From Vulcanimicrobiota bacterium (GTDB lineage: Bacteria > Vulcanimicrobiota > Vulcanimicrobiia > Vulcanimicrobiales > Vulcanimicrobiaceae): DNA of 51,848 nt. The stretch covers positions 6,249-58,096 of the forward strand of contig PLED01000111.1 of assembly GCA_003136355.1 (NCBI GenBank). Direction: 5' to 3'. Every line of letters starts with the position of its first letter. The stretch's first letter is position 1. A program made the position numbers and the translations under genes. The notes under the pieces are model-generated. The model did not search any database, had not been told where the DNA came from, and saw only the letters and a list, made by a program, of their open reading frames with translations. Below, piece after piece: positions 1 through 51,848 of the stretch.

Positions 1-2
1 TC

Positions 3-1883
<1,881 letters not shown>

Positions 1884-1885
1884 GT

Positions 1886-2440
1886 ATGGAACTCGCGTTC
1901 AGCGAGCAGATGCACTTTCTGCTCTCGTCGATCAAAGATATTCAGGGAACGATTCGCGCGGTGGATACGAAGGTCAGCATCTTGCTGGCCGCGCTCGCGA
2001 TTCCGCTGCCGCAAGTCGCCATGTTCGTGAACTATTGGCATGCGGGCGGCTTTTCAGCGACGTGGGCTCACGGCGTCATGGTACTCGCCGTCATTATGTA
2101 CGTGCTCGCGGTGTACGTTGCGGTCAAGACGCTGGTCGGCATCGGTGACGCCACCGGACACATCCGCGGCGTGCGCGTGCAGAATACGTTCTATTCCGGA
2201 GGCATGTTCAAACTCGACTGGCGGGATTCGCTGCGCGATCGCCCGGGCGTTCAATCGTCGAAGACGGTCGACGAGTACATCGCGTCGCTGCCGGCGACGC
2301 GCGACGGAATGGTCGAAGAGCTCGCGATTGAAGCGATGGCGCTGGCCTATATCCGAGACATCAAGCTGTACCGGCAGCGCCTGGCGTTTTCCGCCACGGT
2401 CGCCGCCGGTGCTATCGCCGTGATCGGCCTTATCGCGTAA
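1886..2440 (+). CDS. PycTM/DUF5706-like membrane protein
   Basis: 184-residue protein with three likely membrane segments: about residues 30-47, about 62-82, and the C-terminal 165-183. The N-terminal helix reads IKDIQGTIRAVDTKVSILLAAL. The middle has TFYSGG and DEYIASL, followed by the helix ELAIEAMALAYIRDIKLYRQRLAF. This layout matches what I know of the Pycsar-effector transmembrane family (PycTM, Pfam DUF5706), whose better-known members breach the membrane when a cyclic nucleotide binds a separate sensor. No cyclase or sensor domain is adjacent. The ATG lies 2 bases after the clpB stop, so it is probably co-transcribed and translationally coupled. Family assignment is by motif recall; the function in this setting is unknown. 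Confidence 0.6.
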   Translation: MELAFSEQMHFLLSSIKDIQGTIRAVDTKVSILLAALAIPLPQVAMFVNYWHAGGFSATWAHGVMVLAVIMYVLAVYVAVKTLVGIGDATGHIRGVRVQNTFYSGGMFKLDWRDSLRDRPGVQSSKTVDEYIASLPATRDGMVEELAIEAMALAYIRDIKLYRQRLAFSATVAAGAIAVIGLIA

Positions 2441-2443
2441 TCG

Positions 2444-2833
2444 TTACTTGACGGTTACGGTAAACGTCATCGTGCGCGCGGGCTTTACGCCTTTTTGCCA
2501 TGGTCGCGCATACGAGAATGTAATCTGCGCGGTGCCCGGGTTGTTGGCTTTGCACACGAAGATCTGCTGGCCTCCGGCGCCCATTCGCTGGTTCGCCCCT
2601 GCGGACGGCCCCTGGTAGGCGGAACCCCACACGGTTACGGTGCCGTTCGAACTTTTGCCGGTCCAAGAATAGCCCGTCGTGGGATTGCCCGGGATGGCGA
2701 TCAAAAACTCTTGTCCCGCCGTCACGCTCACGGGTGAAGACGTGAAGACCGTTCCGTTATACGTGTCGGCCAGTGCCGGCGCTGCCGCGCCGAGCGCAAA
2801 GAGCATAGCAAGAAACGCGCCTTTAACACTCAT
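2444..2833 (-). CDS. Chagasin-type cysteine protease inhibitor (I42), secreted
   Basis: 129 residues with a clean Sec signal peptide ([22 protein letters not shown]). The mature part carries all three chagasin loops: NPTTGYSW (about residue 50), a glycine-rich GAGGQQ segment, and SYARPW (about 108). These loops plug the active site of papain-like proteases. Known family role: tight inhibition of cysteine proteases outside the cytoplasm or in the periplasm. The ATG overlaps the bipA stop by four bases (ATGA), so it is probably the distal gene of a bipA transcript. The target protease is not in this window. Confidence 0.9.
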   Translation of the reverse strand: MSVKGAFLAMLFALGAAAPALADTYNGTVFTSSPVSVTAGQEFLIAIPGNPTTGYSWTGKSSNGTVTVWGSAYQGPSAGANQRMGAGGQQIFVCKANNPGTAQITFSYARPWQKGVKPARTMTFTVTVK

Positions 2834-4659
2834 ACGTTGACTTTCTCCCTTTTCCGCGCGCGCAGCCGCGCCGTTTCATTGAGGATACGTTTTCGAATGC
2901 GAATCGATTTCGGCGTGACTTCGACGAGCTCATCGTCCTCGATGAACTCGATGGCGCGCTCGAGCGAAAGCTCCTCCGGCGGTGCGATGTTGACGTTTTC
3001 GTCAGAACCTGAAGCCCGCATGTTGGTGAGTTTCTTCGCGCGCACGACGTTGAGCGCGACGTCCATATCGTCGTTGGCTCGTCCGGCGACCATGCCTTCG
3101 TAGACTTCAACTCCCGGCCCGACGAAGAAGCGGCCGCGCTGCTGCACGCCCATGAGCGCATAGCCGGTGGTTCTTCCGGTATCGCTGGCGACGAGCGCAC
3201 CGACATTGCGGCTCGGCAACTCGCCCATCCAGGGCTGGTGATCGTAATAGGTGTGTGACATGACTGCCGTGCCGCGCGTCAGCGTTAGCAACTCTCCGCG
3301 CAACCCGAAGATTGCACGCGTCGGCATCGTGTATTCGAGTCTGCGCGACCCGCCGACCGAAATCATGTTGGACATCAGCGCCTTGCGCTGGCCGAGCGCT
3401 TCAATAACGGGGCCTGAGTATTCGTCGGGCACATCGACGACCACGTACTCGACGGGCTCGTGTTTTTGGCCGTTGCGCTCGGTGAGGATCACCTGCGGTT
3501 TTGAAACTTGCAGTTCGTAGCCTTCGCGCCGCATCGTCTCGATGAGAATCGACAGATGCAGCTCGCCGCGGCCGCGCACTTCGAACGTGTCGGCCGAATC
3601 CGTTTCCTCGACGCGCAAAGCGACGTTCGACTCGAGCTCGCGCATCAGCCGGTCGCGGATCTGCCGGGACGTGAGAAACTTGCCTTCGCGTCCGGCGAAC
3701 GGGGAGTTGTTGACGCTGAAGAACATCGAAACGGTGGGCTCGTCGACCGCGACAGCATGAACGCCCTCAGGCTCGCTGACGTCGGCGATCGTGTCGCCGA
3801 TATTCAAGCCCTCGATGCCCGAAACGCAGATAATGTCGCCGGCCATCGCTTCTTCGACCTCGATTCGCTCGAGTCCGAAAAACGTCAGCATCTTCGTGAG
3901 CCTCAATCCGGTCTCGACGGTTCCGTCGCGGGCCACTTTGACGATCGGCGCGTTCACGCGGGCGACGCCGCGGAAGACGCGGCCGATGCCGACGCGCCCG
4001 ACATATTGGTTGTGATCGATGGCCGAGACGAGCAGCTGCAGCGGGCCGTCTTCGGCGGGTGCTTCGGGGACGCGCGTGGCGATCGTTTGAAAGAGCGGTT
4101 CCAGCGTCTGGCTTTGATCGTCGAGCTCGATCTTGGCGATGCCGAGCTTGGCGTTGGTATAGACCACCGGAAACTCGGCTTGTTCGTCGTTGGCGCCCAG
4201 CGCGACAAATAGGTCGAACACGTCGTTGACGATCTCTGTCGGCCGTGCGTCGCGGCGGTCGATCTTGTTGATCACGACGATCGTTTTGAGATCGAGTTCC
4301 AGCGCTTTGCGCAGGACGAAGCGCGTCTGCGGCATGACGCCTTCGGCCGCATCGACCAGCAGCAGCACGCCTTGTACCATCTGCAACACCCGCTCGACCT
4401 CGCCGCCAAAATCGGCGTGGCCGGGTGTATCGACGATATTGAACTTGATATCGCCGTGGCGGATTGCCGTATTCTTGGCGAGGATGGTGATGCCGCGCTC
4501 GCGCTCGAGCGGGTTGGAGTCCATCACGCGCGTGGCAACATGCTGTCCTTCCCGGAAAATGCCGCTTTGTCTGAGCATCGCGTCGACGAGCGTGGTCTTG
4601 CCGTGATCCACGTGCGCGATGATGGCGACGTTGCGGATATCGGGACGGGTGGTGATCAT
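2830..4659 (-). CDS. typA: Ribosome-associated GTPase BipA/TypA
   Basis: 609-residue translational GTPase that binds 70S ribosomes and helps 50S assembly and stress or cold adaptation. Visible: G1 [10 protein letters not shown]2 RERGIT, G3 [15 protein letters not shown]4 NKIDR, then the EF-G-like domains and the BipA C-terminal domain with [19 protein letters not shown] chose the ATG at 4659 ([18 protein letters not shown]), as in the family; an open extension to 4743 would run into the divergent methyltransferase. It shares a 37-base intergenic promoter space with that gene and overlaps the downstream inhibitor gene by four bases. Confidence 0.97.
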
Positions 4660-4696
4660 AAAGGGCGGGTTCGCGCTCGGGCGCGAAGCTTCCGGT

Positions 4697-5683
4697 ATGG
4701 CCGCGGCAACGATCGAGCGCATCGGCGAGCATCTGTTCGTCAATGCGGACTGCGTGCGCGGCGCCGCCGCGCATCTAGCTGACGGCAGCGTCGATCTGAT
4801 CGTGACCGACCCGCCCTATGGAATCGAGGGCGATCGCCTCGACCGGCATTACAACCGCGACGAGCGCTTCGTGGACGAGGGCTATGTGGAAATCGAGGCG
4901 CGCAAATATGCGAGTTTTAGCCGCGCTTGGATTGCGCAGGCCGAACGCGTTCTCAAACCCGGCGGTCAGCTCTACGTCGTTTCCGGATATACCAACCTTT
5001 ACGACGTGCTCGGCGCGTTGCGCAAGACGAGCCTTCGCGAGATCAACCATCTCATTTGGAAATACAATTTCGGCGTCTACACGTCATCAAAATTTGTTTC
5101 CTCGCATTATCATATTCTCTACTACGCCAAACCGGGCGGTAGACGCCGGTTCAATTTGCAGGCGCGTTTTGCACTGGACGAAACGAACGCCGACGGCCGC
5201 TCGCTCAACTATCGTGACCGCGAAGACGTCTGGAACATCAACCGCGAGTACAAGCCCGGACAGCGCAAAAATAAAAACGAGCTGCCGAAAGCGCTGCTAA
5301 AAAAAATTCTCGCCTACAGCAGCAAAGAGGGCGATGTGGTGTGCGATTTCTTTTTGGGCGGCGGTTCGACGGCGGCGGTGGTTATCGGCATGAACCGCCG
5401 CTTCATTGGATTCGAAATATCGGAGCGCACGTTTCGAAGCCGCATTCCGGACTTGAGAGAAATCGTTGCCGGTTCGCTGCTCGAAACGGCGCCGGAGCCG
5501 CACGTGGTGCGCAACCGCGGAAAGTCATGGAGCGCGGCGGAGCTCGAACAGCTGGATGGCAGGTTTAAGGAGTTGCACGCTTCGGGAGCGACGCGCGCCG
5601 CGATTATCGCGACGCTCAGCGCAGAGCTCGAAAGAGGCGCCTGGGCAATCCGCAAGCGCCTCCGTTCGGCTAGGAACTTCTAA
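4697..5683 (+). CDS. Orphan site-specific DNA methyltransferase (beta class)
   Basis: 328 residues. Motif IV DPPYGIEG (about residue 36) precedes the SAM-binding motif I DFFLGGGSTA (about 215), the beta-class order typical of adenine-N6 or cytosine-N4 methyltransferases. FEISERTF follows as the usual post-motif I segment. The last 50 residues (SWSAAELEQLDGRF and after) look like a small helical DNA-binding or SANT-like tail. ATG at 4697 is chosen because it starts the conserved fold and clears bipA. No restriction gene is adjacent, so it may act in regulation or as a self-standing anti-restriction methylase. The target sequence cannot be read from the protein. Confidence 0.85.
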   Translation: MAAATIERIGEHLFVNADCVRGAAAHLADGSVDLIVTDPPYGIEGDRLDRHYNRDERFVDEGYVEIEARKYASFSRAWIAQAERVLKPGGQLYVVSGYTNLYDVLGALRKTSLREINHLIWKYNFGVYTSSKFVSSHYHILYYAKPGGRRRFNLQARFALDETNADGRSLNYRDREDVWNINREYKPGQRKNKNELPKALLKKILAYSSKEGDVVCDFFLGGGSTAAVVIGMNRRFIGFEISERTFRSRIPDLREIVAGSLLETAPEPHVVRNRGKSWSAAELEQLDGRFKELHASGATRAAIIATLSAELERGAWAIRKRLRSARNF

Positions 5684-7057
5684 CTAGCAGTAGGCTCTGC
5701 ATGGCGGATCGGTCGGCGCCGAGCTGGGCACCGCGCTGGGCTGCGGCGTAACCGTTCCGAAGGGCCGGGCTACCGACCACGAGTTTGCATCGGGCTCGAC
5801 GATCCCGTTTCCATACATTTGATAAGGAGCGGGGTCGCCAGAGTATGTGTAGAGCGGATGCCCTTGGTACGCCCATTGTTTACTGCCATCGGAACGCGTG
5901 ATCGGCGTGAAGTCGCCGCTCGCCGTTGCGCTTGCGTCGGCGGTCAGAGGCGGCCACACTCCCGAGCAGCCGCTGTATGTTGAAATCGTGCAATTCGAGA
6001 CGCCGTTGCCGTCGGCCGTGAAGACATAGAGCGTGTAGCCGCTCGGGTTCACGTAAGCGTTAGCGCCGCCGACCGTCGCGACTTGCGGGAAGTTCGTCTG
6101 CGGCCCCGGCGTCGCGGCAGCGGTCACATTCGAGACGTAGATCGCGCTGGATGCCGCGACGACGTACAGGTGCGATCCGTCGGTTGCAATGCTGACGCCC
6201 GCTCCCGGTTCGGCCGTGTACGTTCCCGAACTCAAATTGTAGTAGTAGATGTTGTTGCCCGACGAATTGGTCGGAAAGCCGAGCACGAAGAAGCCGCCGC
6301 CCGTCGTGGCGGAGATGACCGAAGCGTTGCCCGGCATCGTCGAAAAGCTGTGATCGGGATTTTCATAGTAGATCGCGCCGAGCGAATTGATGATGTAGAG
6401 GCCGCCGGAGTTTACCGAGCCGCCGGAGCCGGTGTAACTGCCGGTATCCCATGACGCCGCGATGCCCGTGCCCGAGCCCGGTACTTGTGTCCAAGTGCCG
6501 CTGACGTTATGCCAAATCGCGCGGTCGGGTCCGCCGCCGCCGTTTGAAAGCACGTACGTCGAGCCGTCGGCCGCGGCCGTCAGCGCCTGAGCGCCGCCTC
6601 CCAAAGCCGTCCACACGCCGCCGCTGTACGAATACGTGCCGCCGGCCGAATTGATGGCATACAGGGTGCCGTTGGGAGCGATCGCGAGTTGCGAGGCCAG
6701 ACCGGCGATGTTGGTCCAGGTCCCGCCGGCGTAGTGCCAGATGTATTTGTCGGGGCCTTGGGGGTCGGTGGAAAGCACCCAGATGGAGCCGTCGGTGCTG
6801 GCGGTGACCTGCGTCGCGGAGCCCGGAATCTGCGTATAGTTTAAGCCTTGAATGTCGCTTTGCGTGTGGATAGGCGATTGCATCGCACTGGCGGGGAGAA
6901 TCGCGGTTTTCGCCATCGGCTTCACGGGGATGCTGGCGGGAGAAACCGATTGAGGGGTGGGCAATTGGGGCGTCCCGCCCGGAATGTTCCGGCCCGAGCA
7001 CGCGGCCGCCAAAACTGCAATGCCAAGCGCGATAAACGAGTACCGCAAGGTTTTCAT
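5684..7057 (-). CDS. Lipoprotein with tectonin-like propeller and Lipoprotein_15 repeats
   Basis: 457 residues. The lipobox LAAAC lies in a signal peptide starting MKTLRYSF. The start at 7057 is fixed by an AAGGAG box 8 bases upstream on the minus strand; the frame stays open further up but without conserved sequence. Residues about 50-330 contain 5-6 repeats of the form W-x-x-(I/V)-x-G-x-x-x-x-I-A-x-x-x-x-G-x-(L/I)-Y-x-(I/L), as in tectonin-type beta propellers. The C-terminal 100 residues carry LYVFTADG ... C ... WPPL ... HPLYTYSGD, the Yx(F/W/Y)xxD double motif of the COG4315/Lipoprotein_15 family. Location is the cell envelope; the ligand is unknown. The stop abuts the methyltransferase stop with no gap. 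Confidence 0.75.
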   Translation of the reverse strand: MKTLRYSFIALGIAVLAAACSGRNIPGGTPQLPTPQSVSPASIPVKPMAKTAILPASAMQSPIHTQSDIQGLNYTQIPGSATQVTASTDGSIWVLSTDPQGPDKYIWHYAGGTWTNIAGLASQLAIAPNGTLYAINSAGGTYSYSGGVWTALGGGAQALTAAADGSTYVLSNGGGGPDRAIWHNVSGTWTQVPGSGTGIAASWDTGSYTGSGGSVNSGGLYIINSLGAIYYENPDHSFSTMPGNASVISATTGGGFFVLGFPTNSSGNNIYYYNLSSGTYTAEPGAGVSIATDGSHLYVVAASSAIYVSNVTAAATPGPQTNFPQVATVGGANAYVNPSGYTLYVFTADGNGVSNCTISTYSGCSGVWPPLTADASATASGDFTPITRSDGSKQWAYQGHPLYTYSGDPAPYQMYGNGIVEPDANSWSVARPFGTVTPQPSAVPSSAPTDPPCRAYC

Positions 7058-7152
7058 ATGAAGCAAATCTCCTTCGCCTTCCGACTGATTGGTGAAATCG
7101 TACAGTCCAGGGATGAAGAAAGTTTGAAAGGTTACCCTCGAATCCAGGCGGC

Positions 7153-7710
7153 GTGAGCCCCGAATGGCTGGCCGCGGTCTCGTCGCTGGCAACGCTCTTT
7201 GTGATCGGACTGACCGCGTATGCCGCCATGCGCCAGATCTCGCATCTGCGCTCGGGCAACCAGGTGGCGGCGCTGCTGCCCTTGACCGAGAAATACCAGA
7301 CACCCGAAGTCCAAGATTCGCTGGACTACGTGATCGGCCGGCTGAATTCGGACCTGCGCGACCCGGCCGTTCGCGCGGGGGTCATCGCGCGTCCAAGCGC
7401 CGGCCCCGCCCGTCAGGCCAAAGAAATCTTCAACTTTTACGAATCGGTGGGCGCGCTCGTCTGCGCCCATGCGCTGGATCTTCAATTAGTGCTGCGCTAT
7501 TTCACACTTCCGAGCGAGATGTGGGAAACGGGCGGCAATTTTATCGCGCTGACGCGAAGCACGCGCGGCAACGAAGTCTTCGAGAACTTTGAAGCGCTCG
7601 TCGCCATGCAGCTCGCCTACGAAAAGCGGCACGGTACGTCGCTCTATCCGCGCGGACTTCCGCGAATGTCCGTGCCGCCTTTGTCGACCGATGAGAGCAC
7701 GGCGCTTTGA
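7153..7710 (+). CDS. DUF4760-like membrane-anchored protein, copy 1
   Basis: 185 residues, GTG start. One N-terminal membrane helix (SPEWLAAVSSLATLFVIGLTAYAAM) is followed by a helical cytoplasmic part with FYESVGALVCAHALDLQLV. The fold and the motif 'FxExxGxLv' near the middle recall DUF4760. It is clearly a paralogue of the next gene: both begin MSPEW, share A-x-R-Q-(I/M)-x-H-(L/M)-R-x-GNQVA, and end with YPRG-(L/V)-(P/R)-RM. Function unknown. Assigned by its paralogue and by the open frame. Confidence 0.75.
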   Translation: MSPEWLAAVSSLATLFVIGLTAYAAMRQISHLRSGNQVAALLPLTEKYQTPEVQDSLDYVIGRLNSDLRDPAVRAGVIARPSAGPARQAKEIFNFYESVGALVCAHALDLQLVLRYFTLPSEMWETGGNFIALTRSTRGNEVFENFEALVAMQLAYEKRHGTSLYPRGLPRMSVPPLSTDESTAL

Positions 7711-8268
7711 ATGTCGCCTGAATGGGTGACTGCGGCATCAGCGGGCATGACGCTTGTGGTCATCGCCGTCACCGCTTTCGCCGCCATCCGGCAGATGGGT
7801 CACATGCGGATGGGCAATCAGGTTGCGTTATTTACCGCGTACAACACCGAATGGGACTCGCCGCAATTTTCGAAAGCCTTTGCGTTTGTGCGGACGCTTC
7901 GCGCGGCTGACCTAGACGATGAAACGCTGCAGGGGTTCGTAACCGGCTCGTGGCCGGGAGATCTTCATTCGATCCGCTTAATTGCCAACTTCTTTGAAGA
8001 CATGGGGGCGTTCGTTCACGCCGGGATCCTTTCCAAAGACATCGTGTGCACGCTCTACAGCGCGAACGTCATGGAAGTCTGGGAGAGCCTCGCTCCAATC
8101 GTGCATTTCGTTCGCGTCGGGCGGAAGACGCAAGCCATTTGGGAGTATTTCGAATACCTCTCAGTTGCGAGCGAAGATTACATCGCGGCGAACCCGCAGG
8201 GCGGCTATCCCCGCGGAGTGCGACGCATGCGGATAGACGACTCGCTGATCAAGAAAGTAAACTCCTAG
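7711..8268 (+). CDS. DUF4760-like membrane-anchored protein, copy 2
   Basis: 185 residues, the same length as copy 1. The ATG directly follows the previous TGA with no spacer, so the two are almost surely co-translated. N-terminal membrane helix (VTAASAGMTLVVIAVTAFAAI), then FFEDMGAFVHAGILSKDIV in place of the copy 1 FYESVGALVCAHALDLQLV. Tandem duplication followed by divergence is the simplest reading. The stop codon shares a CTAG palindrome with the stop of the convergent beta-lactamase-like gene, so the two 3' ends overlap by four bases. Function unknown. Confidence 0.75.
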   Translation: MSPEWVTAASAGMTLVVIAVTAFAAIRQMGHMRMGNQVALFTAYNTEWDSPQFSKAFAFVRTLRAADLDDETLQGFVTGSWPGDLHSIRLIANFFEDMGAFVHAGILSKDIVCTLYSANVMEVWESLAPIVHFVRVGRKTQAIWEYFEYLSVASEDYIAANPQGGYPRGVRRMRIDDSLIKKVNS

Positions 8269-9566
8269 GGCGGGTTCTCCAGAATATAGATTCCGATCTG
8301 ATCTGCCGGGGCGCCCACATACGGCGCACAGGTCGCATCGGGGGGAGGCGTTGGATCGACGGGCGCGCGATTCGTCAAAACGACGACGCCGATAGTGGGT
8401 ACACCTGACACCGGGGCGACCATTCCTATCCAGCTATTAAAGCCATCCGTCACTCCGTCTTTGCTGATCATCGGGATCTTGTGGTCGGTCGCAGTTGCCC
8501 ACGCCATGCCCTGCGCCGCACCATCGCTCGTAAAGATTCCAGCGACCGGTGTTTCGGCTAGTGCCATTGCCTGCGATATCGACGCGGGCGTTCCGGTTTG
8601 CTGCATAGCCGCAGCGAGATATTTCATCATGTCGGGAAGCGTCGAACGCAGCGCACCGGCTGCAGGCCATGCGTCGAGCGGCCAATTTTGAACCGCAGTC
8701 GTTCCGTCGCAGTTGTAACCCTGCGCGTGCGGCGTCGGCACGGCACCGACGTCGTATGTATTCGACATTGCAAGCGGCATCAATATTTTGGATTTGGTTA
8801 CGGTGAACCAGTCTTGTTTGTAGATGCCTTGAATCACGTAGCCGAGCGTTCCGAACCCGATGTTTGAATAGTTGTACGCGTGCGGCGTGGGCGAAGGCGG
8901 GGACGGCGAGGGATAGGTTTCGACGAATTGGACGAGCTCGTTCGGCGAATAACATGGCCGCGTTTTAAGGTCGCCTCCGCCCGGCGGTGTATCGGGCAGG
9001 CCCGACGTGTGTGTCGTCAGCATCGAGACCGTCATCTGCGCCATGTCGCCGTAGCCGGAGGTTGGAACTGGAGTCGCAGTTGGCGGTGGGGAGCAGCCCG
9101 CACCGACGGTATCGCCGCCTGAGAGCGTGTTGATGTACGTGGCCGGGTTATCGGAGGCGGCTACCAGCCCTGAGTTATAGGCTTGCGCAATCAGCATCGC
9201 GGTAAACGTTTTCGTTAGCGAACCGAGCTCCATGATGCTGGACGGCCCCATGCACGTTCCCGTCCCTTGGTCGGCATAGCCCCAATAATAAGCATAGGCC
9301 GTACCGTTCTCATAAAAGCCGATCGCGCCGCCGGGCACGCCTTTGGTTCGCGCAACGGCCGCGACAAAGAGGGAAGCTACAGCTGAGGGCAGTGGCGACG
9401 GCGACGAGGAAATGCAACTCTGCAGCGCGCCGGGAGGCGGCGCGTTTGTGGGGCTGCCGGTGCCACCGGTGCTAGCGGGTGTGTACTTCTGTCCGCAACC
9501 CGCGACGGTCAAAGCGATGACGCCAATGAAGCAGAGCGCCGAAGGCAGAAAACGCCGGTAGGTCAT
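8265..9566 (-). CDS. Serine beta-lactamase / DD-peptidase-like lipoprotein
   Basis: 433 residues with a lipoprotein signal (VAGC at residue 21-24). It has the class C beta-lactamase fold signatures: GSLTKTF (S116-x-x-K119, nucleophile and base), YNYSNIGFG (Y-x-N) and, in place of the usual K-T-G/H-x-G, SKDGVTDGFNSW near residue 370. Such proteins hydrolyse D-amino-acid peptides, esters or beta-lactams in the envelope; this group is more often an esterase or peptidase than a resistance enzyme. Convergent with the DUF4760 pair. Its start lies 54 bases before the left attachment repeat. Confidence 0.85.
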   Translation of the reverse strand: MTYRRFLPSALCFIGVIALTVAGCGQKYTPASTGGTGSPTNAPPPGALQSCISSSPSPLPSAVASLFVAAVARTKGVPGGAIGFYENGTAYAYYWGYADQGTGTCMGPSSIMELGSLTKTFTAMLIAQAYNSGLVAASDNPATYINTLSGGDTVGAGCSPPPTATPVPTSGYGDMAQMTVSMLTTHTSGLPDTPPGGGDLKTRPCYSPNELVQFVETYPSPSPPSPTPHAYNYSNIGFGTLGYVIQGIYKQDWFTVTKSKILMPLAMSNTYDVGAVPTPHAQGYNCDGTTAVQNWPLDAWPAAGALRSTLPDMMKYLAAAMQQTGTPASISQAMALAETPVAGIFTSDGAAQGMAWATATDHKIPMISKDGVTDGFNSWIGMVAPVSGVPTIGVVVLTNRAPVDPTPPPDATCAPYVGAPADQIGIYILENPP

Positions 9567-9620
9567 CTTTGCGCAGGTATGAAACCGCCCTCGAAAAACC
9601 TGCGGACTCTAAACGAAACT

Positions 9621-9660
9621 ATGGGAGAGTACGGGTCTGGTGGCCCGCACGGTCTTCAAA
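9621..9660 (+). repeat. attL core: 5' half of tRNA-Sec
   Basis: Forty bases identical to 25886-25925. They cover two bases before the tRNA, the whole acceptor 5' strand, the D-arm and the anticodon arm through CTTCAAA. After 9660 the sequence diverges (ttccct here, accgct in the tRNA). It is therefore a non-functional tRNA fragment left or made by integration. Confidence 0.92.
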
Positions 9661-9944
9661 TTCCCTGCAGCGCATCTCTCGCACAAAAACGCCGACGCGC
9701 GCAGAGACGTGCAATGACGTGAAAACGCTGATCATATAAGGCGTTTCCGCTTCTCGCGGCAATGTGTCGACGCACGCCAAGACGTGCGGTGGGTGTGACC
9801 CAAATGTGACCTGGAATGTCGCGTTCTTTTGGCGTAGGAGCGGGTACGCATCGCTCGACGAGGTGATTATCATTTGCGGGCGTTCGTGCGCTTCACCGCC
9901 TGCTACGCGCCCGCCGCGCCGTGTTCCGTGAGGGAAGGCTCGCA
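9661..9944. other. Left-end non-coding region of the element
   Basis: No convincing gene: the frames that stay open here are low-complexity antisense readings. It holds several GACGTG(C) repeats (near 9705, 9716 and 9780) and the putative integrase arm site at 9793-9814. It is best read as the attachment-site arm. Confidence 0.6.
9793..9814 (+). promoter_or_regulatory. Putative integrase arm site, left
   Basis: Two direct TGTGACC units 11 bases apart, starting GTGTGACCC and ending TGTGACCTGG. The same 22-base arrangement with only two substitutions recurs at 25793-25814 inside the other end. Paired arm-type sites are expected for lambda-like tyrosine recombinases. The role is inferred. Confidence 0.55.
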
Positions 9945-10169
9945 TCACGGTGCGTTCCGGTACAGGTCGCGCATCGAAAGCCCGAGCGCTTTCAAAATGC
10001 GGTCGATCGAGCAGCCGGCGAAACAATGGAGGAGCGCACAACCATTTCGACCCTCGGAAACGCACAACGAAGGCGAATGGTCCTCGTGGCCGGGGCAGCG
10101 CGCCATCCACTTTGCGCCCGAGCGGCGCGCGTCGGGTATGAGCCTTAAGACGCGCTCGACCGGTGTCAC
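9945..10169 (-). CDS. CHC2-type zinc-finger protein (primase remnant or mini-primase module)
   Basis: 74 residues. CPGHEDHSPSL followed by LLHCFAGCS gives the C-x2-H ... C-x3/4-C zinc ribbon of DnaG-type and phage/plasmid primases (CHC2 family). Nothing of the TOPRIM catalytic domain follows; the protein ends about 25 residues after the last cysteine. The GTG start overlaps the stop of the upstream HTH replication gene by four bases (GTGA), so the two are coupled. It is either a trimmed primase or a stand-alone DNA-binding zinc finger acting with the upstream gene. Confidence 0.65.
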   Translation of the reverse strand: MTPVERVLRLIPDARRSGAKWMARCPGHEDHSPSLCVSEGRNGCALLHCFAGCSIDRILKALGLSMRDLYRNAP

Positions 10170-10870
10170 TCGATCAAACCCTTTTCGGCAGCGTATGCGA
10201 TCAGCGAATCGGGATCATCAACGGAATCGAGTGAAGGTGTGTCGGGAACTACTCTTCTCTTTACGTTCGTGACCTCTCTCTTAGTCTGGTCTCTTTGAAT
10301 GGTATCTGCTACCAGGGGGGCGGTGGTTGATTCGCCCGTGGTAGACTTTGCCACCGGTGGGACGGTAATTCTTACCACCCCTTGCTCCGATTCGTGGAGC
10401 GCTGCTTCGCAAGTCGGCGGGGGCATCAACCAAAAAAGATTCACTCCGCCGGGGCCGCCTGCGATATCGACTACGAGCGCGCCAATGGCTCTCAAGTCTT
10501 CGAGCGCGTGCTGTACTGCTCGAACGTCAATCCCGCCGCAATCGCGTGCGACTGTTTCGATCTTTGGATAGCAGCTTCCGCGATCCGGATCGACGCGCGA
10601 CGACAAGGCGATCAGAGCGCGAATAGCCGTCCCATCAAGCCGCCGGCCCGTCTGGGGGTGCCGCGCCTGGAGCCATCCAAAATCCACGAGCGCGTATCGA
10701 TGCGCCGGATTGAGGTGCGCGTGGTGTTGCCGTGGACCGAGCTTTTTCCGCTTCGCAGGTCGTTTCTTTGCCCGAGCTCGCCCCCCGTTTTCAACCGAGC
10801 CGGTCGGCGTGATATCCTGGTGCTGCAAGTTCGTTGCGGCGGCGCCTGCCAGCGCCGCTTTTCTTTTCAC
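10166..10870 (-). CDS. Helix-turn-helix replication-initiator-like protein
   Basis: 234 residues with a basic N-terminus (KKRPAKRKK). A winged helix follows at about residues 65-145: LDGTAIRALIALSSRVDPDRGSCYPKIETVAR then AVQHALEDLRAIGALVVD. This is the arrangement of phage replisome-organiser and plasmid Rep HTH domains (HTH_36-like). The C-terminus is polar and variable. It lies between the Xis-like gene (42 bases upstream) and the CHC2 gene (overlapping), forming a leftward excision-replication operon. The exact family is not settled; a transcriptional regulator is the alternative. Confidence 0.65.
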   Translation of the reverse strand: MKRKAALAGAAATNLQHQDITPTGSVENGGRARAKKRPAKRKKLGPRQHHAHLNPAHRYALVDFGWLQARHPQTGRRLDGTAIRALIALSSRVDPDRGSCYPKIETVARDCGGIDVRAVQHALEDLRAIGALVVDIAGGPGGVNLFWLMPPPTCEAALHESEQGVVRITVPPVAKSTTGESTTAPLVADTIQRDQTKREVTNVKRRVVPDTPSLDSVDDPDSLIAYAAEKGLIE

Positions 10871-10912
10871 TTCACGCCGAACTATCTGGCATGTGCGGCT
10901 TTGTGCGCGTTG

Positions 10913-11122
10913 TCATTCCGGCTCGCCATGTTCCGTTTGCGCCATCGCGCGCCGGAGATACAATTGCACACTTTCACGAGGAATTCTGATCGCGCGGCCG
11001 CAGCGGAAAAAGGCGATGCTTCCGTTTCGCAAGAGTTGATCGATCGTCGTTCTCGATAGGTGCAGTTCGCGCGCCAGCTCTTCTCGAGTGAGAACGGGTG
11101 GCGCTGAATCGCTAGTAGGCAT
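10913..11122 (-). CDS. Excisionase-family HTH protein (Xis/AlpA-like)
   Basis: 69 residues: LTREELARELHLSRTTIDQLLRNGSIAFFRCGRAIRIPRESVQLYL is a complete MerR-like 'HTH_17' excisionase fold with helix, helix, wing and a closing helix. The ATG at 11122 is preceded by AAGGGGGA, a good ribosome site; an in-frame extension to 11371 would run antisense through the repressor gene and is rejected. It is the first gene of the leftward operon, facing the repressor across a 58-base gap with a palindrome. Likely role: bends attachment-site DNA for excision and may regulate its own promoter. Confidence 0.85.
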   Translation of the reverse strand: MPTSDSAPPVLTREELARELHLSRTTIDQLLRNGSIAFFRCGRAIRIPRESVQLYLRRAMAQTEHGEPE

Positions 11123-11141
11123 TTGTGAGTCCCCCTTGGCC

Positions 11142-11170
11142 TTGACAATACGCCACGGGTTTGGAATACT
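11142..11170 (+). promoter_or_regulatory. Promoter of the repressor-integrase operon
   Basis: TTGACA at 11142-11147 (perfect -35), 17-base spacer, AATACT at 11165-11170 (-10). The predicted start of transcription is near 11177, only about 4 bases before the ATG at 11181, so the messenger would be nearly leaderless, as for some phage repressors. Confidence 0.7.
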
Positions 11171-11192
11171 GCAATTGGATATGGTATTCCAA
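11161..11192. promoter_or_regulatory. Operator-like perfect inverted repeat
   Basis: TTGGAATAC (11161-11169) and GTATTCCAA (11184-11192) form a perfect 9-base inverted repeat, 14 bases apart. It covers the -10 box, the predicted transcription start and the ATG of the repressor gene, and sits in the promoter space of the divergent Xis operon. This is the expected place for autoregulation. Confidence 0.7.
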
Positions 11193-12047
11193 AAGCGAGA
11201 CTCGCGACGTAGCAGGCCCACGGCTTGGGGGCAGTCTGCAGCGAAGATTCTCCGCGTTGCTCGTGTCGACCAAACAGTGATCGCGAATGATGCCGGCGTT
11301 ACGAAGCAGCACTTGAGCAACTGCCTCAACGGCTGGCGCGAGCCGTTTGAGGAGACGCTGCAGCGGATCAATAGCGCGATCGCGCGGCGCGCAGGCCATC
11401 CGCCCGTCGAAGATTATCTCAACTTCGAGGCGGCCGTGTTCCAAGAAGAGCTCGGCATCGAGGCTTTAGCGAAAGGCGCTTCGCGGTGCCTTCGGTGGTA
11501 CGGCAGCTTTTTCCAACGGGACGCCATCGAGCGCACTATCGAGAGCATAAGCGCGCTTGGCGACGCGAAGGCGCGAAAGCATTTTGTTAGCATCAACCGC
11601 GCGCTCCGACGCCTTATCGTTGCAGAGTTGTTCCCTCCAACGAGTCCTGTCGGTTTCACCTGCGTTTATGATGCACTAGCGACGACCGGCATCGATCTCG
11701 AGGAGATCGTCTCCGAACGGTGCGCCGCGCAGCTTGCCTGGGAGCGTTTCGAGTGGACCGTGCAGCGCGAGCTAATCGCCCAAAACCCGCGCGCTCCGGC
11801 GAACGAGCGTCTTGCCGCGATGCGGCGCATAGTCAAGGCCCTCGGGGAGCACGTTCTCGCGGTCGTGGAAGTATCAACCGAGGAGAACGGCTTGCGTAAG
11901 GTGACGGTGCCTGAGTTTGGCAAGCTGGTCAGCCACTTTTACGGCGATCCCCGCGCAGCGTGGAAGACGTTCATGCCGCAGACGGTGGTGAAGATCACCA
12001 AGTTTAATACCGCGTCGGCACCAACAAGAAAGACACGAAAGGACTAA
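11181..12047 (+). CDS. XRE-type repressor-like regulator with large C-terminal domain
   Basis: 288 residues. The N-terminal HTH is at about residues 20-65 (RVDQTVIANDAGVTKQHLSNCLNGWREP), followed by about 200 residues of mainly helical sequence that I do not recognise. ATG at 11181 is chosen because it starts right after a consensus promoter; upstream codons overlap the Xis gene. The stop lies 2 bases before the integrase ATG, so the two form an operon. By position (divergent from Xis/Rep, palindrome on its own promoter) it should be the element's master repressor. The C-terminal domain could sense an inducer; no LexA-like S24 protease motif is seen. Confidence 0.7.
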   Translation: MVFQKRDSRRSRPTAWGQSAAKILRVARVDQTVIANDAGVTKQHLSNCLNGWREPFEETLQRINSAIARRAGHPPVEDYLNFEAAVFQEELGIEALAKGASRCLRWYGSFFQRDAIERTIESISALGDAKARKHFVSINRALRRLIVAELFPPTSPVGFTCVYDALATTGIDLEEIVSERCAAQLAWERFEWTVQRELIAQNPRAPANERLAAMRRIVKALGEHVLAVVEVSTEENGLRKVTVPEFGKLVSHFYGDPRAAWKTFMPQTVVKITKFNTASAPTRKTRKD

Positions 12048-12049
12048 TC

Positions 12050-13273
12050 ATGCCTGCTCAAACGATCGACGCTCGCCTAACGATCCGCACGAATCCCGAT
12101 GGATCGCCTCGTCTCGTTCACGGCAAGAAGGTTTGGACGGCTCGCGTCAGCCGCGGCTTCGGCGTCGACGGCCAGCGCAAGCAGAAGCGTTTTACGTGCA
12201 TGAGCAACAACGCGAAAGAGGTGCAGCGAGCGTTCGAAGCGTGGGTCGCGAAACTCGACCACGGCGGCGACGTCGAGCCCTCGAAGCTCACCGTCGCGAA
12301 GTATTTTCAGGATTGGGTCAACGCGGCAAGGACGCGCTTCGCCGGCACGTCCTATACCCGCTACGAGAATATTTTCCGGAACCACGTCACCCCGAAACTC
12401 GGCGCGATCGCCATGCAAAAGCTTACCGCGCGACACCTCAACCGCGCGTATTCCGAATGGCGCGAAGCTGGACTTTCCGAACAGACGGTCACGCATCACC
12501 ATCGTTTCATCCATCGCGTGCTCGCACAGGCCGAGCGCGAAGGCGTCGTGCGGCAGAACGTCGCTGCCAAGGCTGACAAACCGAAACCCGCCGAGAGCGA
12601 ACGTCGTGCGCTCACCGTTGACGAACTTGACCGCCTATTTAAGGCGGCGCACGGAACGCGGCTCTATCCGCTCGTTGTCCTAGCTGTTGCGACCGGATGC
12701 CGGCGCGGTGAATTGTTGGGCGCGAAATGGGCCGACCTTGACGTGGCCGAAGGCGTGCTCCACGTGCGCCGATCGCTCGAACAGTACCGCGTCCCGCGCA
12801 CCGTCAATGGCAAGCCGATGCTCGACGCGAAGGGGAAGCAGATCTTCGATACAATCGTTTCCGAGAAGCCGCCCAAGAACGGCAAGGCGCGAGCGGTTGC
12901 ACTCACGCAAGGTGCGCTCAACGCTCTTCGCGCCCACCGGATTGCGACCGCAGAGAAGCAGCTCCCGAGCGCCAATGCGTATATCTTCCCTGACGTCGAC
13001 GGCGTTTCGACCTGGGTCCCGCACAAGGTCACCGACGCGTTTCGCGATCTCGCTCGCAAAACGCAGGTCGCCGGGGTATCGTTCCACAGCCTGCGGCATA
13101 CCGCAGCGACGTTGTTGATTGCGAGCGGGTGCGACGTGCGGACGCTACAAGAGCAGCTCGGACACAGCGTTCCGGCGACGACGCTACGGCTTTACGTGCA
13201 TACGTCGGTCGACAACCAAAAGCGTGCCGTCGCAAAGCTCGACAACATGCTTCCGATCGCTGCGAGGCGATAA
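12050..13273 (+). CDS. int: Tyrosine integrase of the element
   Basis: 407 residues. An arm-binding-like N-terminus (KKVWTARVSRGFG) is followed by a SAM-like core-binding domain (about 75-175) and the catalytic domain with the full set of residues: R in ATGCRRGEL (about 218), H346-x-x-R349 in HSLRHT, H372 in LGHS, and nucleophile Y382 in LRLYVHTS. The enzyme cuts and joins attP with the chromosomal attachment site, here presumably selC. It follows the repressor gene by two bases. It appears intact, so the element may still be able to excise. Confidence 0.96.
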   Translation: MPAQTIDARLTIRTNPDGSPRLVHGKKVWTARVSRGFGVDGQRKQKRFTCMSNNAKEVQRAFEAWVAKLDHGGDVEPSKLTVAKYFQDWVNAARTRFAGTSYTRYENIFRNHVTPKLGAIAMQKLTARHLNRAYSEWREAGLSEQTVTHHHRFIHRVLAQAEREGVVRQNVAAKADKPKPAESERRALTVDELDRLFKAAHGTRLYPLVVLAVATGCRRGELLGAKWADLDVAEGVLHVRRSLEQYRVPRTVNGKPMLDAKGKQIFDTIVSEKPPKNGKARAVALTQGALNALRAHRIATAEKQLPSANAYIFPDVDGVSTWVPHKVTDAFRDLARKTQVAGVSFHSLRHTAATLLIASGCDVRTLQEQLGHSVPATTLRLYVHTSVDNQKRAVAKLDNMLPIAARR

Positions 13274-13296
13274 TAAGTGCTCCGCTGGACCGAGCG

Positions 13297-14475
13297 ATGC
13301 CGCTAAATCTCTTTCACGATCGTCTTGAAGGCGAGACCTACGAAGATGTGTTCACCGTGCTCGCGGCCATCAATGAGGAGACCTCGCGCCTTGAATTCAA
13401 GCGCGAATTAGATTTCGGCGACGTGACCAAGGAGGTCGTCGCCTTTGCCAATGGTGAGGGTGGCATCGTCGTTGTGGGGTTTTGCGACCCAGCTGTTGGC
13501 AAACCGCTGAAACCCTTCAGCAGCGGCCCCGCCACAGCCGATCCCGACCGCTTGCGCGTCGCCAGCAAGGTTCAAGCGAAGATTTACCCGAGCGTAGCGC
13601 TTGAAGTTTTCGGTTACAAGCGCGCCGATGGCGCACACGGCATGCTCGTCATTCGCGTCCCCGCGAGCATTCAAGCACCGCATGAATGGCTCGACCAACG
13701 CGGGCGCTTCCCTGTCCGACGCGGCGCGCAGATCGATTATCTAACGCTGCGCGAAATCGAATACTTGCTGGCGCGCCGCGACAGCCACGGTACTATGGGG
13801 CTCGATCTCGGTCGGTCGACTCCGTGGATGAACTTCGATCGCAGCAGCCAACGACTATTTGTTGGCGCGCGCGTTTCTCCAGAAAGGCCATCATCGGTTC
13901 GGGTATTGACCAAAAGCATTCAGAAGCCCATAGAGGCAGCTATTCGGTCCTTACCCGGCCTCGAAAAGACATCTGTTTTGACGCTGATGAACAGCATTCT
14001 CTTTATGCAAGATCCTGACACTCGGCCCAGTGACGCAGCGCAAATGATGGATTGGGAGATTGAACATCGCTTTTGCAGCGTCAGCGTTGACGGCATGGTT
14101 GAGGTGCGCTTTCCGCAAGACAAAAGCAGACTTGCTTACCAGCTGTACCGAGCGCTGTGCGACAGTTACGCCGCCGCCAATAGCGCTCTCCTCAGCCTAG
14201 GCGGCGGTCCGCGCATTTCGGGGACGTTCGCCTACAAGCTAAACAAAACGCCGGACCTCGGCCCCTTTCCGATCGGCGAGGATGGTGAGCTCCATTTCGA
14301 TGCCGATTTGTCCCGCGACAAACCCAGCGACGTGTTTCCAGAACTTTTGGTTTATGCGATGCGACAGGCCGGCGAGCTCGGGGATTACGACGAGTTCACC
14401 GGCGCTTTGGAGCATTTATGGTTGAGCAAGTATCTTCAGCCGCGTGGTCTCAACGACATGCGCGATTTGTGGTAG
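13297..14475 (+). CDS. AlbA_2 (Schlafen-type) putative DNA/RNA-binding protein
   Basis: 392 residues. The N-terminal AlbA_2 domain is plain: ETSRLEFKRELDFGDVTKEVVAFANGEGGIVVVGFCD (about residues 22-58), then PxGAPHEWLDQRGRFPVRRGAQ-like sequence. The rest (150-392) is not recognised. AlbA_2 proteins bind nucleic acids and are often found in defence islands, sometimes with helicase or HTH partners. ATG at 13297 lies 23 bases after the integrase stop; an upstream in-frame extension overlaps the integrase and is not conserved. Possible defence gene; mechanism unknown. Confidence 0.75.
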   Translation: MPLNLFHDRLEGETYEDVFTVLAAINEETSRLEFKRELDFGDVTKEVVAFANGEGGIVVVGFCDPAVGKPLKPFSSGPATADPDRLRVASKVQAKIYPSVALEVFGYKRADGAHGMLVIRVPASIQAPHEWLDQRGRFPVRRGAQIDYLTLREIEYLLARRDSHGTMGLDLGRSTPWMNFDRSSQRLFVGARVSPERPSSVRVLTKSIQKPIEAAIRSLPGLEKTSVLTLMNSILFMQDPDTRPSDAAQMMDWEIEHRFCSVSVDGMVEVRFPQDKSRLAYQLYRALCDSYAAANSALLSLGGGPRISGTFAYKLNKTPDLGPFPIGEDGELHFDADLSRDKPSDVFPELLVYAMRQAGELGDYDEFTGALEHLWLSKYLQPRGLNDMRDLW

Positions 14476-14555
14476 TCCTGTCATCTTTGAACACGGCGCG
14501 ATTTCCATCATGCTATCCAAAGTAACATTCACCTAAGTCGGAACCAGACGGGGGG

Positions 14556-15116
14556 ATGGCGCAAATGCCCGACGATCGACCAGAAGAGAATCTGAAAGAA
14601 ATCCTTGAGCGCTGGTGGCAGCGCTTTCAATTCGCTATTGGTTTTTGGCATGAGCCACCGCAAGAACGGTTTCGCGAGCACTATGAGACCTTCAACGACC
14701 TCATCGCGATAATCGTCACGGCGTCATTCATCGAGACGCTCCTTTATATCGGCGTACAGTTCACCGGCTTCGACGTGAAAGCGGGCGAGCGTAAGCGAAT
14801 CACGCTGTGGCCACTCATCGGTGAGGCAAAGGAGCGTGCGGTCATCGACGAGACGCTCGCTAAACTATTGTATCTCGTAAACGATATGCGCAACGGCGCG
14901 GCTCATGATCCCGACTACAAGCTCACGAACGAAGTGGTCCAGACTCTCTACGATCGGTTACCGCAAAGCGAAAAAAATGCGCTGCAGCCGGCATTTCGGA
15001 ACATCTTGCCAGAGCCAACAATGGACATTGTTGCGCGCCTGACGTTTGAGCGAATCCTGAGCATGGCTTACGCTGCTGTCGCGGCCGCGCAAGAACGAAT
15101 GCTCGACGAGCCGTAG
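14556..15116 (+). CDS. HEPN-like helical protein
   Basis: 186 residues, nearly all helical. The segment LLYLVNDMRNGAAHDPDYKLTNE has R-N-G-A-A-H, matching the R-x4-H motif of HEPN ribonuclease domains and of the related DUF4145/MltR-like helical families. A hydrophobic helix (IAIIVTASFIETLLYIGVQF) precedes it. HEPN proteins are commonly RNases in toxin-antitoxin and phage-abortive systems, but non-catalytic relatives are frequent, so catalysis is only a possibility. It lies 80 bases after the AlbA_2 gene, same strand. A second ATG at 14565 is an equally good start. Confidence 0.6.
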   Translation: MAQMPDDRPEENLKEILERWWQRFQFAIGFWHEPPQERFREHYETFNDLIAIIVTASFIETLLYIGVQFTGFDVKAGERKRITLWPLIGEAKERAVIDETLAKLLYLVNDMRNGAAHDPDYKLTNEVVQTLYDRLPQSEKNALQPAFRNILPEPTMDIVARLTFERILSMAYAAVAAAQERMLDEP

Positions 15117-15128
15117 ACATCTCCACAC

Positions 15129-15356
15129 CTATCTCCCACGCTCGACAGCATCGAGGATCGACTGCAACTTCGTACCGAGAGCAGCAGCAATGCGCGATGC
15201 GACCTCAATGGAGACCGATCTGGTTCCGCGCTCGACATCCGCATAGTAGCGCCCGCTAATACCGGCCTCATGAGCTGCAGCCGCTTGCGTCAGTCCGATA
15301 GTTTTGCGGCGTGTTCGTATCGCGCGCCCCAGACTTGAGGGCATCCACGTCTGCAT
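15129..15356 (-). CDS. Small Cro/C1-type (XRE) HTH regulator
   Basis: 75 residues: LGRAIRTRRKTIGLTQAAAAHEAGISGRYYADVERGTRSVSIEVASRIAAALG is a complete XRE HTH. Start ATG 15356 or 15344. A longer in-frame reading to 15566 has no conserved sequence. Convergent with the HEPN-like gene (12 bases between stops) and downstream of the membrane zinc-ribbon gene on the same strand. It could control that gene, as an antitoxin or C-protein-like regulator. Confidence 0.8.
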   Translation of the reverse strand: MQTWMPSSLGRAIRTRRKTIGLTQAAAAHEAGISGRYYADVERGTRSVSIEVASRIAAALGTKLQSILDAVERGR

Positions 15357-15553
15357 AATGACGAGGACGAGAAACGCGCGTGGCCCGTCTAGATTTGAGA
15401 GACTAGTGTACGCATTGGGGACGCTATTGAATTCCGAATCCCACGATGTAGCAGTGCACAAAAAGAGTCCGCCCACAAGATGCAGGCGAACTCCGGATTT
15501 TAGGTTGCCGCCAAGTAAAATCAGGCGGCTGCGCACGCTCTGATGATAGGCGC

Positions 15554-15586
15554 GCTGCCTGTCCAAGTATGGTAAATAAAGGCAGC
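15554..15586 (-). terminator. Possible stem-loop after the membrane zinc-ribbon gene
   Basis: GCTGCCT (15554-15560) and AGGCAGC (15580-15586) form a perfect 7-base inverted repeat with a 19-base loop, 21 bases beyond the stop of the leftward gene. There is no clean T-run, so intrinsic termination is uncertain. Confidence 0.3.
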
Positions 15587-15606
15587 CTTGTCAATCCTTC
15601 CGTGGC

Positions 15607-17007
15607 TCAGGATGGCAAAGCGCCGTTCCCGCCGGGTGGCTCGGAAGGGACAGGCGACTCTACCTGCACGGTAGGCAGCATAGCGGCAAGTTCTCGTCGC
15701 AGGACTTCAACGGCGCCTGGAAACGTTGAACCGAACCGGTTTTGAGCAAGTTCAACCGCATCCTCCAACGCAAACTCACCACTATTGCATAGGGTCCAAA
15801 CGAATGATCGAGCATATGCTGTCAGCAGGCTCCCCTCGGTCAGCTGGTTCAGATAGCGGCCGTCGAAACTAGCGTCGCCATCTGGAAATATGAACCCGTG
15901 ATTTCTATATACTGCGTTGAAGAATTCGCGCACAACGGTGTTGCTCAGGCCGGTTGATTCTGCCGAGCGAAACGACTCTTCAAGAAGTCGACGCGGTGTT
16001 TTCTCGCTCGGAGTCAGCCCGTTATCTATTGAGACGATAACTGAAATCAACTTCGTTAGGTGCTCCGGCTCTATCCATCTTTTGGACACCATAGCTTTGG
16101 ACCCGGAAGAGTCGCGGTTGATCCCTCGGCGAGCCGACGCACCAGGCGAATCGCGCTTGACTATCAGCCGGTTGCCGGCCGCGCTATGGACGTTGTAGCG
16201 GACGGCGCACTGATCGCAAATACGCAACACGGTCTGGCCCAATCGGTCTTTCATTTCGAACGTATCGTCTCTATGGCAATTCGGACACGGAACGGTAACA
16301 GTCCGTCGGCTTGACGGCTCCGGGATCGGGAAAGCCGACGACCGCGATAGCAACGCGATTTTTCTCTCTGTATCAGCAGCGATTTTTTCTACCTGCGCCT
16401 GCAATGCGGCGAGTTCCTCATCGGAGCTGGTTTGGTTCATTTCACTTTGGATTTTAGTCGTTTCTTTTATTGCCTCTGCACGAGTGATGGCGATCTGTCC
16501 CATCAGATCCTCGTATTGCGCCAGCGCATCGCCTATGACGCCGCCGATAGCTCCTAGCGAGGAAGCTGCCATTGCATCAAAGACAGAGAGGGTCTCCTCA
16601 ATATGCTCTAAGATGTGCGCGCTTGAGGAATCTCTGCGAACGCCTGAACGCTCGTTGTTCTTTTCGTCAACCCAATCTGCGAGCGTCTCAATTTGTCGCT
16701 TCAGCAACATGATCCCACTTGCGATCTGAACCCCCTGATCACGGAGCTGTTGGCTTGACGCGCGCCCGGCATACATCTTGGATATCTGCCAAGAGGCAAA
16801 AATGGAAGCGGCGGTAAGAACGGCAGTTATAAGGCCGATCTCCCTTTGTGTCACTCCGGGAGTCATCAGCATTCTGGCCATCCAAATTACTACGATGGCC
16901 ATCAACACCACGAACCCTAGTTGGAGCGAATTAGCGATTAGGTAGTCCCGAATCGCTACCCGCGAACTAGCGGTCCAGTCGTTGGTCCGAGGGGGAATAG
17001 AATCCAT
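15607..17007 (-). CDS. Membrane-anchored coiled-coil zinc-ribbon protein, unknown
   Basis: 466 residues. Two membrane helices (about 31-50 and 62-78) are followed by a long coiled coil (about 85-215, rich in E/K/Q with heptads). A zinc ribbon CPNC ... CDQC lies at about 238-268, and a helical C-terminal domain (about 320-440; WIEPEHLTKLISVIVSIDNGL and YLNQLTEGSLLTAYARSFVW) is one I do not recognise. ATG at 17007 is chosen because AAGGTG sits 3 bases upstream; the GTG two codons earlier is too close to it. The layout (membrane anchor, coiled coil, nucleic-acid or protein-binding ribbon) suits a membrane-linked effector or sensor. It is inside the element beside an XRE gene. Function unknown. 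Confidence 0.75.
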   Translation of the reverse strand: MDSIPPRTNDWTASSRVAIRDYLIANSLQLGFVVLMAIVVIWMARMLMTPGVTQREIGLITAVLTAASIFASWQISKMYAGRASSQQLRDQGVQIASGIMLLKRQIETLADWVDEKNNERSGVRRDSSSAHILEHIEETLSVFDAMAASSLGAIGGVIGDALAQYEDLMGQIAITRAEAIKETTKIQSEMNQTSSDEELAALQAQVEKIAADTERKIALLSRSSAFPIPEPSSRRTVTVPCPNCHRDDTFEMKDRLGQTVLRICDQCAVRYNVHSAAGNRLIVKRDSPGASARRGINRDSSGSKAMVSKRWIEPEHLTKLISVIVSIDNGLTPSEKTPRRLLEESFRSAESTGLSNTVVREFFNAVYRNHGFIFPDGDASFDGRYLNQLTEGSLLTAYARSFVWTLCNSGEFALEDAVELAQNRFGSTFPGAVEVLRRELAAMLPTVQVESPVPSEPPGGNGALPS

Positions 17008-17128
17008 GTTCACCTTCTTGTCAGAGCCTTGAATTTACAGCCGCATTAGCGCGAGTTCGGCACTAACGAAGGCGATATAGTCAAAATTGGCTTTCGGTAA
17101 GCGAAAACCGGGTCCCCGCGGATGCCAT

Positions 17129-17154
17129 AAGGAGGCTCCGAAACGGGCCTCCTT
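17129..17154. terminator. GC-rich hairpin between divergent genes
   Basis: AAGGAGGC (17129-17136) and GCCTCCTT (17147-17154) form a perfect 8-base stem with a 10-base loop. It lies upstream of both neighbouring genes, so it may be a barrier or regulatory stem rather than a simple terminator; no T-run follows. Confidence 0.35.
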
Positions 17155-17218
17155 GCTTACGTTAATCGAATTAAAGCGCTTCTAAAACCTCGCTCGCGCG
17201 GTCTGTTATACTGCGAAC

Positions 17219-17662
17219 ATGGAGGGAGAACGGCAGCAGCATAAACGACCGCCGACAACTGGAACACGCAAAGGCAACGGTGTGGGATGGGGCGGCGAGG
17301 CTAAGGGATGCGGCAACGGCAAGAAGCGACACGACTTCGGAGGCAAGGCTGGTCCCGGCCGCGGACACTACTCGATCGAGGGCGAGGCTCGCGTCGCGCG
17401 TCACGAGCGTCACGCCGAAGAGATGCGCGAGATACTGTACGAGGTCGCACACACGGCGGAGCAGCCGAGTCTGCAGATTCAGGCAGCGGATAAGCTCCTC
17501 AACCGAATCGAAGGCTTGCCGGTCGCAAAGGTCGTCACAGCGGAGACGGACCCGTATTCGCGGATGAGCGAAGAGGAGGTTGCAGCCGAAATTGAACGCA
17601 CCCGCGCAAAGATCGAAGCGTTTGAGCGGTTAAAGCGGGCCGACAATCCCAGAGCCGAATGA
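17219..17662 (+). CDS. Small-terminase-like phage protein
   Basis: 147 residues. A Gly/Lys-rich N-terminus (GNGVGWGGEAKGCGNGKK) is followed by a helical part ARHERHAEEMREILYEVAH ... AADKLLNRIEGLPVAKVVTAET ... MSEEEVAAEIERTRAKIEAFE. The 'LxRxxGxPxxxV ... LS/MSEEEL' end is familiar from phage small-terminase-like and DUF5681-like packaging proteins; this is recall, not a search. TATACT at 17207-17212 would place transcription start at the ATG, giving a leaderless message. Its stop overlaps the next gene's ATG (ATGA). If it is terS-like it fits a satellite hijacking helper packaging. Confidence 0.5.
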   Translation: MEGERQQHKRPPTTGTRKGNGVGWGGEAKGCGNGKKRHDFGGKAGPGRGHYSIEGEARVARHERHAEEMREILYEVAHTAEQPSLQIQAADKLLNRIEGLPVAKVVTAETDPYSRMSEEEVAAEIERTRAKIEAFERLKRADNPRAE

Positions 17663-18021
17663 CGGCAGGTCCGAAAATGGGCGCAAGTCCCGAAGTGCCG
17701 AAAACCTTGCGCGCTGCTTACCGATACGCAACAATGAAAACGCGCCGGCGCGCGCTTGTTGCCGAGGCACGGTTGTGGCTCTATCGATTCCGAAAACATC
17801 AACAACCCTTGAAACAATATCGACCGACACCCTTTTGGTCGTCGGCCCAAACCTATCTTCAGTTAATTGTAGGCGTCGAGGCCGCCGCTTTACTGTTCAT
17901 CGTCTTGGTTATTAATCACGCATCACTTGTTTTCGCCGGCACGTTATCTACGATTTCTCTACTCGCGTTGTCTATTTTGCAAGAACGGAGGCTCCGCCGG
18001 GGGCCGTTGTCACGCGCATAG
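17659..18021 (+). CDS. Small two-helix membrane protein
   Basis: 120 residues. A basic N-terminal part (RAAYRYATMKTRRRALVAEARLWLYRFRKHQQ) is followed by two adjacent membrane helices (about 68-86 and 90-107) and a short basic tail. The ATG overlaps the preceding stop by four bases, so it is coupled to the small-terminase-like gene. No family recognised. Holin-like or membrane-perturbing activity is conceivable, but nothing proves it. Confidence 0.55.
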   Translation: MTAGPKMGASPEVPKTLRAAYRYATMKTRRRALVAEARLWLYRFRKHQQPLKQYRPTPFWSSAQTYLQLIVGVEAAALLFIVLVINHASLVFAGTLSTISLLALSILQERRLRRGPLSRA

Positions 18022-18197
18022 CGCCTGGGCGTTTTTGCCTCGCGCGACCGGACGGCGCGCTAGACTAATTGCGTTATGGTACATTTACAATGCACCACGG
18101 TTCGCCATGAACCACAAAGCCTCGATCGCGCGCTCACGGAAAGCCGTCGGTGACCCTCGGTAACCCTACTTGGCCGATTCGATTCCCGTTCTTGTCC

Positions 18198-18500
18198 CTA
18201 TGTTTTGCCGGGCCGTGGCGGCCTGTCGGGTGTAGGAACACCCAAAATCTGTGCGGCATTTTGTCTCACCTCGTAGGCAGCATCAGTCAACAGGCGCTTC
18301 GCGAGTCCTTGCCCACGAGCGGGATCAATCTTGTTTAGGCTTATGAGGGCCGCGCTTCGCACGTGATGGGTACGCGACGATACAGCCTTTTCAAGCGCAT
18401 CGGCGGCTGCTAATCCATGTGCGGCTAGTTGTTCAGCGAGAGCGTAACATTTTGGCCACTGCGATTTTATCAGAGCTTCAGCTTCACTAGCGAACTGCAT
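18198..18500 (-). CDS. HEAT-repeat small protein
   Basis: 100 residues made of about two and a half HEAT-type helical pairs: LAAADALEKAVSSRTHHVRSAALISLNKI and RGQGLAKRLLTDAAYEVRQNAAQILG, with the typical V-R-x-x-A. Such modules mediate protein binding. It is downstream of, and overlaps by 14 bases, a small HTH gene on the same strand. ATG at 18500. The role in the element is unknown; it may modulate the neighbouring restriction system. Confidence 0.65.
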   Translation of the reverse strand: MQFASEAEALIKSQWPKCYALAEQLAAHGLAAADALEKAVSSRTHHVRSAALISLNKIDPARGQGLAKRLLTDAAYEVRQNAAQILGVPTPDRPPRPGKT

Positions 18501-18762
18501 ATTTCACGTCGGACTTTTCACCATAAGACTGTGATGTACGATTTTGGCACTCCTTGCATCGACATAAGCTGCCCTGGCAACTACTAAAGGTTTCTAGATA
18601 ATTAATGGTTGTACATGCAAACGGGCCTTTTGTTCTTTGGAACGCGAGTACAATCTCCGATAGCTTAATCCGATTGAGTGGATGCGGTCGACGGCCCGCC
18701 CGGATAGCTTGGAGTGTCGAATGAGCTAAGCCGCTTTGCTTTTCTAGCCAGGACATCGGCAT
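18487..18762 (-). CDS. Putative small HTH protein upstream of hsdM
   Basis: 91 residues. SWLEKQSGLAHSTLQAIRAGRRPHPLNRIKLSEIVLAF resembles an XRE-type HTH. The C-terminal half is cysteine-containing (CQGSLCRCKECQ) and could bind metal. The frame is closed by a TAA just above, and an overlapping frame (18665-18931) is also open, so a frameshifted longer gene is possible. It lies divergent to hsdM, where a control protein would sit. Low certainty. Confidence 0.4.
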   Translation of the reverse strand: MPMSWLEKQSGLAHSTLQAIRAGRRPHPLNRIKLSEIVLAFQRTKGPFACTTINYLETFSSCQGSLCRCKECQNRTSQSYGEKSDVKYAVR

Positions 18763-18931
18763 GGTCTTTAGCGCTGGAAGTATCTTCGTAACCCAAATAC
18801 TGGTCCATCCATTTGAGGCCGAGCCGGAGTGACGCGCTTATCGTAGGGGCGCAGCGATTCGAAGCGCGGCGCCCGGATTTCTCACTGCCGCGCGACCCGG
18901 GTTGATTTAGGATTTGGCGACATTCTCTCAT

Positions 18932-19101
18932 ACTAAAGGTCGGTTGACGGAATGGGTAACGAGCTTTTCCCAGCGCACCGGGCCGTAAAGTGCGGTGCGG
19001 GTCCTGTGCCTTGTGAGGAGGCCCGCGCCTTATCGATGAACTGACTCCACCCAGGGGGCGCGGCCCCGCCTCCTCCAGCCTGCCATTACGATTGAGGACC
19101 G
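18932..19101 (+). promoter_or_regulatory. Structured leader upstream of hsdM
   Basis: About 170 bases without a convincing gene. It contains a hairpin near 19005-19030 (GCGGG-T-CCT pairing with AGG-CCCGC) and a small stem GGGGC-GCG-GCCCC near 19055. GAGGA 5 bases before the hsdM ATG is a good ribosome site. Probably the hsd promoter and leader; no clear -35/-10 pair was found. Confidence 0.35.
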
Positions 19102-20547
19102 ATGTTCGAACAAGCCTTCAAGAATATAGATGACGTTCTGCGCAAGGATGCCGGTTGTTCCAGCGAGCTGGATTATATCGAGCAAACGTCTTGGGTGCTG
19201 TTTCTGAAGTACCTGGATGCGCTAGAACAAGACAAATCGATTGAGGCGGCGCTTGAGGGGAAGCCCTATAAGTTCATCCTGGAAAACAAATATCGCTGGG
19301 AAGCTTGGGCCGCGCCGAAAGGCAAGGACGGCAAGATTGACGCCAACCGTGCAATGACTGGCGATGATCTACGTGATTTTGTTAACGCGAAGCTATTTCC
19401 ATATCTCCACGGCTTTAAGACACGCGCTGAAGGCCCGAACACCATCGAATACAAAATCGGTGAGATCTTTGGCGAGCTTCGGAACAAATTCCAAAGTGGA
19501 TATAGCCTTCGCGCTGTCATCGATGAGATGGACGAGCTACGGTTTCGTTCGCAAACAGAAAAGCATGAGTTATCGCACCTTTATGAAGCCAAACTCCGCA
19601 ACATGGGCAATGCAGGCCGGAATGGCGGCGAGTACTATACGCCGCGTCCGCTCATACGCGCAATAATTAATGTGGTCAAGCCTGAGATTGGTCAGCGGAT
19701 TTATGATGGAGCCTTAGGCTCTGGCGGCTTTCTCTGTGAAGCCTTCGATTACTTAAGAAAGAGGCCGGGCCTCACGACCAAAGACGTCAAGAAGATTCAG
19801 AATCATACTTTTTACGGTAAAGAAAAGAAGAGCCTGGCTTACGTGATTGGGATCATGAATATGATTCTTCACGGAATCGAAGCGCCCAACGTTCTTCACA
19901 CGAATACATTGGCCGAAAATATCATGGATATCCAGGAGAAGGACCGCTTTGATATCGTGATGACCAATCCGCCGTTCGGCGGTAAAGAGCATAAAGAGGT
20001 ACAGCAGAATTTCACCATACGTTCAGGCGAAACGGCCTATCTCTTCTTGCAACATTTCATGAAGTTTTTGAAGGCAGGAGGTAGAGCAGGCCTGGTCATC
20101 AAGAATACGTTTCTCTCCAACGGCGATGCTACAAACCTTCGCAAAGAGCTGCTCGAAACATGCAACGTTCACACTATCCTGGATCTTCCGGGCGGTGCAT
20201 TTCAGGGCGCCGGTGTTAAAACGGTAGTACTATTCTTCGAGAAGGGAGCTCCGACTCGAAGGATATGGTTCTATCAACTTAATCCAGGTCGCAGTCTTGG
20301 CAAAACCAATCCGCTCAACGATGCCGACCTTAAAGAGTTTGTCGAACTCCAGAAGAGGTTGGCTGATTCTCCGAATTCTTGGTCCATTGATGTCTCGAAG
20401 CTCAATAAAAGAACGTATGATCTATCCGTAAAGAACCCGAGCAATGGCGGCGATATTCAGCGACTACCGCAAGAGATTGTCGAAGAGATCGAAGCGTTGG
20501 ACAGTCAGAGCGCCCTGGTTCTCGGACGTATTAGAGAACTTTTATGA
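19102..20547 (+). CDS. hsdM: Type I restriction-modification DNA methyltransferase subunit
   Basis: 481 residues. The N-terminal helical HsdM_N domain (about 5-130) is followed by the N6-adenine methyltransferase domain with motif I YDGALGSGGFLCEAF (about 200) and catalytic motif IV NPPFGG (about 290). With HsdS it methylates host DNA; with HsdR it forms the translocating nuclease. The HsdS ATG overlaps its stop by four bases. Base composition here is plainly AT-richer than the core chromosome, a sign of transfer. It looks intact. Confidence 0.97.
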   Translation: MFEQAFKNIDDVLRKDAGCSSELDYIEQTSWVLFLKYLDALEQDKSIEAALEGKPYKFILENKYRWEAWAAPKGKDGKIDANRAMTGDDLRDFVNAKLFPYLHGFKTRAEGPNTIEYKIGEIFGELRNKFQSGYSLRAVIDEMDELRFRSQTEKHELSHLYEAKLRNMGNAGRNGGEYYTPRPLIRAIINVVKPEIGQRIYDGALGSGGFLCEAFDYLRKRPGLTTKDVKKIQNHTFYGKEKKSLAYVIGIMNMILHGIEAPNVLHTNTLAENIMDIQEKDRFDIVMTNPPFGGKEHKEVQQNFTIRSGETAYLFLQHFMKFLKAGGRAGLVIKNTFLSNGDATNLRKELLETCNVHTILDLPGGAFQGAGVKTVVLFFEKGAPTRRIWFYQLNPGRSLGKTNPLNDADLKEFVELQKRLADSPNSWSIDVSKLNKRTYDLSVKNPSNGGDIQRLPQEIVEEIEALDSQSALVLGRIRELL

Positions 20548-21707
20548 GTAAAAGATGGCCGACTCGTCCGTTTGAGAGCGTCGTTGACTCTAGAGGTTCC
20601 GGTAGTACTGGGCTTCCAACAAAATTGTGGAGCGAGTCTGGATCCTATCCGGTCATCGGGCAAGGCTCGGAACAAATTGAAGGCTGGACGGATCGCCAGG
20701 ACCTGCTTGTCACGCCAAATCCGAGTATCGTACTGTACGGCGGCCACACACGTCGCGTTAAACGGGTAACGACACCATTTGTTCCGGGACCTAACGTCAA
20801 ACTCTTACAACCGCACTCGGGTCTTGATTCCGCGTTCTTGACATACTTCTTGATGCACCTGCCAATTGAGAACCGTGGTTACGCGGACCATTTTCCGCTT
20901 GTCCGCAAATCATTGATACCCCTTCCCCCGCTATCGGAACAGCGACGAATAGTCGACATTCTCGACAAAACATTCGAAAACATCGCGATCGCGAGCGCCA
21001 ATACTGAGAAAAACATCGCCAATGCGAAAGAGTTGTTTCAGAGTGAGCTGGACGCCATCTTTGAGCCGCGCGGTGGCGAATGGGAGCTACTAACGGTGAG
21101 GGATTTGGTGAACCGCGATGTCCTTCATAAGCCGTTTGACGGCAATCATGGGGACGCACATCCAACGCGGCGGGATTACGTGAGCGTGGGCGTCCCATTT
21201 CTTATGACTTCGGACCTTCATAACGGTCTTGCTGATACGCGCAACTGTAAGCATATATCTCGGAAAATGGCCGATGCATTGCGCACTGGATTTGCGCGTG
21301 ACAACGATGTGCTTCTTTCACATAAAGGGACCATCGGTAAGGCTGCGGTCCTGCATACCGATCTCGATTATGTAATTTTAACGCCTCAGTTGACCTCGTA
21401 TCGCGTAGTCGACCCCAGACGTCTGTTAAATCGATATTTGTACTACTACTTCCAAAATACAGGCTTTCAGCGGACCATGTCTCTCTTGGCTGGGGCTGGT
21501 TCTACTCGTTCGTACTTAGGAATTACCAAACAGCTGGACTTACCCATAGCGATCCCCCCTCTTCCTGAGCAAAGACAAATAACGGCACGCCTTGATAAAT
21601 TGTCCGAGACAACGCTCATAGCATCTGACCTATACAGAAAAAAGTCTCTTCTCATTATGAATCTCAAACCGTCCGTTCTCCACGCGGCCTTCGACGGTGA
21701 GCTGTAG
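20544..21707 (+). CDS. hsdS: Type I restriction-modification specificity subunit
   Basis: 387 residues with the two-fold repeat of HsdS. Each target-recognition domain is closed by the conserved helix entry PPLSEQRRIVDILDK (about 132) and PPLPEQRQITARLDK (about 342). Each domain reads one half of a bipartite DNA target; the halves here share little sequence, so the target is asymmetric. The start overlaps the hsdM stop and the end shares bases with the hsdR GTG. Confidence 0.95.
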   Translation: MSKRWPTRPFESVVDSRGSGSTGLPTKLWSESGSYPVIGQGSEQIEGWTDRQDLLVTPNPSIVLYGGHTRRVKRVTTPFVPGPNVKLLQPHSGLDSAFLTYFLMHLPIENRGYADHFPLVRKSLIPLPPLSEQRRIVDILDKTFENIAIASANTEKNIANAKELFQSELDAIFEPRGGEWELLTVRDLVNRDVLHKPFDGNHGDAHPTRRDYVSVGVPFLMTSDLHNGLADTRNCKHISRKMADALRTGFARDNDVLLSHKGTIGKAAVLHTDLDYVILTPQLTSYRVVDPRRLLNRYLYYYFQNTGFQRTMSLLAGAGSTRSYLGITKQLDLPIAIPPLPEQRQITARLDKLSETTLIASDLYRKKSLLIMNLKPSVLHAAFDGEL

Positions 21708-24046
21708 TGCATTGGGAGCTCAACGAGGCTGACACTCGTGCGCAATTCGTTGACCCCGCCTTAAAAGCCGCTGGATGGGGTGTTGTTAATGACAGTCGCG
21801 TAATGCGTGAATACCATATCACCAGGGGCCGCCTTCAGGGACACGGCAAGCGAAGTCGAGCCGAAATCGGCGATTATATTCTAATCTATCGCAACCACAT
21901 GTTAGGCGTTGTGGAAGCGAAGCGAGTTGGCCTCGTCTATACCGAAGGTCTGGCTCAAGCTAAAACATATTCACAGATGCTCGATGCACGGTTCGCATTC
22001 GCGACCAACGGAACGCGTATCTACCAAGTTGATATGCTCACGGGTCAGGAAGGCGACGTGGAAGCCTATCCCACTCCCGACCAGCTCTGGAACGTCGTCT
22101 TCGCCGAGCAGAATATTTGGCGCGATAGATTTGCAAGTGTTCCCTTTGAGGATAGGGGAGGCACATGGGGCTCGCGCTATTACCAGGACATTGCTGTAAA
22201 TAATGTTCTAGAGGCAATTGCTAAGGGCCAGAAGCGCATACTGCTGACGTTAGCAACCGGTACTGGGAAGACCATGATTGCCTTCCAAATTGCCTGGAAG
22301 TTATTCCAGAGCAGATGGACACTTCAGGGGAACCAAGAGCGTAGGCCCCGTGTGCTCTTTCTCGCGGACAGAAACTTTCTCGCAAATCAAGCCTTCAACG
22401 ACTTCTCTGCCTTCGCCGAAGATGCACTGGTTCGTATAAGTCCGGATGAAATTCGCAAAACCGCTAAGGTTCCGAAGAACGGCAACATCTTCTTCACTAT
22501 TTTTCAGACATTCATGACGAGCCCAGCCGAGGGAGAAAATACCCACTTCACTTTTCATGGCTACCCTCCTGACTACTTTGACTTTATCGTCATAGACGAG
22601 TGTCATCGCGGCGGCGCAAACGATGAGGGTACGTGGCGCGCGATCCTAGAATATTTTTCACCTGCCGTCCAGCTTGGTCTTACTGCTACACCCAAGCGTA
22701 AAGACAATGTTGACACCTATGCATACTTTGGCGAACCCGTTTATACTTATTCCCTTAAGCAAGGCATAAACGATGGGTTTTTGACCCCATTCAAGGTCCG
22801 GCAAATCTCAAGCACCCTGGATGAGTACGTCTATACACCAGATGATAACGTTGTGGAAGGCGACGTTGAATTGGGAAGGCGCTACACCGAATCAGACTTC
22901 AATAAAGTCATCGAGATTAGGGAGCGAGAGGCGTTCCGAGTAAAACAAATCATGGACATGATAGATCAACGGGAGAAAACGCTAGTTTTTTGTGCGACAC
23001 AGGACCACGCTTTAGCCGTTCGCGATCTGATTAACCAAGATAAGACCAGCGCAGACCCAAACTACTGCGTTCGTGTTACCGCGAATGATGGTGCTCTGGG
23101 TGAGCAATTTCTACGCGACTTTCAAGACAACGAAAAGACTATCCCGACTATACTTACAACATCGCAGAAGCTTTCGACCGGCGTTAATGCAAGAAACGTT
23201 CGGAACATCGTCCTCATGCGCCCCATTAATTCGATGATTGAATTTAAGCAAATTATCGGGCGCGGCACGAGGCTCTACGAAGGCAAAGACTATTTCACAA
23301 TTTACGACTTCGTAAAAGCGCACGAGCATTTTAGCGACCCCACCTGGGATGGCGAACCTGAGGACGAAACAGTGGACCGAAAACCTAAAGGGCCACGCAA
23401 AGAGCGGCCTCCAAAGCCTCGCCCACACGAGCCCACGGAAAAGGTGAGAATCGTACTAAGCGATGGCAAGGTCCGGCAAATTCAGAGCATGGTTCAAACC
23501 AGTTTTTGGAGCGCGGATGGTCGGCCAATGTCTGCCCAGCAGTTCCTTGAGAGATTATACGGGGATCTGCCCGAGTTTTTTAAAAGCGAAAAAGAGCTGC
23601 GCCAAATCTGGAGTGTCCCGTCGACCCGAAAAGCTCTTGTGGAACGACTGGCGGAGAAAGGATTTGGCAAAGAGCAGCTGGCTGAAATGCAACGCATTAT
23701 TGACGCCGATAAGAGCGATATTTTCGATGTGCTTGGCTATGTTGCTTTTGCGCTGCCGACTGAAACTCGCCAGGATAGAGCTGGTAAAGCCAAACGCGAT
23801 ATTGCCGACAACTTCAATGGAAAGCAGCTGGCCTTTATTGATTTTGTTTTGGGTCAGTACGTTCGCGAGGGAGAAGAGGAACTGGATCCGGTTAAGCTGT
23901 CTCCCCTCTTAAAGCTCAAATACAATGCGATTTCAGATGCCACGCGCGACCTTGGAGATCCGGCATCAATCCGAAACATGTTCATAGATTTCCAAAAATA
24001 TCTGTATCAGTCGCAACCTCGGCTTAGCGGCCAAATGCAGCCTTGA
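21707..24046 (+). CDS. hsdR: Type I restriction enzyme motor/nuclease subunit
   Basis: 779 residues, EcoEI-like. N-terminal nuclease with IGDYILIYRNHMLGVVEAKR (D ... E-x-K, about 40-65), then SF2 helicase: Walker A LATGTGKTM (about 180), DECHR box (about 298), TATPKRKD, and motif VI IIGRGTRLY (about 520). The charged linker PKGPRKERPPKPRP precedes the C-terminal HsdM/S-docking helical domain. GTG start in TAGTG, overlapping the hsdS stop, gives translational coupling. No inactivating change seen. Confidence 0.96.
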   Translation: MHWELNEADTRAQFVDPALKAAGWGVVNDSRVMREYHITRGRLQGHGKRSRAEIGDYILIYRNHMLGVVEAKRVGLVYTEGLAQAKTYSQMLDARFAFATNGTRIYQVDMLTGQEGDVEAYPTPDQLWNVVFAEQNIWRDRFASVPFEDRGGTWGSRYYQDIAVNNVLEAIAKGQKRILLTLATGTGKTMIAFQIAWKLFQSRWTLQGNQERRPRVLFLADRNFLANQAFNDFSAFAEDALVRISPDEIRKTAKVPKNGNIFFTIFQTFMTSPAEGENTHFTFHGYPPDYFDFIVIDECHRGGANDEGTWRAILEYFSPAVQLGLTATPKRKDNVDTYAYFGEPVYTYSLKQGINDGFLTPFKVRQISSTLDEYVYTPDDNVVEGDVELGRRYTESDFNKVIEIREREAFRVKQIMDMIDQREKTLVFCATQDHALAVRDLINQDKTSADPNYCVRVTANDGALGEQFLRDFQDNEKTIPTILTTSQKLSTGVNARNVRNIVLMRPINSMIEFKQIIGRGTRLYEGKDYFTIYDFVKAHEHFSDPTWDGEPEDETVDRKPKGPRKERPPKPRPHEPTEKVRIVLSDGKVRQIQSMVQTSFWSADGRPMSAQQFLERLYGDLPEFFKSEKELRQIWSVPSTRKALVERLAEKGFGKEQLAEMQRIIDADKSDIFDVLGYVAFALPTETRQDRAGKAKRDIADNFNGKQLAFIDFVLGQYVREGEEELDPVKLSPLLKLKYNAISDATRDLGDPASIRNMFIDFQKYLYQSQPRLSGQMQP

Positions 24047-24107
24047 TTAGTCTCGTCGTGCCTCGACAGGAGGTCCCAAACGGGGGTGGTCGTAACCGGG
24101 TTTGCGT

Positions 24108-24527
24108 ATGGCGGATGGCCGCGTGACAACAGCCGCAGGCGAACTTCAGGCTATTCTTTTCGCTTTGTTGGGCGTCGTCAACAGGGACACGGGCAACGTG
24201 TCGTTGACCGAAATTTTCAGTGGCCTACAGACTGCGGGGTTCCCTTTTTCCCCGCAGTTTTTCGTATTGATGAAGTTTAAGAATCCTAAGTCTGAGTCGT
24301 TTGAGACCCACCTTCAGATCGATGATCCCAACGGCACAGTGATATGGAGTCCCCCTGACTCGACCTTGAATATTAGGCTTGATCCTCCGACCTTTGCGAT
24401 GCTGACCTTTGTGCAAGCAACTTTCAAGGCCCCCGGCCCGTATACCCTAAGGGCCTCCATCGATGGGGTGGAGGTGGCAAGTGAGGAATTTACGGTTCTT
24501 GAGGTAAAGACGGCAGTAGCAAAATGA
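24108..24527 (+). CDS. DUF6941-like beta-sandwich protein
   Basis: 139 residues. The pattern 'ILFALLGVVNRDTGNVSLTEIFSG ... FFVLMKFKNP ... HLQIDDPNGTVIW ... PGPYTLRASIDGVEVASEEFTV' has the strand order and the closing PGxYxxxxxxDG of DUF6941-type hypothetical proteins. ATG at 24108 preferred to the TTG two codons earlier. It is 61 bases after hsdR on the same strand and overlaps the next gene by four bases. Function unknown; the position suggests cargo travelling with the restriction system. Confidence 0.55.
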   Translation: MADGRVTTAAGELQAILFALLGVVNRDTGNVSLTEIFSGLQTAGFPFSPQFFVLMKFKNPKSESFETHLQIDDPNGTVIWSPPDSTLNIRLDPPTFAMLTFVQATFKAPGPYTLRASIDGVEVASEEFTVLEVKTAVAK

Positions 24528-24778
24528 CAATGGTAACAAGCGCCCCACCCCCTGCGTGCCTGGGAGCATCCTTGGCGCTCGTTTCGTCTCAGGCGCAAAC
24601 CTTCGTTGCCGTGGACGGCGCCCTAATTCCCGTCGAGGGTGCTAACGGGATGGTTTTTTCTGGACTTTTTGGATCGCCACGTTCGCTTGCCGTGAGCTTC
24701 TTCGAGCAACCTGGAATCATCGCGGATGATGAAGCGGACTACCTGACTTTTATCACGCCAGTTCCGCGCAATTTCTGA
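24524..24778 (+). CDS. Small unknown protein in the hsd-linked cassette
   Basis: 84 residues, start overlapping the previous stop (ATGA). No family recognised. It has a hydrophobic first third (ACLGASLALVSSQAQTFVAV) and an acidic stretch IIADDEADYLTF. Gene status rests on the overlap, the strand and the coding-like composition. Confidence 0.5.
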   Translation: MTMVTSAPPPACLGASLALVSSQAQTFVAVDGALIPVEGANGMVFSGLFGSPRSLAVSFFEQPGIIADDEADYLTFITPVPRNF

Positions 24779-24794
24779 TCAGCCGTAACAGGGT

Positions 24795-25436
24795 GTGCCG
24801 CCGCCAAAAATAAGGCACCGTTTAGACCACACGCACTTCACACCCGCCAATGACGAGATACTAGCTCAGGGCGACGTACTATGTGATTTGCCGATGGCCA
24901 TGCTTTCCATCGAGTTGGAGTGGCTCGAAGATGCCGAAGGCGGCTACCGACGCGCTCTTAATCCACCTAAAAACGGCCAAGGTTTGCTGTTAGCTGAAGG
25001 CCGCGTACTGCCAGCCATGCTATTGTCATTCACCTGTGATATATGCAAAGTGCTGAAGAGCTTCATCGACAATGGCGGACAGGACGCTACGAGCTTTGTT
25101 GTGCATGCAGCTCCAATACTGTCTCTACCAGACGACAAGAACGCGGCAGGTGTCATCCGAGCTGGTAAGCAGTATAACGGTCTGTATTTGCCAGCGACGG
25201 GCGGCCTTCCCGACAGTTATGTCGATTTCTCTCTGTATCAACCCCTGTCAATCCGAACGGTCCTAAAGCATACGCTTCAACGCATCACCGGCCTAACTGA
25301 ACCGGGGCGGATTTATTTGGCCGCGACGTATGCACAATATCTCGGGGATGATAGTAGGAGACAGGCGACTAGCTCGGTCCCGACTGACCTAGAGCGAACA
25401 TACCTAAATCAAGCAATTACCGTGGCCCGAATTTGA
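24795..25436 (+). CDS. Unknown protein with 'TCDI' signature
   Basis: 213 residues, GTG start 16 bases after the previous stop. The N-terminus has QGDVLCDLP, then LLSFTCDICKVLK (about 76-88), AAPILSLPD (about 104) and a helical C-terminus. The order G-D-(I/V), then S-x-T-C-D-I-x-K, then A-P-I is one I associate with a widespread unnamed family of hypothetical proteins near defence and mobile genes. The paired cysteines could be catalytic or metal-binding. Last gene of the element before the right attachment region. Confidence 0.55.
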   Translation: MPPPKIRHRLDHTHFTPANDEILAQGDVLCDLPMAMLSIELEWLEDAEGGYRRALNPPKNGQGLLLAEGRVLPAMLLSFTCDICKVLKSFIDNGGQDATSFVVHAAPILSLPDDKNAAGVIRAGKQYNGLYLPATGGLPDSYVDFSLYQPLSIRTVLKHTLQRITGLTEPGRIYLAATYAQYLGDDSRRQATSSVPTDLERTYLNQAITVARI

Positions 25437-25543
25437 CGCCCGGGACTGCCGCCCCGCCAGGGGCTCGCGTGGCACCCCTGTGGCACGGACCTCCTGACAC
25501 GAGCCGATGCTTGCCGATACCCGCCGGCAGGAAGATAAGGCAA

Positions 25544-25564
25544 AAGCCTCACAGGACGAGGCTT
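25544..25564. terminator. Hairpin, possible terminator of the hsd cassette
   Basis: AAGCCTC and GAGGCTT with the 7-base loop acaggac. It lies 108 bases after the last cassette gene. On the minus strand it is followed by TTTTGCC, so it would end leftward transcription better than rightward. Confidence 0.35.
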
Positions 25565-25792
25565 CCCGACACCTAACGCTACTCGTCGGTATCGCCGGAC
25601 TCAGATTCGATTCCCGTTGGCGACAAACGCACTAGGCCTTTCAGGCAAGTACCGAAAACCTCGCGCGCGCGGCCTCCCATTACGGTTGCCAAACGGTTGC
25701 CGTCGCTTCACTCGGCGAGATCGGTTCGGCGCTCTTCTTTGCCACGTGGGAGCGCCGATGGTGGCGGCGAAAACGGCCCGCGCGGTCGTGAG

Positions 25793-25814
25793 GTGTGACC
25801 CGAGTGTGACCTGG
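25793..25814 (+). promoter_or_regulatory. Putative integrase arm site, right
   Basis: Starts GTGTGACCC and ends TGTGACCTGG, two substitutions from the copy at 9793-9814, same orientation. It lies 71 bases inside the right core repeat. Confidence 0.55.
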
Positions 25815-25885
25815 CGCTAGATTCCGGGTGATGCTCGCGGGAGCAGCCGAGCGAAACCGCCCGTATATCAAGGGTTTGCGCTGAC

Positions 25886-25925
25886 ATGGGAGAGTACGGG
25901 TCTGGTGGCCCGCACGGTCTTCAAA
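25886..25925 (+). repeat. attR core within tRNA-Sec
   Basis: Identical over 40 bases to 9621-9660. It ends exactly at the 3' end of the anticodon loop, so the crossover lies somewhere in the 5' half of the tRNA. Confidence 0.92.
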
Positions 25926-25981
25926 ACCGCTGAGGCCGGTGAAAGCCGGCTGGTAGGTTCGATTCCTACACTTTCCCGCCA
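25888..25981 (+). tRNA. selC: tRNA-Sec (anticodon TCA)
   Basis: 94 bases with all hallmarks of bacterial selenocysteine tRNA. The 8-base acceptor stem is GGGAGAGT/ACTTTCCC, and the 6-base D stem with 4-base loop is CGGGTC-TGGT-GGCCCG. The anticodon loop CTTCAAA has TCA at 25921-25923; its stem has four clear pairs plus an A/C position. The long variable arm is GCCGG-tgaaag-CCGGC, the T arm is GTAGG-TTCGATT-CCTAC (8+5 domain), the discriminator is G and CCA is encoded. It inserts selenocysteine at UGA with SelB. Its 5' half coincides with the attachment core. Confidence 0.96.
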
Positions 25982-26003
25982 AGTTGCCAGAAACCGCGAT
26001 AAA

Positions 26004-27596
26004 CTATCGACCGATGCAGCGTACCGTGTCAAACGAACCGCTGACGCCGCTCGAGTTTGTCCAGATGGTCGTGAACGAATCGCCGTCGGACGCGAGGGTA
26101 AAGACGAATGTACCCTGACCGACCGTAGGATGGCGCCACGTGCCGCGCAGGACGTTCTCGAACGCAGCTCCCTGCAACGTTGTGTCGCTGTAGGAACCAC
26201 TACCGTTGCGAATGCGCATGGTACCGCCCGGCCCTTGCCAGGTTCCGTTGAATCCGAAGCATCCGTGGGCGGACGGCGTTATTCGTTTGCCGGATTGCGG
26301 TGCCGACTGCGTCGCGATGGCGCCAGACGGTCCTTTGATCGAGCCAACATGATTCAACGTGACTGCGACCTGTTGCCGAGCTTGTAACGTGACCGATTTC
26401 AACGCCGTATTTCTCGGCAGAACCAAAACTGAGCCTTGCCGCACGGCGACGGTCCCGGTTTGCGTTGCCGGATCGTACCCGACGCTGAACTGAGTCCCTT
26501 TTTCTGCCGCCACGAACGTGGTCGTCGACGGGGTGAATCGCGGTACGTCAGGCTCGCTTGCCGGCGTCAGGAACTCTACGATGCCCTTCAACACCTGAAA
26601 GACGCTTGTGCTCTCCGGCGGTTTGCTTCCGGCGGGTGTGTAGTCAGGTCCGATCAGGACGAGCGTACCCTGCTTTGGATTCTCAAAAGAGATCGTGCGA
26701 TTGCCTTGCAGCCACTTCCAAGTTGCGGTCCCGTTGACGACGACTTGATCGCCGTCCCGCAGTTTCATTCCGACGAACGCGTTGCCGTGGAACTTGCTTC
26801 GAATCACCCGAATCGTGGCCGGTAAGCCTGCGCCGTTCACGCCGATCGCGGTGATGACCGCGCGCGCTTTGGGCTGACCGTCGGGATCGCACGTCAGCAT
26901 CCGCACCTCGAGCGTCTCCCCGTTTCCGCCCACTCGCACGGGGAACTTTCCGTCCTCGTTCTGCTTTTGCCGAAGACCGTTCTGCGCGACGTAACCGAGC
27001 GGGTAATCCTTCCACGACGCGGTCACGGAATAGGTCCCCGCCGGCAATTCGGCCTCGATGACGCCATTGGCATTGCTCGTAAAGACTTTGCCCCCGATGT
27101 TTACGGCGACGCCTTCCTGGATGTGAAACCCTTCGCCGGCTTTGTCGGTGCACGCTCGCGTGGTCGCGATCTTCACTTTGATCGTCTTCGCCGCGCATGC
27201 GCCCATATAGACCAAGAGAGCGCCGCCATTCCCAGGGGAGAACCTGGCGACGCCTGACATATCGGCTGAGTATTTCTGCTGGCCCGACTTGCCGGCTTCG
27301 GCAAAGAGAACATAGGCGACTTTGCCGGGCGGCAGGCCCGGCGCCGCAGCCCGTACTTCGACGTTGTAAACGTTCGAAGGCATTTGGGAAAAAGCTTCGC
27401 CGTTTGCGTTGGTCCGATAAGCTTCGCCATTCAGTTGAACTGCGACATTTCCGAGAACCGAATTGTCACAGGCGCTGAATGTATTGATCGAAATGCTAAT
27501 CGTCTGGGCCTGAGCGCCGGCGCTCGCTACGCTCGCCACGGCGACGATGAGAGATAGAGCAACTCGCGTCGCGATGTTCCGTGCGTTCATAGCCAT
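26004..27596 (-). CDS. Large secreted protein with FecR-like C-terminal region
   Basis: 530 residues with a Sec signal peptide (ATRVALSLIVAVASVASAGAQA). Residues 30-240 hold two carboxypeptidase-regulatory/SpaA-like beta modules (NVAVQLNGEAYRTNANGEAFSQMPSNVYNVEV and VAVNIGGKVFTSNANGVIEAELPAGTYSVTASW). Residues about 260-430 show FecR-type features (FVAAEKGTQFSVGYDPATQTGTVAVRQGSVLV). The end (about 450-530) is a beta domain GTWQGPGGTMRIRNGSGSYS. Probably an envelope or surface protein; substrate unknown. It is convergent with selC, 22 bases from it. Confidence 0.75.
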   Translation of the reverse strand: MAMNARNIATRVALSLIVAVASVASAGAQAQTISISINTFSACDNSVLGNVAVQLNGEAYRTNANGEAFSQMPSNVYNVEVRAAAPGLPPGKVAYVLFAEAGKSGQQKYSADMSGVARFSPGNGGALLVYMGACAAKTIKVKIATTRACTDKAGEGFHIQEGVAVNIGGKVFTSNANGVIEAELPAGTYSVTASWKDYPLGYVAQNGLRQKQNEDGKFPVRVGGNGETLEVRMLTCDPDGQPKARAVITAIGVNGAGLPATIRVIRSKFHGNAFVGMKLRDGDQVVVNGTATWKWLQGNRTISFENPKQGTLVLIGPDYTPAGSKPPESTSVFQVLKGIVEFLTPASEPDVPRFTPSTTTFVAAEKGTQFSVGYDPATQTGTVAVRQGSVLVLPRNTALKSVTLQARQQVAVTLNHVGSIKGPSGAIATQSAPQSGKRITPSAHGCFGFNGTWQGPGGTMRIRNGSGSYSDTTLQGAAFENVLRGTWRHPTVGQGTFVFTLASDGDSFTTIWTNSSGVSGSFDTVRCIGR

Positions 27597-27678
27597 ACCT
27601 CAACCGTATGAAGTCAGCGATTCAGTTCGATGGGCGTAGTCTACGCCCTTATTTCTCGGGTATTCAAGTCCTACGAGT

Positions 27679-29547
27679 TTAGGTTGATCTGAATCCCGCG
27701 CGCCCGCAGACTTCATCGTAGAGATAGTCCATACCATAGAGCGGATGAATACCGGTGTTGATGTCCGGGCTTGAAGACCCGTTACGCAGATTGACATACG
27801 CGGGCGCCGGCGGCGTGGCCTCCACGGGTGGCGCGCTTGGCCCGCCGTAGATCGGCTTGAAAGACAAAGTGGCCGCGGTGACTGCGCTGTTCGTTCCGTT
27901 GCCACCGAGGAAACTCAAAGCGATGCCTGTTGCATTAGCGGCACCGGTTCCAAAACCGTTGAGGATCATGTATCTGATGCCTACGTCAATGAGCAGACCA
28001 CCTTGCACGCAAGCAGCGCCGTTAAAGGAAACGCATCCGTTCGGGCTATTCCAGTCGCCCAACCGGTTTAATGTTGCGGCCGAGGATCCGTTACTTGAGA
28101 ACGGCGTCAACTGCTGAAAATTACTCGCGGTGAAATCGCGCGTATTACTCGCGCCGAGGCCTACCTGCAGTAAGGTTTTCGTCAGCTTATAGCCGGCGAA
28201 CAGGTCCGTTCCCGTTACGATGGCGTTTTGCTGCAGAAGCGTGTTCATGAGCGGCGACTTGTACGTGGGACCGTCGGGGCCGGGCGTCGACACCGGACGG
28301 CCAAATCCAACGCCCATGAGTGTGTAGCAGCCGTTTCCGCACGCGACGTCTTCGACGAGCACTTTCATCGGCACGGTCTTTCCGACCACGGTGCCGTCGT
28401 TTTGCCGCAGCGTTACGCGCGCGAGATAGTAATGACCGGCGTACCAGTTGCCGTCGCTGGAAAGCTCCTCGTATCCGGGTTCGCCGGGCCCGAATAATTC
28501 GTTTGGACTGGAACCCGCCACGTCGCTGGGCTCGATGATCAGGAGCTCCGATCCCGTATCAATTTGCGCCTTGCGCGAGGTCGAGGATCCGATTGAGAAC
28601 CCCACGTCGTACGCGCCGGCATTCGTACCCGAGAAGACGTTGGTCTCATCGAGGGTCGGCGGTGAACCCGCGGGATATGGACGCGGGCAGGCCGGATCCA
28701 CCGACGCGGGATTGGCGGGAAAAATCTGGGCTGTTTGGCTGAAGGTTCCTGCAACGCCGACAACCGTCATCGGATTGACAAATGCTGAGCCACTGTAATG
28801 AAACGGGGCCGCACCACTTGTCGTATCGGTCACCACGCCGTCGGAGATAATCGGCGGCGCCGATGATTGCGCCGTCGCGCGGGCCGTAACCGCGCCTGCC
28901 GGGCCATACACCGCAACCTGGCCTGGCGTGACGATCACATTGCCGGCGCTATCCATGGGCTGCAGCGAGACGTGAAAGTCTGCCGCGCCCACGAAATACT
29001 GCTGCGAAAGCGTCATCACCAGCTGCGCCACCGCAGTATCCGTGATCATCGGATACGCGTCATTTCCGGTCAGCGTTTGCGTTGTGTGCGTACTGGCGAG
29101 CTTCTTGCCTGTGGGCGTGCTGCTAAGCGCGGGCTGCGCGACCGAGCTGGCGAGCTTCTCGCCTGCAAGTACGCTGCTGGACGGCGGCTGATCGTAGAAG
29201 TCGACATGCACCGCGACCGGACCGATCTGCGTGGGCTTCGCGTTCGTACTGCATTTGCGTCCCGTGGCCGTTGCGGAGCAATCTTTGGACGAAGCCGATA
29301 AATCAACGACGCCGGCCAACGAAGAGGGCGGCGGCGTATTGAATTCGCCATCGGCGTAGACGTAGACGTAAGCGCTCTTCACTTGCGAACCGATGGGGGC
29401 ACCGGCATTTGGGATCGTGACCGATACCTGAAGATTCCAGGTGTTCACTGGGGGTGTCGAGCCGCCGCTCTTACCGGAACATGCCGAAAGAAGCACGCCC
29501 AATAGAAAAGCGGCACCCCCCATATATTGAAGTACGGGTGGACGCAT
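27679..29547 (-). CDS. DUF3443-like lipoprotein with aspartic-protease-like motif
   Basis: 622 residues with lipobox LLSAC. The second half has AQIDTGSELLIIEP (DTGS, as at the active site of pepsin/retropepsin folds), LMGVGFGRP, GGLLIDVGIRYMIL (possible second half-site, D-V-G) and the C-terminal INTGIHPLYGMDYLYDEVCGRAGFR, a signature I associate with DUF3443. The first half is a Ser/Thr-rich beta region with a 54-base imperfect tandem repeat (29093-29200). Outer-envelope location likely; proteolytic activity unproven. Confidence 0.7.
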   Translation of the reverse strand: MRPPVLQYMGGAAFLLGVLLSACSGKSGGSTPPVNTWNLQVSVTIPNAGAPIGSQVKSAYVYVYADGEFNTPPPSSLAGVVDLSASSKDCSATATGRKCSTNAKPTQIGPVAVHVDFYDQPPSSSVLAGEKLASSVAQPALSSTPTGKKLASTHTTQTLTGNDAYPMITDTAVAQLVMTLSQQYFVGAADFHVSLQPMDSAGNVIVTPGQVAVYGPAGAVTARATAQSSAPPIISDGVVTDTTSGAAPFHYSGSAFVNPMTVVGVAGTFSQTAQIFPANPASVDPACPRPYPAGSPPTLDETNVFSGTNAGAYDVGFSIGSSTSRKAQIDTGSELLIIEPSDVAGSSPNELFGPGEPGYEELSSDGNWYAGHYYLARVTLRQNDGTVVGKTVPMKVLVEDVACGNGCYTLMGVGFGRPVSTPGPDGPTYKSPLMNTLLQQNAIVTGTDLFAGYKLTKTLLQVGLGASNTRDFTASNFQQLTPFSSNGSSAATLNRLGDWNSPNGCVSFNGAACVQGGLLIDVGIRYMILNGFGTGAANATGIALSFLGGNGTNSAVTAATLSFKPIYGGPSAPPVEATPPAPAYVNLRNGSSSPDINTGIHPLYGMDYLYDEVCGRAGFRST

Positions 29548-29675
29548 GAGAGCGAGCTTCGGCTCGCCCGCTTGCCCGCCTGTGCGCCAATGTGCGCGAA
29601 ATCGAAGTTTTGGAGCTGATTCCCTTAACTGCTGCTTTAAGTGATGAGGCCGTTTGCTCCAGAATGAGGTACGCG

Positions 29676-30092
29676 ATGAAAAAGACCAGCAGCTCGAAAA
29701 GCAGTCAGTCTCCGTCCGCGCTCATTAGCGGACGAATCAAAGAGCTTGCCGATTGGCGGGGCGATACGCTCGCAAAAATGCGCAAACTCATCAAGCAATC
29801 CGATCCCAAAGTCGTCGAGGAGTGGAAATGGAGGGGCGTGCCCGTCTGGGAGCACGATGGAATGATTTGCACGGGCGAGACCTACAAGAGTATCGTCAAA
29901 CTCACATTCGCGAAAGGCGCGCAGCTCAAAGACCCAAAGCGGCTATTCAACTCCAGTCTTGAGGGTAACGTCCGTCGTGCCATCGACCTGCACGAAGGCG
30001 ATTTGATCAACGCGGCTGCATTCAAAGCGCTCGTTCGCGAGGCCGTCGCGTTAAACCAGTCCTCAATGAAGGCACGGAAGACGAAGCGGTAA
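29676..30092 (+). CDS. DUF1801 (YdhG-like) protein
   Basis: 138 residues. KMRKLIKQSDPKVVEEWKWRGVPVWEHDGMICTGETYKSIVKLTFAKGAQLKDPKRLF is typical of DUF1801, a small iron-chaperone/frataxin-like fold of unclear role. ATG at 29676 follows GAGGT by 5-6 bases; the frame is open back to 29592 without conserved residues. It faces the DUF1059 gene tail to tail, with one base between stops. Confidence 0.85.
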   Translation: MKKTSSSKSSQSPSALISGRIKELADWRGDTLAKMRKLIKQSDPKVVEEWKWRGVPVWEHDGMICTGETYKSIVKLTFAKGAQLKDPKRLFNSSLEGNVRRAIDLHEGDLINAAAFKALVREAVALNQSSMKARKTKR

Positions 30093-30093
30093 G

Positions 30094-30303
30094 CTAGTCC
30101 TCGGGGGCCGCTTCCCATTTGGGCTTCATTTCCTTGCCCCATTTCTGCGGGTCTTCATTGTGCATCGCTTCCATTTGCTTGGCCACGTCGGGATGCTTCG
30201 CCATTACGTGTTTGGTCATCGTCTGCACCATTTCGTCCCACGATCCGGCTGACAATTTTTCGTCACACGTTCCGCCGAGATCTTTACATTGCATCGTTTT
30301 CAT
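30094..30303 (-). CDS. DUF1059 small protein
   Basis: 69 residues. MKTMQCKDLGGTCDEKLSAGSWDEMVQTMTKHVMAKHPD matches the DUF1059 pattern (C-x-D-(L/I)-G-x-x-C-D followed by a helix ending in H). Cytoplasmic, function unknown; the two cysteines could bind metal. It is 33 bases downstream of the GNAT gene and may be the last gene of that operon. Confidence 0.85.
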   Translation of the reverse strand: MKTMQCKDLGGTCDEKLSAGSWDEMVQTMTKHVMAKHPDVAKQMEAMHNEDPQKWGKEMKPKWEAAPED

Positions 30304-30336
30304 GCTTCACTCATCCCCTTTCGGCGCAGACGCCGC

Positions 30337-30846
30337 TCATCGCGGCGGCTGCTTTTCATAAAGCCGCAGATCGCGGTCGTAGGCATACATCATGCGATGG
30401 AATTCCATTCCTAAGCGATTTGCCACACGGATCGACGGCGTGTTGGCTTGGTGGATCAGCGCATACAGAACGGGCAAGCGCAGCTCTGCGAAAGCGAACT
30501 CGGTGACGGCGCGCGCGGCCTCGGTCGCGTAACCGTGCCCGTGATACGCTTTATCGAAGAGCCAAGCGATTTCGACGTCGGTGCCATGGTCGGGAATATA
30601 GAAGACCCCGCATGCTCCGATGACGCGCTGATCGGCCTTGTGCGCGACCGGCCAAATGCCGAAACCGTCTTCCTTATCGCGATCGAACATTCGCTGTAAT
30701 GACGCGCGCGTCTGCTCCCGATCTTTCACGCCACCCGGAATGAAACGCATGGTTTCCGCGTCTCCGTAAAATGAGAATGCATCATCGAGGTCTCCTTCGA
30801 TGCCCCACTTTCTCATGAGCAGCCTTTCGGTTTCGATGGTATTCAT
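30337..30846 (-). CDS. GNAT acetyltransferase, RimJ/RimL type
   Basis: 169 residues. ETERLLMRKW start, PVAHKADQRVIGACGVFYIPDHGTDVEIAWLFDKAYHGHGYATEAARAVTEFAF (acetyl-CoA loop as G-H-G-Y-A-T-E-A) and HQANTPSIRVANRLGMEF are classic. It transfers acetyl to an unknown amine, often a protein N-terminus. The ATG overlaps the cyclase stop by four bases. Confidence 0.92.
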   Translation of the reverse strand: MNTIETERLLMRKWGIEGDLDDAFSFYGDAETMRFIPGGVKDREQTRASLQRMFDRDKEDGFGIWPVAHKADQRVIGACGVFYIPDHGTDVEIAWLFDKAYHGHGYATEAARAVTEFAFAELRLPVLYALIHQANTPSIRVANRLGMEFHRMMYAYDRDLRLYEKQPPR

Positions 30847-32810
30847 GAAATCCGGCCGAGCACTTCAAACGTGCGCAACGGCGCCGCTTTGCCTTTTACG
30901 ATGACCGGGTCGAGCTCGCGAACTTGAAATAAGTCGCGGACTTCTTTATACGTCGACTCGCTGATGATGATCTGGCCGCCGAGCGCGACGTTGTAGAGCC
31001 GCGCGGCGATATTGACGTCGTCGCCGATGACGGTGTAGTTCATGCGCGAGGATGCGCCCAGGTTTCCCATCACGACGCGACCCGTGTTGATGCCCATCCC
31101 AACGGTGAACGGCTCCTTGCCTTCCTTGCGCCAGCGTTCACCGAGTTCGCCGATCACACGCTGCTGCTCAAGGGCGGCATAGACGGCTTTACGCGCGTCG
31201 TCGGGTGTTTGTACGGGCGCCGAAAAAGCCACCATGATGCAGTCGCCGATGAACTTATCAACGTAGCCGCCGTATTTGAAGATGACCGCGCACATGGCTT
31301 CGAAATATTCGTTGAGTTGATCATAAATGGCTTCCGGCGTCATGCGCTCGGACATGGCGGTGAACCCGCGGATATCCGAATAGAAGATCGTTGCCTTGAC
31401 CAATTTACCGGAAAGCGCCAGGGCGTTTTTTGGATCGTCCGTGCGCAGGATGCTCGCGACCACCGCCGGGCTAACGTGCATGCCGAAGAGGCCGGTCACG
31501 AAGCGGCGTTCAGCGGATTCGGTCGTGACGCGGTAGGCGACAACGGCAAGCGCGCCCAGCAGCATCGCGCCGGCGACGTGCAGCAGATTCAACCAGTAAA
31601 GGTGATAGTCGAAGAGCGCCGCGGAAAGCTCGAGGTAAGCGAGCACCGATACGATGCCGAGCACGATCGCGAGCGCCGGACGAAGCTGCGAAAGCCCGGC
31701 CGCCAGCAGCAGCGGCAGCGCAAAAATCAGCGCGAGATCCAACCACTCCGGCGCAACCCGGATGTATGTTCCCGAAAGCAGCTGGTCGATGAAACGCGCA
31801 TGCACAAAGACGCCTGGAATTAATCCGGCCGCGGTCGGCGCGAAATCAGGCAGCGCTTGCGCGGCCGCGCCGACGAGAATGAGCTTTCCGTTTGCAAAAG
31901 TGCTGAGCTGATCCAGCGGCGCGGTGAGCGCGCTTGCGAACGACATTGTCTGCGAAACGAAGCCGACGCCGGCCGTCTGTGCGCCGACGCGCTGCGTGGT
32001 GTCCATGTATCCGCTTACGGAAAAGGGCAGCACGAGAAGCGCGCCGTGAAATGCCGGAACAGATCGCGCATCGAGCGCAGCTCCGCGATAACGCTGAACC
32101 GCAGTGAGCGCGAGCGATTCCGCGTCTACACCGGGAAACCCGGGCGGCATCGGCGAGAGGCGCATCGGTTGCCCGATCACGATTCCGCCGGGCGTATCGA
32201 TCGATGTGAAGCCGAAGCCTATCGTGTGGCGCAGAACCGGCGGCGGCAGCTCGGCGCCCGGAACGCCCGCCGTCGTCGTGGTGACCGGGTAGCCGATGAC
32301 CGTCGGAATAAAACGAGCCGCTCGCGCGAACGCAGCGTCTTGCGATGGATCCGCCGACGGCTCAAGAAAATCGATATCGAACGCAACGGTTTTTGCGCCT
32401 GATTTTGCTAAACGCGAAAGCAGCTTTGCATAAACGCTTCGAACAAACGGCCATTGGCCCAAGCCGGCGCGCGTATTCCCAATCGATTCTTCATCGATCA
32501 CGATCAGTGCCAGCTGTTGGTTTGGATCATCGTACGCGGAAACATTTGGTAGCACCAACGCATTGGGATGCGCGAACGCGTCGGCGTGGATCCGGTAATC
32601 TTCAATCCGGTTGGCAAATGTCAGGTTCGTCAGCGGCGCCAGATAGAGCGCGGCCGCAGCGGTGCTCGCGCACGCTGCGAGCGCCAGAGAGATCGTTAAA
32701 CGCCGGGCGGTGATGGGGAAGGCGATGGCGATGCGCAGGTCGGCTGCGAGTCGGTGTTGGTCAGCTTGCGAAGAAATCCGCTGACTTTGGAAGTCTTGGG
32801 CGTCGCGCAC
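30843..32810 (-). CDS. CHASE2 / adenylate cyclase membrane receptor
   Basis: 655 residues. One N-terminal membrane helix (about 38-57), extracytoplasmic CHASE2 domain (LALIVIDEESIGN ... WPFVRSVYAKLLSRLAKSGAKTVAFDIDFLEPS), three closely spaced membrane helices (about 355-430), then a class III cyclase domain. The cyclase has YSDIRGFTAMSE and GDCIMVAF (metal aspartates), VDKFIGD (adenine-selecting K) and NYTVIGDDVNIAARL. It makes cAMP in response to an outside signal. The only canonical start found is GTG 32810, which overlaps the FecR gene by 115 bases; the overlap is odd and a non-standard start further in is possible. Confidence 0.93.
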   Translation of the reverse strand: MRDAQDFQSQRISSQADQHRLAADLRIAIAFPITARRLTISLALAACASTAAAALYLAPLTNLTFANRIEDYRIHADAFAHPNALVLPNVSAYDDPNQQLALIVIDEESIGNTRAGLGQWPFVRSVYAKLLSRLAKSGAKTVAFDIDFLEPSADPSQDAAFARAARFIPTVIGYPVTTTTAGVPGAELPPPVLRHTIGFGFTSIDTPGGIVIGQPMRLSPMPPGFPGVDAESLALTAVQRYRGAALDARSVPAFHGALLVLPFSVSGYMDTTQRVGAQTAGVGFVSQTMSFASALTAPLDQLSTFANGKLILVGAAAQALPDFAPTAAGLIPGVFVHARFIDQLLSGTYIRVAPEWLDLALIFALPLLLAAGLSQLRPALAIVLGIVSVLAYLELSAALFDYHLYWLNLLHVAGAMLLGALAVVAYRVTTESAERRFVTGLFGMHVSPAVVASILRTDDPKNALALSGKLVKATIFYSDIRGFTAMSERMTPEAIYDQLNEYFEAMCAVIFKYGGYVDKFIGDCIMVAFSAPVQTPDDARKAVYAALEQQRVIGELGERWRKEGKEPFTVGMGINTGRVVMGNLGASSRMNYTVIGDDVNIAARLYNVALGGQIIISESTYKEVRDLFQVRELDPVIVKGKAAPLRTFEVLGRIS

Positions 32811-33598
32811 GGCGTAGGCGATGCGCTCGGCGCCGGTGTCGCGGCGGCGTTATTTCGCGAACGGTGCAGGAATCCACCAAGCGCGGAAAGGCCGCCCGCG
32901 ATTCCCGGCGGCACAACTCTGCCGGCGATAGTGTCGCCGAGATTCTGCGCCGCGCTCTGCCAATCCGAAACGGGCGCGCCGAGTTCTGCGAACTGCGACA
33001 TCGCCTGGTCCGTCAAGACATTAATGGTGGTTTGAATCCGGCCGTTCACCCAACTCGCCAGCAAATGTTGTCCGGCCTTCAGTGCGTACTTCTTGCCGTC
33101 TTCGGTCGTAACGACCACCGGAAGATTCGGATCCGTTAGACCGTAAACGTTCACCGTGAGGTCGCGGCCGTCAACGCCGATGTCGCCCTCGGTTCCACGG
33201 ACGGCGATTTGCGCGGTCGGCGTTTGGAACGTGTAGTTCGCAGGCTTGCCGTTTGGATGTTCGATTTTGAATCGCGTCGTGCCCTGATAGATGATGAACT
33301 TCGCGTTCGTGCTTTGGATTTGGTTGAAGAACGCCAATTGAACGCGGGTGTCCGAGCCCATCGTCACGCGCGAGCTTTCCGGAAGCACGACTGCGCCGAT
33401 CGAAGAATCACCGGTGATCGCAAAATCGCTGTCGCCCAGTACGATGGTGGCGGATTGCGCGAGCGCGTGCTTGGAAGTCTTGCCGTGCTCGTAGGAGACG
33501 GTGCCGCGCACGTTTTGGAGCTGCTTATTGCCGTCGGCACACACCAGCAGCGGTGCCGCGCACAAAATAGCGAGCAGAGCCGGTCCCAAACGGCGCAT
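32696..33598 (-). CDS. FecR-domain periplasmic protein
   Basis: 300 residues, signal peptide MRRLGPALLAILCAAPLLVCA. The FecR core is at about 25-150: NVRGTVSYEHGK ... LGDSDFAITGDSSIGAVVLPESSRVTMGSDTRV ... FQTPTAQIAVRGTEGDIGV. The tail is Pro/Ser-rich (PSPSPSPPGV). FecR next to a CHASE2 cyclase is a recurrent pairing; it probably supplies or presents the signal that CHASE2 senses. It starts 3 bases after the MFS stop and its end overlaps the cyclase start. Confidence 0.9.
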   Translation of the reverse strand: MRRLGPALLAILCAAPLLVCADGNKQLQNVRGTVSYEHGKTSKHALAQSATIVLGDSDFAITGDSSIGAVVLPESSRVTMGSDTRVQLAFFNQIQSTNAKFIIYQGTTRFKIEHPNGKPANYTFQTPTAQIAVRGTEGDIGVDGRDLTVNVYGLTDPNLPVVVTTEDGKKYALKAGQHLLASWVNGRIQTTINVLTDQAMSQFAELGAPVSDWQSAAQNLGDTIAGRVVPPGIAGGLSALGGFLHRSRNNAAATPAPSASPTPCATPKTSKVSGFLRKLTNTDSQPTCASPSPSPSPPGV

Positions 33599-33601
33599 GC
33601 C

Positions 33602-34819
33602 CTACCCTTCTGCGGGCTGGGCTCGCATCATCCTGGTCGCCATGAGAGCGGGCACCGCCGCGACCAGGGCAATCGCCGCGGCGACATGCCATGCGATTGC
33701 GTAGCCGGCGGTTCCCACGAGGGCGCCCATTAGCAGCGGCGCGATTGCCGCGGCGACAAGCATCCACATGATGCCGAAACCTACTGCGCCGCCGGCATGA
33801 TCTTCGCCGCCAATCTCGGCCAGCGCGAGCATCGCTAACGCGAACCAGCCTTCGCCCGCAAAACCGAGTCCGAAGGCAGCGATGCAGAGAAGCCCAATGC
33901 CGATGTGCCCGATGCCGCTTAAGAGCATCGCGGCGCCCGCGCCGAGTATTGCGCAGTACACCATCGGAATCGTGCGGCTGCCCCGGTAACGGTGATCGCT
34001 CAGTCCGCCCCACACCATGCGCCCCGCGCCCGCGGAAAGATGTCCGCCCGCAAATATCAGCGCGGCTATTTCGGCGGAATATCCGCCCCCGCGCACCAGC
34101 GTGATCGGAAAAAATGTAATGAAAATAATTTGCAAGCACATCAGCAGCATCGCCGTGACCGTCACCAGAATTAGCCGCGGATCTTTGCCGATGTGTCCGA
34201 TGTCTTCGATCAGTTTTAGGATCGAAACGTGTTCGCCGCAGAGTTCTTTCGGTTGGCGATAGAGTAACGCGGCAGCCGTGCAAAAGACTAGAACTACCGT
34301 GCCGCCGGTGAGTAGCGCCCCGCGATATCCGTAATGCCAGGCGACGAGCGCGAAAAGTAAACTGCCAAGTGCGCCACCGACCGGCATGCCCGTCTGACGG
34401 ATTCCCATTGCCAAGCCGCGCTGTTCGCGCGAAAAGAACGCGAGAATCGCATGCGTGCCGGCCGGATTGCTGGCCGCGTTTCCGATACCGTACAAAAAAA
34501 CGCATCCGAGCAGCCACAGATAGTTCGGAAAAATTGCGGCCGCCATCATCGAGCCGCCCATCAGAATGCCGGACTCGAGCAGCATCGCCTTGTCGCCGAA
34601 GCGGTCGCAGAGCGTGCCGCTCACGGCGACCGTGAGAAAACCGCCCGCCACCATCGCGGTTGCGATCAGGCCGAGCTGCGCGTGCGGCAAGTCAAACGAG
34701 CGCCCGACGTAGGGAACGAGCGCGCCGATACCGCCGTAGAGCATCGAGCCGGCGATCATCGATACGGTGAAGAGCGCGAGCACGAAATAGCGGGACTCGC
34801 CGCGCGGCGTCAGGAGCAC
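33602..34819 (-). CDS. MFS transporter
   Basis: 405 residues, about 12 membrane helices. The loop 2-3 signature appears as GTLCDRFGDKAMLLESG (G-x-x-x-D-R-x-G-x-K/R) near residue 65, and again in the second half as WGGLSDHRYRGSR. FFSREQRGLAMGIRQTGMPVGGALG is typical of anion or drug exporters. Substrate not predictable. First gene of the leftward MFS-FecR-cyclase-GNAT operon. Confidence 0.9.
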   Translation of the reverse strand: MLLTPRGESRYFVLALFTVSMIAGSMLYGGIGALVPYVGRSFDLPHAQLGLIATAMVAGGFLTVAVSGTLCDRFGDKAMLLESGILMGGSMMAAAIFPNYLWLLGCVFLYGIGNAASNPAGTHAILAFFSREQRGLAMGIRQTGMPVGGALGSLLFALVAWHYGYRGALLTGGTVVLVFCTAAALLYRQPKELCGEHVSILKLIEDIGHIGKDPRLILVTVTAMLLMCLQIIFITFFPITLVRGGGYSAEIAALIFAGGHLSAGAGRMVWGGLSDHRYRGSRTIPMVYCAILGAGAAMLLSGIGHIGIGLLCIAAFGLGFAGEGWFALAMLALAEIGGEDHAGGAVGFGIMWMLVAAAIAPLLMGALVGTAGYAIAWHVAAAIALVAAVPALMATRMMRAQPAEG

Positions 34820-34887
34820 GGGTAGGGCATTCGTCGCGGCCGCGTGGGAATTTTTTTCCTTGGGCGAGAATCGGCGAGCACAGACCT

Positions 34888-35664
34888 ATGAAAAAGGCCT
34901 TGCAACAGCTTTTGCTCGATCGCGAACTAGAAATGGCGTTCCAGCCGATCTGGGACCTTCGCGAAGACCGGGTTCTCGGCTATGAAGCGCTCGCGCGGCC
35001 GGCGGCGCACTACGGATTTTCCGGACCCGAACAGCTTTTCAACGTCGCACACGGATCGAAGATGGTGCACGAGCTCGACGTGCTCTGTTTTGAAGCGGTC
35101 GTTCGTTCGGTCAAACACATCCCCGATGACGTGCTCCTGTTCGTCAACGTCTCGCCCGCGACGCTCGAGCATCCCGAATTCGATCCGGGCCGGCTCGTCT
35201 ATGGAATTACGCGACGCGGCTTCGACCCGAGGCGCGTTGTGCTCGAAGTGACCGAACGCGCCATCTCCGACATCGAGCGCGTGGTGGAACGGGCGCTCGC
35301 GTTTCGCGAACACGGCGTGAAGCTCGCGCTCGACGACGCGGGCGCCGGCAATGCTGGGTTGTGGATGCTGAGCATTCTGCCCGTGGACTACATCAAGATT
35401 GACGGCTCGATCGTGAATCGCGCGCTGGCGGACAAAACGTGCCGCGCCGTACTCGCCGGCATTGCCGCAATCGCGCAGGAAACCGAAAGCGTCCTCATCG
35501 CCGAAGGTATCGAAACCCCAGAAGCGCTGGAATTTATCAAGGGAATCGGGAAAGTTCGCGCGGTGCAAGGTTTCTTGATCGCCAAACCCGCGATTGCCGG
35601 AACCGCGGATTTCAACGCCGCTGCGCTGCGAAACCGGCTCTCCTCATCCAAACTGACGGCATAA
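34888..35664 (+). CDS. EAL-domain protein, probable c-di-GMP phosphodiesterase
   Basis: 258 residues, a stand-alone EAL domain. The motif GYEALARP, the metal-binding N in FVNVSP, E in LEVTER, IKIDGSIV and IAEGIETPEAL are all present. The loop-6 motif DDFGTGxxS is changed to DDAGAGNAG: both aspartates remain but the phenylalanine, threonine and serine are lost, so activity may be lowered or the protein may only bind c-di-GMP. It is divergent from the MFS-cyclase operon across 68 bases and followed directly by threonine synthase. Confidence 0.9.
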   Translation: MKKALQQLLLDRELEMAFQPIWDLREDRVLGYEALARPAAHYGFSGPEQLFNVAHGSKMVHELDVLCFEAVVRSVKHIPDDVLLFVNVSPATLEHPEFDPGRLVYGITRRGFDPRRVVLEVTERAISDIERVVERALAFREHGVKLALDDAGAGNAGLWMLSILPVDYIKIDGSIVNRALADKTCRAVLAGIAAIAQETESVLIAEGIETPEALEFIKGIGKVRAVQGFLIAKPAIAGTADFNAAALRNRLSSSKLTA

Positions 35665-36887
35665 GCGCGCCCAGCGCGCTCACACATTTAGAATGCCCCA
35701 AATGCGCCGCCCGCTACGATGCGGACGTCGAACAGCATTTGTGCCGCTGCGGCTCGCCGCTGGTGGCGCGGTACGATCTACTCGCAGCCGGCAAGACGTT
35801 TACGCGCGAGAGTCTGGCAGCGCGCGAGCCGTCGCTATGGCGGTATAGCGAACTCTTGCCGCTGCGCGAAGCGGTGAACCGCGTAAGCTTCGGCGAGCAG
35901 TTCACGCCGATGGTTCCGATGCCCTCACTCGGTGAAGCGCTTGGAATGGAACGGCTCTTCATGAAAGATGAAGGGTTGCTGCCGACCGGTTCGTTTAAGG
36001 CGCGGGGCGCGGCACTGGGCGTTTCGCGCGCGCGCGAGCTCGGTGTTCGCGCATTTGCCATGCCGACCAACGGGAATGCCGGCGGCGCATGGGCCGCATA
36101 CGGCACCCGCGTGGGCATCGACGCCTATATCGTTATGCCGAAGAGCGCGCCGGCGATCAATAAAGTCGAGTGCGTCATGACGGGTGCGCACGTGTGGCTG
36201 GTGGACGGACTGATCAGCGATGCGGGCAAGATCGTTGGAAAAGCGGTCGCCGAATATGGAATCTACGACGCCTCGACGCTCAAAGAGCCGTACCGCATCG
36301 AAGGCAAGAAAACGCTTGGCTTTGAGTTGATCGAACAATTCGCATGGAACGTGCCCGACGTCATTCTCTATCCCACCGGCGGCGGCGTCGGACTCATCGG
36401 CATCTACAAGGCGATACGCGAGCTGCAGGCCATGGGTTTGCTGGAAGAACGGCTGCCGCGCTTCGTAGCGGTGCAGGCCGAGGGCTGCGCGCCGATCGTG
36501 CGCGCGTTCGACGCGCGCCAAACGGAATCGACGTTTTGGGACGGCGCGAACACGGTGGCCTTCGGGATCAACGTCCCCAAAGCGCTCGGCGATTTCTTGG
36601 TGCTCGAGGCGCTCTATGAAAGCGAGGGCACCGCGATTGCGATCGACGACGCAAGTATCCTCGCAATGCAGCGGCGCATCGGCGAAACCGAAGGCCTGTT
36701 CATCTGTCCCGAGGGAGCCGCGACGATTGCGGCCGCTGCAGAGTTGCGCCGCCGCGAGTGGATCGCGCCGCAGGAGCGCGTACTGGCTATCAACACCGGC
36801 ACGGGTCTGAAATATCCGGACGTTACGCTTCCGAAACTCGAGTTGCTGCAGCCCGACGCGACGATCCGGATCGAAACGCGTAAATAA
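35661..36887 (+). CDS. thrC: Threonine synthase (PLP-dependent)
   Basis: Converts O-phosphohomoserine to threonine. N-terminal zinc-like cysteines LECPKCAARYD ... CRCGSPL, PLP lysine in GSFKARGAALG (about residue 115), NGNAGGAWAAYGTR, the glycine loop YPTGGGVGLIG and C-terminal NTGTGLKYPD all fit the family. The start is uncertain: between the EAL stop and the first cysteine pair there is no ATG, GTG or TTG in frame. I give 35661 (ATA, overlapping the EAL TAA) as a placeholder; the nearest canonical start is a GTG at 35439, 226 bases inside the EAL gene. The last 65 bases overlap the convergent permease. Confidence 0.88.
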   Translation: MSAPSALTHLECPKCAARYDADVEQHLCRCGSPLVARYDLLAAGKTFTRESLAAREPSLWRYSELLPLREAVNRVSFGEQFTPMVPMPSLGEALGMERLFMKDEGLLPTGSFKARGAALGVSRARELGVRAFAMPTNGNAGGAWAAYGTRVGIDAYIVMPKSAPAINKVECVMTGAHVWLVDGLISDAGKIVGKAVAEYGIYDASTLKEPYRIEGKKTLGFELIEQFAWNVPDVILYPTGGGVGLIGIYKAIRELQAMGLLEERLPRFVAVQAEGCAPIVRAFDARQTESTFWDGANTVAFGINVPKALGDFLVLEALYESEGTAIAIDDASILAMQRRIGETEGLFICPEGAATIAAAAELRRREWIAPQERVLAINTGTGLKYPDVTLPKLELLQPDATIRIETRK

Positions 36888-38322
36888 CAACTCCCACCAG
36901 CGCGACGATAACCGCCTGCACGCCAGGCTGCAACAATACCGGCTTGTCCAGCGACGAGACGCAAATCGAGATGGCGAACCAGGTGGAGAACCCCATAATG
37001 ATCGCGCCGACGGCCAGTTGGACCGGACGGTTGCGCGCGATGGCGGACTGGTTCTCCGCATAATGATCCGGCGCGGTGCGCGGGAAGAGCCACATTCCCA
37101 AGCCCAGAAAAAAGAAGACGATCATGCACGCGAGCACGCGCACTTGTACCCCGAAGACGTAGCCCATCGGAATCGATTCGGCCAGCGTGAGCGATCCCAA
37201 GACGGCGGCAATCGTTAGCGCGAGGACCGGCGTTTGAAAGCGGATGTGTGTCACCGCAAAACGGGGCGGCAGTAAACCGTCTTGCGCCCATGCGTAAATC
37301 CAACGCGATTGCGCGAGGTAGAGCGGCAGAAACGTTTTGATGACGATGAGCGCGACGAAGACGTTCATCAGCGACGCCAGCCACGCCGGCATGACCATGC
37401 CGAGCAAACCGGTCGACGTGGTGTAGGTTGTAAACTTCAGCGCGGAGAGTCCGGCGATGAGCCGCCACGGCACCGCATGGTAGACGGCAAACGCGAAGAG
37501 CGTATAGATGAACATGACCAGGCAAACCGCGATGACGACGCCTTTGGAAAGCGCGCGGCGCGCATCCATGGCTTCACCGCCCGTTTGCGTTGCGGTCGAG
37601 AGTCCGAGATAGCCGAAGAACAGCACGGGCAATGCGGTGCCGAATGCAACCGCCGCATTGACGTGCGTGGCGGGCGCCGCCGCGAGCACGTGCTGCATCG
37701 AAACGTGCAGACGGCTCTGCATCGCGAGCGCGAAACCTTGCGGCGTCGTCGAAAATCCGTACCCAATGACGACGAACGCGACGACGATGACGAAACACAT
37801 CGCGGCGACGGCAAGCGTTCCGGCTAGCCGTACGCCGCGTACGTGAACGAACCAAATTCCCCACAGCAGCACCAGTCCGGTCGTAACGGTTCCGGCCGTC
37901 GAGCCGAGCACTTGCGCGGCCCCCGTTGCGCCGAGCGCGTCGCATGCGTTCGCCAGAAACTTCGGCGCCGTGTAAGCCAGCGTTCCGAGCGAACCGCTGA
38001 CGCCGAACCACGATAAAAACGTTACGAGGAAACCGAAGAACGGACTGACCGCGCGCGAGATGATCACGTACTCGCCGCCCGCGCCGACCAGACCCGAAGC
38101 GAAGAAATAGCGATAGGCGATGACGGTCGCAAACGTGAGCAGGCCGCCGACGATCATCAGCCACGGAACCAAATCGCCGACGCCGGGCGCGGTCTGCTGG
38201 ATTTGCGTCGAGACGAAGAACAGCCCGGCCGCGATTTCGTTGGTAACACCGAACGCAACGACCGACCATAGACCGAGCACGCGGCGCAGTTCGTTCGATT
38301 GCACGAAGGCGGGCTTCGTCAA
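36823..38322 (-). CDS. APC-superfamily amino acid permease
   Basis: 499 residues, about 12 membrane helices. The early segment LGLWSVVAFGVTNEIAAGLFFVSTQIQQTAPG and GLVGAGGEYVIISRAVSPFFGFL are APC signatures; YLGLSTATQTGGEAM corresponds to the usual F-x-G-x-(E/D) region of helix 6. The first canonical codon, TTG 38322, lies inside the T-run of a terminator; GTG 38304 is at least as likely. Its 3' end overlaps threonine synthase by 65 bases, tail to tail. Confidence 0.85.
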   Translation of the reverse strand: MTKPAFVQSNELRRVLGLWSVVAFGVTNEIAAGLFFVSTQIQQTAPGVGDLVPWLMIVGGLLTFATVIAYRYFFASGLVGAGGEYVIISRAVSPFFGFLVTFLSWFGVSGSLGTLAYTAPKFLANACDALGATGAAQVLGSTAGTVTTGLVLLWGIWFVHVRGVRLAGTLAVAAMCFVIVVAFVVIGYGFSTTPQGFALAMQSRLHVSMQHVLAAAPATHVNAAVAFGTALPVLFFGYLGLSTATQTGGEAMDARRALSKGVVIAVCLVMFIYTLFAFAVYHAVPWRLIAGLSALKFTTYTTSTGLLGMVMPAWLASLMNVFVALIVIKTFLPLYLAQSRWIYAWAQDGLLPPRFAVTHIRFQTPVLALTIAAVLGSLTLAESIPMGYVFGVQVRVLACMIVFFFLGLGMWLFPRTAPDHYAENQSAIARNRPVQLAVGAIIMGFSTWFAISICVSSLDKPVLLQPGVQAVIVALVGVVIYAFRSGSSRRAAATRVSEA

Positions 38323-38352
38323 AAAAAAGAGCGCTCATTTGCACGAGCGCTC
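38320..38352 (-). terminator. Intrinsic terminator of the Spy-like gene
   Basis: On the minus strand GAGCGCTC, an 8-base loop, then GAGCGCTC followed by nine T. Strong stem plus T-run, 23 bases after the stop of the upstream gene. The T-run touches the putative TTG start of the permease. Confidence 0.9.
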
Positions 38353-38374
38353 GGGTTCTCTCCCTCAGTGAAAG

Positions 38375-38965
38375 TTACGGAGTCGGTGAGGGGCGCGGAC
38401 GGCGCATTCCGCGCGGCGGCCCGAATTCACGGCCGTGCCCGAATCCGTGGCCTCCCATCATTCCGGGGCCTTCGGCGCCGCCGGTTGCGACCATGAGCAG
38501 CAGCGCGCCCGCGTCAGGCATATAAGCGCGCTCCATTCCGCTCGGCCGTGGACGTGGCGAAGGCATGTTCGGATTGGCTGCGCGCATTTTCGCGAGCCCT
38601 TGTTCGAGCAATGCGCGCACCTGCGTTGTGAACGACTGCGCGGCACTCAAGATCGCTTGCTTCTCAACGCTCGACAGAGCAGCGTCGAGTTTTTGGATCG
38701 CAGCCTTCCGATCCGGGTTGGCCGATATCGCGAGCTGGCCGGCGATCGACGCCAACAGATTGCGGTGCGCAGGCGTCAGCGAACCCAGAACCTTTGCGCG
38801 AAATTGTTTGTGCAGCGTTTGCATTTGATGCATGTTCTGACGCATCGCACCGAAATCGGGGCGCGGCCAGGGAGTGCCGCCGGGACCCGGGGGCGGCTGC
38901 GCCTGTGCAAAGGCGAACGCCGGAACCAAGGCGAGGAGAGTAAAGAGAGCGAGCAGTTTCTTCAT
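38375..38965 (-). CDS. Spy/CpxP-like periplasmic protein
   Basis: 196 residues with signal peptide MKKLLALFTLLALVPAFAFAQA. The helical core MRQNMHQMQTLHKQFRAKVLGSLTPAHRNLLASIAGQLAI carries the LTPxxR/LTP-type motif of Spy/CpxP-family chaperones and metal-stress proteins. The C-terminus is Gly/His/Pro-rich (GMMGGHGFGHGREFG) and could bind metal. Followed by a strong terminator, so probably monocistronic. Confidence 0.7.
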   Translation of the reverse strand: MKKLLALFTLLALVPAFAFAQAQPPPGPGGTPWPRPDFGAMRQNMHQMQTLHKQFRAKVLGSLTPAHRNLLASIAGQLAISANPDRKAAIQKLDAALSSVEKQAILSAAQSFTTQVRALLEQGLAKMRAANPNMPSPRPRPSGMERAYMPDAGALLLMVATGGAEGPGMMGGHGFGHGREFGPPRGMRRPRPSPTP

Positions 38966-39046
38966 ACTCTCTTTTTAAGGGCGCTTCCGGGGAATCTCCT
39001 GTGAAACGCGCGCGGGAACGTTAGCCGCCGCTTAGAAACCAAGCGC

Positions 39047-39280
39047 ATGACCGATGCTCAAAGGCTGGCACAAGCGCTCAACCCGCTGACGAAGACGCCG
39101 CAATTCTCCTACACCAAGGCTCGTGCCGCGGCGCGCAGTGAATCGGCCGTCAATTGGCCGGCGACCAAAGAGCGCAACGAAGATTTCAATCCCGAGGTCG
39201 ACGGTTGCGAATCGTTTGTGATGAAGGACGGCAGCGTCTGCGAATGGCTGCCGGGCCAGTACCGTTACGCTGCACGCTGA
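39047..39280 (+). CDS. Small conserved-looking protein, unknown
   Basis: 77 residues: LAQALNPLTKTPQFSYTKARAAARSESAVNWPATKERNEDF ... CESFVMKDGSVCEWLPGQYRY. No signal peptide or membrane helix, and no recognised family. Its TGA overlaps the ATG of the methyltransferase (TGATG), which supports it as a real, coupled gene. Confidence 0.65.
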   Translation: MTDAQRLAQALNPLTKTPQFSYTKARAAARSESAVNWPATKERNEDFNPEVDGCESFVMKDGSVCEWLPGQYRYAAR

Positions 39281-40047
39281 TGGATCTGACGGAGCACGCG
39301 CGGAAGAATCGCGCCTTTTGGGATCGTCAAGCCAAGTCTTATCAGACCGAACACGGGAAGCAGCTTTCGAGTGTACCGCTCGGCTGGGGCATCTGGTCAA
39401 TTCCCGAAAGCGAGCTCCGTGTGCTCGGAGAAGTTCGCGACAAGGACGTGCTCGAGCTTGGCTGCGGCGGGGCGCAGTGGTCCATTGGGTTAGCGCAGCT
39501 TGGCGCGAGATGCGTTGGGCTCGATAATTCGGAACGGCAGCTCGAGTTCGCGCGTAAGGCGATCGAAGAGGCAGGGCTGTCCATTCCTTTGATCCATGCG
39601 AGCGCGGAAACCGTGCCGCTGCCGGACACGTCGTTCGACATAATCTTTTGCGACCACGGCGCCATGTCGTTTACGGACCCCGTACTTAGCATACCCGAGG
39701 CGGCGCGATTGCTGCGCCACGGCGGCCTGTTTGCATTTAATGCTGAAACACCGCTGCACTTTACCTGTTTTGATAGGGCTCGTGACCGTATTAGTACGGA
39801 GTTGCAAATATCATATTTCGAAAACCGGATCGACGACATGGACGGGAGCGTGTGCTTCTCATTGCCGTATGGCGAATGGATCCGGCTTTTCAAAGAATCC
39901 GGTTTTGAAGTCGAGGATCTTATCGAACTTCGACCCTCCGAGGACGCAACGTCGACCTATCGGGACTGGGTCTCTCATGCGTGGGCGCGCAAATGGCCGG
40001 CTGAGCAAATTTGGCGGTTGCGGCGCGTTAGAAAAGCAGGGTCGTAA
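39280..40047 (+). CDS. Class I SAM-dependent methyltransferase
   Basis: 255 residues. Motif I DVLELGCGGAQWSIGLAQLG (about 45-65), acidic D in VGLDNSERQ, motif II/post-I HASAETVPLPDTSFDIIFCDHGAMSF, and motif III ARLLRHGGLFAFN. The small-molecule or protein substrate is unknown. ATG at 39280 in TGATG; its last 20 bases overlap the convergent GNAT gene. Confidence 0.92.
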   Translation: MDLTEHARKNRAFWDRQAKSYQTEHGKQLSSVPLGWGIWSIPESELRVLGEVRDKDVLELGCGGAQWSIGLAQLGARCVGLDNSERQLEFARKAIEEAGLSIPLIHASAETVPLPDTSFDIIFCDHGAMSFTDPVLSIPEAARLLRHGGLFAFNAETPLHFTCFDRARDRISTELQISYFENRIDDMDGSVCFSLPYGEWIRLFKESGFEVEDLIELRPSEDATSTYRDWVSHAWARKWPAEQIWRLRRVRKAGS

Positions 40048-40831
40048 ACTCGGCGACTTGACGGAAGCCCAGCGCTTTATACAGCGCGAGGCCGGCGACG
40101 TTGAAGCCGTTGACGTAGAGAGAAAGTGTCGCGTGCTCGTTCAGCAACAGGTCGCAAATCCCAAAGAGAGCCGCCGAGCCCAATCCGCGCTTGCGTAAGT
40201 GAGGCGGCGTCCAAATGCCTTGCAGCTGAAGCGTGCGCGGGCTGCGCGGACCTTCGCTACAGTAGAAACAGATCTGTTGCTCAAACTCTCCGACCCACCA
40301 TGTCCCGCGCTCGATTGCGACACGCACGTTTGCGTCGAACTCCGCCGATCCCGCGCGTGGATCGTAACCGAGCTCCTCACGGATCATCGCCGCGGAGTTT
40401 ACCGCAAGGGTTTGCCATTCATCGATCCTTGCATGGCGAACTCGTACCTTATCCGAACGGCCAAGTAAGGTGCTGCGATCGACCGCGAGTACGGGTTGGC
40501 TTTCTCGCACGATGCGCGCCGGCGCGTGGCGCGCCGCGACGCGCTCCCAATAACGCTCAATCGTTTTTCTCGGGCCGACGATCATGCGCTCGAACGTGGC
40601 CGCCGTTTTAACTGCGGCAAAGGCGTCAACGCTTTCGTCTTCATAGGCGGCAAGCACGACGTGATGTCCGAAAAAAGCGACGCCTTTTACGCTCGATGCA
40701 TCTGCGTACACATAGAGGCGCTGACGAAACGCGGGAGTGGTTGGCGACTCAATAGCCCAACTGAGAAAGACATTTTCGTATGGACTGCGGTCGAGGTAGG
40801 CCAGCGCGGCCGCTGTATCGGCCCGGCGCAT
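40028..40831 (-). CDS. GNAT acetyltransferase with DUF4081-like N-terminus
   Basis: 267 residues. The N-terminal half ALAYLDRSPYENVFLSWAIES ... GVAFFGHHVVLAAYE is like DUF4081. The C-terminal GNAT half has LQGIWTPPHLRKRGLGSAALFGICDLLL (R-x-x-G-x-G/A) and NVAGLALYKALGFRQVAEFTTLLF. Third gene of the sigma/anti-sigma operon (20 bases after the anti-sigma stop), so it may belong to the stress response this sigma factor drives. Confidence 0.88.
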   Translation of the reverse strand: MRRADTAAALAYLDRSPYENVFLSWAIESPTTPAFRQRLYVYADASSVKGVAFFGHHVVLAAYEDESVDAFAAVKTAATFERMIVGPRKTIERYWERVAARHAPARIVRESQPVLAVDRSTLLGRSDKVRVRHARIDEWQTLAVNSAAMIREELGYDPRAGSAEFDANVRVAIERGTWWVGEFEQQICFYCSEGPRSPRTLQLQGIWTPPHLRKRGLGSAALFGICDLLLNEHATLSLYVNGFNVAGLALYKALGFRQVAEFTTLLF

Positions 40832-40851
40832 CGGGCGCGCCTCGTACGCGC

Positions 40852-41643
40852 TCAGCTGAGTTTCACGAGAAAAGCCGGCTTGCTCGTCGGGTGTTTACTT
40901 CCGCCCTCGGGCTCCATGCTTACCGCGACTTCGACAACCTGCGACGCTCGCGCGGGAATGTGAACGACTGCGGTGCCGCTGCGGTCGGGCATGAACGTGA
41001 CCGAGGGCGTCATCTGCGTGCCGCCCTTGCGCATGATCCACGCCTGGTACACTTTCCCGCGCGGCGGCATGCTCATCGAATCCATCGCGATGTACAGCCG
41101 GTTGCCGTGGCGCACGACTTCGCCGTCTTCTACGGCATAGTGCTGCGAATCGGTCGACGTAAGATCGGCAAGCTCCGTGCGCTGTGCCGCAACCTGGCGG
41201 TTCAGCAATTTGGTGTGCGTGCCGAGCTGCGCGAACTGCGCCTGCGATTGATGCAGCTCTTCATTTAAAGAGATGTTGAACGCGCTCGTGACGAGCGCCA
41301 CGGCCAAGCAAGCCGCGGCGACTGCATAGGCCGGCCAAACGATGGGTCGCACGGCGCGCATTTCGCCGACGTTGGATAGGCGTCGCGGAGCAGCGCTGCC
41401 GCGAACTTGGTCCATAATGCGCGCTTTCAGCCGCGGACTGGGAACCACCGCGCCGCTTACTGCATCGGGGCAGGCTTCGGCTGAATACGCGACCGCATCG
41501 ACCGCCGGTTTGAGCCGGCGGTATTCGGCCGTACATTCTGGGCAGATTGCCATATGCTCGCGCACGGCTCGCGCCTCGTCGCGCGGGAGCGCGCCGAGGG
41601 CGTAGACCGCGACGTCGTCGAGCATCGCGTCGTGCGCGTTCAT
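40852..41643 (-). CDS. Zinc anti-sigma factor (RskA-like)
   Basis: 263 residues. The N-terminal anti-sigma domain has H-x3-C-x2-C (REHMAICPECTAEYRRL, about 28-44), then one membrane helix (about 100-120, WPAYAVAAACLAVALVTSAF). An outside RskA-type beta domain follows (YIAMDSMSMPPRGKVYQAWIMRKGGTQMTPSVTF). It holds the ECF sigma factor at the membrane until an envelope signal triggers release. ATG overlaps the sigma stop (ATGA). Confidence 0.93.
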   Translation of the reverse strand: MNAHDAMLDDVAVYALGALPRDEARAVREHMAICPECTAEYRRLKPAVDAVAYSAEACPDAVSGAVVPSPRLKARIMDQVRGSAAPRRLSNVGEMRAVRPIVWPAYAVAAACLAVALVTSAFNISLNEELHQSQAQFAQLGTHTKLLNRQVAAQRTELADLTSTDSQHYAVEDGEVVRHGNRLYIAMDSMSMPPRGKVYQAWIMRKGGTQMTPSVTFMPDRSGTAVVHIPARASQVVEVAVSMEPEGGSKHPTSKPAFLVKLS

Positions 41644-42170
41644 ACCGTCACCGTACCCTCGAGCGCGCTTCGCAGTTTTCCAAGACCCGTGCGTATCCGC
41701 GTTTTTATCGTGCCCAGCGGAATACCGCTGCGGCGCGCGATCTCCGCGTGCGTGATGCCGCCGAAAAAGCCCAGCTCGATCGGCTCGCGCTGTTCGGCGG
41801 GCAGCTGCGCGAGGGCAAGGCGCACGTTGTCGGCGTCGATCTCCGAAAAGACCCGTTCTTCGAGCAGATCGCTGTCGGGCATCGCGTCGCTCAGTTCGGT
41901 CTCGGCGTGCGATTTGCGCCGGATGGAATCGAGGGCCTGATTGCGAGCCACGCGCGCGATCCAACCTCCGAAATTCCCTTCGGCAAACCGTTCGGGCGCC
42001 GTCCATATCTTAAGGAAGACGGCTTGCGTGACGTCCTCGGCAGCGGTTGCGTCGCCGACAACGCGAAAAGCGATCCCGTACACCAGCCGGTGATACGCAT
42101 CATATAAAGACTCGAACGCGGCCGCGTCTTTCGTCCGAACGCGTGCCATGAGCCGGGCGGCGTTTTCCAA
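41640..42170 (-). CDS. ECF RNA polymerase sigma factor (SigK/SigL-like)
   Basis: 176 residues. Region 2: AAAFESLYDAYHRLVYGIAFRVVGDATAAEDVTQAVFLKIW ... GWIARVARNQALDSIRRK. Region 4: LAQLPAEQREPIELGFFGGITHAEIARRSGIPLGTIKTRIRTGLGKLR. The TTG start at 42170 gives the usual N-terminal lead-in; ATG 42149 is the alternative. Operon with its anti-sigma and a GNAT; likely autoregulated, but no clear promoter was found in the 90-base gap upstream. Confidence 0.94.
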   Translation of the reverse strand: MENAARLMARVRTKDAAAFESLYDAYHRLVYGIAFRVVGDATAAEDVTQAVFLKIWTAPERFAEGNFGGWIARVARNQALDSIRRKSHAETELSDAMPDSDLLEERVFSEIDADNVRLALAQLPAEQREPIELGFFGGITHAEIARRSGIPLGTIKTRIRTGLGKLRSALEGTVTV

Positions 42171-42260
42171 GGCGTATTTCGCTTCGCTTCATCGGGAGGT
42201 TCCCCCGGTCTGGTAACGGTTCGGCGGGCCTTGCGGATTGCCGCGTCGTAGGCTCGGGCG

Positions 42261-42638
42261 ATGAACGCAATAGAAGAGATTCGCGCCGATATTCCGGATT
42301 TTCCGGGGTGCGAGGGCGAGGAAGAGTGCCGCGCCTCCGACGAGCAGGTGCGCTCGTACGTCGGGGAGCGGCTGGCCGCGCTGCCGGTCGACAAGCTCTC
42401 GGACGACGAGAAGGCTCTTTTCGAGGGCGTGTTATTTCGCTGCGAGTTCATGAATCAAGAAGCGTTCCGGATCTTCGATGAGGATCGCAACGAAAACCGC
42501 ATCAGCGCCGTGCTCGAAGCCGACGCCGCACTGATCGCGGCGGCGAAAAAGCTCGATCCGTCCGGGCCGCCGGGCGATGCATTGAAGGCGATCAACGACG
42601 CCTTCGATCGCCGCGACGCGGCCATGCTGCAGCAGTAG
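42261..42638 (+). CDS. Acidic unknown protein
   Basis: 125 residues, strongly acidic and helical (EEIRADIPDFPGCEGEEECRASDEQVRSYVGERLAAL ... EADAALIAAAKKLD). No signal peptide and no family recognised. Divergent from the sigma factor; its TAG is followed one base later by the GTG of the hexosaminidase. Confidence 0.65.
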   Translation: MNAIEEIRADIPDFPGCEGEEECRASDEQVRSYVGERLAALPVDKLSDDEKALFEGVLFRCEFMNQEAFRIFDEDRNENRISAVLEADAALIAAAKKLDPSGPPGDALKAINDAFDRRDAAMLQQ

Positions 42639-42639
42639 C

Positions 42640-44628
42640 GTGTTTCTGCTCGCAGCGGCGCTCTCGCTGCACTTAATCCCGCAGCCTCAATCCGTCCGAT
42701 TGCGCGCATGCACGGTGCCGCTAACGCGGTCGTTGCAAGTTCCCCGCGACTTTGATTTGGGCGCTATCGATGAAATCAACGAACGTTGGAAAGCACTCGG
42801 CATTCCGCAATTGGCACGCTTCCGGGAACCTGTCGTTCGTGTTCCTGTGGTTCATGTCCAAGGGCGGCTGCACGCAGGTTACGACGTTTTCCCGATTCCG
42901 CCGGATATAGCTGTCAGCCGCGCCGCCTTAACGGCGCAGTCTTACCGGCTACGAATCAGCAGCGGCGGCGGCATAAACATTCAGTCAGGTGATTCCGACG
43001 GTGCGTTCTATGCCGCGATGACGTTAGCCGAGTTGCCGCAGCGTGTAAATGGCAAATGGTTTCTTCCGTGCGTCGACGTTTCCGATGCCCCGGCGCTGAA
43101 GTGGCGAGTGCTAAGCGACGACGTCTCGCGCGGACCGCTGCCGAATATGCGCTATTTCAAAGAGCGCATTCGCACGATTGCCGCTTTCAAAATGAACGGC
43201 TACTCGCCGTACATGGAGCACGTCTTCGTGGATCCGCGCAATCCGCTGCCGGCTCCGCTCGATGGCATCACACCGGCGCAATTGCATGAACTGTACGATT
43301 ATGCGAAGCGCTACCACGTGACGTTCATTCCCGAGCAGCAAACCTTCGCGCACATGCACAATACGCTGGCCGTCGAGAAATACGCGAGCGCGGCAGAGTT
43401 TCAGCATGATTTCTTATTGAGCCCCGCCTCGCCGCTTTCGTTAGAATATCTCACACAACTCGTTCGCGACGAACTCGCCGTCATTCCGCATCCTGAGTTC
43501 TTTCACGTCGGGTCGGATGAAACGTCGACGCTCGGACAGGGCCGGAGCAAAGCGCTGGTCGCCCAGCGTGGGCTGAGCCAGGTCTATGCCGACCATTTAC
43601 AGGCGATGAATAAACTGATCGCTCCTTCGGGCGCACGCATGATGGTGTGGGACGACGGCATCGAAAACGATCCGGCGATCATGACGATGATTCCGAAGAG
43701 CACCGTGGTTATCAATTGGCACTACGGGGCGGAGAAGAGTTTCCAAAAATATATCAATCTGATCGCCTCGGGCGGCTTTGCGCAAATGGTCTCGCCGGGC
43801 GATCACAACTGGAATCAGGTCTATCCCGATATTCGAACCGCGCTAATCAACGAGCAGCGCTTCATCGACGAAGGCAAAGCATCACACGTCTTCGGCCTCT
43901 TTCAAACCGTGTGGCACGACGACGGCGAATCGCTTTTTGAAGCGACGTGGTATCCGGTGGTATATTCCGCCGCGAGTGGATGGGAGCAGCGCTCCGTCGA
44001 TCCCGCCCGCTTTCAGGCCGACTTTCCGAGCGCGTTCTTCGGAAGCGATGATGCGCGGTACGGGCGCGACATCGCCGATCTTACGGACGTTCAGTCGCGC
44101 ATGGCGGACGACTATAGTTATTCGAGCAATTATCTGTTCTGGGTTGACCCGTTCGATCCGCATGCCGCCGCTCACATGGCGAAGTTAGACTTACCGGCGT
44201 TGCGGCTAGAGGCCGAAGACGCCGAACAGCACTTACTGCAAAATAAACCACCTCTTCACGCCAGTGCGGCGCGCGTCATGTTCTTGGCGGCGCGGAAGTA
44301 CGATTTCATCGGCCGCAAATTCCAAGCTGCCCAAGAGATTCGCGATTACTATGCGGAGGCGCAAGCGCAGTCCGGTAAGTCGCACTCCCCGACCGGGCGC
44401 GACCTCTCGTGGGTCAAATATTGGTTTTGGGAACTGCGCGACCGGTATGAAGAGATTCGTCCGCTTTACGCTGCTGCATGGCGGTACGAGAACCGCGAAA
44501 GTCATCTGGCGAGCAACCTTCAACGATATGACGGCGCTGCCGAACAAAACATCGAGCGCGCCGATAAGATATATGCGTCGACGCTAGACTATTACGCGGG
44601 CAAGCCGCTTCCGGATCTACCGTGGTAA
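42640..44628 (+). CDS. GH20 beta-N-acetylhexosaminidase-like glycoside hydrolase
   Basis: 662 residues. The N-terminal GH20b-like domain (LIPQPQSVRLRACTVPL ... GAFYAAMTLAELPQ) precedes a TIM barrel with LKWRVLSDDVSRGPLPNMRYFKERIRTIAAFKMNGYSPYMEHVF and the catalytic pair in HVGSDET (about 289-295). In GH20 the Glu protonates the glycosidic bond while substrate N-acetyl assists. A short hydrophobic N-terminus may be a signal peptide. It probably trims N-acetylglucosamine-type sugars from peptidoglycan or chitin. GTG start, one base after the previous stop. Confidence 0.88.
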   Translation: MFLLAAALSLHLIPQPQSVRLRACTVPLTRSLQVPRDFDLGAIDEINERWKALGIPQLARFREPVVRVPVVHVQGRLHAGYDVFPIPPDIAVSRAALTAQSYRLRISSGGGINIQSGDSDGAFYAAMTLAELPQRVNGKWFLPCVDVSDAPALKWRVLSDDVSRGPLPNMRYFKERIRTIAAFKMNGYSPYMEHVFVDPRNPLPAPLDGITPAQLHELYDYAKRYHVTFIPEQQTFAHMHNTLAVEKYASAAEFQHDFLLSPASPLSLEYLTQLVRDELAVIPHPEFFHVGSDETSTLGQGRSKALVAQRGLSQVYADHLQAMNKLIAPSGARMMVWDDGIENDPAIMTMIPKSTVVINWHYGAEKSFQKYINLIASGGFAQMVSPGDHNWNQVYPDIRTALINEQRFIDEGKASHVFGLFQTVWHDDGESLFEATWYPVVYSAASGWEQRSVDPARFQADFPSAFFGSDDARYGRDIADLTDVQSRMADDYSYSSNYLFWVDPFDPHAAAHMAKLDLPALRLEAEDAEQHLLQNKPPLHASAARVMFLAARKYDFIGRKFQAAQEIRDYYAEAQAQSGKSHSPTGRDLSWVKYWFWELRDRYEEIRPLYAAAWRYENRESHLASNLQRYDGAAEQNIERADKIYASTLDYYAGKPLPDLPW

Positions 44629-44650
44629 CGGAATGATCGCCGAGAGCACT

Positions 44651-44673
44651 GTCATCCTGAGCTTGTCGAAGGA
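44651..44673 (+). repeat. Dispersed 23-base repeat, copy 1
   Basis: Contains GTCATCCTGAGC, then TTGTCGAAGGA. A single-base variant lies at 49548-49570, same orientation, also just after a gene. I recall such sequences as abundant dispersed elements in many bacterial genomes. Confidence 0.7.
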
Positions 44674-44682
44674 CCCCGAGCA

Positions 44683-44699
44683 GGGCACCGTTGGTGCCC
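44683..44699. terminator. Hairpin after the hexosaminidase gene
   Basis: GGGCACC-gtt-GGTGCCC, a 7-base perfect stem, 10 bases after the dispersed repeat and 16 bases before the transporter ATG. No T-run. Confidence 0.4.
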
Positions 44700-44715
44700 A
44701 TGACGAGGGGGAATC

Positions 44716-46725
44716 ATGATTGCGCCGTTGCTGATTCTCGTCGTTTTTCTGATTTTCGCGGCGCTGATGTACACGCGGAAGGTTCCCGCTTTGCTCGCCG
44801 TGCCGGCGATGGCGGTGATCATGGCGTTGGTTGCGGGCGTACCGTTAGCGGGCGTCGGGACGATCGTCGTGACCGGCGCATCCGCACTTGCACCCGCATA
44901 CGTTACCGTTATATTCGGCGCGCTTCTTGCGCGGGTAACCCTCGACACGGGCATTGCGAGAAGCATCATAAACTTTGCGGCTGAATTCGGGGGCGAACAA
45001 CCGTTGGCGGTGGCCCTTTCGATGAGCGCAGTCGTCGCGCTGTTATTCGTGACATTTAACGGCCTTGGCGCAATCATCATGGTAGGATCTGTCGCGCTTC
45101 CAATCATGATGACGACGGGCGTTCCACGGAAGATCGCTGCCACAATGTTTCTGATGGCATTCGGATTGGGATTTATTTTTAATCCAGCCATCTGGAAGCT
45201 CTACACGCAGTTATTTGGCGTCTCCCGAGAGCAGATGTATAGTTACGCGATCGTTCTGGCGGCAATCGATGTCATTGCGCTCCTGGTCTATGCGTTCGTG
45301 TCCTTCCGGAACACGCGGGGGTATGCAACTTGGGCCGTGCGTTCCAAGAGCGAAACAAGCACTCCGCCGGTGCCCGCATATGCCCTGATTACGCCGATTC
45401 TTCCCATCGTTCTGACATATGTGCCCTCGCTGCACTTCGATCCGATTATTGCCTTTGTGATATCCGCTATCTATGGCGCGATCGCCGCCCGGCCGTTAAA
45501 GGCGATACAGACGTTGACGGCTGCTGCGATTCGAGGCCTTGAAGACGTAGCGCCGGCGGTCATATTGTTCGTTGGGATTGGTATGCTCGCGACCGCCGCG
45601 AAGCAGCCTGAATTCGCGGCGGCATTACACGTACTGTCATCCTCGCAGATGCTGCATAACCCATTCATGTACGTGGCCATTTTTGGTATCCTCAGTCCGC
45701 TGGCACTCTACCGCGGCCCGCTCAACCCATTTGGTATCGGCGCTGCCGTCTTCGTCTTACTTGCCGGTCACGCGCTGCCGCCGATTCTTATCGTCGCTGC
45801 AGTCATGGCGGTCGTTCAAGTGCAAAACGTGTGCGATCCGACAAACACCGCAAACGTTTGGATCGCGAATTTCACCGGCGTGCAAGTTGTCGACATTACC
45901 AAACGAACGCTGCCATATCAGGTCGCCGTCGCGATAGTCGCGTGCATTGTGGTCGTAACGTCGTCGCCGCATTTGTTCGGCGTGCATCCGTTTACGGCGG
46001 CGATTCCGGCGGCGAGCGCGCAGGAACTCTATCCGGCCGGGATGTTTGCAGGACCGGCGGCCGCGTCGCGCATCGCGGTCGGATCAGATGGTTCTCCCGA
46101 TGCGCAAGCTGCGGTTCCCGCCGTTGTAGAAGCGCTTCATAACGCACCGGGCGCTCAAGTGTTCGCGCAACAAGACGATCCAAACGGTTCGGACTGCTCG
46201 GCAAAGCGGTACGCGGCGTATGTCAACGTGACGTCGACACGTTTCACGCTCATCGAAGGAACCGACGTGGATATCGGCGTTCAACTCTTCGATTGCGGCG
46301 GCTGGGAAGTGACCGAGTGGCACGACCATGCCGCGTTTGCTCAACCTTCGGCGACCGACGCCGCGCAGCTGGCTCGCCAAGGCGTGGACCGTCTGCTGGG
46401 CTGGGCGCAGAGCAATCCGCAGCGCTGGAGCAATTTGCAACAGCGCGGGCTGGCATTTGCGCCGGGCGACGCGCCTTCATATTATTACGCGCTCTACAAG
46501 ACAGTCGATGGGAACATGCGCGCCTACGTGCGTGCCGGCGGACCGGCCTACGCCGCGGGCATGCGCACCGACGACATCGTCGATAAACTCGACGGACTCG
46601 ATTGGTGGATGTACGGCACGTACCAAACACAGGCGCGCGCGTATGATGGAAAACCACATTCGTTTCAGCTCGAACGCGCCGGCTCGACGATTGCCGTGCA
46701 ACTCGGCGCGCCTTTCGCATCATGA
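44716..46725 (+). CDS. GntP/CitMHS-type transporter fused to an extracytoplasmic PDZ-like domain
   Basis: 669 residues. The first 430 or so are about 11-12 membrane helices of the ion-transporter superfamily (MYTRKVPALLAVPAMAVIMALVAGVP, LLFVTFNGLGAIIMVGSVALPIMM, LALYRGPLNPFGIGAAVFVLL, CDPTNTANVWIANFTG). These resemble gluconate/citrate-type carriers, but I cannot fix the substrate. The last 200 residues are soluble, with a PDZ-like piece RAGGPAYAAGMRTDDIVDKLDGLDWW near the end. Fusing a carrier to a sensor-like outside domain is unusual. Overlaps the next gene by four bases (ATGA). Confidence 0.75.
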   Translation: MIAPLLILVVFLIFAALMYTRKVPALLAVPAMAVIMALVAGVPLAGVGTIVVTGASALAPAYVTVIFGALLARVTLDTGIARSIINFAAEFGGEQPLAVALSMSAVVALLFVTFNGLGAIIMVGSVALPIMMTTGVPRKIAATMFLMAFGLGFIFNPAIWKLYTQLFGVSREQMYSYAIVLAAIDVIALLVYAFVSFRNTRGYATWAVRSKSETSTPPVPAYALITPILPIVLTYVPSLHFDPIIAFVISAIYGAIAARPLKAIQTLTAAAIRGLEDVAPAVILFVGIGMLATAAKQPEFAAALHVLSSSQMLHNPFMYVAIFGILSPLALYRGPLNPFGIGAAVFVLLAGHALPPILIVAAVMAVVQVQNVCDPTNTANVWIANFTGVQVVDITKRTLPYQVAVAIVACIVVVTSSPHLFGVHPFTAAIPAASAQELYPAGMFAGPAAASRIAVGSDGSPDAQAAVPAVVEALHNAPGAQVFAQQDDPNGSDCSAKRYAAYVNVTSTRFTLIEGTDVDIGVQLFDCGGWEVTEWHDHAAFAQPSATDAAQLARQGVDRLLGWAQSNPQRWSNLQQRGLAFAPGDAPSYYYALYKTVDGNMRAYVRAGGPAYAAGMRTDDIVDKLDGLDWWMYGTYQTQARAYDGKPHSFQLERAGSTIAVQLGAPFAS

Positions 46726-47453
46726 TCGGTCGTCCGTCGGAGCGCTTCTCGGCGCGCGCCGGGGCGTACGCGCAGAATCGGCCGGGATATCCGCCTGAAG
46801 CGCTTGACGCGCTGCTCGACGGATTGGGGGCGCCGGAAAAACTGACCATCGCCGACATCGGCGCAGGCACGGGCATCGCGTCGCGCCTTCTCGCGCAGCG
46901 CGGGGCGACGGTCTTCGCAATCGAGCCGAATCATTCGATGGCCGAGCAAGCCGAGCCGGATCCGCGCATCGAGTGGATCGACGGAACGGGTGAAGATACG
47001 CGGCTGCCCGATCGATCCGTCGACGTTGCTGCTGCGTTTCAAGCGTTTCATTGGTTCGATCCGCAGGCCGCGCTCGCCGAGTTCAAGCGCATTAGCCGGC
47101 GGCGCATCGCATTAGTACAGTACGAACGCGACGAGCGCGATCCGTTCGCCGCGGCCTACGATGAGCTCGTACGCCGCTACGCGATCGAACCGATTGAAGC
47201 AAAGCGCGCCGAAACACTAACGACATTTGCACGCCTAGCGGGATCGAGCTGCGCGCGCAGCGAGCATCCGTATGCGCAGCATCTCGATCAAGCCGAGCTC
47301 CTGGGGCGCATGGCCTCGACATCGTACTTGCCTCGCGACGGCGCGCGAGCCGGCGATCTTCGCGCCGAAGCCTCGGCGTTGTTCGATCGTCTGGCGCAAG
47401 ACGGCCGCGTTTCGCTCGCGATGATCTGCTACGTACTGCGTGCCGATGCGTAA
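46722..47453 (+). CDS. SAM-dependent methyltransferase (UbiE/Methyltransf_11 type)
   Basis: 243 residues. FSARAGAYAQNRPGYP start, motif I LTIADIGAGTGIASRLLAQRGATVFAIEPN (about 40-68), EWIDGTGEDTRLPDRSVDVAAAFQAFHWFD. The HWFD ending of motif II is typical of small-molecule methyltransferases of this group. It sits between transporter and HyuA-like gene with overlaps on both sides; function in that unit unknown. Confidence 0.92.
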   Translation: MIGRPSERFSARAGAYAQNRPGYPPEALDALLDGLGAPEKLTIADIGAGTGIASRLLAQRGATVFAIEPNHSMAEQAEPDPRIEWIDGTGEDTRLPDRSVDVAAAFQAFHWFDPQAALAEFKRISRRRIALVQYERDERDPFAAAYDELVRRYAIEPIEAKRAETLTTFARLAGSSCARSEHPYAQHLDQAELLGRMASTSYLPRDGARAGDLRAEASALFDRLAQDGRVSLAMICYVLRADA

Positions 47454-49542
47454 ACTGCGTCTCGGTGTGGATGTCGGCGGCACCTTTACCGATGTCGTCG
47501 CGATAGATGCGCGGAGCCGCGAGGTCGTGGCGCGCGTGAAAGTGCCGACGACACATACGGCCGCGGCGGGCGTAGCCGCCGGCATCGTTGATGGGATTGC
47601 GCGGCTCTTTTCCGATGGCACGATCGACCCGGGCGAGGTTTCATTTATCGCGCATTCCACAACGCAGGCCACCAACGCGCTGCTCGAAGGCGACGTCGCG
47701 CAAGTCGGCGTGCTCGGTCTACTCAACGGGCTCGGGCCGCTCGCGCGTATGCAGATGCGCTTCGGGCGCTTGCAATTGGCGCCGGGACTGCCGTTCGAAC
47801 CGAAATTCGCATTCGCTTCCGTGCACGATCGCAAAGGCATCGAGGCTGCCGTCGTCGCGCTCAAGCAAACCGGGGCCGAAGTGCTCGCTGCGACGCAAGC
47901 GTTTTCGGTCGACCGGCCGCAAGGCGAGAACGACGCGGTGACGATCGCATCGCAGGCCGGCTTATTCGCAACCAGCGGCCACGACGTCAGCACGATGTAC
48001 GGTCTGCGCGCGCGTACGCGAACGGCGGCGATCAATGCGGCCATTCTTCCCAAGATGGTGCGCACCGCGCGGATGACGGCCGGTGCCGTGCGCGAAGCCG
48101 CGATCGATTCGCCGCTCATGGTCATGCGCAGCGACGGCGGCGTGATGGACGCGCGCGAGATGGAACGGCGGCCGATTCTCACGCTGCTCTCCGGACCCGC
48201 TGCAGGCGTCGCCGGCGCGCTGCTGCACGAAAACGTGACCGACGGCATCTTCATCGAAGTCGGCGGGACGAGTTCGGATTGCTCCGCGATTCGCGCCGGC
48301 ATGCCGCAGATGCGGCCCGCGCGCGTCGGCGGACATCGCACGATGCTGCGCACGCTCGATGTGCGCACGCTGGGAATTGCCGGCGGCAGCTTGACGCGCG
48401 CCACCGGTGGAAAAATCATTGATGTCGGCCCGCGTTCCGCGCACATCGCCGGTTTGACTTACGCGTGTTTTATGGAACCCGCCGAGATCGAGGGAGCGCG
48501 TTTCGAAGCGTTCCGTCCGAGCGGGCACGATTCGGGCGACTATGTTGCGCTGCGCGGCCGTGACGGATCCCACATCGCCGTCACCCCAACGTGCGCGGCA
48601 AATTTTTTAGGATACGTTCCGGCATCGGCATTCGCGCACGGCAACGCGGAGTCGGCGGGTAAAGCGCTCGCGATACTCGGCGCGCATTTCGGGACGAACG
48701 CCGAAAGCGTCGCGCGCGAGATGCTGGATATCGCGTCGGCAAAGGTTATTGCAGCGATTGAGGAGCTGATCGCGGATTATGAACTCGACCGGCATGCCGT
48801 GGTGGTCGTCGGCGGCGGCGGCGGCGCGGCCGCGCTTATTCCTTACGCCGCGAAAAAGACCGGATTGGATTTCCGGCTCGCGCGCGATGCGGAAGTGATT
48901 TCGCCGATCGGCGTCGCGCTCGCGCTGGTACGCGAAGTGGTGGAACGAACAGTCGTGGATCCGTCCCCCGAAGATATTCTGCGCATCCGGCGCGAGGCGC
49001 AAGATGCCGTGGTCGCAGCCGGTGCTTCCCCCGACGGGGTTGAGACGGTCGTTGAGATCGACTCGCAACGAAACATCGTGCGCGCCACGGCTTCCGGCGC
49101 AACCGAACTCGCCGAGACTGCTGCGCACGGAACGTTGGACGAAGATGCGCGCCTCGCCGCGGCCGCGCGGTTAATGCGCGCCGCGGTTGCAGACGTTCGC
49201 GCGGTCGCGCGGACTCCCGGTCTGACGGTGTACGAGTCCGGCGCCATGCTGCGCGTGCTCGATCGCGGGGGCGTTGGACGGCTGACGTTGCGCGACGGAG
49301 TGGTTCGGGTTACGGCGGCGGGATGCGCAGCCGAAGATTTGCGCGAGGCGATTGAAGACGCCACGGCTTTCGGCGATGTCGGCCGGGCGATGCCCAATCT
49401 TTACGTCTTGCACGGGGCGCGCATCGCCGACTACAGCGGGCTGCTCTCTGCCGAGCAAGCCGTGGCGCTCGCGGAGGAAGAGCTCGCGGGCCGCGAGCCC
49501 GGTGCCCCGGTTCTCATCATAACCTCACGCCGGCCGGCATAG
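47446..49542 (+). CDS. Hydantoinase/5-oxoprolinase A-type subunit
   Basis: 698 residues. Actin-like ATPase signatures: RLGVDVGGTFTDVVAID at the N-terminus, STTQATNALLEGD, MRSDGGVMDAREMERRPILTLLSGPAAGVAGAL and IEVGGTSSDCSAI. Family members hydrolyse ATP to open cyclic amides or carboxylate ketones, usually with a HyuB partner, which is absent here; this stand-alone, longer form may be self-sufficient or have lost its partner. ATG 47446 lies inside the methyltransferase stop region (ATGCGTAA), so translation is coupled. Confidence 0.88.
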   Translation: MRKLRLGVDVGGTFTDVVAIDARSREVVARVKVPTTHTAAAGVAAGIVDGIARLFSDGTIDPGEVSFIAHSTTQATNALLEGDVAQVGVLGLLNGLGPLARMQMRFGRLQLAPGLPFEPKFAFASVHDRKGIEAAVVALKQTGAEVLAATQAFSVDRPQGENDAVTIASQAGLFATSGHDVSTMYGLRARTRTAAINAAILPKMVRTARMTAGAVREAAIDSPLMVMRSDGGVMDAREMERRPILTLLSGPAAGVAGALLHENVTDGIFIEVGGTSSDCSAIRAGMPQMRPARVGGHRTMLRTLDVRTLGIAGGSLTRATGGKIIDVGPRSAHIAGLTYACFMEPAEIEGARFEAFRPSGHDSGDYVALRGRDGSHIAVTPTCAANFLGYVPASAFAHGNAESAGKALAILGAHFGTNAESVAREMLDIASAKVIAAIEELIADYELDRHAVVVVGGGGGAAALIPYAAKKTGLDFRLARDAEVISPIGVALALVREVVERTVVDPSPEDILRIRREAQDAVVAAGASPDGVETVVEIDSQRNIVRATASGATELAETAAHGTLDEDARLAAAARLMRAAVADVRAVARTPGLTVYESGAMLRVLDRGGVGRLTLRDGVVRVTAAGCAAEDLREAIEDATAFGDVGRAMPNLYVLHGARIADYSGLLSAEQAVALAEEELAGREPGAPVLIITSRRPA

Positions 49543-49547
49543 GGAGT

Positions 49548-49570
49548 GTCATCCTGAGCCTGTCGAAGGA
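49548..49570 (+). repeat. Dispersed 23-base repeat, copy 2
   Basis: GTCATCCTGAGC, then CTGTCGAAGGA. It differs from copy 1 at one base and lies 5 bases after the HyuA stop and 15 bases before the next ATG. Confidence 0.7.
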
Positions 49571-49585
49571 CGATACAGAGATCGT

Positions 49586-49942
49586 ATGGCGCACGTAACT
49601 GTCGAAAATAATTCGGTCACGATTGAGCTCGCAACGATGGATAAGATCTGGGCGGTTCACGGCGGCTTGAAAATCCCGCTCTCGCATATCACGTCGGCGC
49701 GGGTTGAAGACGAGAACGGCTGGGATTATTGGTGGCGCAAGGTCGCCGGAACGAGTGCGCCCGGCCTAAAGACGGCCGGCACGTTCTTTGCCAACGGCGG
49801 TCTGGCGTTCTTGGATTTTGGAACCGGTCGAAACTGTATCGTGCTCGAGACGGCGCACGAAACGTACAAGACGGTGATCGTCCAACCCGACGACGATCCC
49901 GACCCCATTGCGGCCGAGATCAATCGCCGGATTGGTAGATGA
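49586..49942 (+). CDS. PH-like (bPH) small protein
   Basis: 118 residues: MAHVTVENNSVTIELATMDKIWAVHGGLKIPLSHITSARVED ... FLDFGTGRNCIVLETAHETYKTVIVQPDDDPDPIAAEINRRI. The strand pattern and ending 'vvvqp-ddP-a-a-eI' are those of bacterial PH-domain proteins of unknown role. No signal peptide. Convergent with the permease fragment; stops touch. Confidence 0.75.
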   Translation: MAHVTVENNSVTIELATMDKIWAVHGGLKIPLSHITSARVEDENGWDYWWRKVAGTSAPGLKTAGTFFANGGLAFLDFGTGRNCIVLETAHETYKTVIVQPDDDPDPIAAEINRRIGR

Positions 49943-50845
49943 CTACATCCGCGGCTGGCTAATGCCCATCCGTTCGACTTCCTCCAGCGCCACGGTGCTC
50001 TTGTGGCGTCCATAGCTGTAATAGAAGATCAAACCGATAATCATCCACACGATAAACGCGAACCAGACCAGCGGAAAGAAATTCCACAGCAGCGGATTGC
50101 CGACGCGGAGATAGAGAATCAACCCAAAGGCCGTTAATGCCGACAGCACGGGAACGAGATAGGGTCCGAATGGCACCACGAAACTTGAGATCAACTGAGG
50201 GTGGCGCTTCCGCAAAATCGGTACCGCAATGGAAACAAGGATGAACGCGAACAGCGTGCCCATGTTCACCAGGGACCCAACGATATTGATCGGCGTTAAT
50301 GCGGCGACGATCGCGATGACGATGCCGAAAAAGACCGTTGAGTAGACAGGCGTTCTCCACACCGGATGGACGCGGGTAAATCCGGGCGGAATCAGTTTGT
50401 CGCGAGACATTGCGTACCATACGCGGCTCTGGCCGAACATCATGACGAGCAAGACTGTCGTCAAACCCGCGATCGCTCCAAGCGAAATGATCGTGCCTGC
50501 CCATCCGAGCCCAACGGCGTTGAGCGCGAACGCGACCGGGTACGTGACGTTCAGCGTGTAGAACGGCACCATGCCGTTGAGAATCGCCACGACGATGATG
50601 TAAAGAATCGTGCAGACGGCGAGGCTCATGAGGATGCCGAACGGCAGATCCTTAGCGGGGTTCTTGGCTTCTTCGGCCGTTGTTGAAACGGCATCGAAGC
50701 CGATGTAGGCAAAGAAGATGACGCCCGCCCCGCGCATGATGCCGCTCCAGCCGTACTTCCCGAACTCCCCGGCGTTGGGCGGAATGAACGGATGCCAGTT
50801 CGCGGTCTTGATGAACATCGAACCGGCCGCGATGACGAGCAGCAC
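49943..50845 (-). pseudogene. APC (CAT-type) amino acid permease, N-terminal third missing
   Basis: 300 residues with about 8 membrane helices: ANWHPFIPPNAGEFGKYGWSGIMRGAGVIFFAYIGFDAVSTTAEEAKNPAKDLPFGI is the helix 5-6 region of cationic amino acid transporters (YfnA-like). GQSRVWYAMSRDKLIPPGFTRVHPVWRTPV and the C-terminus are complete. Family members run to about 460-500 residues, so roughly 170-190 N-terminal residues are gone. The family match stops at VLLVIAAG, next to 50845, where foreign sequence begins. Broken by insertion or by an assembly join. Confidence 0.85.
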
Positions 50846-51247
50846 ATCCTGTTCGCGGAAGATGGTCGTTTCTTACAATTAGAAGTTCATGGCCTGCTAA
50901 GCCTGGAGAACGTACGCCTTACCACTGCGATCATGCTGCTGCCTCGACAAGCGGCTGCGCGCGTCCAGGCACTTAGAAGATTTTCGGATATGATCACGCA
51001 CGGCCACCTTCGCGCATTTCTATATCCACCTGATAAGCGTGCGTCTCGATTGGCGCGCCTGCTACAGGTCCTTGATGGCTGCAACTCGCGGGCATCCTAC
51101 CGCGATATCGCTTTGGCGATATTTGGAAAAGAGCGCGTGTCTGCTGACTGGCGCGACCCGGGAGCTCACTTGCGTGACCATGTGCGGAGGGCTCTGCGCT
51201 CCGGGAGGACTCTCATGATGAGCCGCTATCTGGGGCTCCTCAAATAG
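50792..51247 (+). CDS. DUF2285-domain protein, chimeric N-terminus
   Basis: 151 residues as read. From about residue 21 (EDGRFLQLEVHGLL) to the end it looks like the C-terminal DUF2285 domain: RLARLLQVLDGCNSRASYRDIALAIFGKERVSADWRDPGAHLRDHVRRALRSGRTLMMSRYLGLL. Such proteins are common in alphaproteobacterial conjugative/integrative elements and are usually longer. The first 20 residues are antisense to the broken permease, so the true start is missing and this is a fragment. Role unknown (putative regulator). Confidence 0.7.
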   Translation: MPVRGLDEHRTGRDDEQHILFAEDGRFLQLEVHGLLSLENVRLTTAIMLLPRQAAARVQALRRFSDMITHGHLRAFLYPPDKRASRLARLLQVLDGCNSRASYRDIALAIFGKERVSADWRDPGAHLRDHVRRALRSGRTLMMSRYLGLLK

Positions 51248-51279
51248 ACCGCATTCTGAGGAGCAGATGGGTGGTATCC

Positions 51280-51298
51280 AATTTTGTCACCCAAAATT
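51280..51298. terminator. AT-rich palindrome after the DUF2285 gene
   Basis: AATTTTG-tcacc-CAAAATT, perfect 7-base arms, 33 bases after the stop. It may be a weak terminator or a regulator site belonging to the foreign segment. Confidence 0.4.
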
Positions 51299-51450
51299 AT
51301 CCAAACTCCACATGCGTTAAGGCACTGAAACTAGGAGTATTGAGGAATTAGCGGGCGGACTAGTCGCTCATGGCTGTCTCAGGAAAAGGAACGAGCCCCG
51401 CGCGATGGCCGGGCTTGCGGGTTGGAAGAATTGGGGGTGGACAGCGGGCG

Positions 51451-51645
51451 TCACAGGCGCCACACCCGCACGAGATGCTGAGCGTTGCTGTGGTACTCAA
51501 GCATCTGGCGGTAGAAGCGCCGTCTCGCTTCGCGTTGTGCGGGATCGCGACGGGCGTGTGGCGCCAATTTTCGCGCGGCTGCGCGAATGACGGCGCGCCA
51601 ACTATCGTGGACGGTGACGTCGAGCCGAAGATAGGTGCCATACAT
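51451..51645 (-). CDS. Small alphaproteobacterial-type accessory protein
   Basis: 64 residues: MYGTYLRLDVTVHDSWRAVIRAAARKLAPHARRDPAQREARRRFYRQMLEYHSNAQHLVRVWRL. I recall short proteins with 'A-V-(I/L)-R-A-A-x-(R/K)-x-L-x-P-x-A-R ... (K/R)-x-F-(F/Y)-R-x-(M/I)-L' next to antirestriction/DUF6915 genes on alphaproteobacterial elements. ATG begins 2 bases after the upstream TGA. Function unknown. Confidence 0.6.
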   Translation of the reverse strand: MYGTYLRLDVTVHDSWRAVIRAAARKLAPHARRDPAQREARRRFYRQMLEYHSNAQHLVRVWRL

Positions 51646-51647
51646 GG

Positions 51648-51848
51648 TCAGGCTCCCGTTGACATCGGGGCGTCTGTGAAGGGATCGACGTCGCGATGGA
51701 TCGGTTGCGCCCGGCCCATCCAGGGTTCTGGCCGGATGCAGCGCACCCAATCGACGAAGCTTGGGATGAAGCTGAGATCCTCACGAACATGCTGTTCGCC
51801 GATCAGCCGGACGGGAACGAGGCGGCCGGAGGCGATGGTGATCGTCGG
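51648..51848 (-). CDS. DUF6915-like protein, C-terminal part
   Basis: 66 residues, open to the window edge: TITIASGRLVPVRLIGEQHVREDLSFIPSFVDWVRCIRPEPWMGRAQ. The EQHVxEDLxxIPSxxDWxxxxxxxPWM signature is what I know from the C-terminus of DUF6915 proteins of alphaproteobacterial mobile regions. The 5' part lies outside the window. Transcribed with the small gene that follows. Confidence 0.65.
   Translation of the reverse strand, partial: PTITIASGRLVPVRLIGEQHVREDLSFIPSFVDWVRCIRPEPWMGRAQPIHRDVDPFTDAPMSTGA

Follow-up and report, generated by a model that had tools for sequence, protein, structure and literature searches.

A three-gene cassette behind a type I restriction operon as a possible divergent relative of mobile TIGR04255 cassettes

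Three short genes that follow hsdR in a Vulcanimicrobiota genome can tentatively be placed as a divergent, restriction-modification (RM)-linked variant of a mobile three-gene cassette, with a DUF6941 protein in the first position usually held by TIGR04255. They lie in a window of 51,848 nucleotides, the whole stretch of DNA that was analysed. Direct support comes from the gene order, from the similarity of the third protein (p213) to a family named here QGD...TCD, and from TIGR04255 cassettes that recur on mobile DNA and beside hsd genes. A defence function of the trio, with p213 as its effector, is putative.

A preliminary description of the window placed three ORFs behind hsdR, and all are present on its strand, with the spacings then given: 61 bases between hsdR and gene 1, a 4-base overlap of gene 1 with gene 2 (p84), and 16 bases between p84 and p213 (Table 1). 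Gene 1 starts at the ATG at 24108, with an alternative in-frame TTG at 24102. Its proposed likeness to DUF6941 is borne out by a Pfam score of 41.9 bits against a gathering cut-off of 27, and the motifs reported for the 213-residue protein (QGDVL, SFTCDICK and APIL) all occur in it. No significant match was found for p84 or p213 in Pfam, PADLOC, NCBIfam or PHROGs. Searches with Pfam, PADLOC and NCBIfam found no Hsd domain in the trio, and no protein of the three could be assigned to an Hsd subunit or to a family in PADLOC; the description of a cassette of unknown type behind hsdMSR, without a known Hsd subunit, therefore holds. Translation of p84 is presumed from its reading frame and spacing, and that of p213 from reading frame, spacing and remote homology. 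The predicted structures of the DUF6941 protein (pLDDT 51, strand-rich) and p213 (pLDDT 39) are of too poor quality for fold searching, and the beta-sandwich fold proposed earlier for gene 1 is putative. In the gap that separates hsdR from gene 1, no consensus promoter was detected on the coding strand, which argues weakly for read-through.

Table 1. Features of the island and its attachment site, in window coordinates
Feature	Position	Strand	Evidence
Left end repeat D1, 5′ half of tRNA-Sec	9621..9667	+	Direct repeat
Putative tyrosine-recombinase-like integrase gene, so named from its sequence	12050..13273	+	ORF
HEAT-repeat gene	18198..18500	-	Pfam HEAT_2; relative follows the TIGR04255-TCD cassette in G117
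hsdM	19102..20547	+	Pfam N6_Mtase and HsdM_N
hsdS	20544..21707	+	Pfam Methylase_S
hsdR, EcoAI/FtnUII type	21707..24046	+	NCBIfam NF046051, E 5e-246
Gene 1, divergent DUF6941 protein, first cassette position	24108..24527	+	Pfam PF22091, E 1.6e-10
Gene 2 (p84), 84-aa orphan protein, middle position	24524..24778	+	ORF, 4-bp overlap with gene 1
Gene 3 (p213), 213 aa, GTG start, probable remote QGD...TCD family member, presumed effector	24795..25436	+	hhalign, E 2e-5
Right end repeat D1, inside intact tRNA-Sec gene	25886..25932	+	Direct repeat
Intact tRNA-Sec gene	25888..25981	+	ARAGORN, Rfam RF01852

The trio forms the last genes of an island on whose right side the tRNA-Sec gene is left intact. 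The repeats at its two ends (D1, 47 nt, 94% identical) correspond to the 5′ half of tRNA-Sec and delimit an integrated element of 16.3 kb, in agreement with the earlier claim that the trio ends just before an attachment region. Directly behind the island's integrase gene lies a Schlafen/AlbA_2-type gene (13129-14475; Pfam 2.5e-10). Insertion at the 5′ half of tRNA-Sec recurs in the host's genus. In the related genomes G100, G101 and G105 an extra copy of this half lies about 1.2-1.7 kb before tRNA-Sec; in G102 and G103 no such extra copy was detected. Inserts of 1.2-1.7 kb bounded by the island's repeat are seen at L198, L199 and L200, in three relatives. Since the inserts are bounded by this repeat, each supplies the 5′ half of the working tRNA gene, and presumably its promoter as well. 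A segment at 25604-25624, GATTCGATTCCCGTTGGCGAC, resembles a tRNA T-arm and 3′ end; it occurs once in the window, has no Rfam match and may be what is left of a second attachment site.

The QGD...TCD family, a name coined here, was reached through a probe sequence composed to a motif pattern, which is itself not evidence. The probe retrieved a real plasmid protein of Kocuria (E 8e-4), which as a query led to relatives on plasmids of Rhizobium, Sphingomonas, Sinorhizobium, Chroococcidiopsis, Paenarthrobacter and Streptomyces. QG and Q(T/D)CD motifs are common to these relatives. A profile of eleven members, from which p213 was left out, aligns to p213 over 144 columns with an hhalign score of 37.3; among 1,300 control ORFs the highest score is 25.0. 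In hmmsearch the same profile ranks p213 first among ORFs (E 0.011; next 0.49), and p213 scores 30.7-44.3 whichever member is dropped. One member, from Phocaeicola, came from a second composed probe (E 0.8) and scores 23.2 when left out of the profile; it was accepted for its cassette context, which is its only confirmation.

Most of the signal between p213 and the TCD profile sits in the two motifs. Masking both lowers the score to 18.4, inside the chance range, and shuffles of p213 that keep the motifs score up to 34.1, with none of 300 reaching 37.3. The match is also partly selected, as the family was found through motifs that the probe carried. Membership of p213 in the family is likely, though not proven. 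The TCD profile found nothing significant among PDB sequences; the domain may resemble a PemK/MazF-like SH3 barrel.

In annotated contexts the TCD gene is mostly the third of a set, after TIGR04255 and a middle gene, and several middle genes bear a helix-turn-helix (HTH). Plasmids with this order come from Kocuria, Rhizobium, Sphingomonas, Sinorhizobium, Chroococcidiopsis, Paenarthrobacter, Klebsiella and Phocaeicola, which span four phyla; in Streptomyces and one Paenarthrobacter record an HTH gene precedes the TCD gene and no TIGR04255 is annotated. The Phocaeicola cassette, with overlapping genes for TIGR04255 (1.5e-44), a 115-aa protein and a 209-aa TCD protein, is the closest to the window trio in the sizes of genes 2 and 3. 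The Kocuria, Chroococcidiopsis and Phocaeicola copies have an integrase gene nearby, which for Phocaeicola was read from the ORF. The Klebsiella cassette has a tape-measure gene nearby and also occurs in a viral-contig collection; E. coli genomes gave no near match to it. TIGR04255, HTH and TCD genes form an isolated three-gene insert in the phage-like Klebsiella plasmid, and an IMG/VR contig carries an identical TCD gene (L220, 4989-7253, and L221). Within the host's own family, genome G117 encodes a TIGR04255-TCD cassette followed by a HEAT gene whose product is 58% identical over 91 aa to that of the island's HEAT gene.

Third genes in other TIGR04255 sets vary and include an HNH nuclease, a GNAT enzyme and others. 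A further third-gene family, also unnamed, stands behind TIGR04255 and a middle gene in L234 (5532-6203), L235 (3992-4639) and L219 (5473-6129); its members, grouped by eye, have about 215-223 aa, a common GLTCA motif and no Pfam match. Among the links of these cassettes to mobile or defence DNA are also multiubiquitin, ThiF and DUF6527 genes, which stand beside a TIGR04255 gene in Rhizobium sp. CB3060. The open-access literature searched yielded no paper containing 'TIGR04255' or 'DUF6941'.

In the preliminary description, failure of the three genes to co-occur elsewhere, or conservation of only one, would speak against the proposal. The strict trio was not seen in 149 genomes of the phylum, some 1,300 others, 86 hsdR loci, plasmids, phages or viral contigs. 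Direct sequence search found no relatives of p213 in genome contigs, viral contigs, plasmids, phages, the 149 phylum genomes, or 398, 327, 294 and 289 genomes of other phyla, and none of p84 in viral contigs, plasmids or the phylum genomes. Weak matches to either protein that were opened for inspection were judged to be chance, as was a DUF6941 candidate in L062. DUF6941 itself occurs in 60 of the 149 phylum genomes and in 11 of 50 outside the phylum, and trio-like partner genes are absent from the neighbourhoods examined, which cover roughly one third to one half of the matches. Nor does the trio appear, within the stretch examined per locus, at the best 80 hsdR loci (hsdR 63-69% identical to that of the island) or at six more in the phylum, and the DUF6941 and hsdR neighbourhoods examined hold no second set of DUF6941, small and TCD genes. 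With no recurrence, and with DUF6941 alone conserved at ordinary sensitivity, the strict trio cannot be called a conserved unit in the sense of the preliminary description. In L085 (10408-13288), from a Deltaproteobacteria MAG, several unknown ORFs lie directly behind hsdR, the last with HNH-like cysteines. Here another group of accessory genes occupies the post-hsdR slot. An ORF of L085 was rejected as a TCD relative as the motifs are absent.

TIGR04255 has its own links to type I restriction: of the 80 hsdR loci ranked best, 2 hold such a gene. Pseudomonas benzenivorans, which ranks first among the hsdR relatives, has a run of three genes with TIGR04255 that begins 134 bp behind hsdR (counted to the longest ORF), and in G135 a TIGR04255 gene directly precedes hsdM-hsdS. 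The earlier proposal of a separate defence unit or an RM accessory thus survives as the best idea in modified form, through the p213-TCD link and the TIGR04255 cassettes beside type I hsd genes; the strict trio as a recurrent entity does not.

The three genes may instead be unrelated passengers of the island that chance to sit behind hsdR, with the likeness of p213 to the TCD family due to convergence or chance. The uniqueness of the strict trio in all searches, the loss of the p213 match on motif masking and the variety of other genes in the post-hsdR slot, as in L085, are what such passengers would leave. However, the 4-bp overlap and 16-bp gap on one strand, a profile match above all controls, the HEAT neighbour common to the island and the G117 cassette, and a TIGR04255 cassette in the same post-hsdR slot elsewhere make this explanation unlikely.

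A role of the trio as an accessory to HsdMSR, such as that of a restriction regulator, with no effector of its own, would fit its position on the same strand 61 bp behind hsdR with no consensus promoter found between, and the TIGR04255 genes that abut hsd genes at two other loci. It appears improbable, however, given that the 80 loci with similar hsdR genes lack the trio, so that the restriction enzyme does not need it, and that TCD cassettes also occur on plasmids without hsd genes. A small gene directly upstream of p213 could point to an ordinary antitoxin-toxin pair of p84 and p213, with the DUF6941 gene separate. The sibling tRNA-Sec insert L198 has an apparent toxin-antitoxin pair (read unaided), and a weak HicA-like ORF lies downstream of one TIGR04255 gene. 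Yet p84 is unlike any antitoxin family in Pfam, PADLOC, NCBIfam or PHROGs, gene 1 overlaps gene 2 and the related cassettes have three genes, which leaves such a pair with little probability.

If the trio is a cassette variant, p213 is most likely its effector, a placement based on the HNH nuclease, GNAT enzyme or unrelated genes that hold the third position in other cassettes. The likeliest mechanism, by analogy with PrrC, is a guarded effector, in which each protein's role is putative. The cassette would be read from the hsd operon by co-transcription, and DUF6941 and p84 might keep p213 inactive; the trio may also contact HsdMSR. Phage interference with the cell or with HsdMSR would then free p213, and the freed protein would halt growth.

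A broader and rather doubtful proposal is that the trio and the TIGR04255 cassettes constitute an undescribed modular anti-phage system, with an interchangeable first protein (TIGR04255 or DUF6941), an equally interchangeable effector (TCD, HNH, GNAT or others), and an RM-linked branch that guards type I restriction. If true, this would be a type of mobile cassette that has no model in PADLOC-DB 2023 and no paper in the open literature searched. With the host's phylum included, at least five phyla would have it; its parts would be exchangeable, and one of its branches would be linked to type I restriction. It would then be possible to test concretely whether guarded killing modules other than PrrC and RloC are common in RM operons.

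Among known families, gene 1 belongs with DUF6941 (PF22091), whose cut-off it passes. It is divergent and lies in an island, unlike the other DUF6941 members of the phylum, which occupy varied chromosomal contexts without such partners. As a set, the trio resembles the TIGR04255 cassettes (NCBIfam sporadTIGR04255) in having three short genes on one strand of mobile DNA that overlap or almost do so, in its probable QGD...TCD third gene, and in its place beside type I hsd genes, which some TIGR04255 copies also adjoin. It differs in its first gene, which is DUF6941 and not TIGR04255: gene 1 has no NCBIfam match, the DUF6941 and TIGR04255 profiles show no similarity, and TIGR04255 is absent from the window's genome. 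Similarly, p84 resembles none of the HTH-bearing middle genes (E values of 0.06 or higher with the middle-gene profile and with individual middle genes). The trio thus lacks TIGR04255, a defining feature of that cassette, and counts as a variant solely through its gene positions, its third gene and its neighbourhood. PrrC is an anticodon nuclease linked to EcoprrI. It is held silent by its type I enzyme, and a phage anti-restriction factor activates it (PMC2610378). Unlike PrrC and RloC, the trio contains no PrrC- or RloC-like sequence (Pfam, PADLOC, NCBIfam and PHROGs), and its guarding by HsdMSR is putative. What the trio may share with them is only a logic, that of an effector encoded together with a type I system (PMC2610378).
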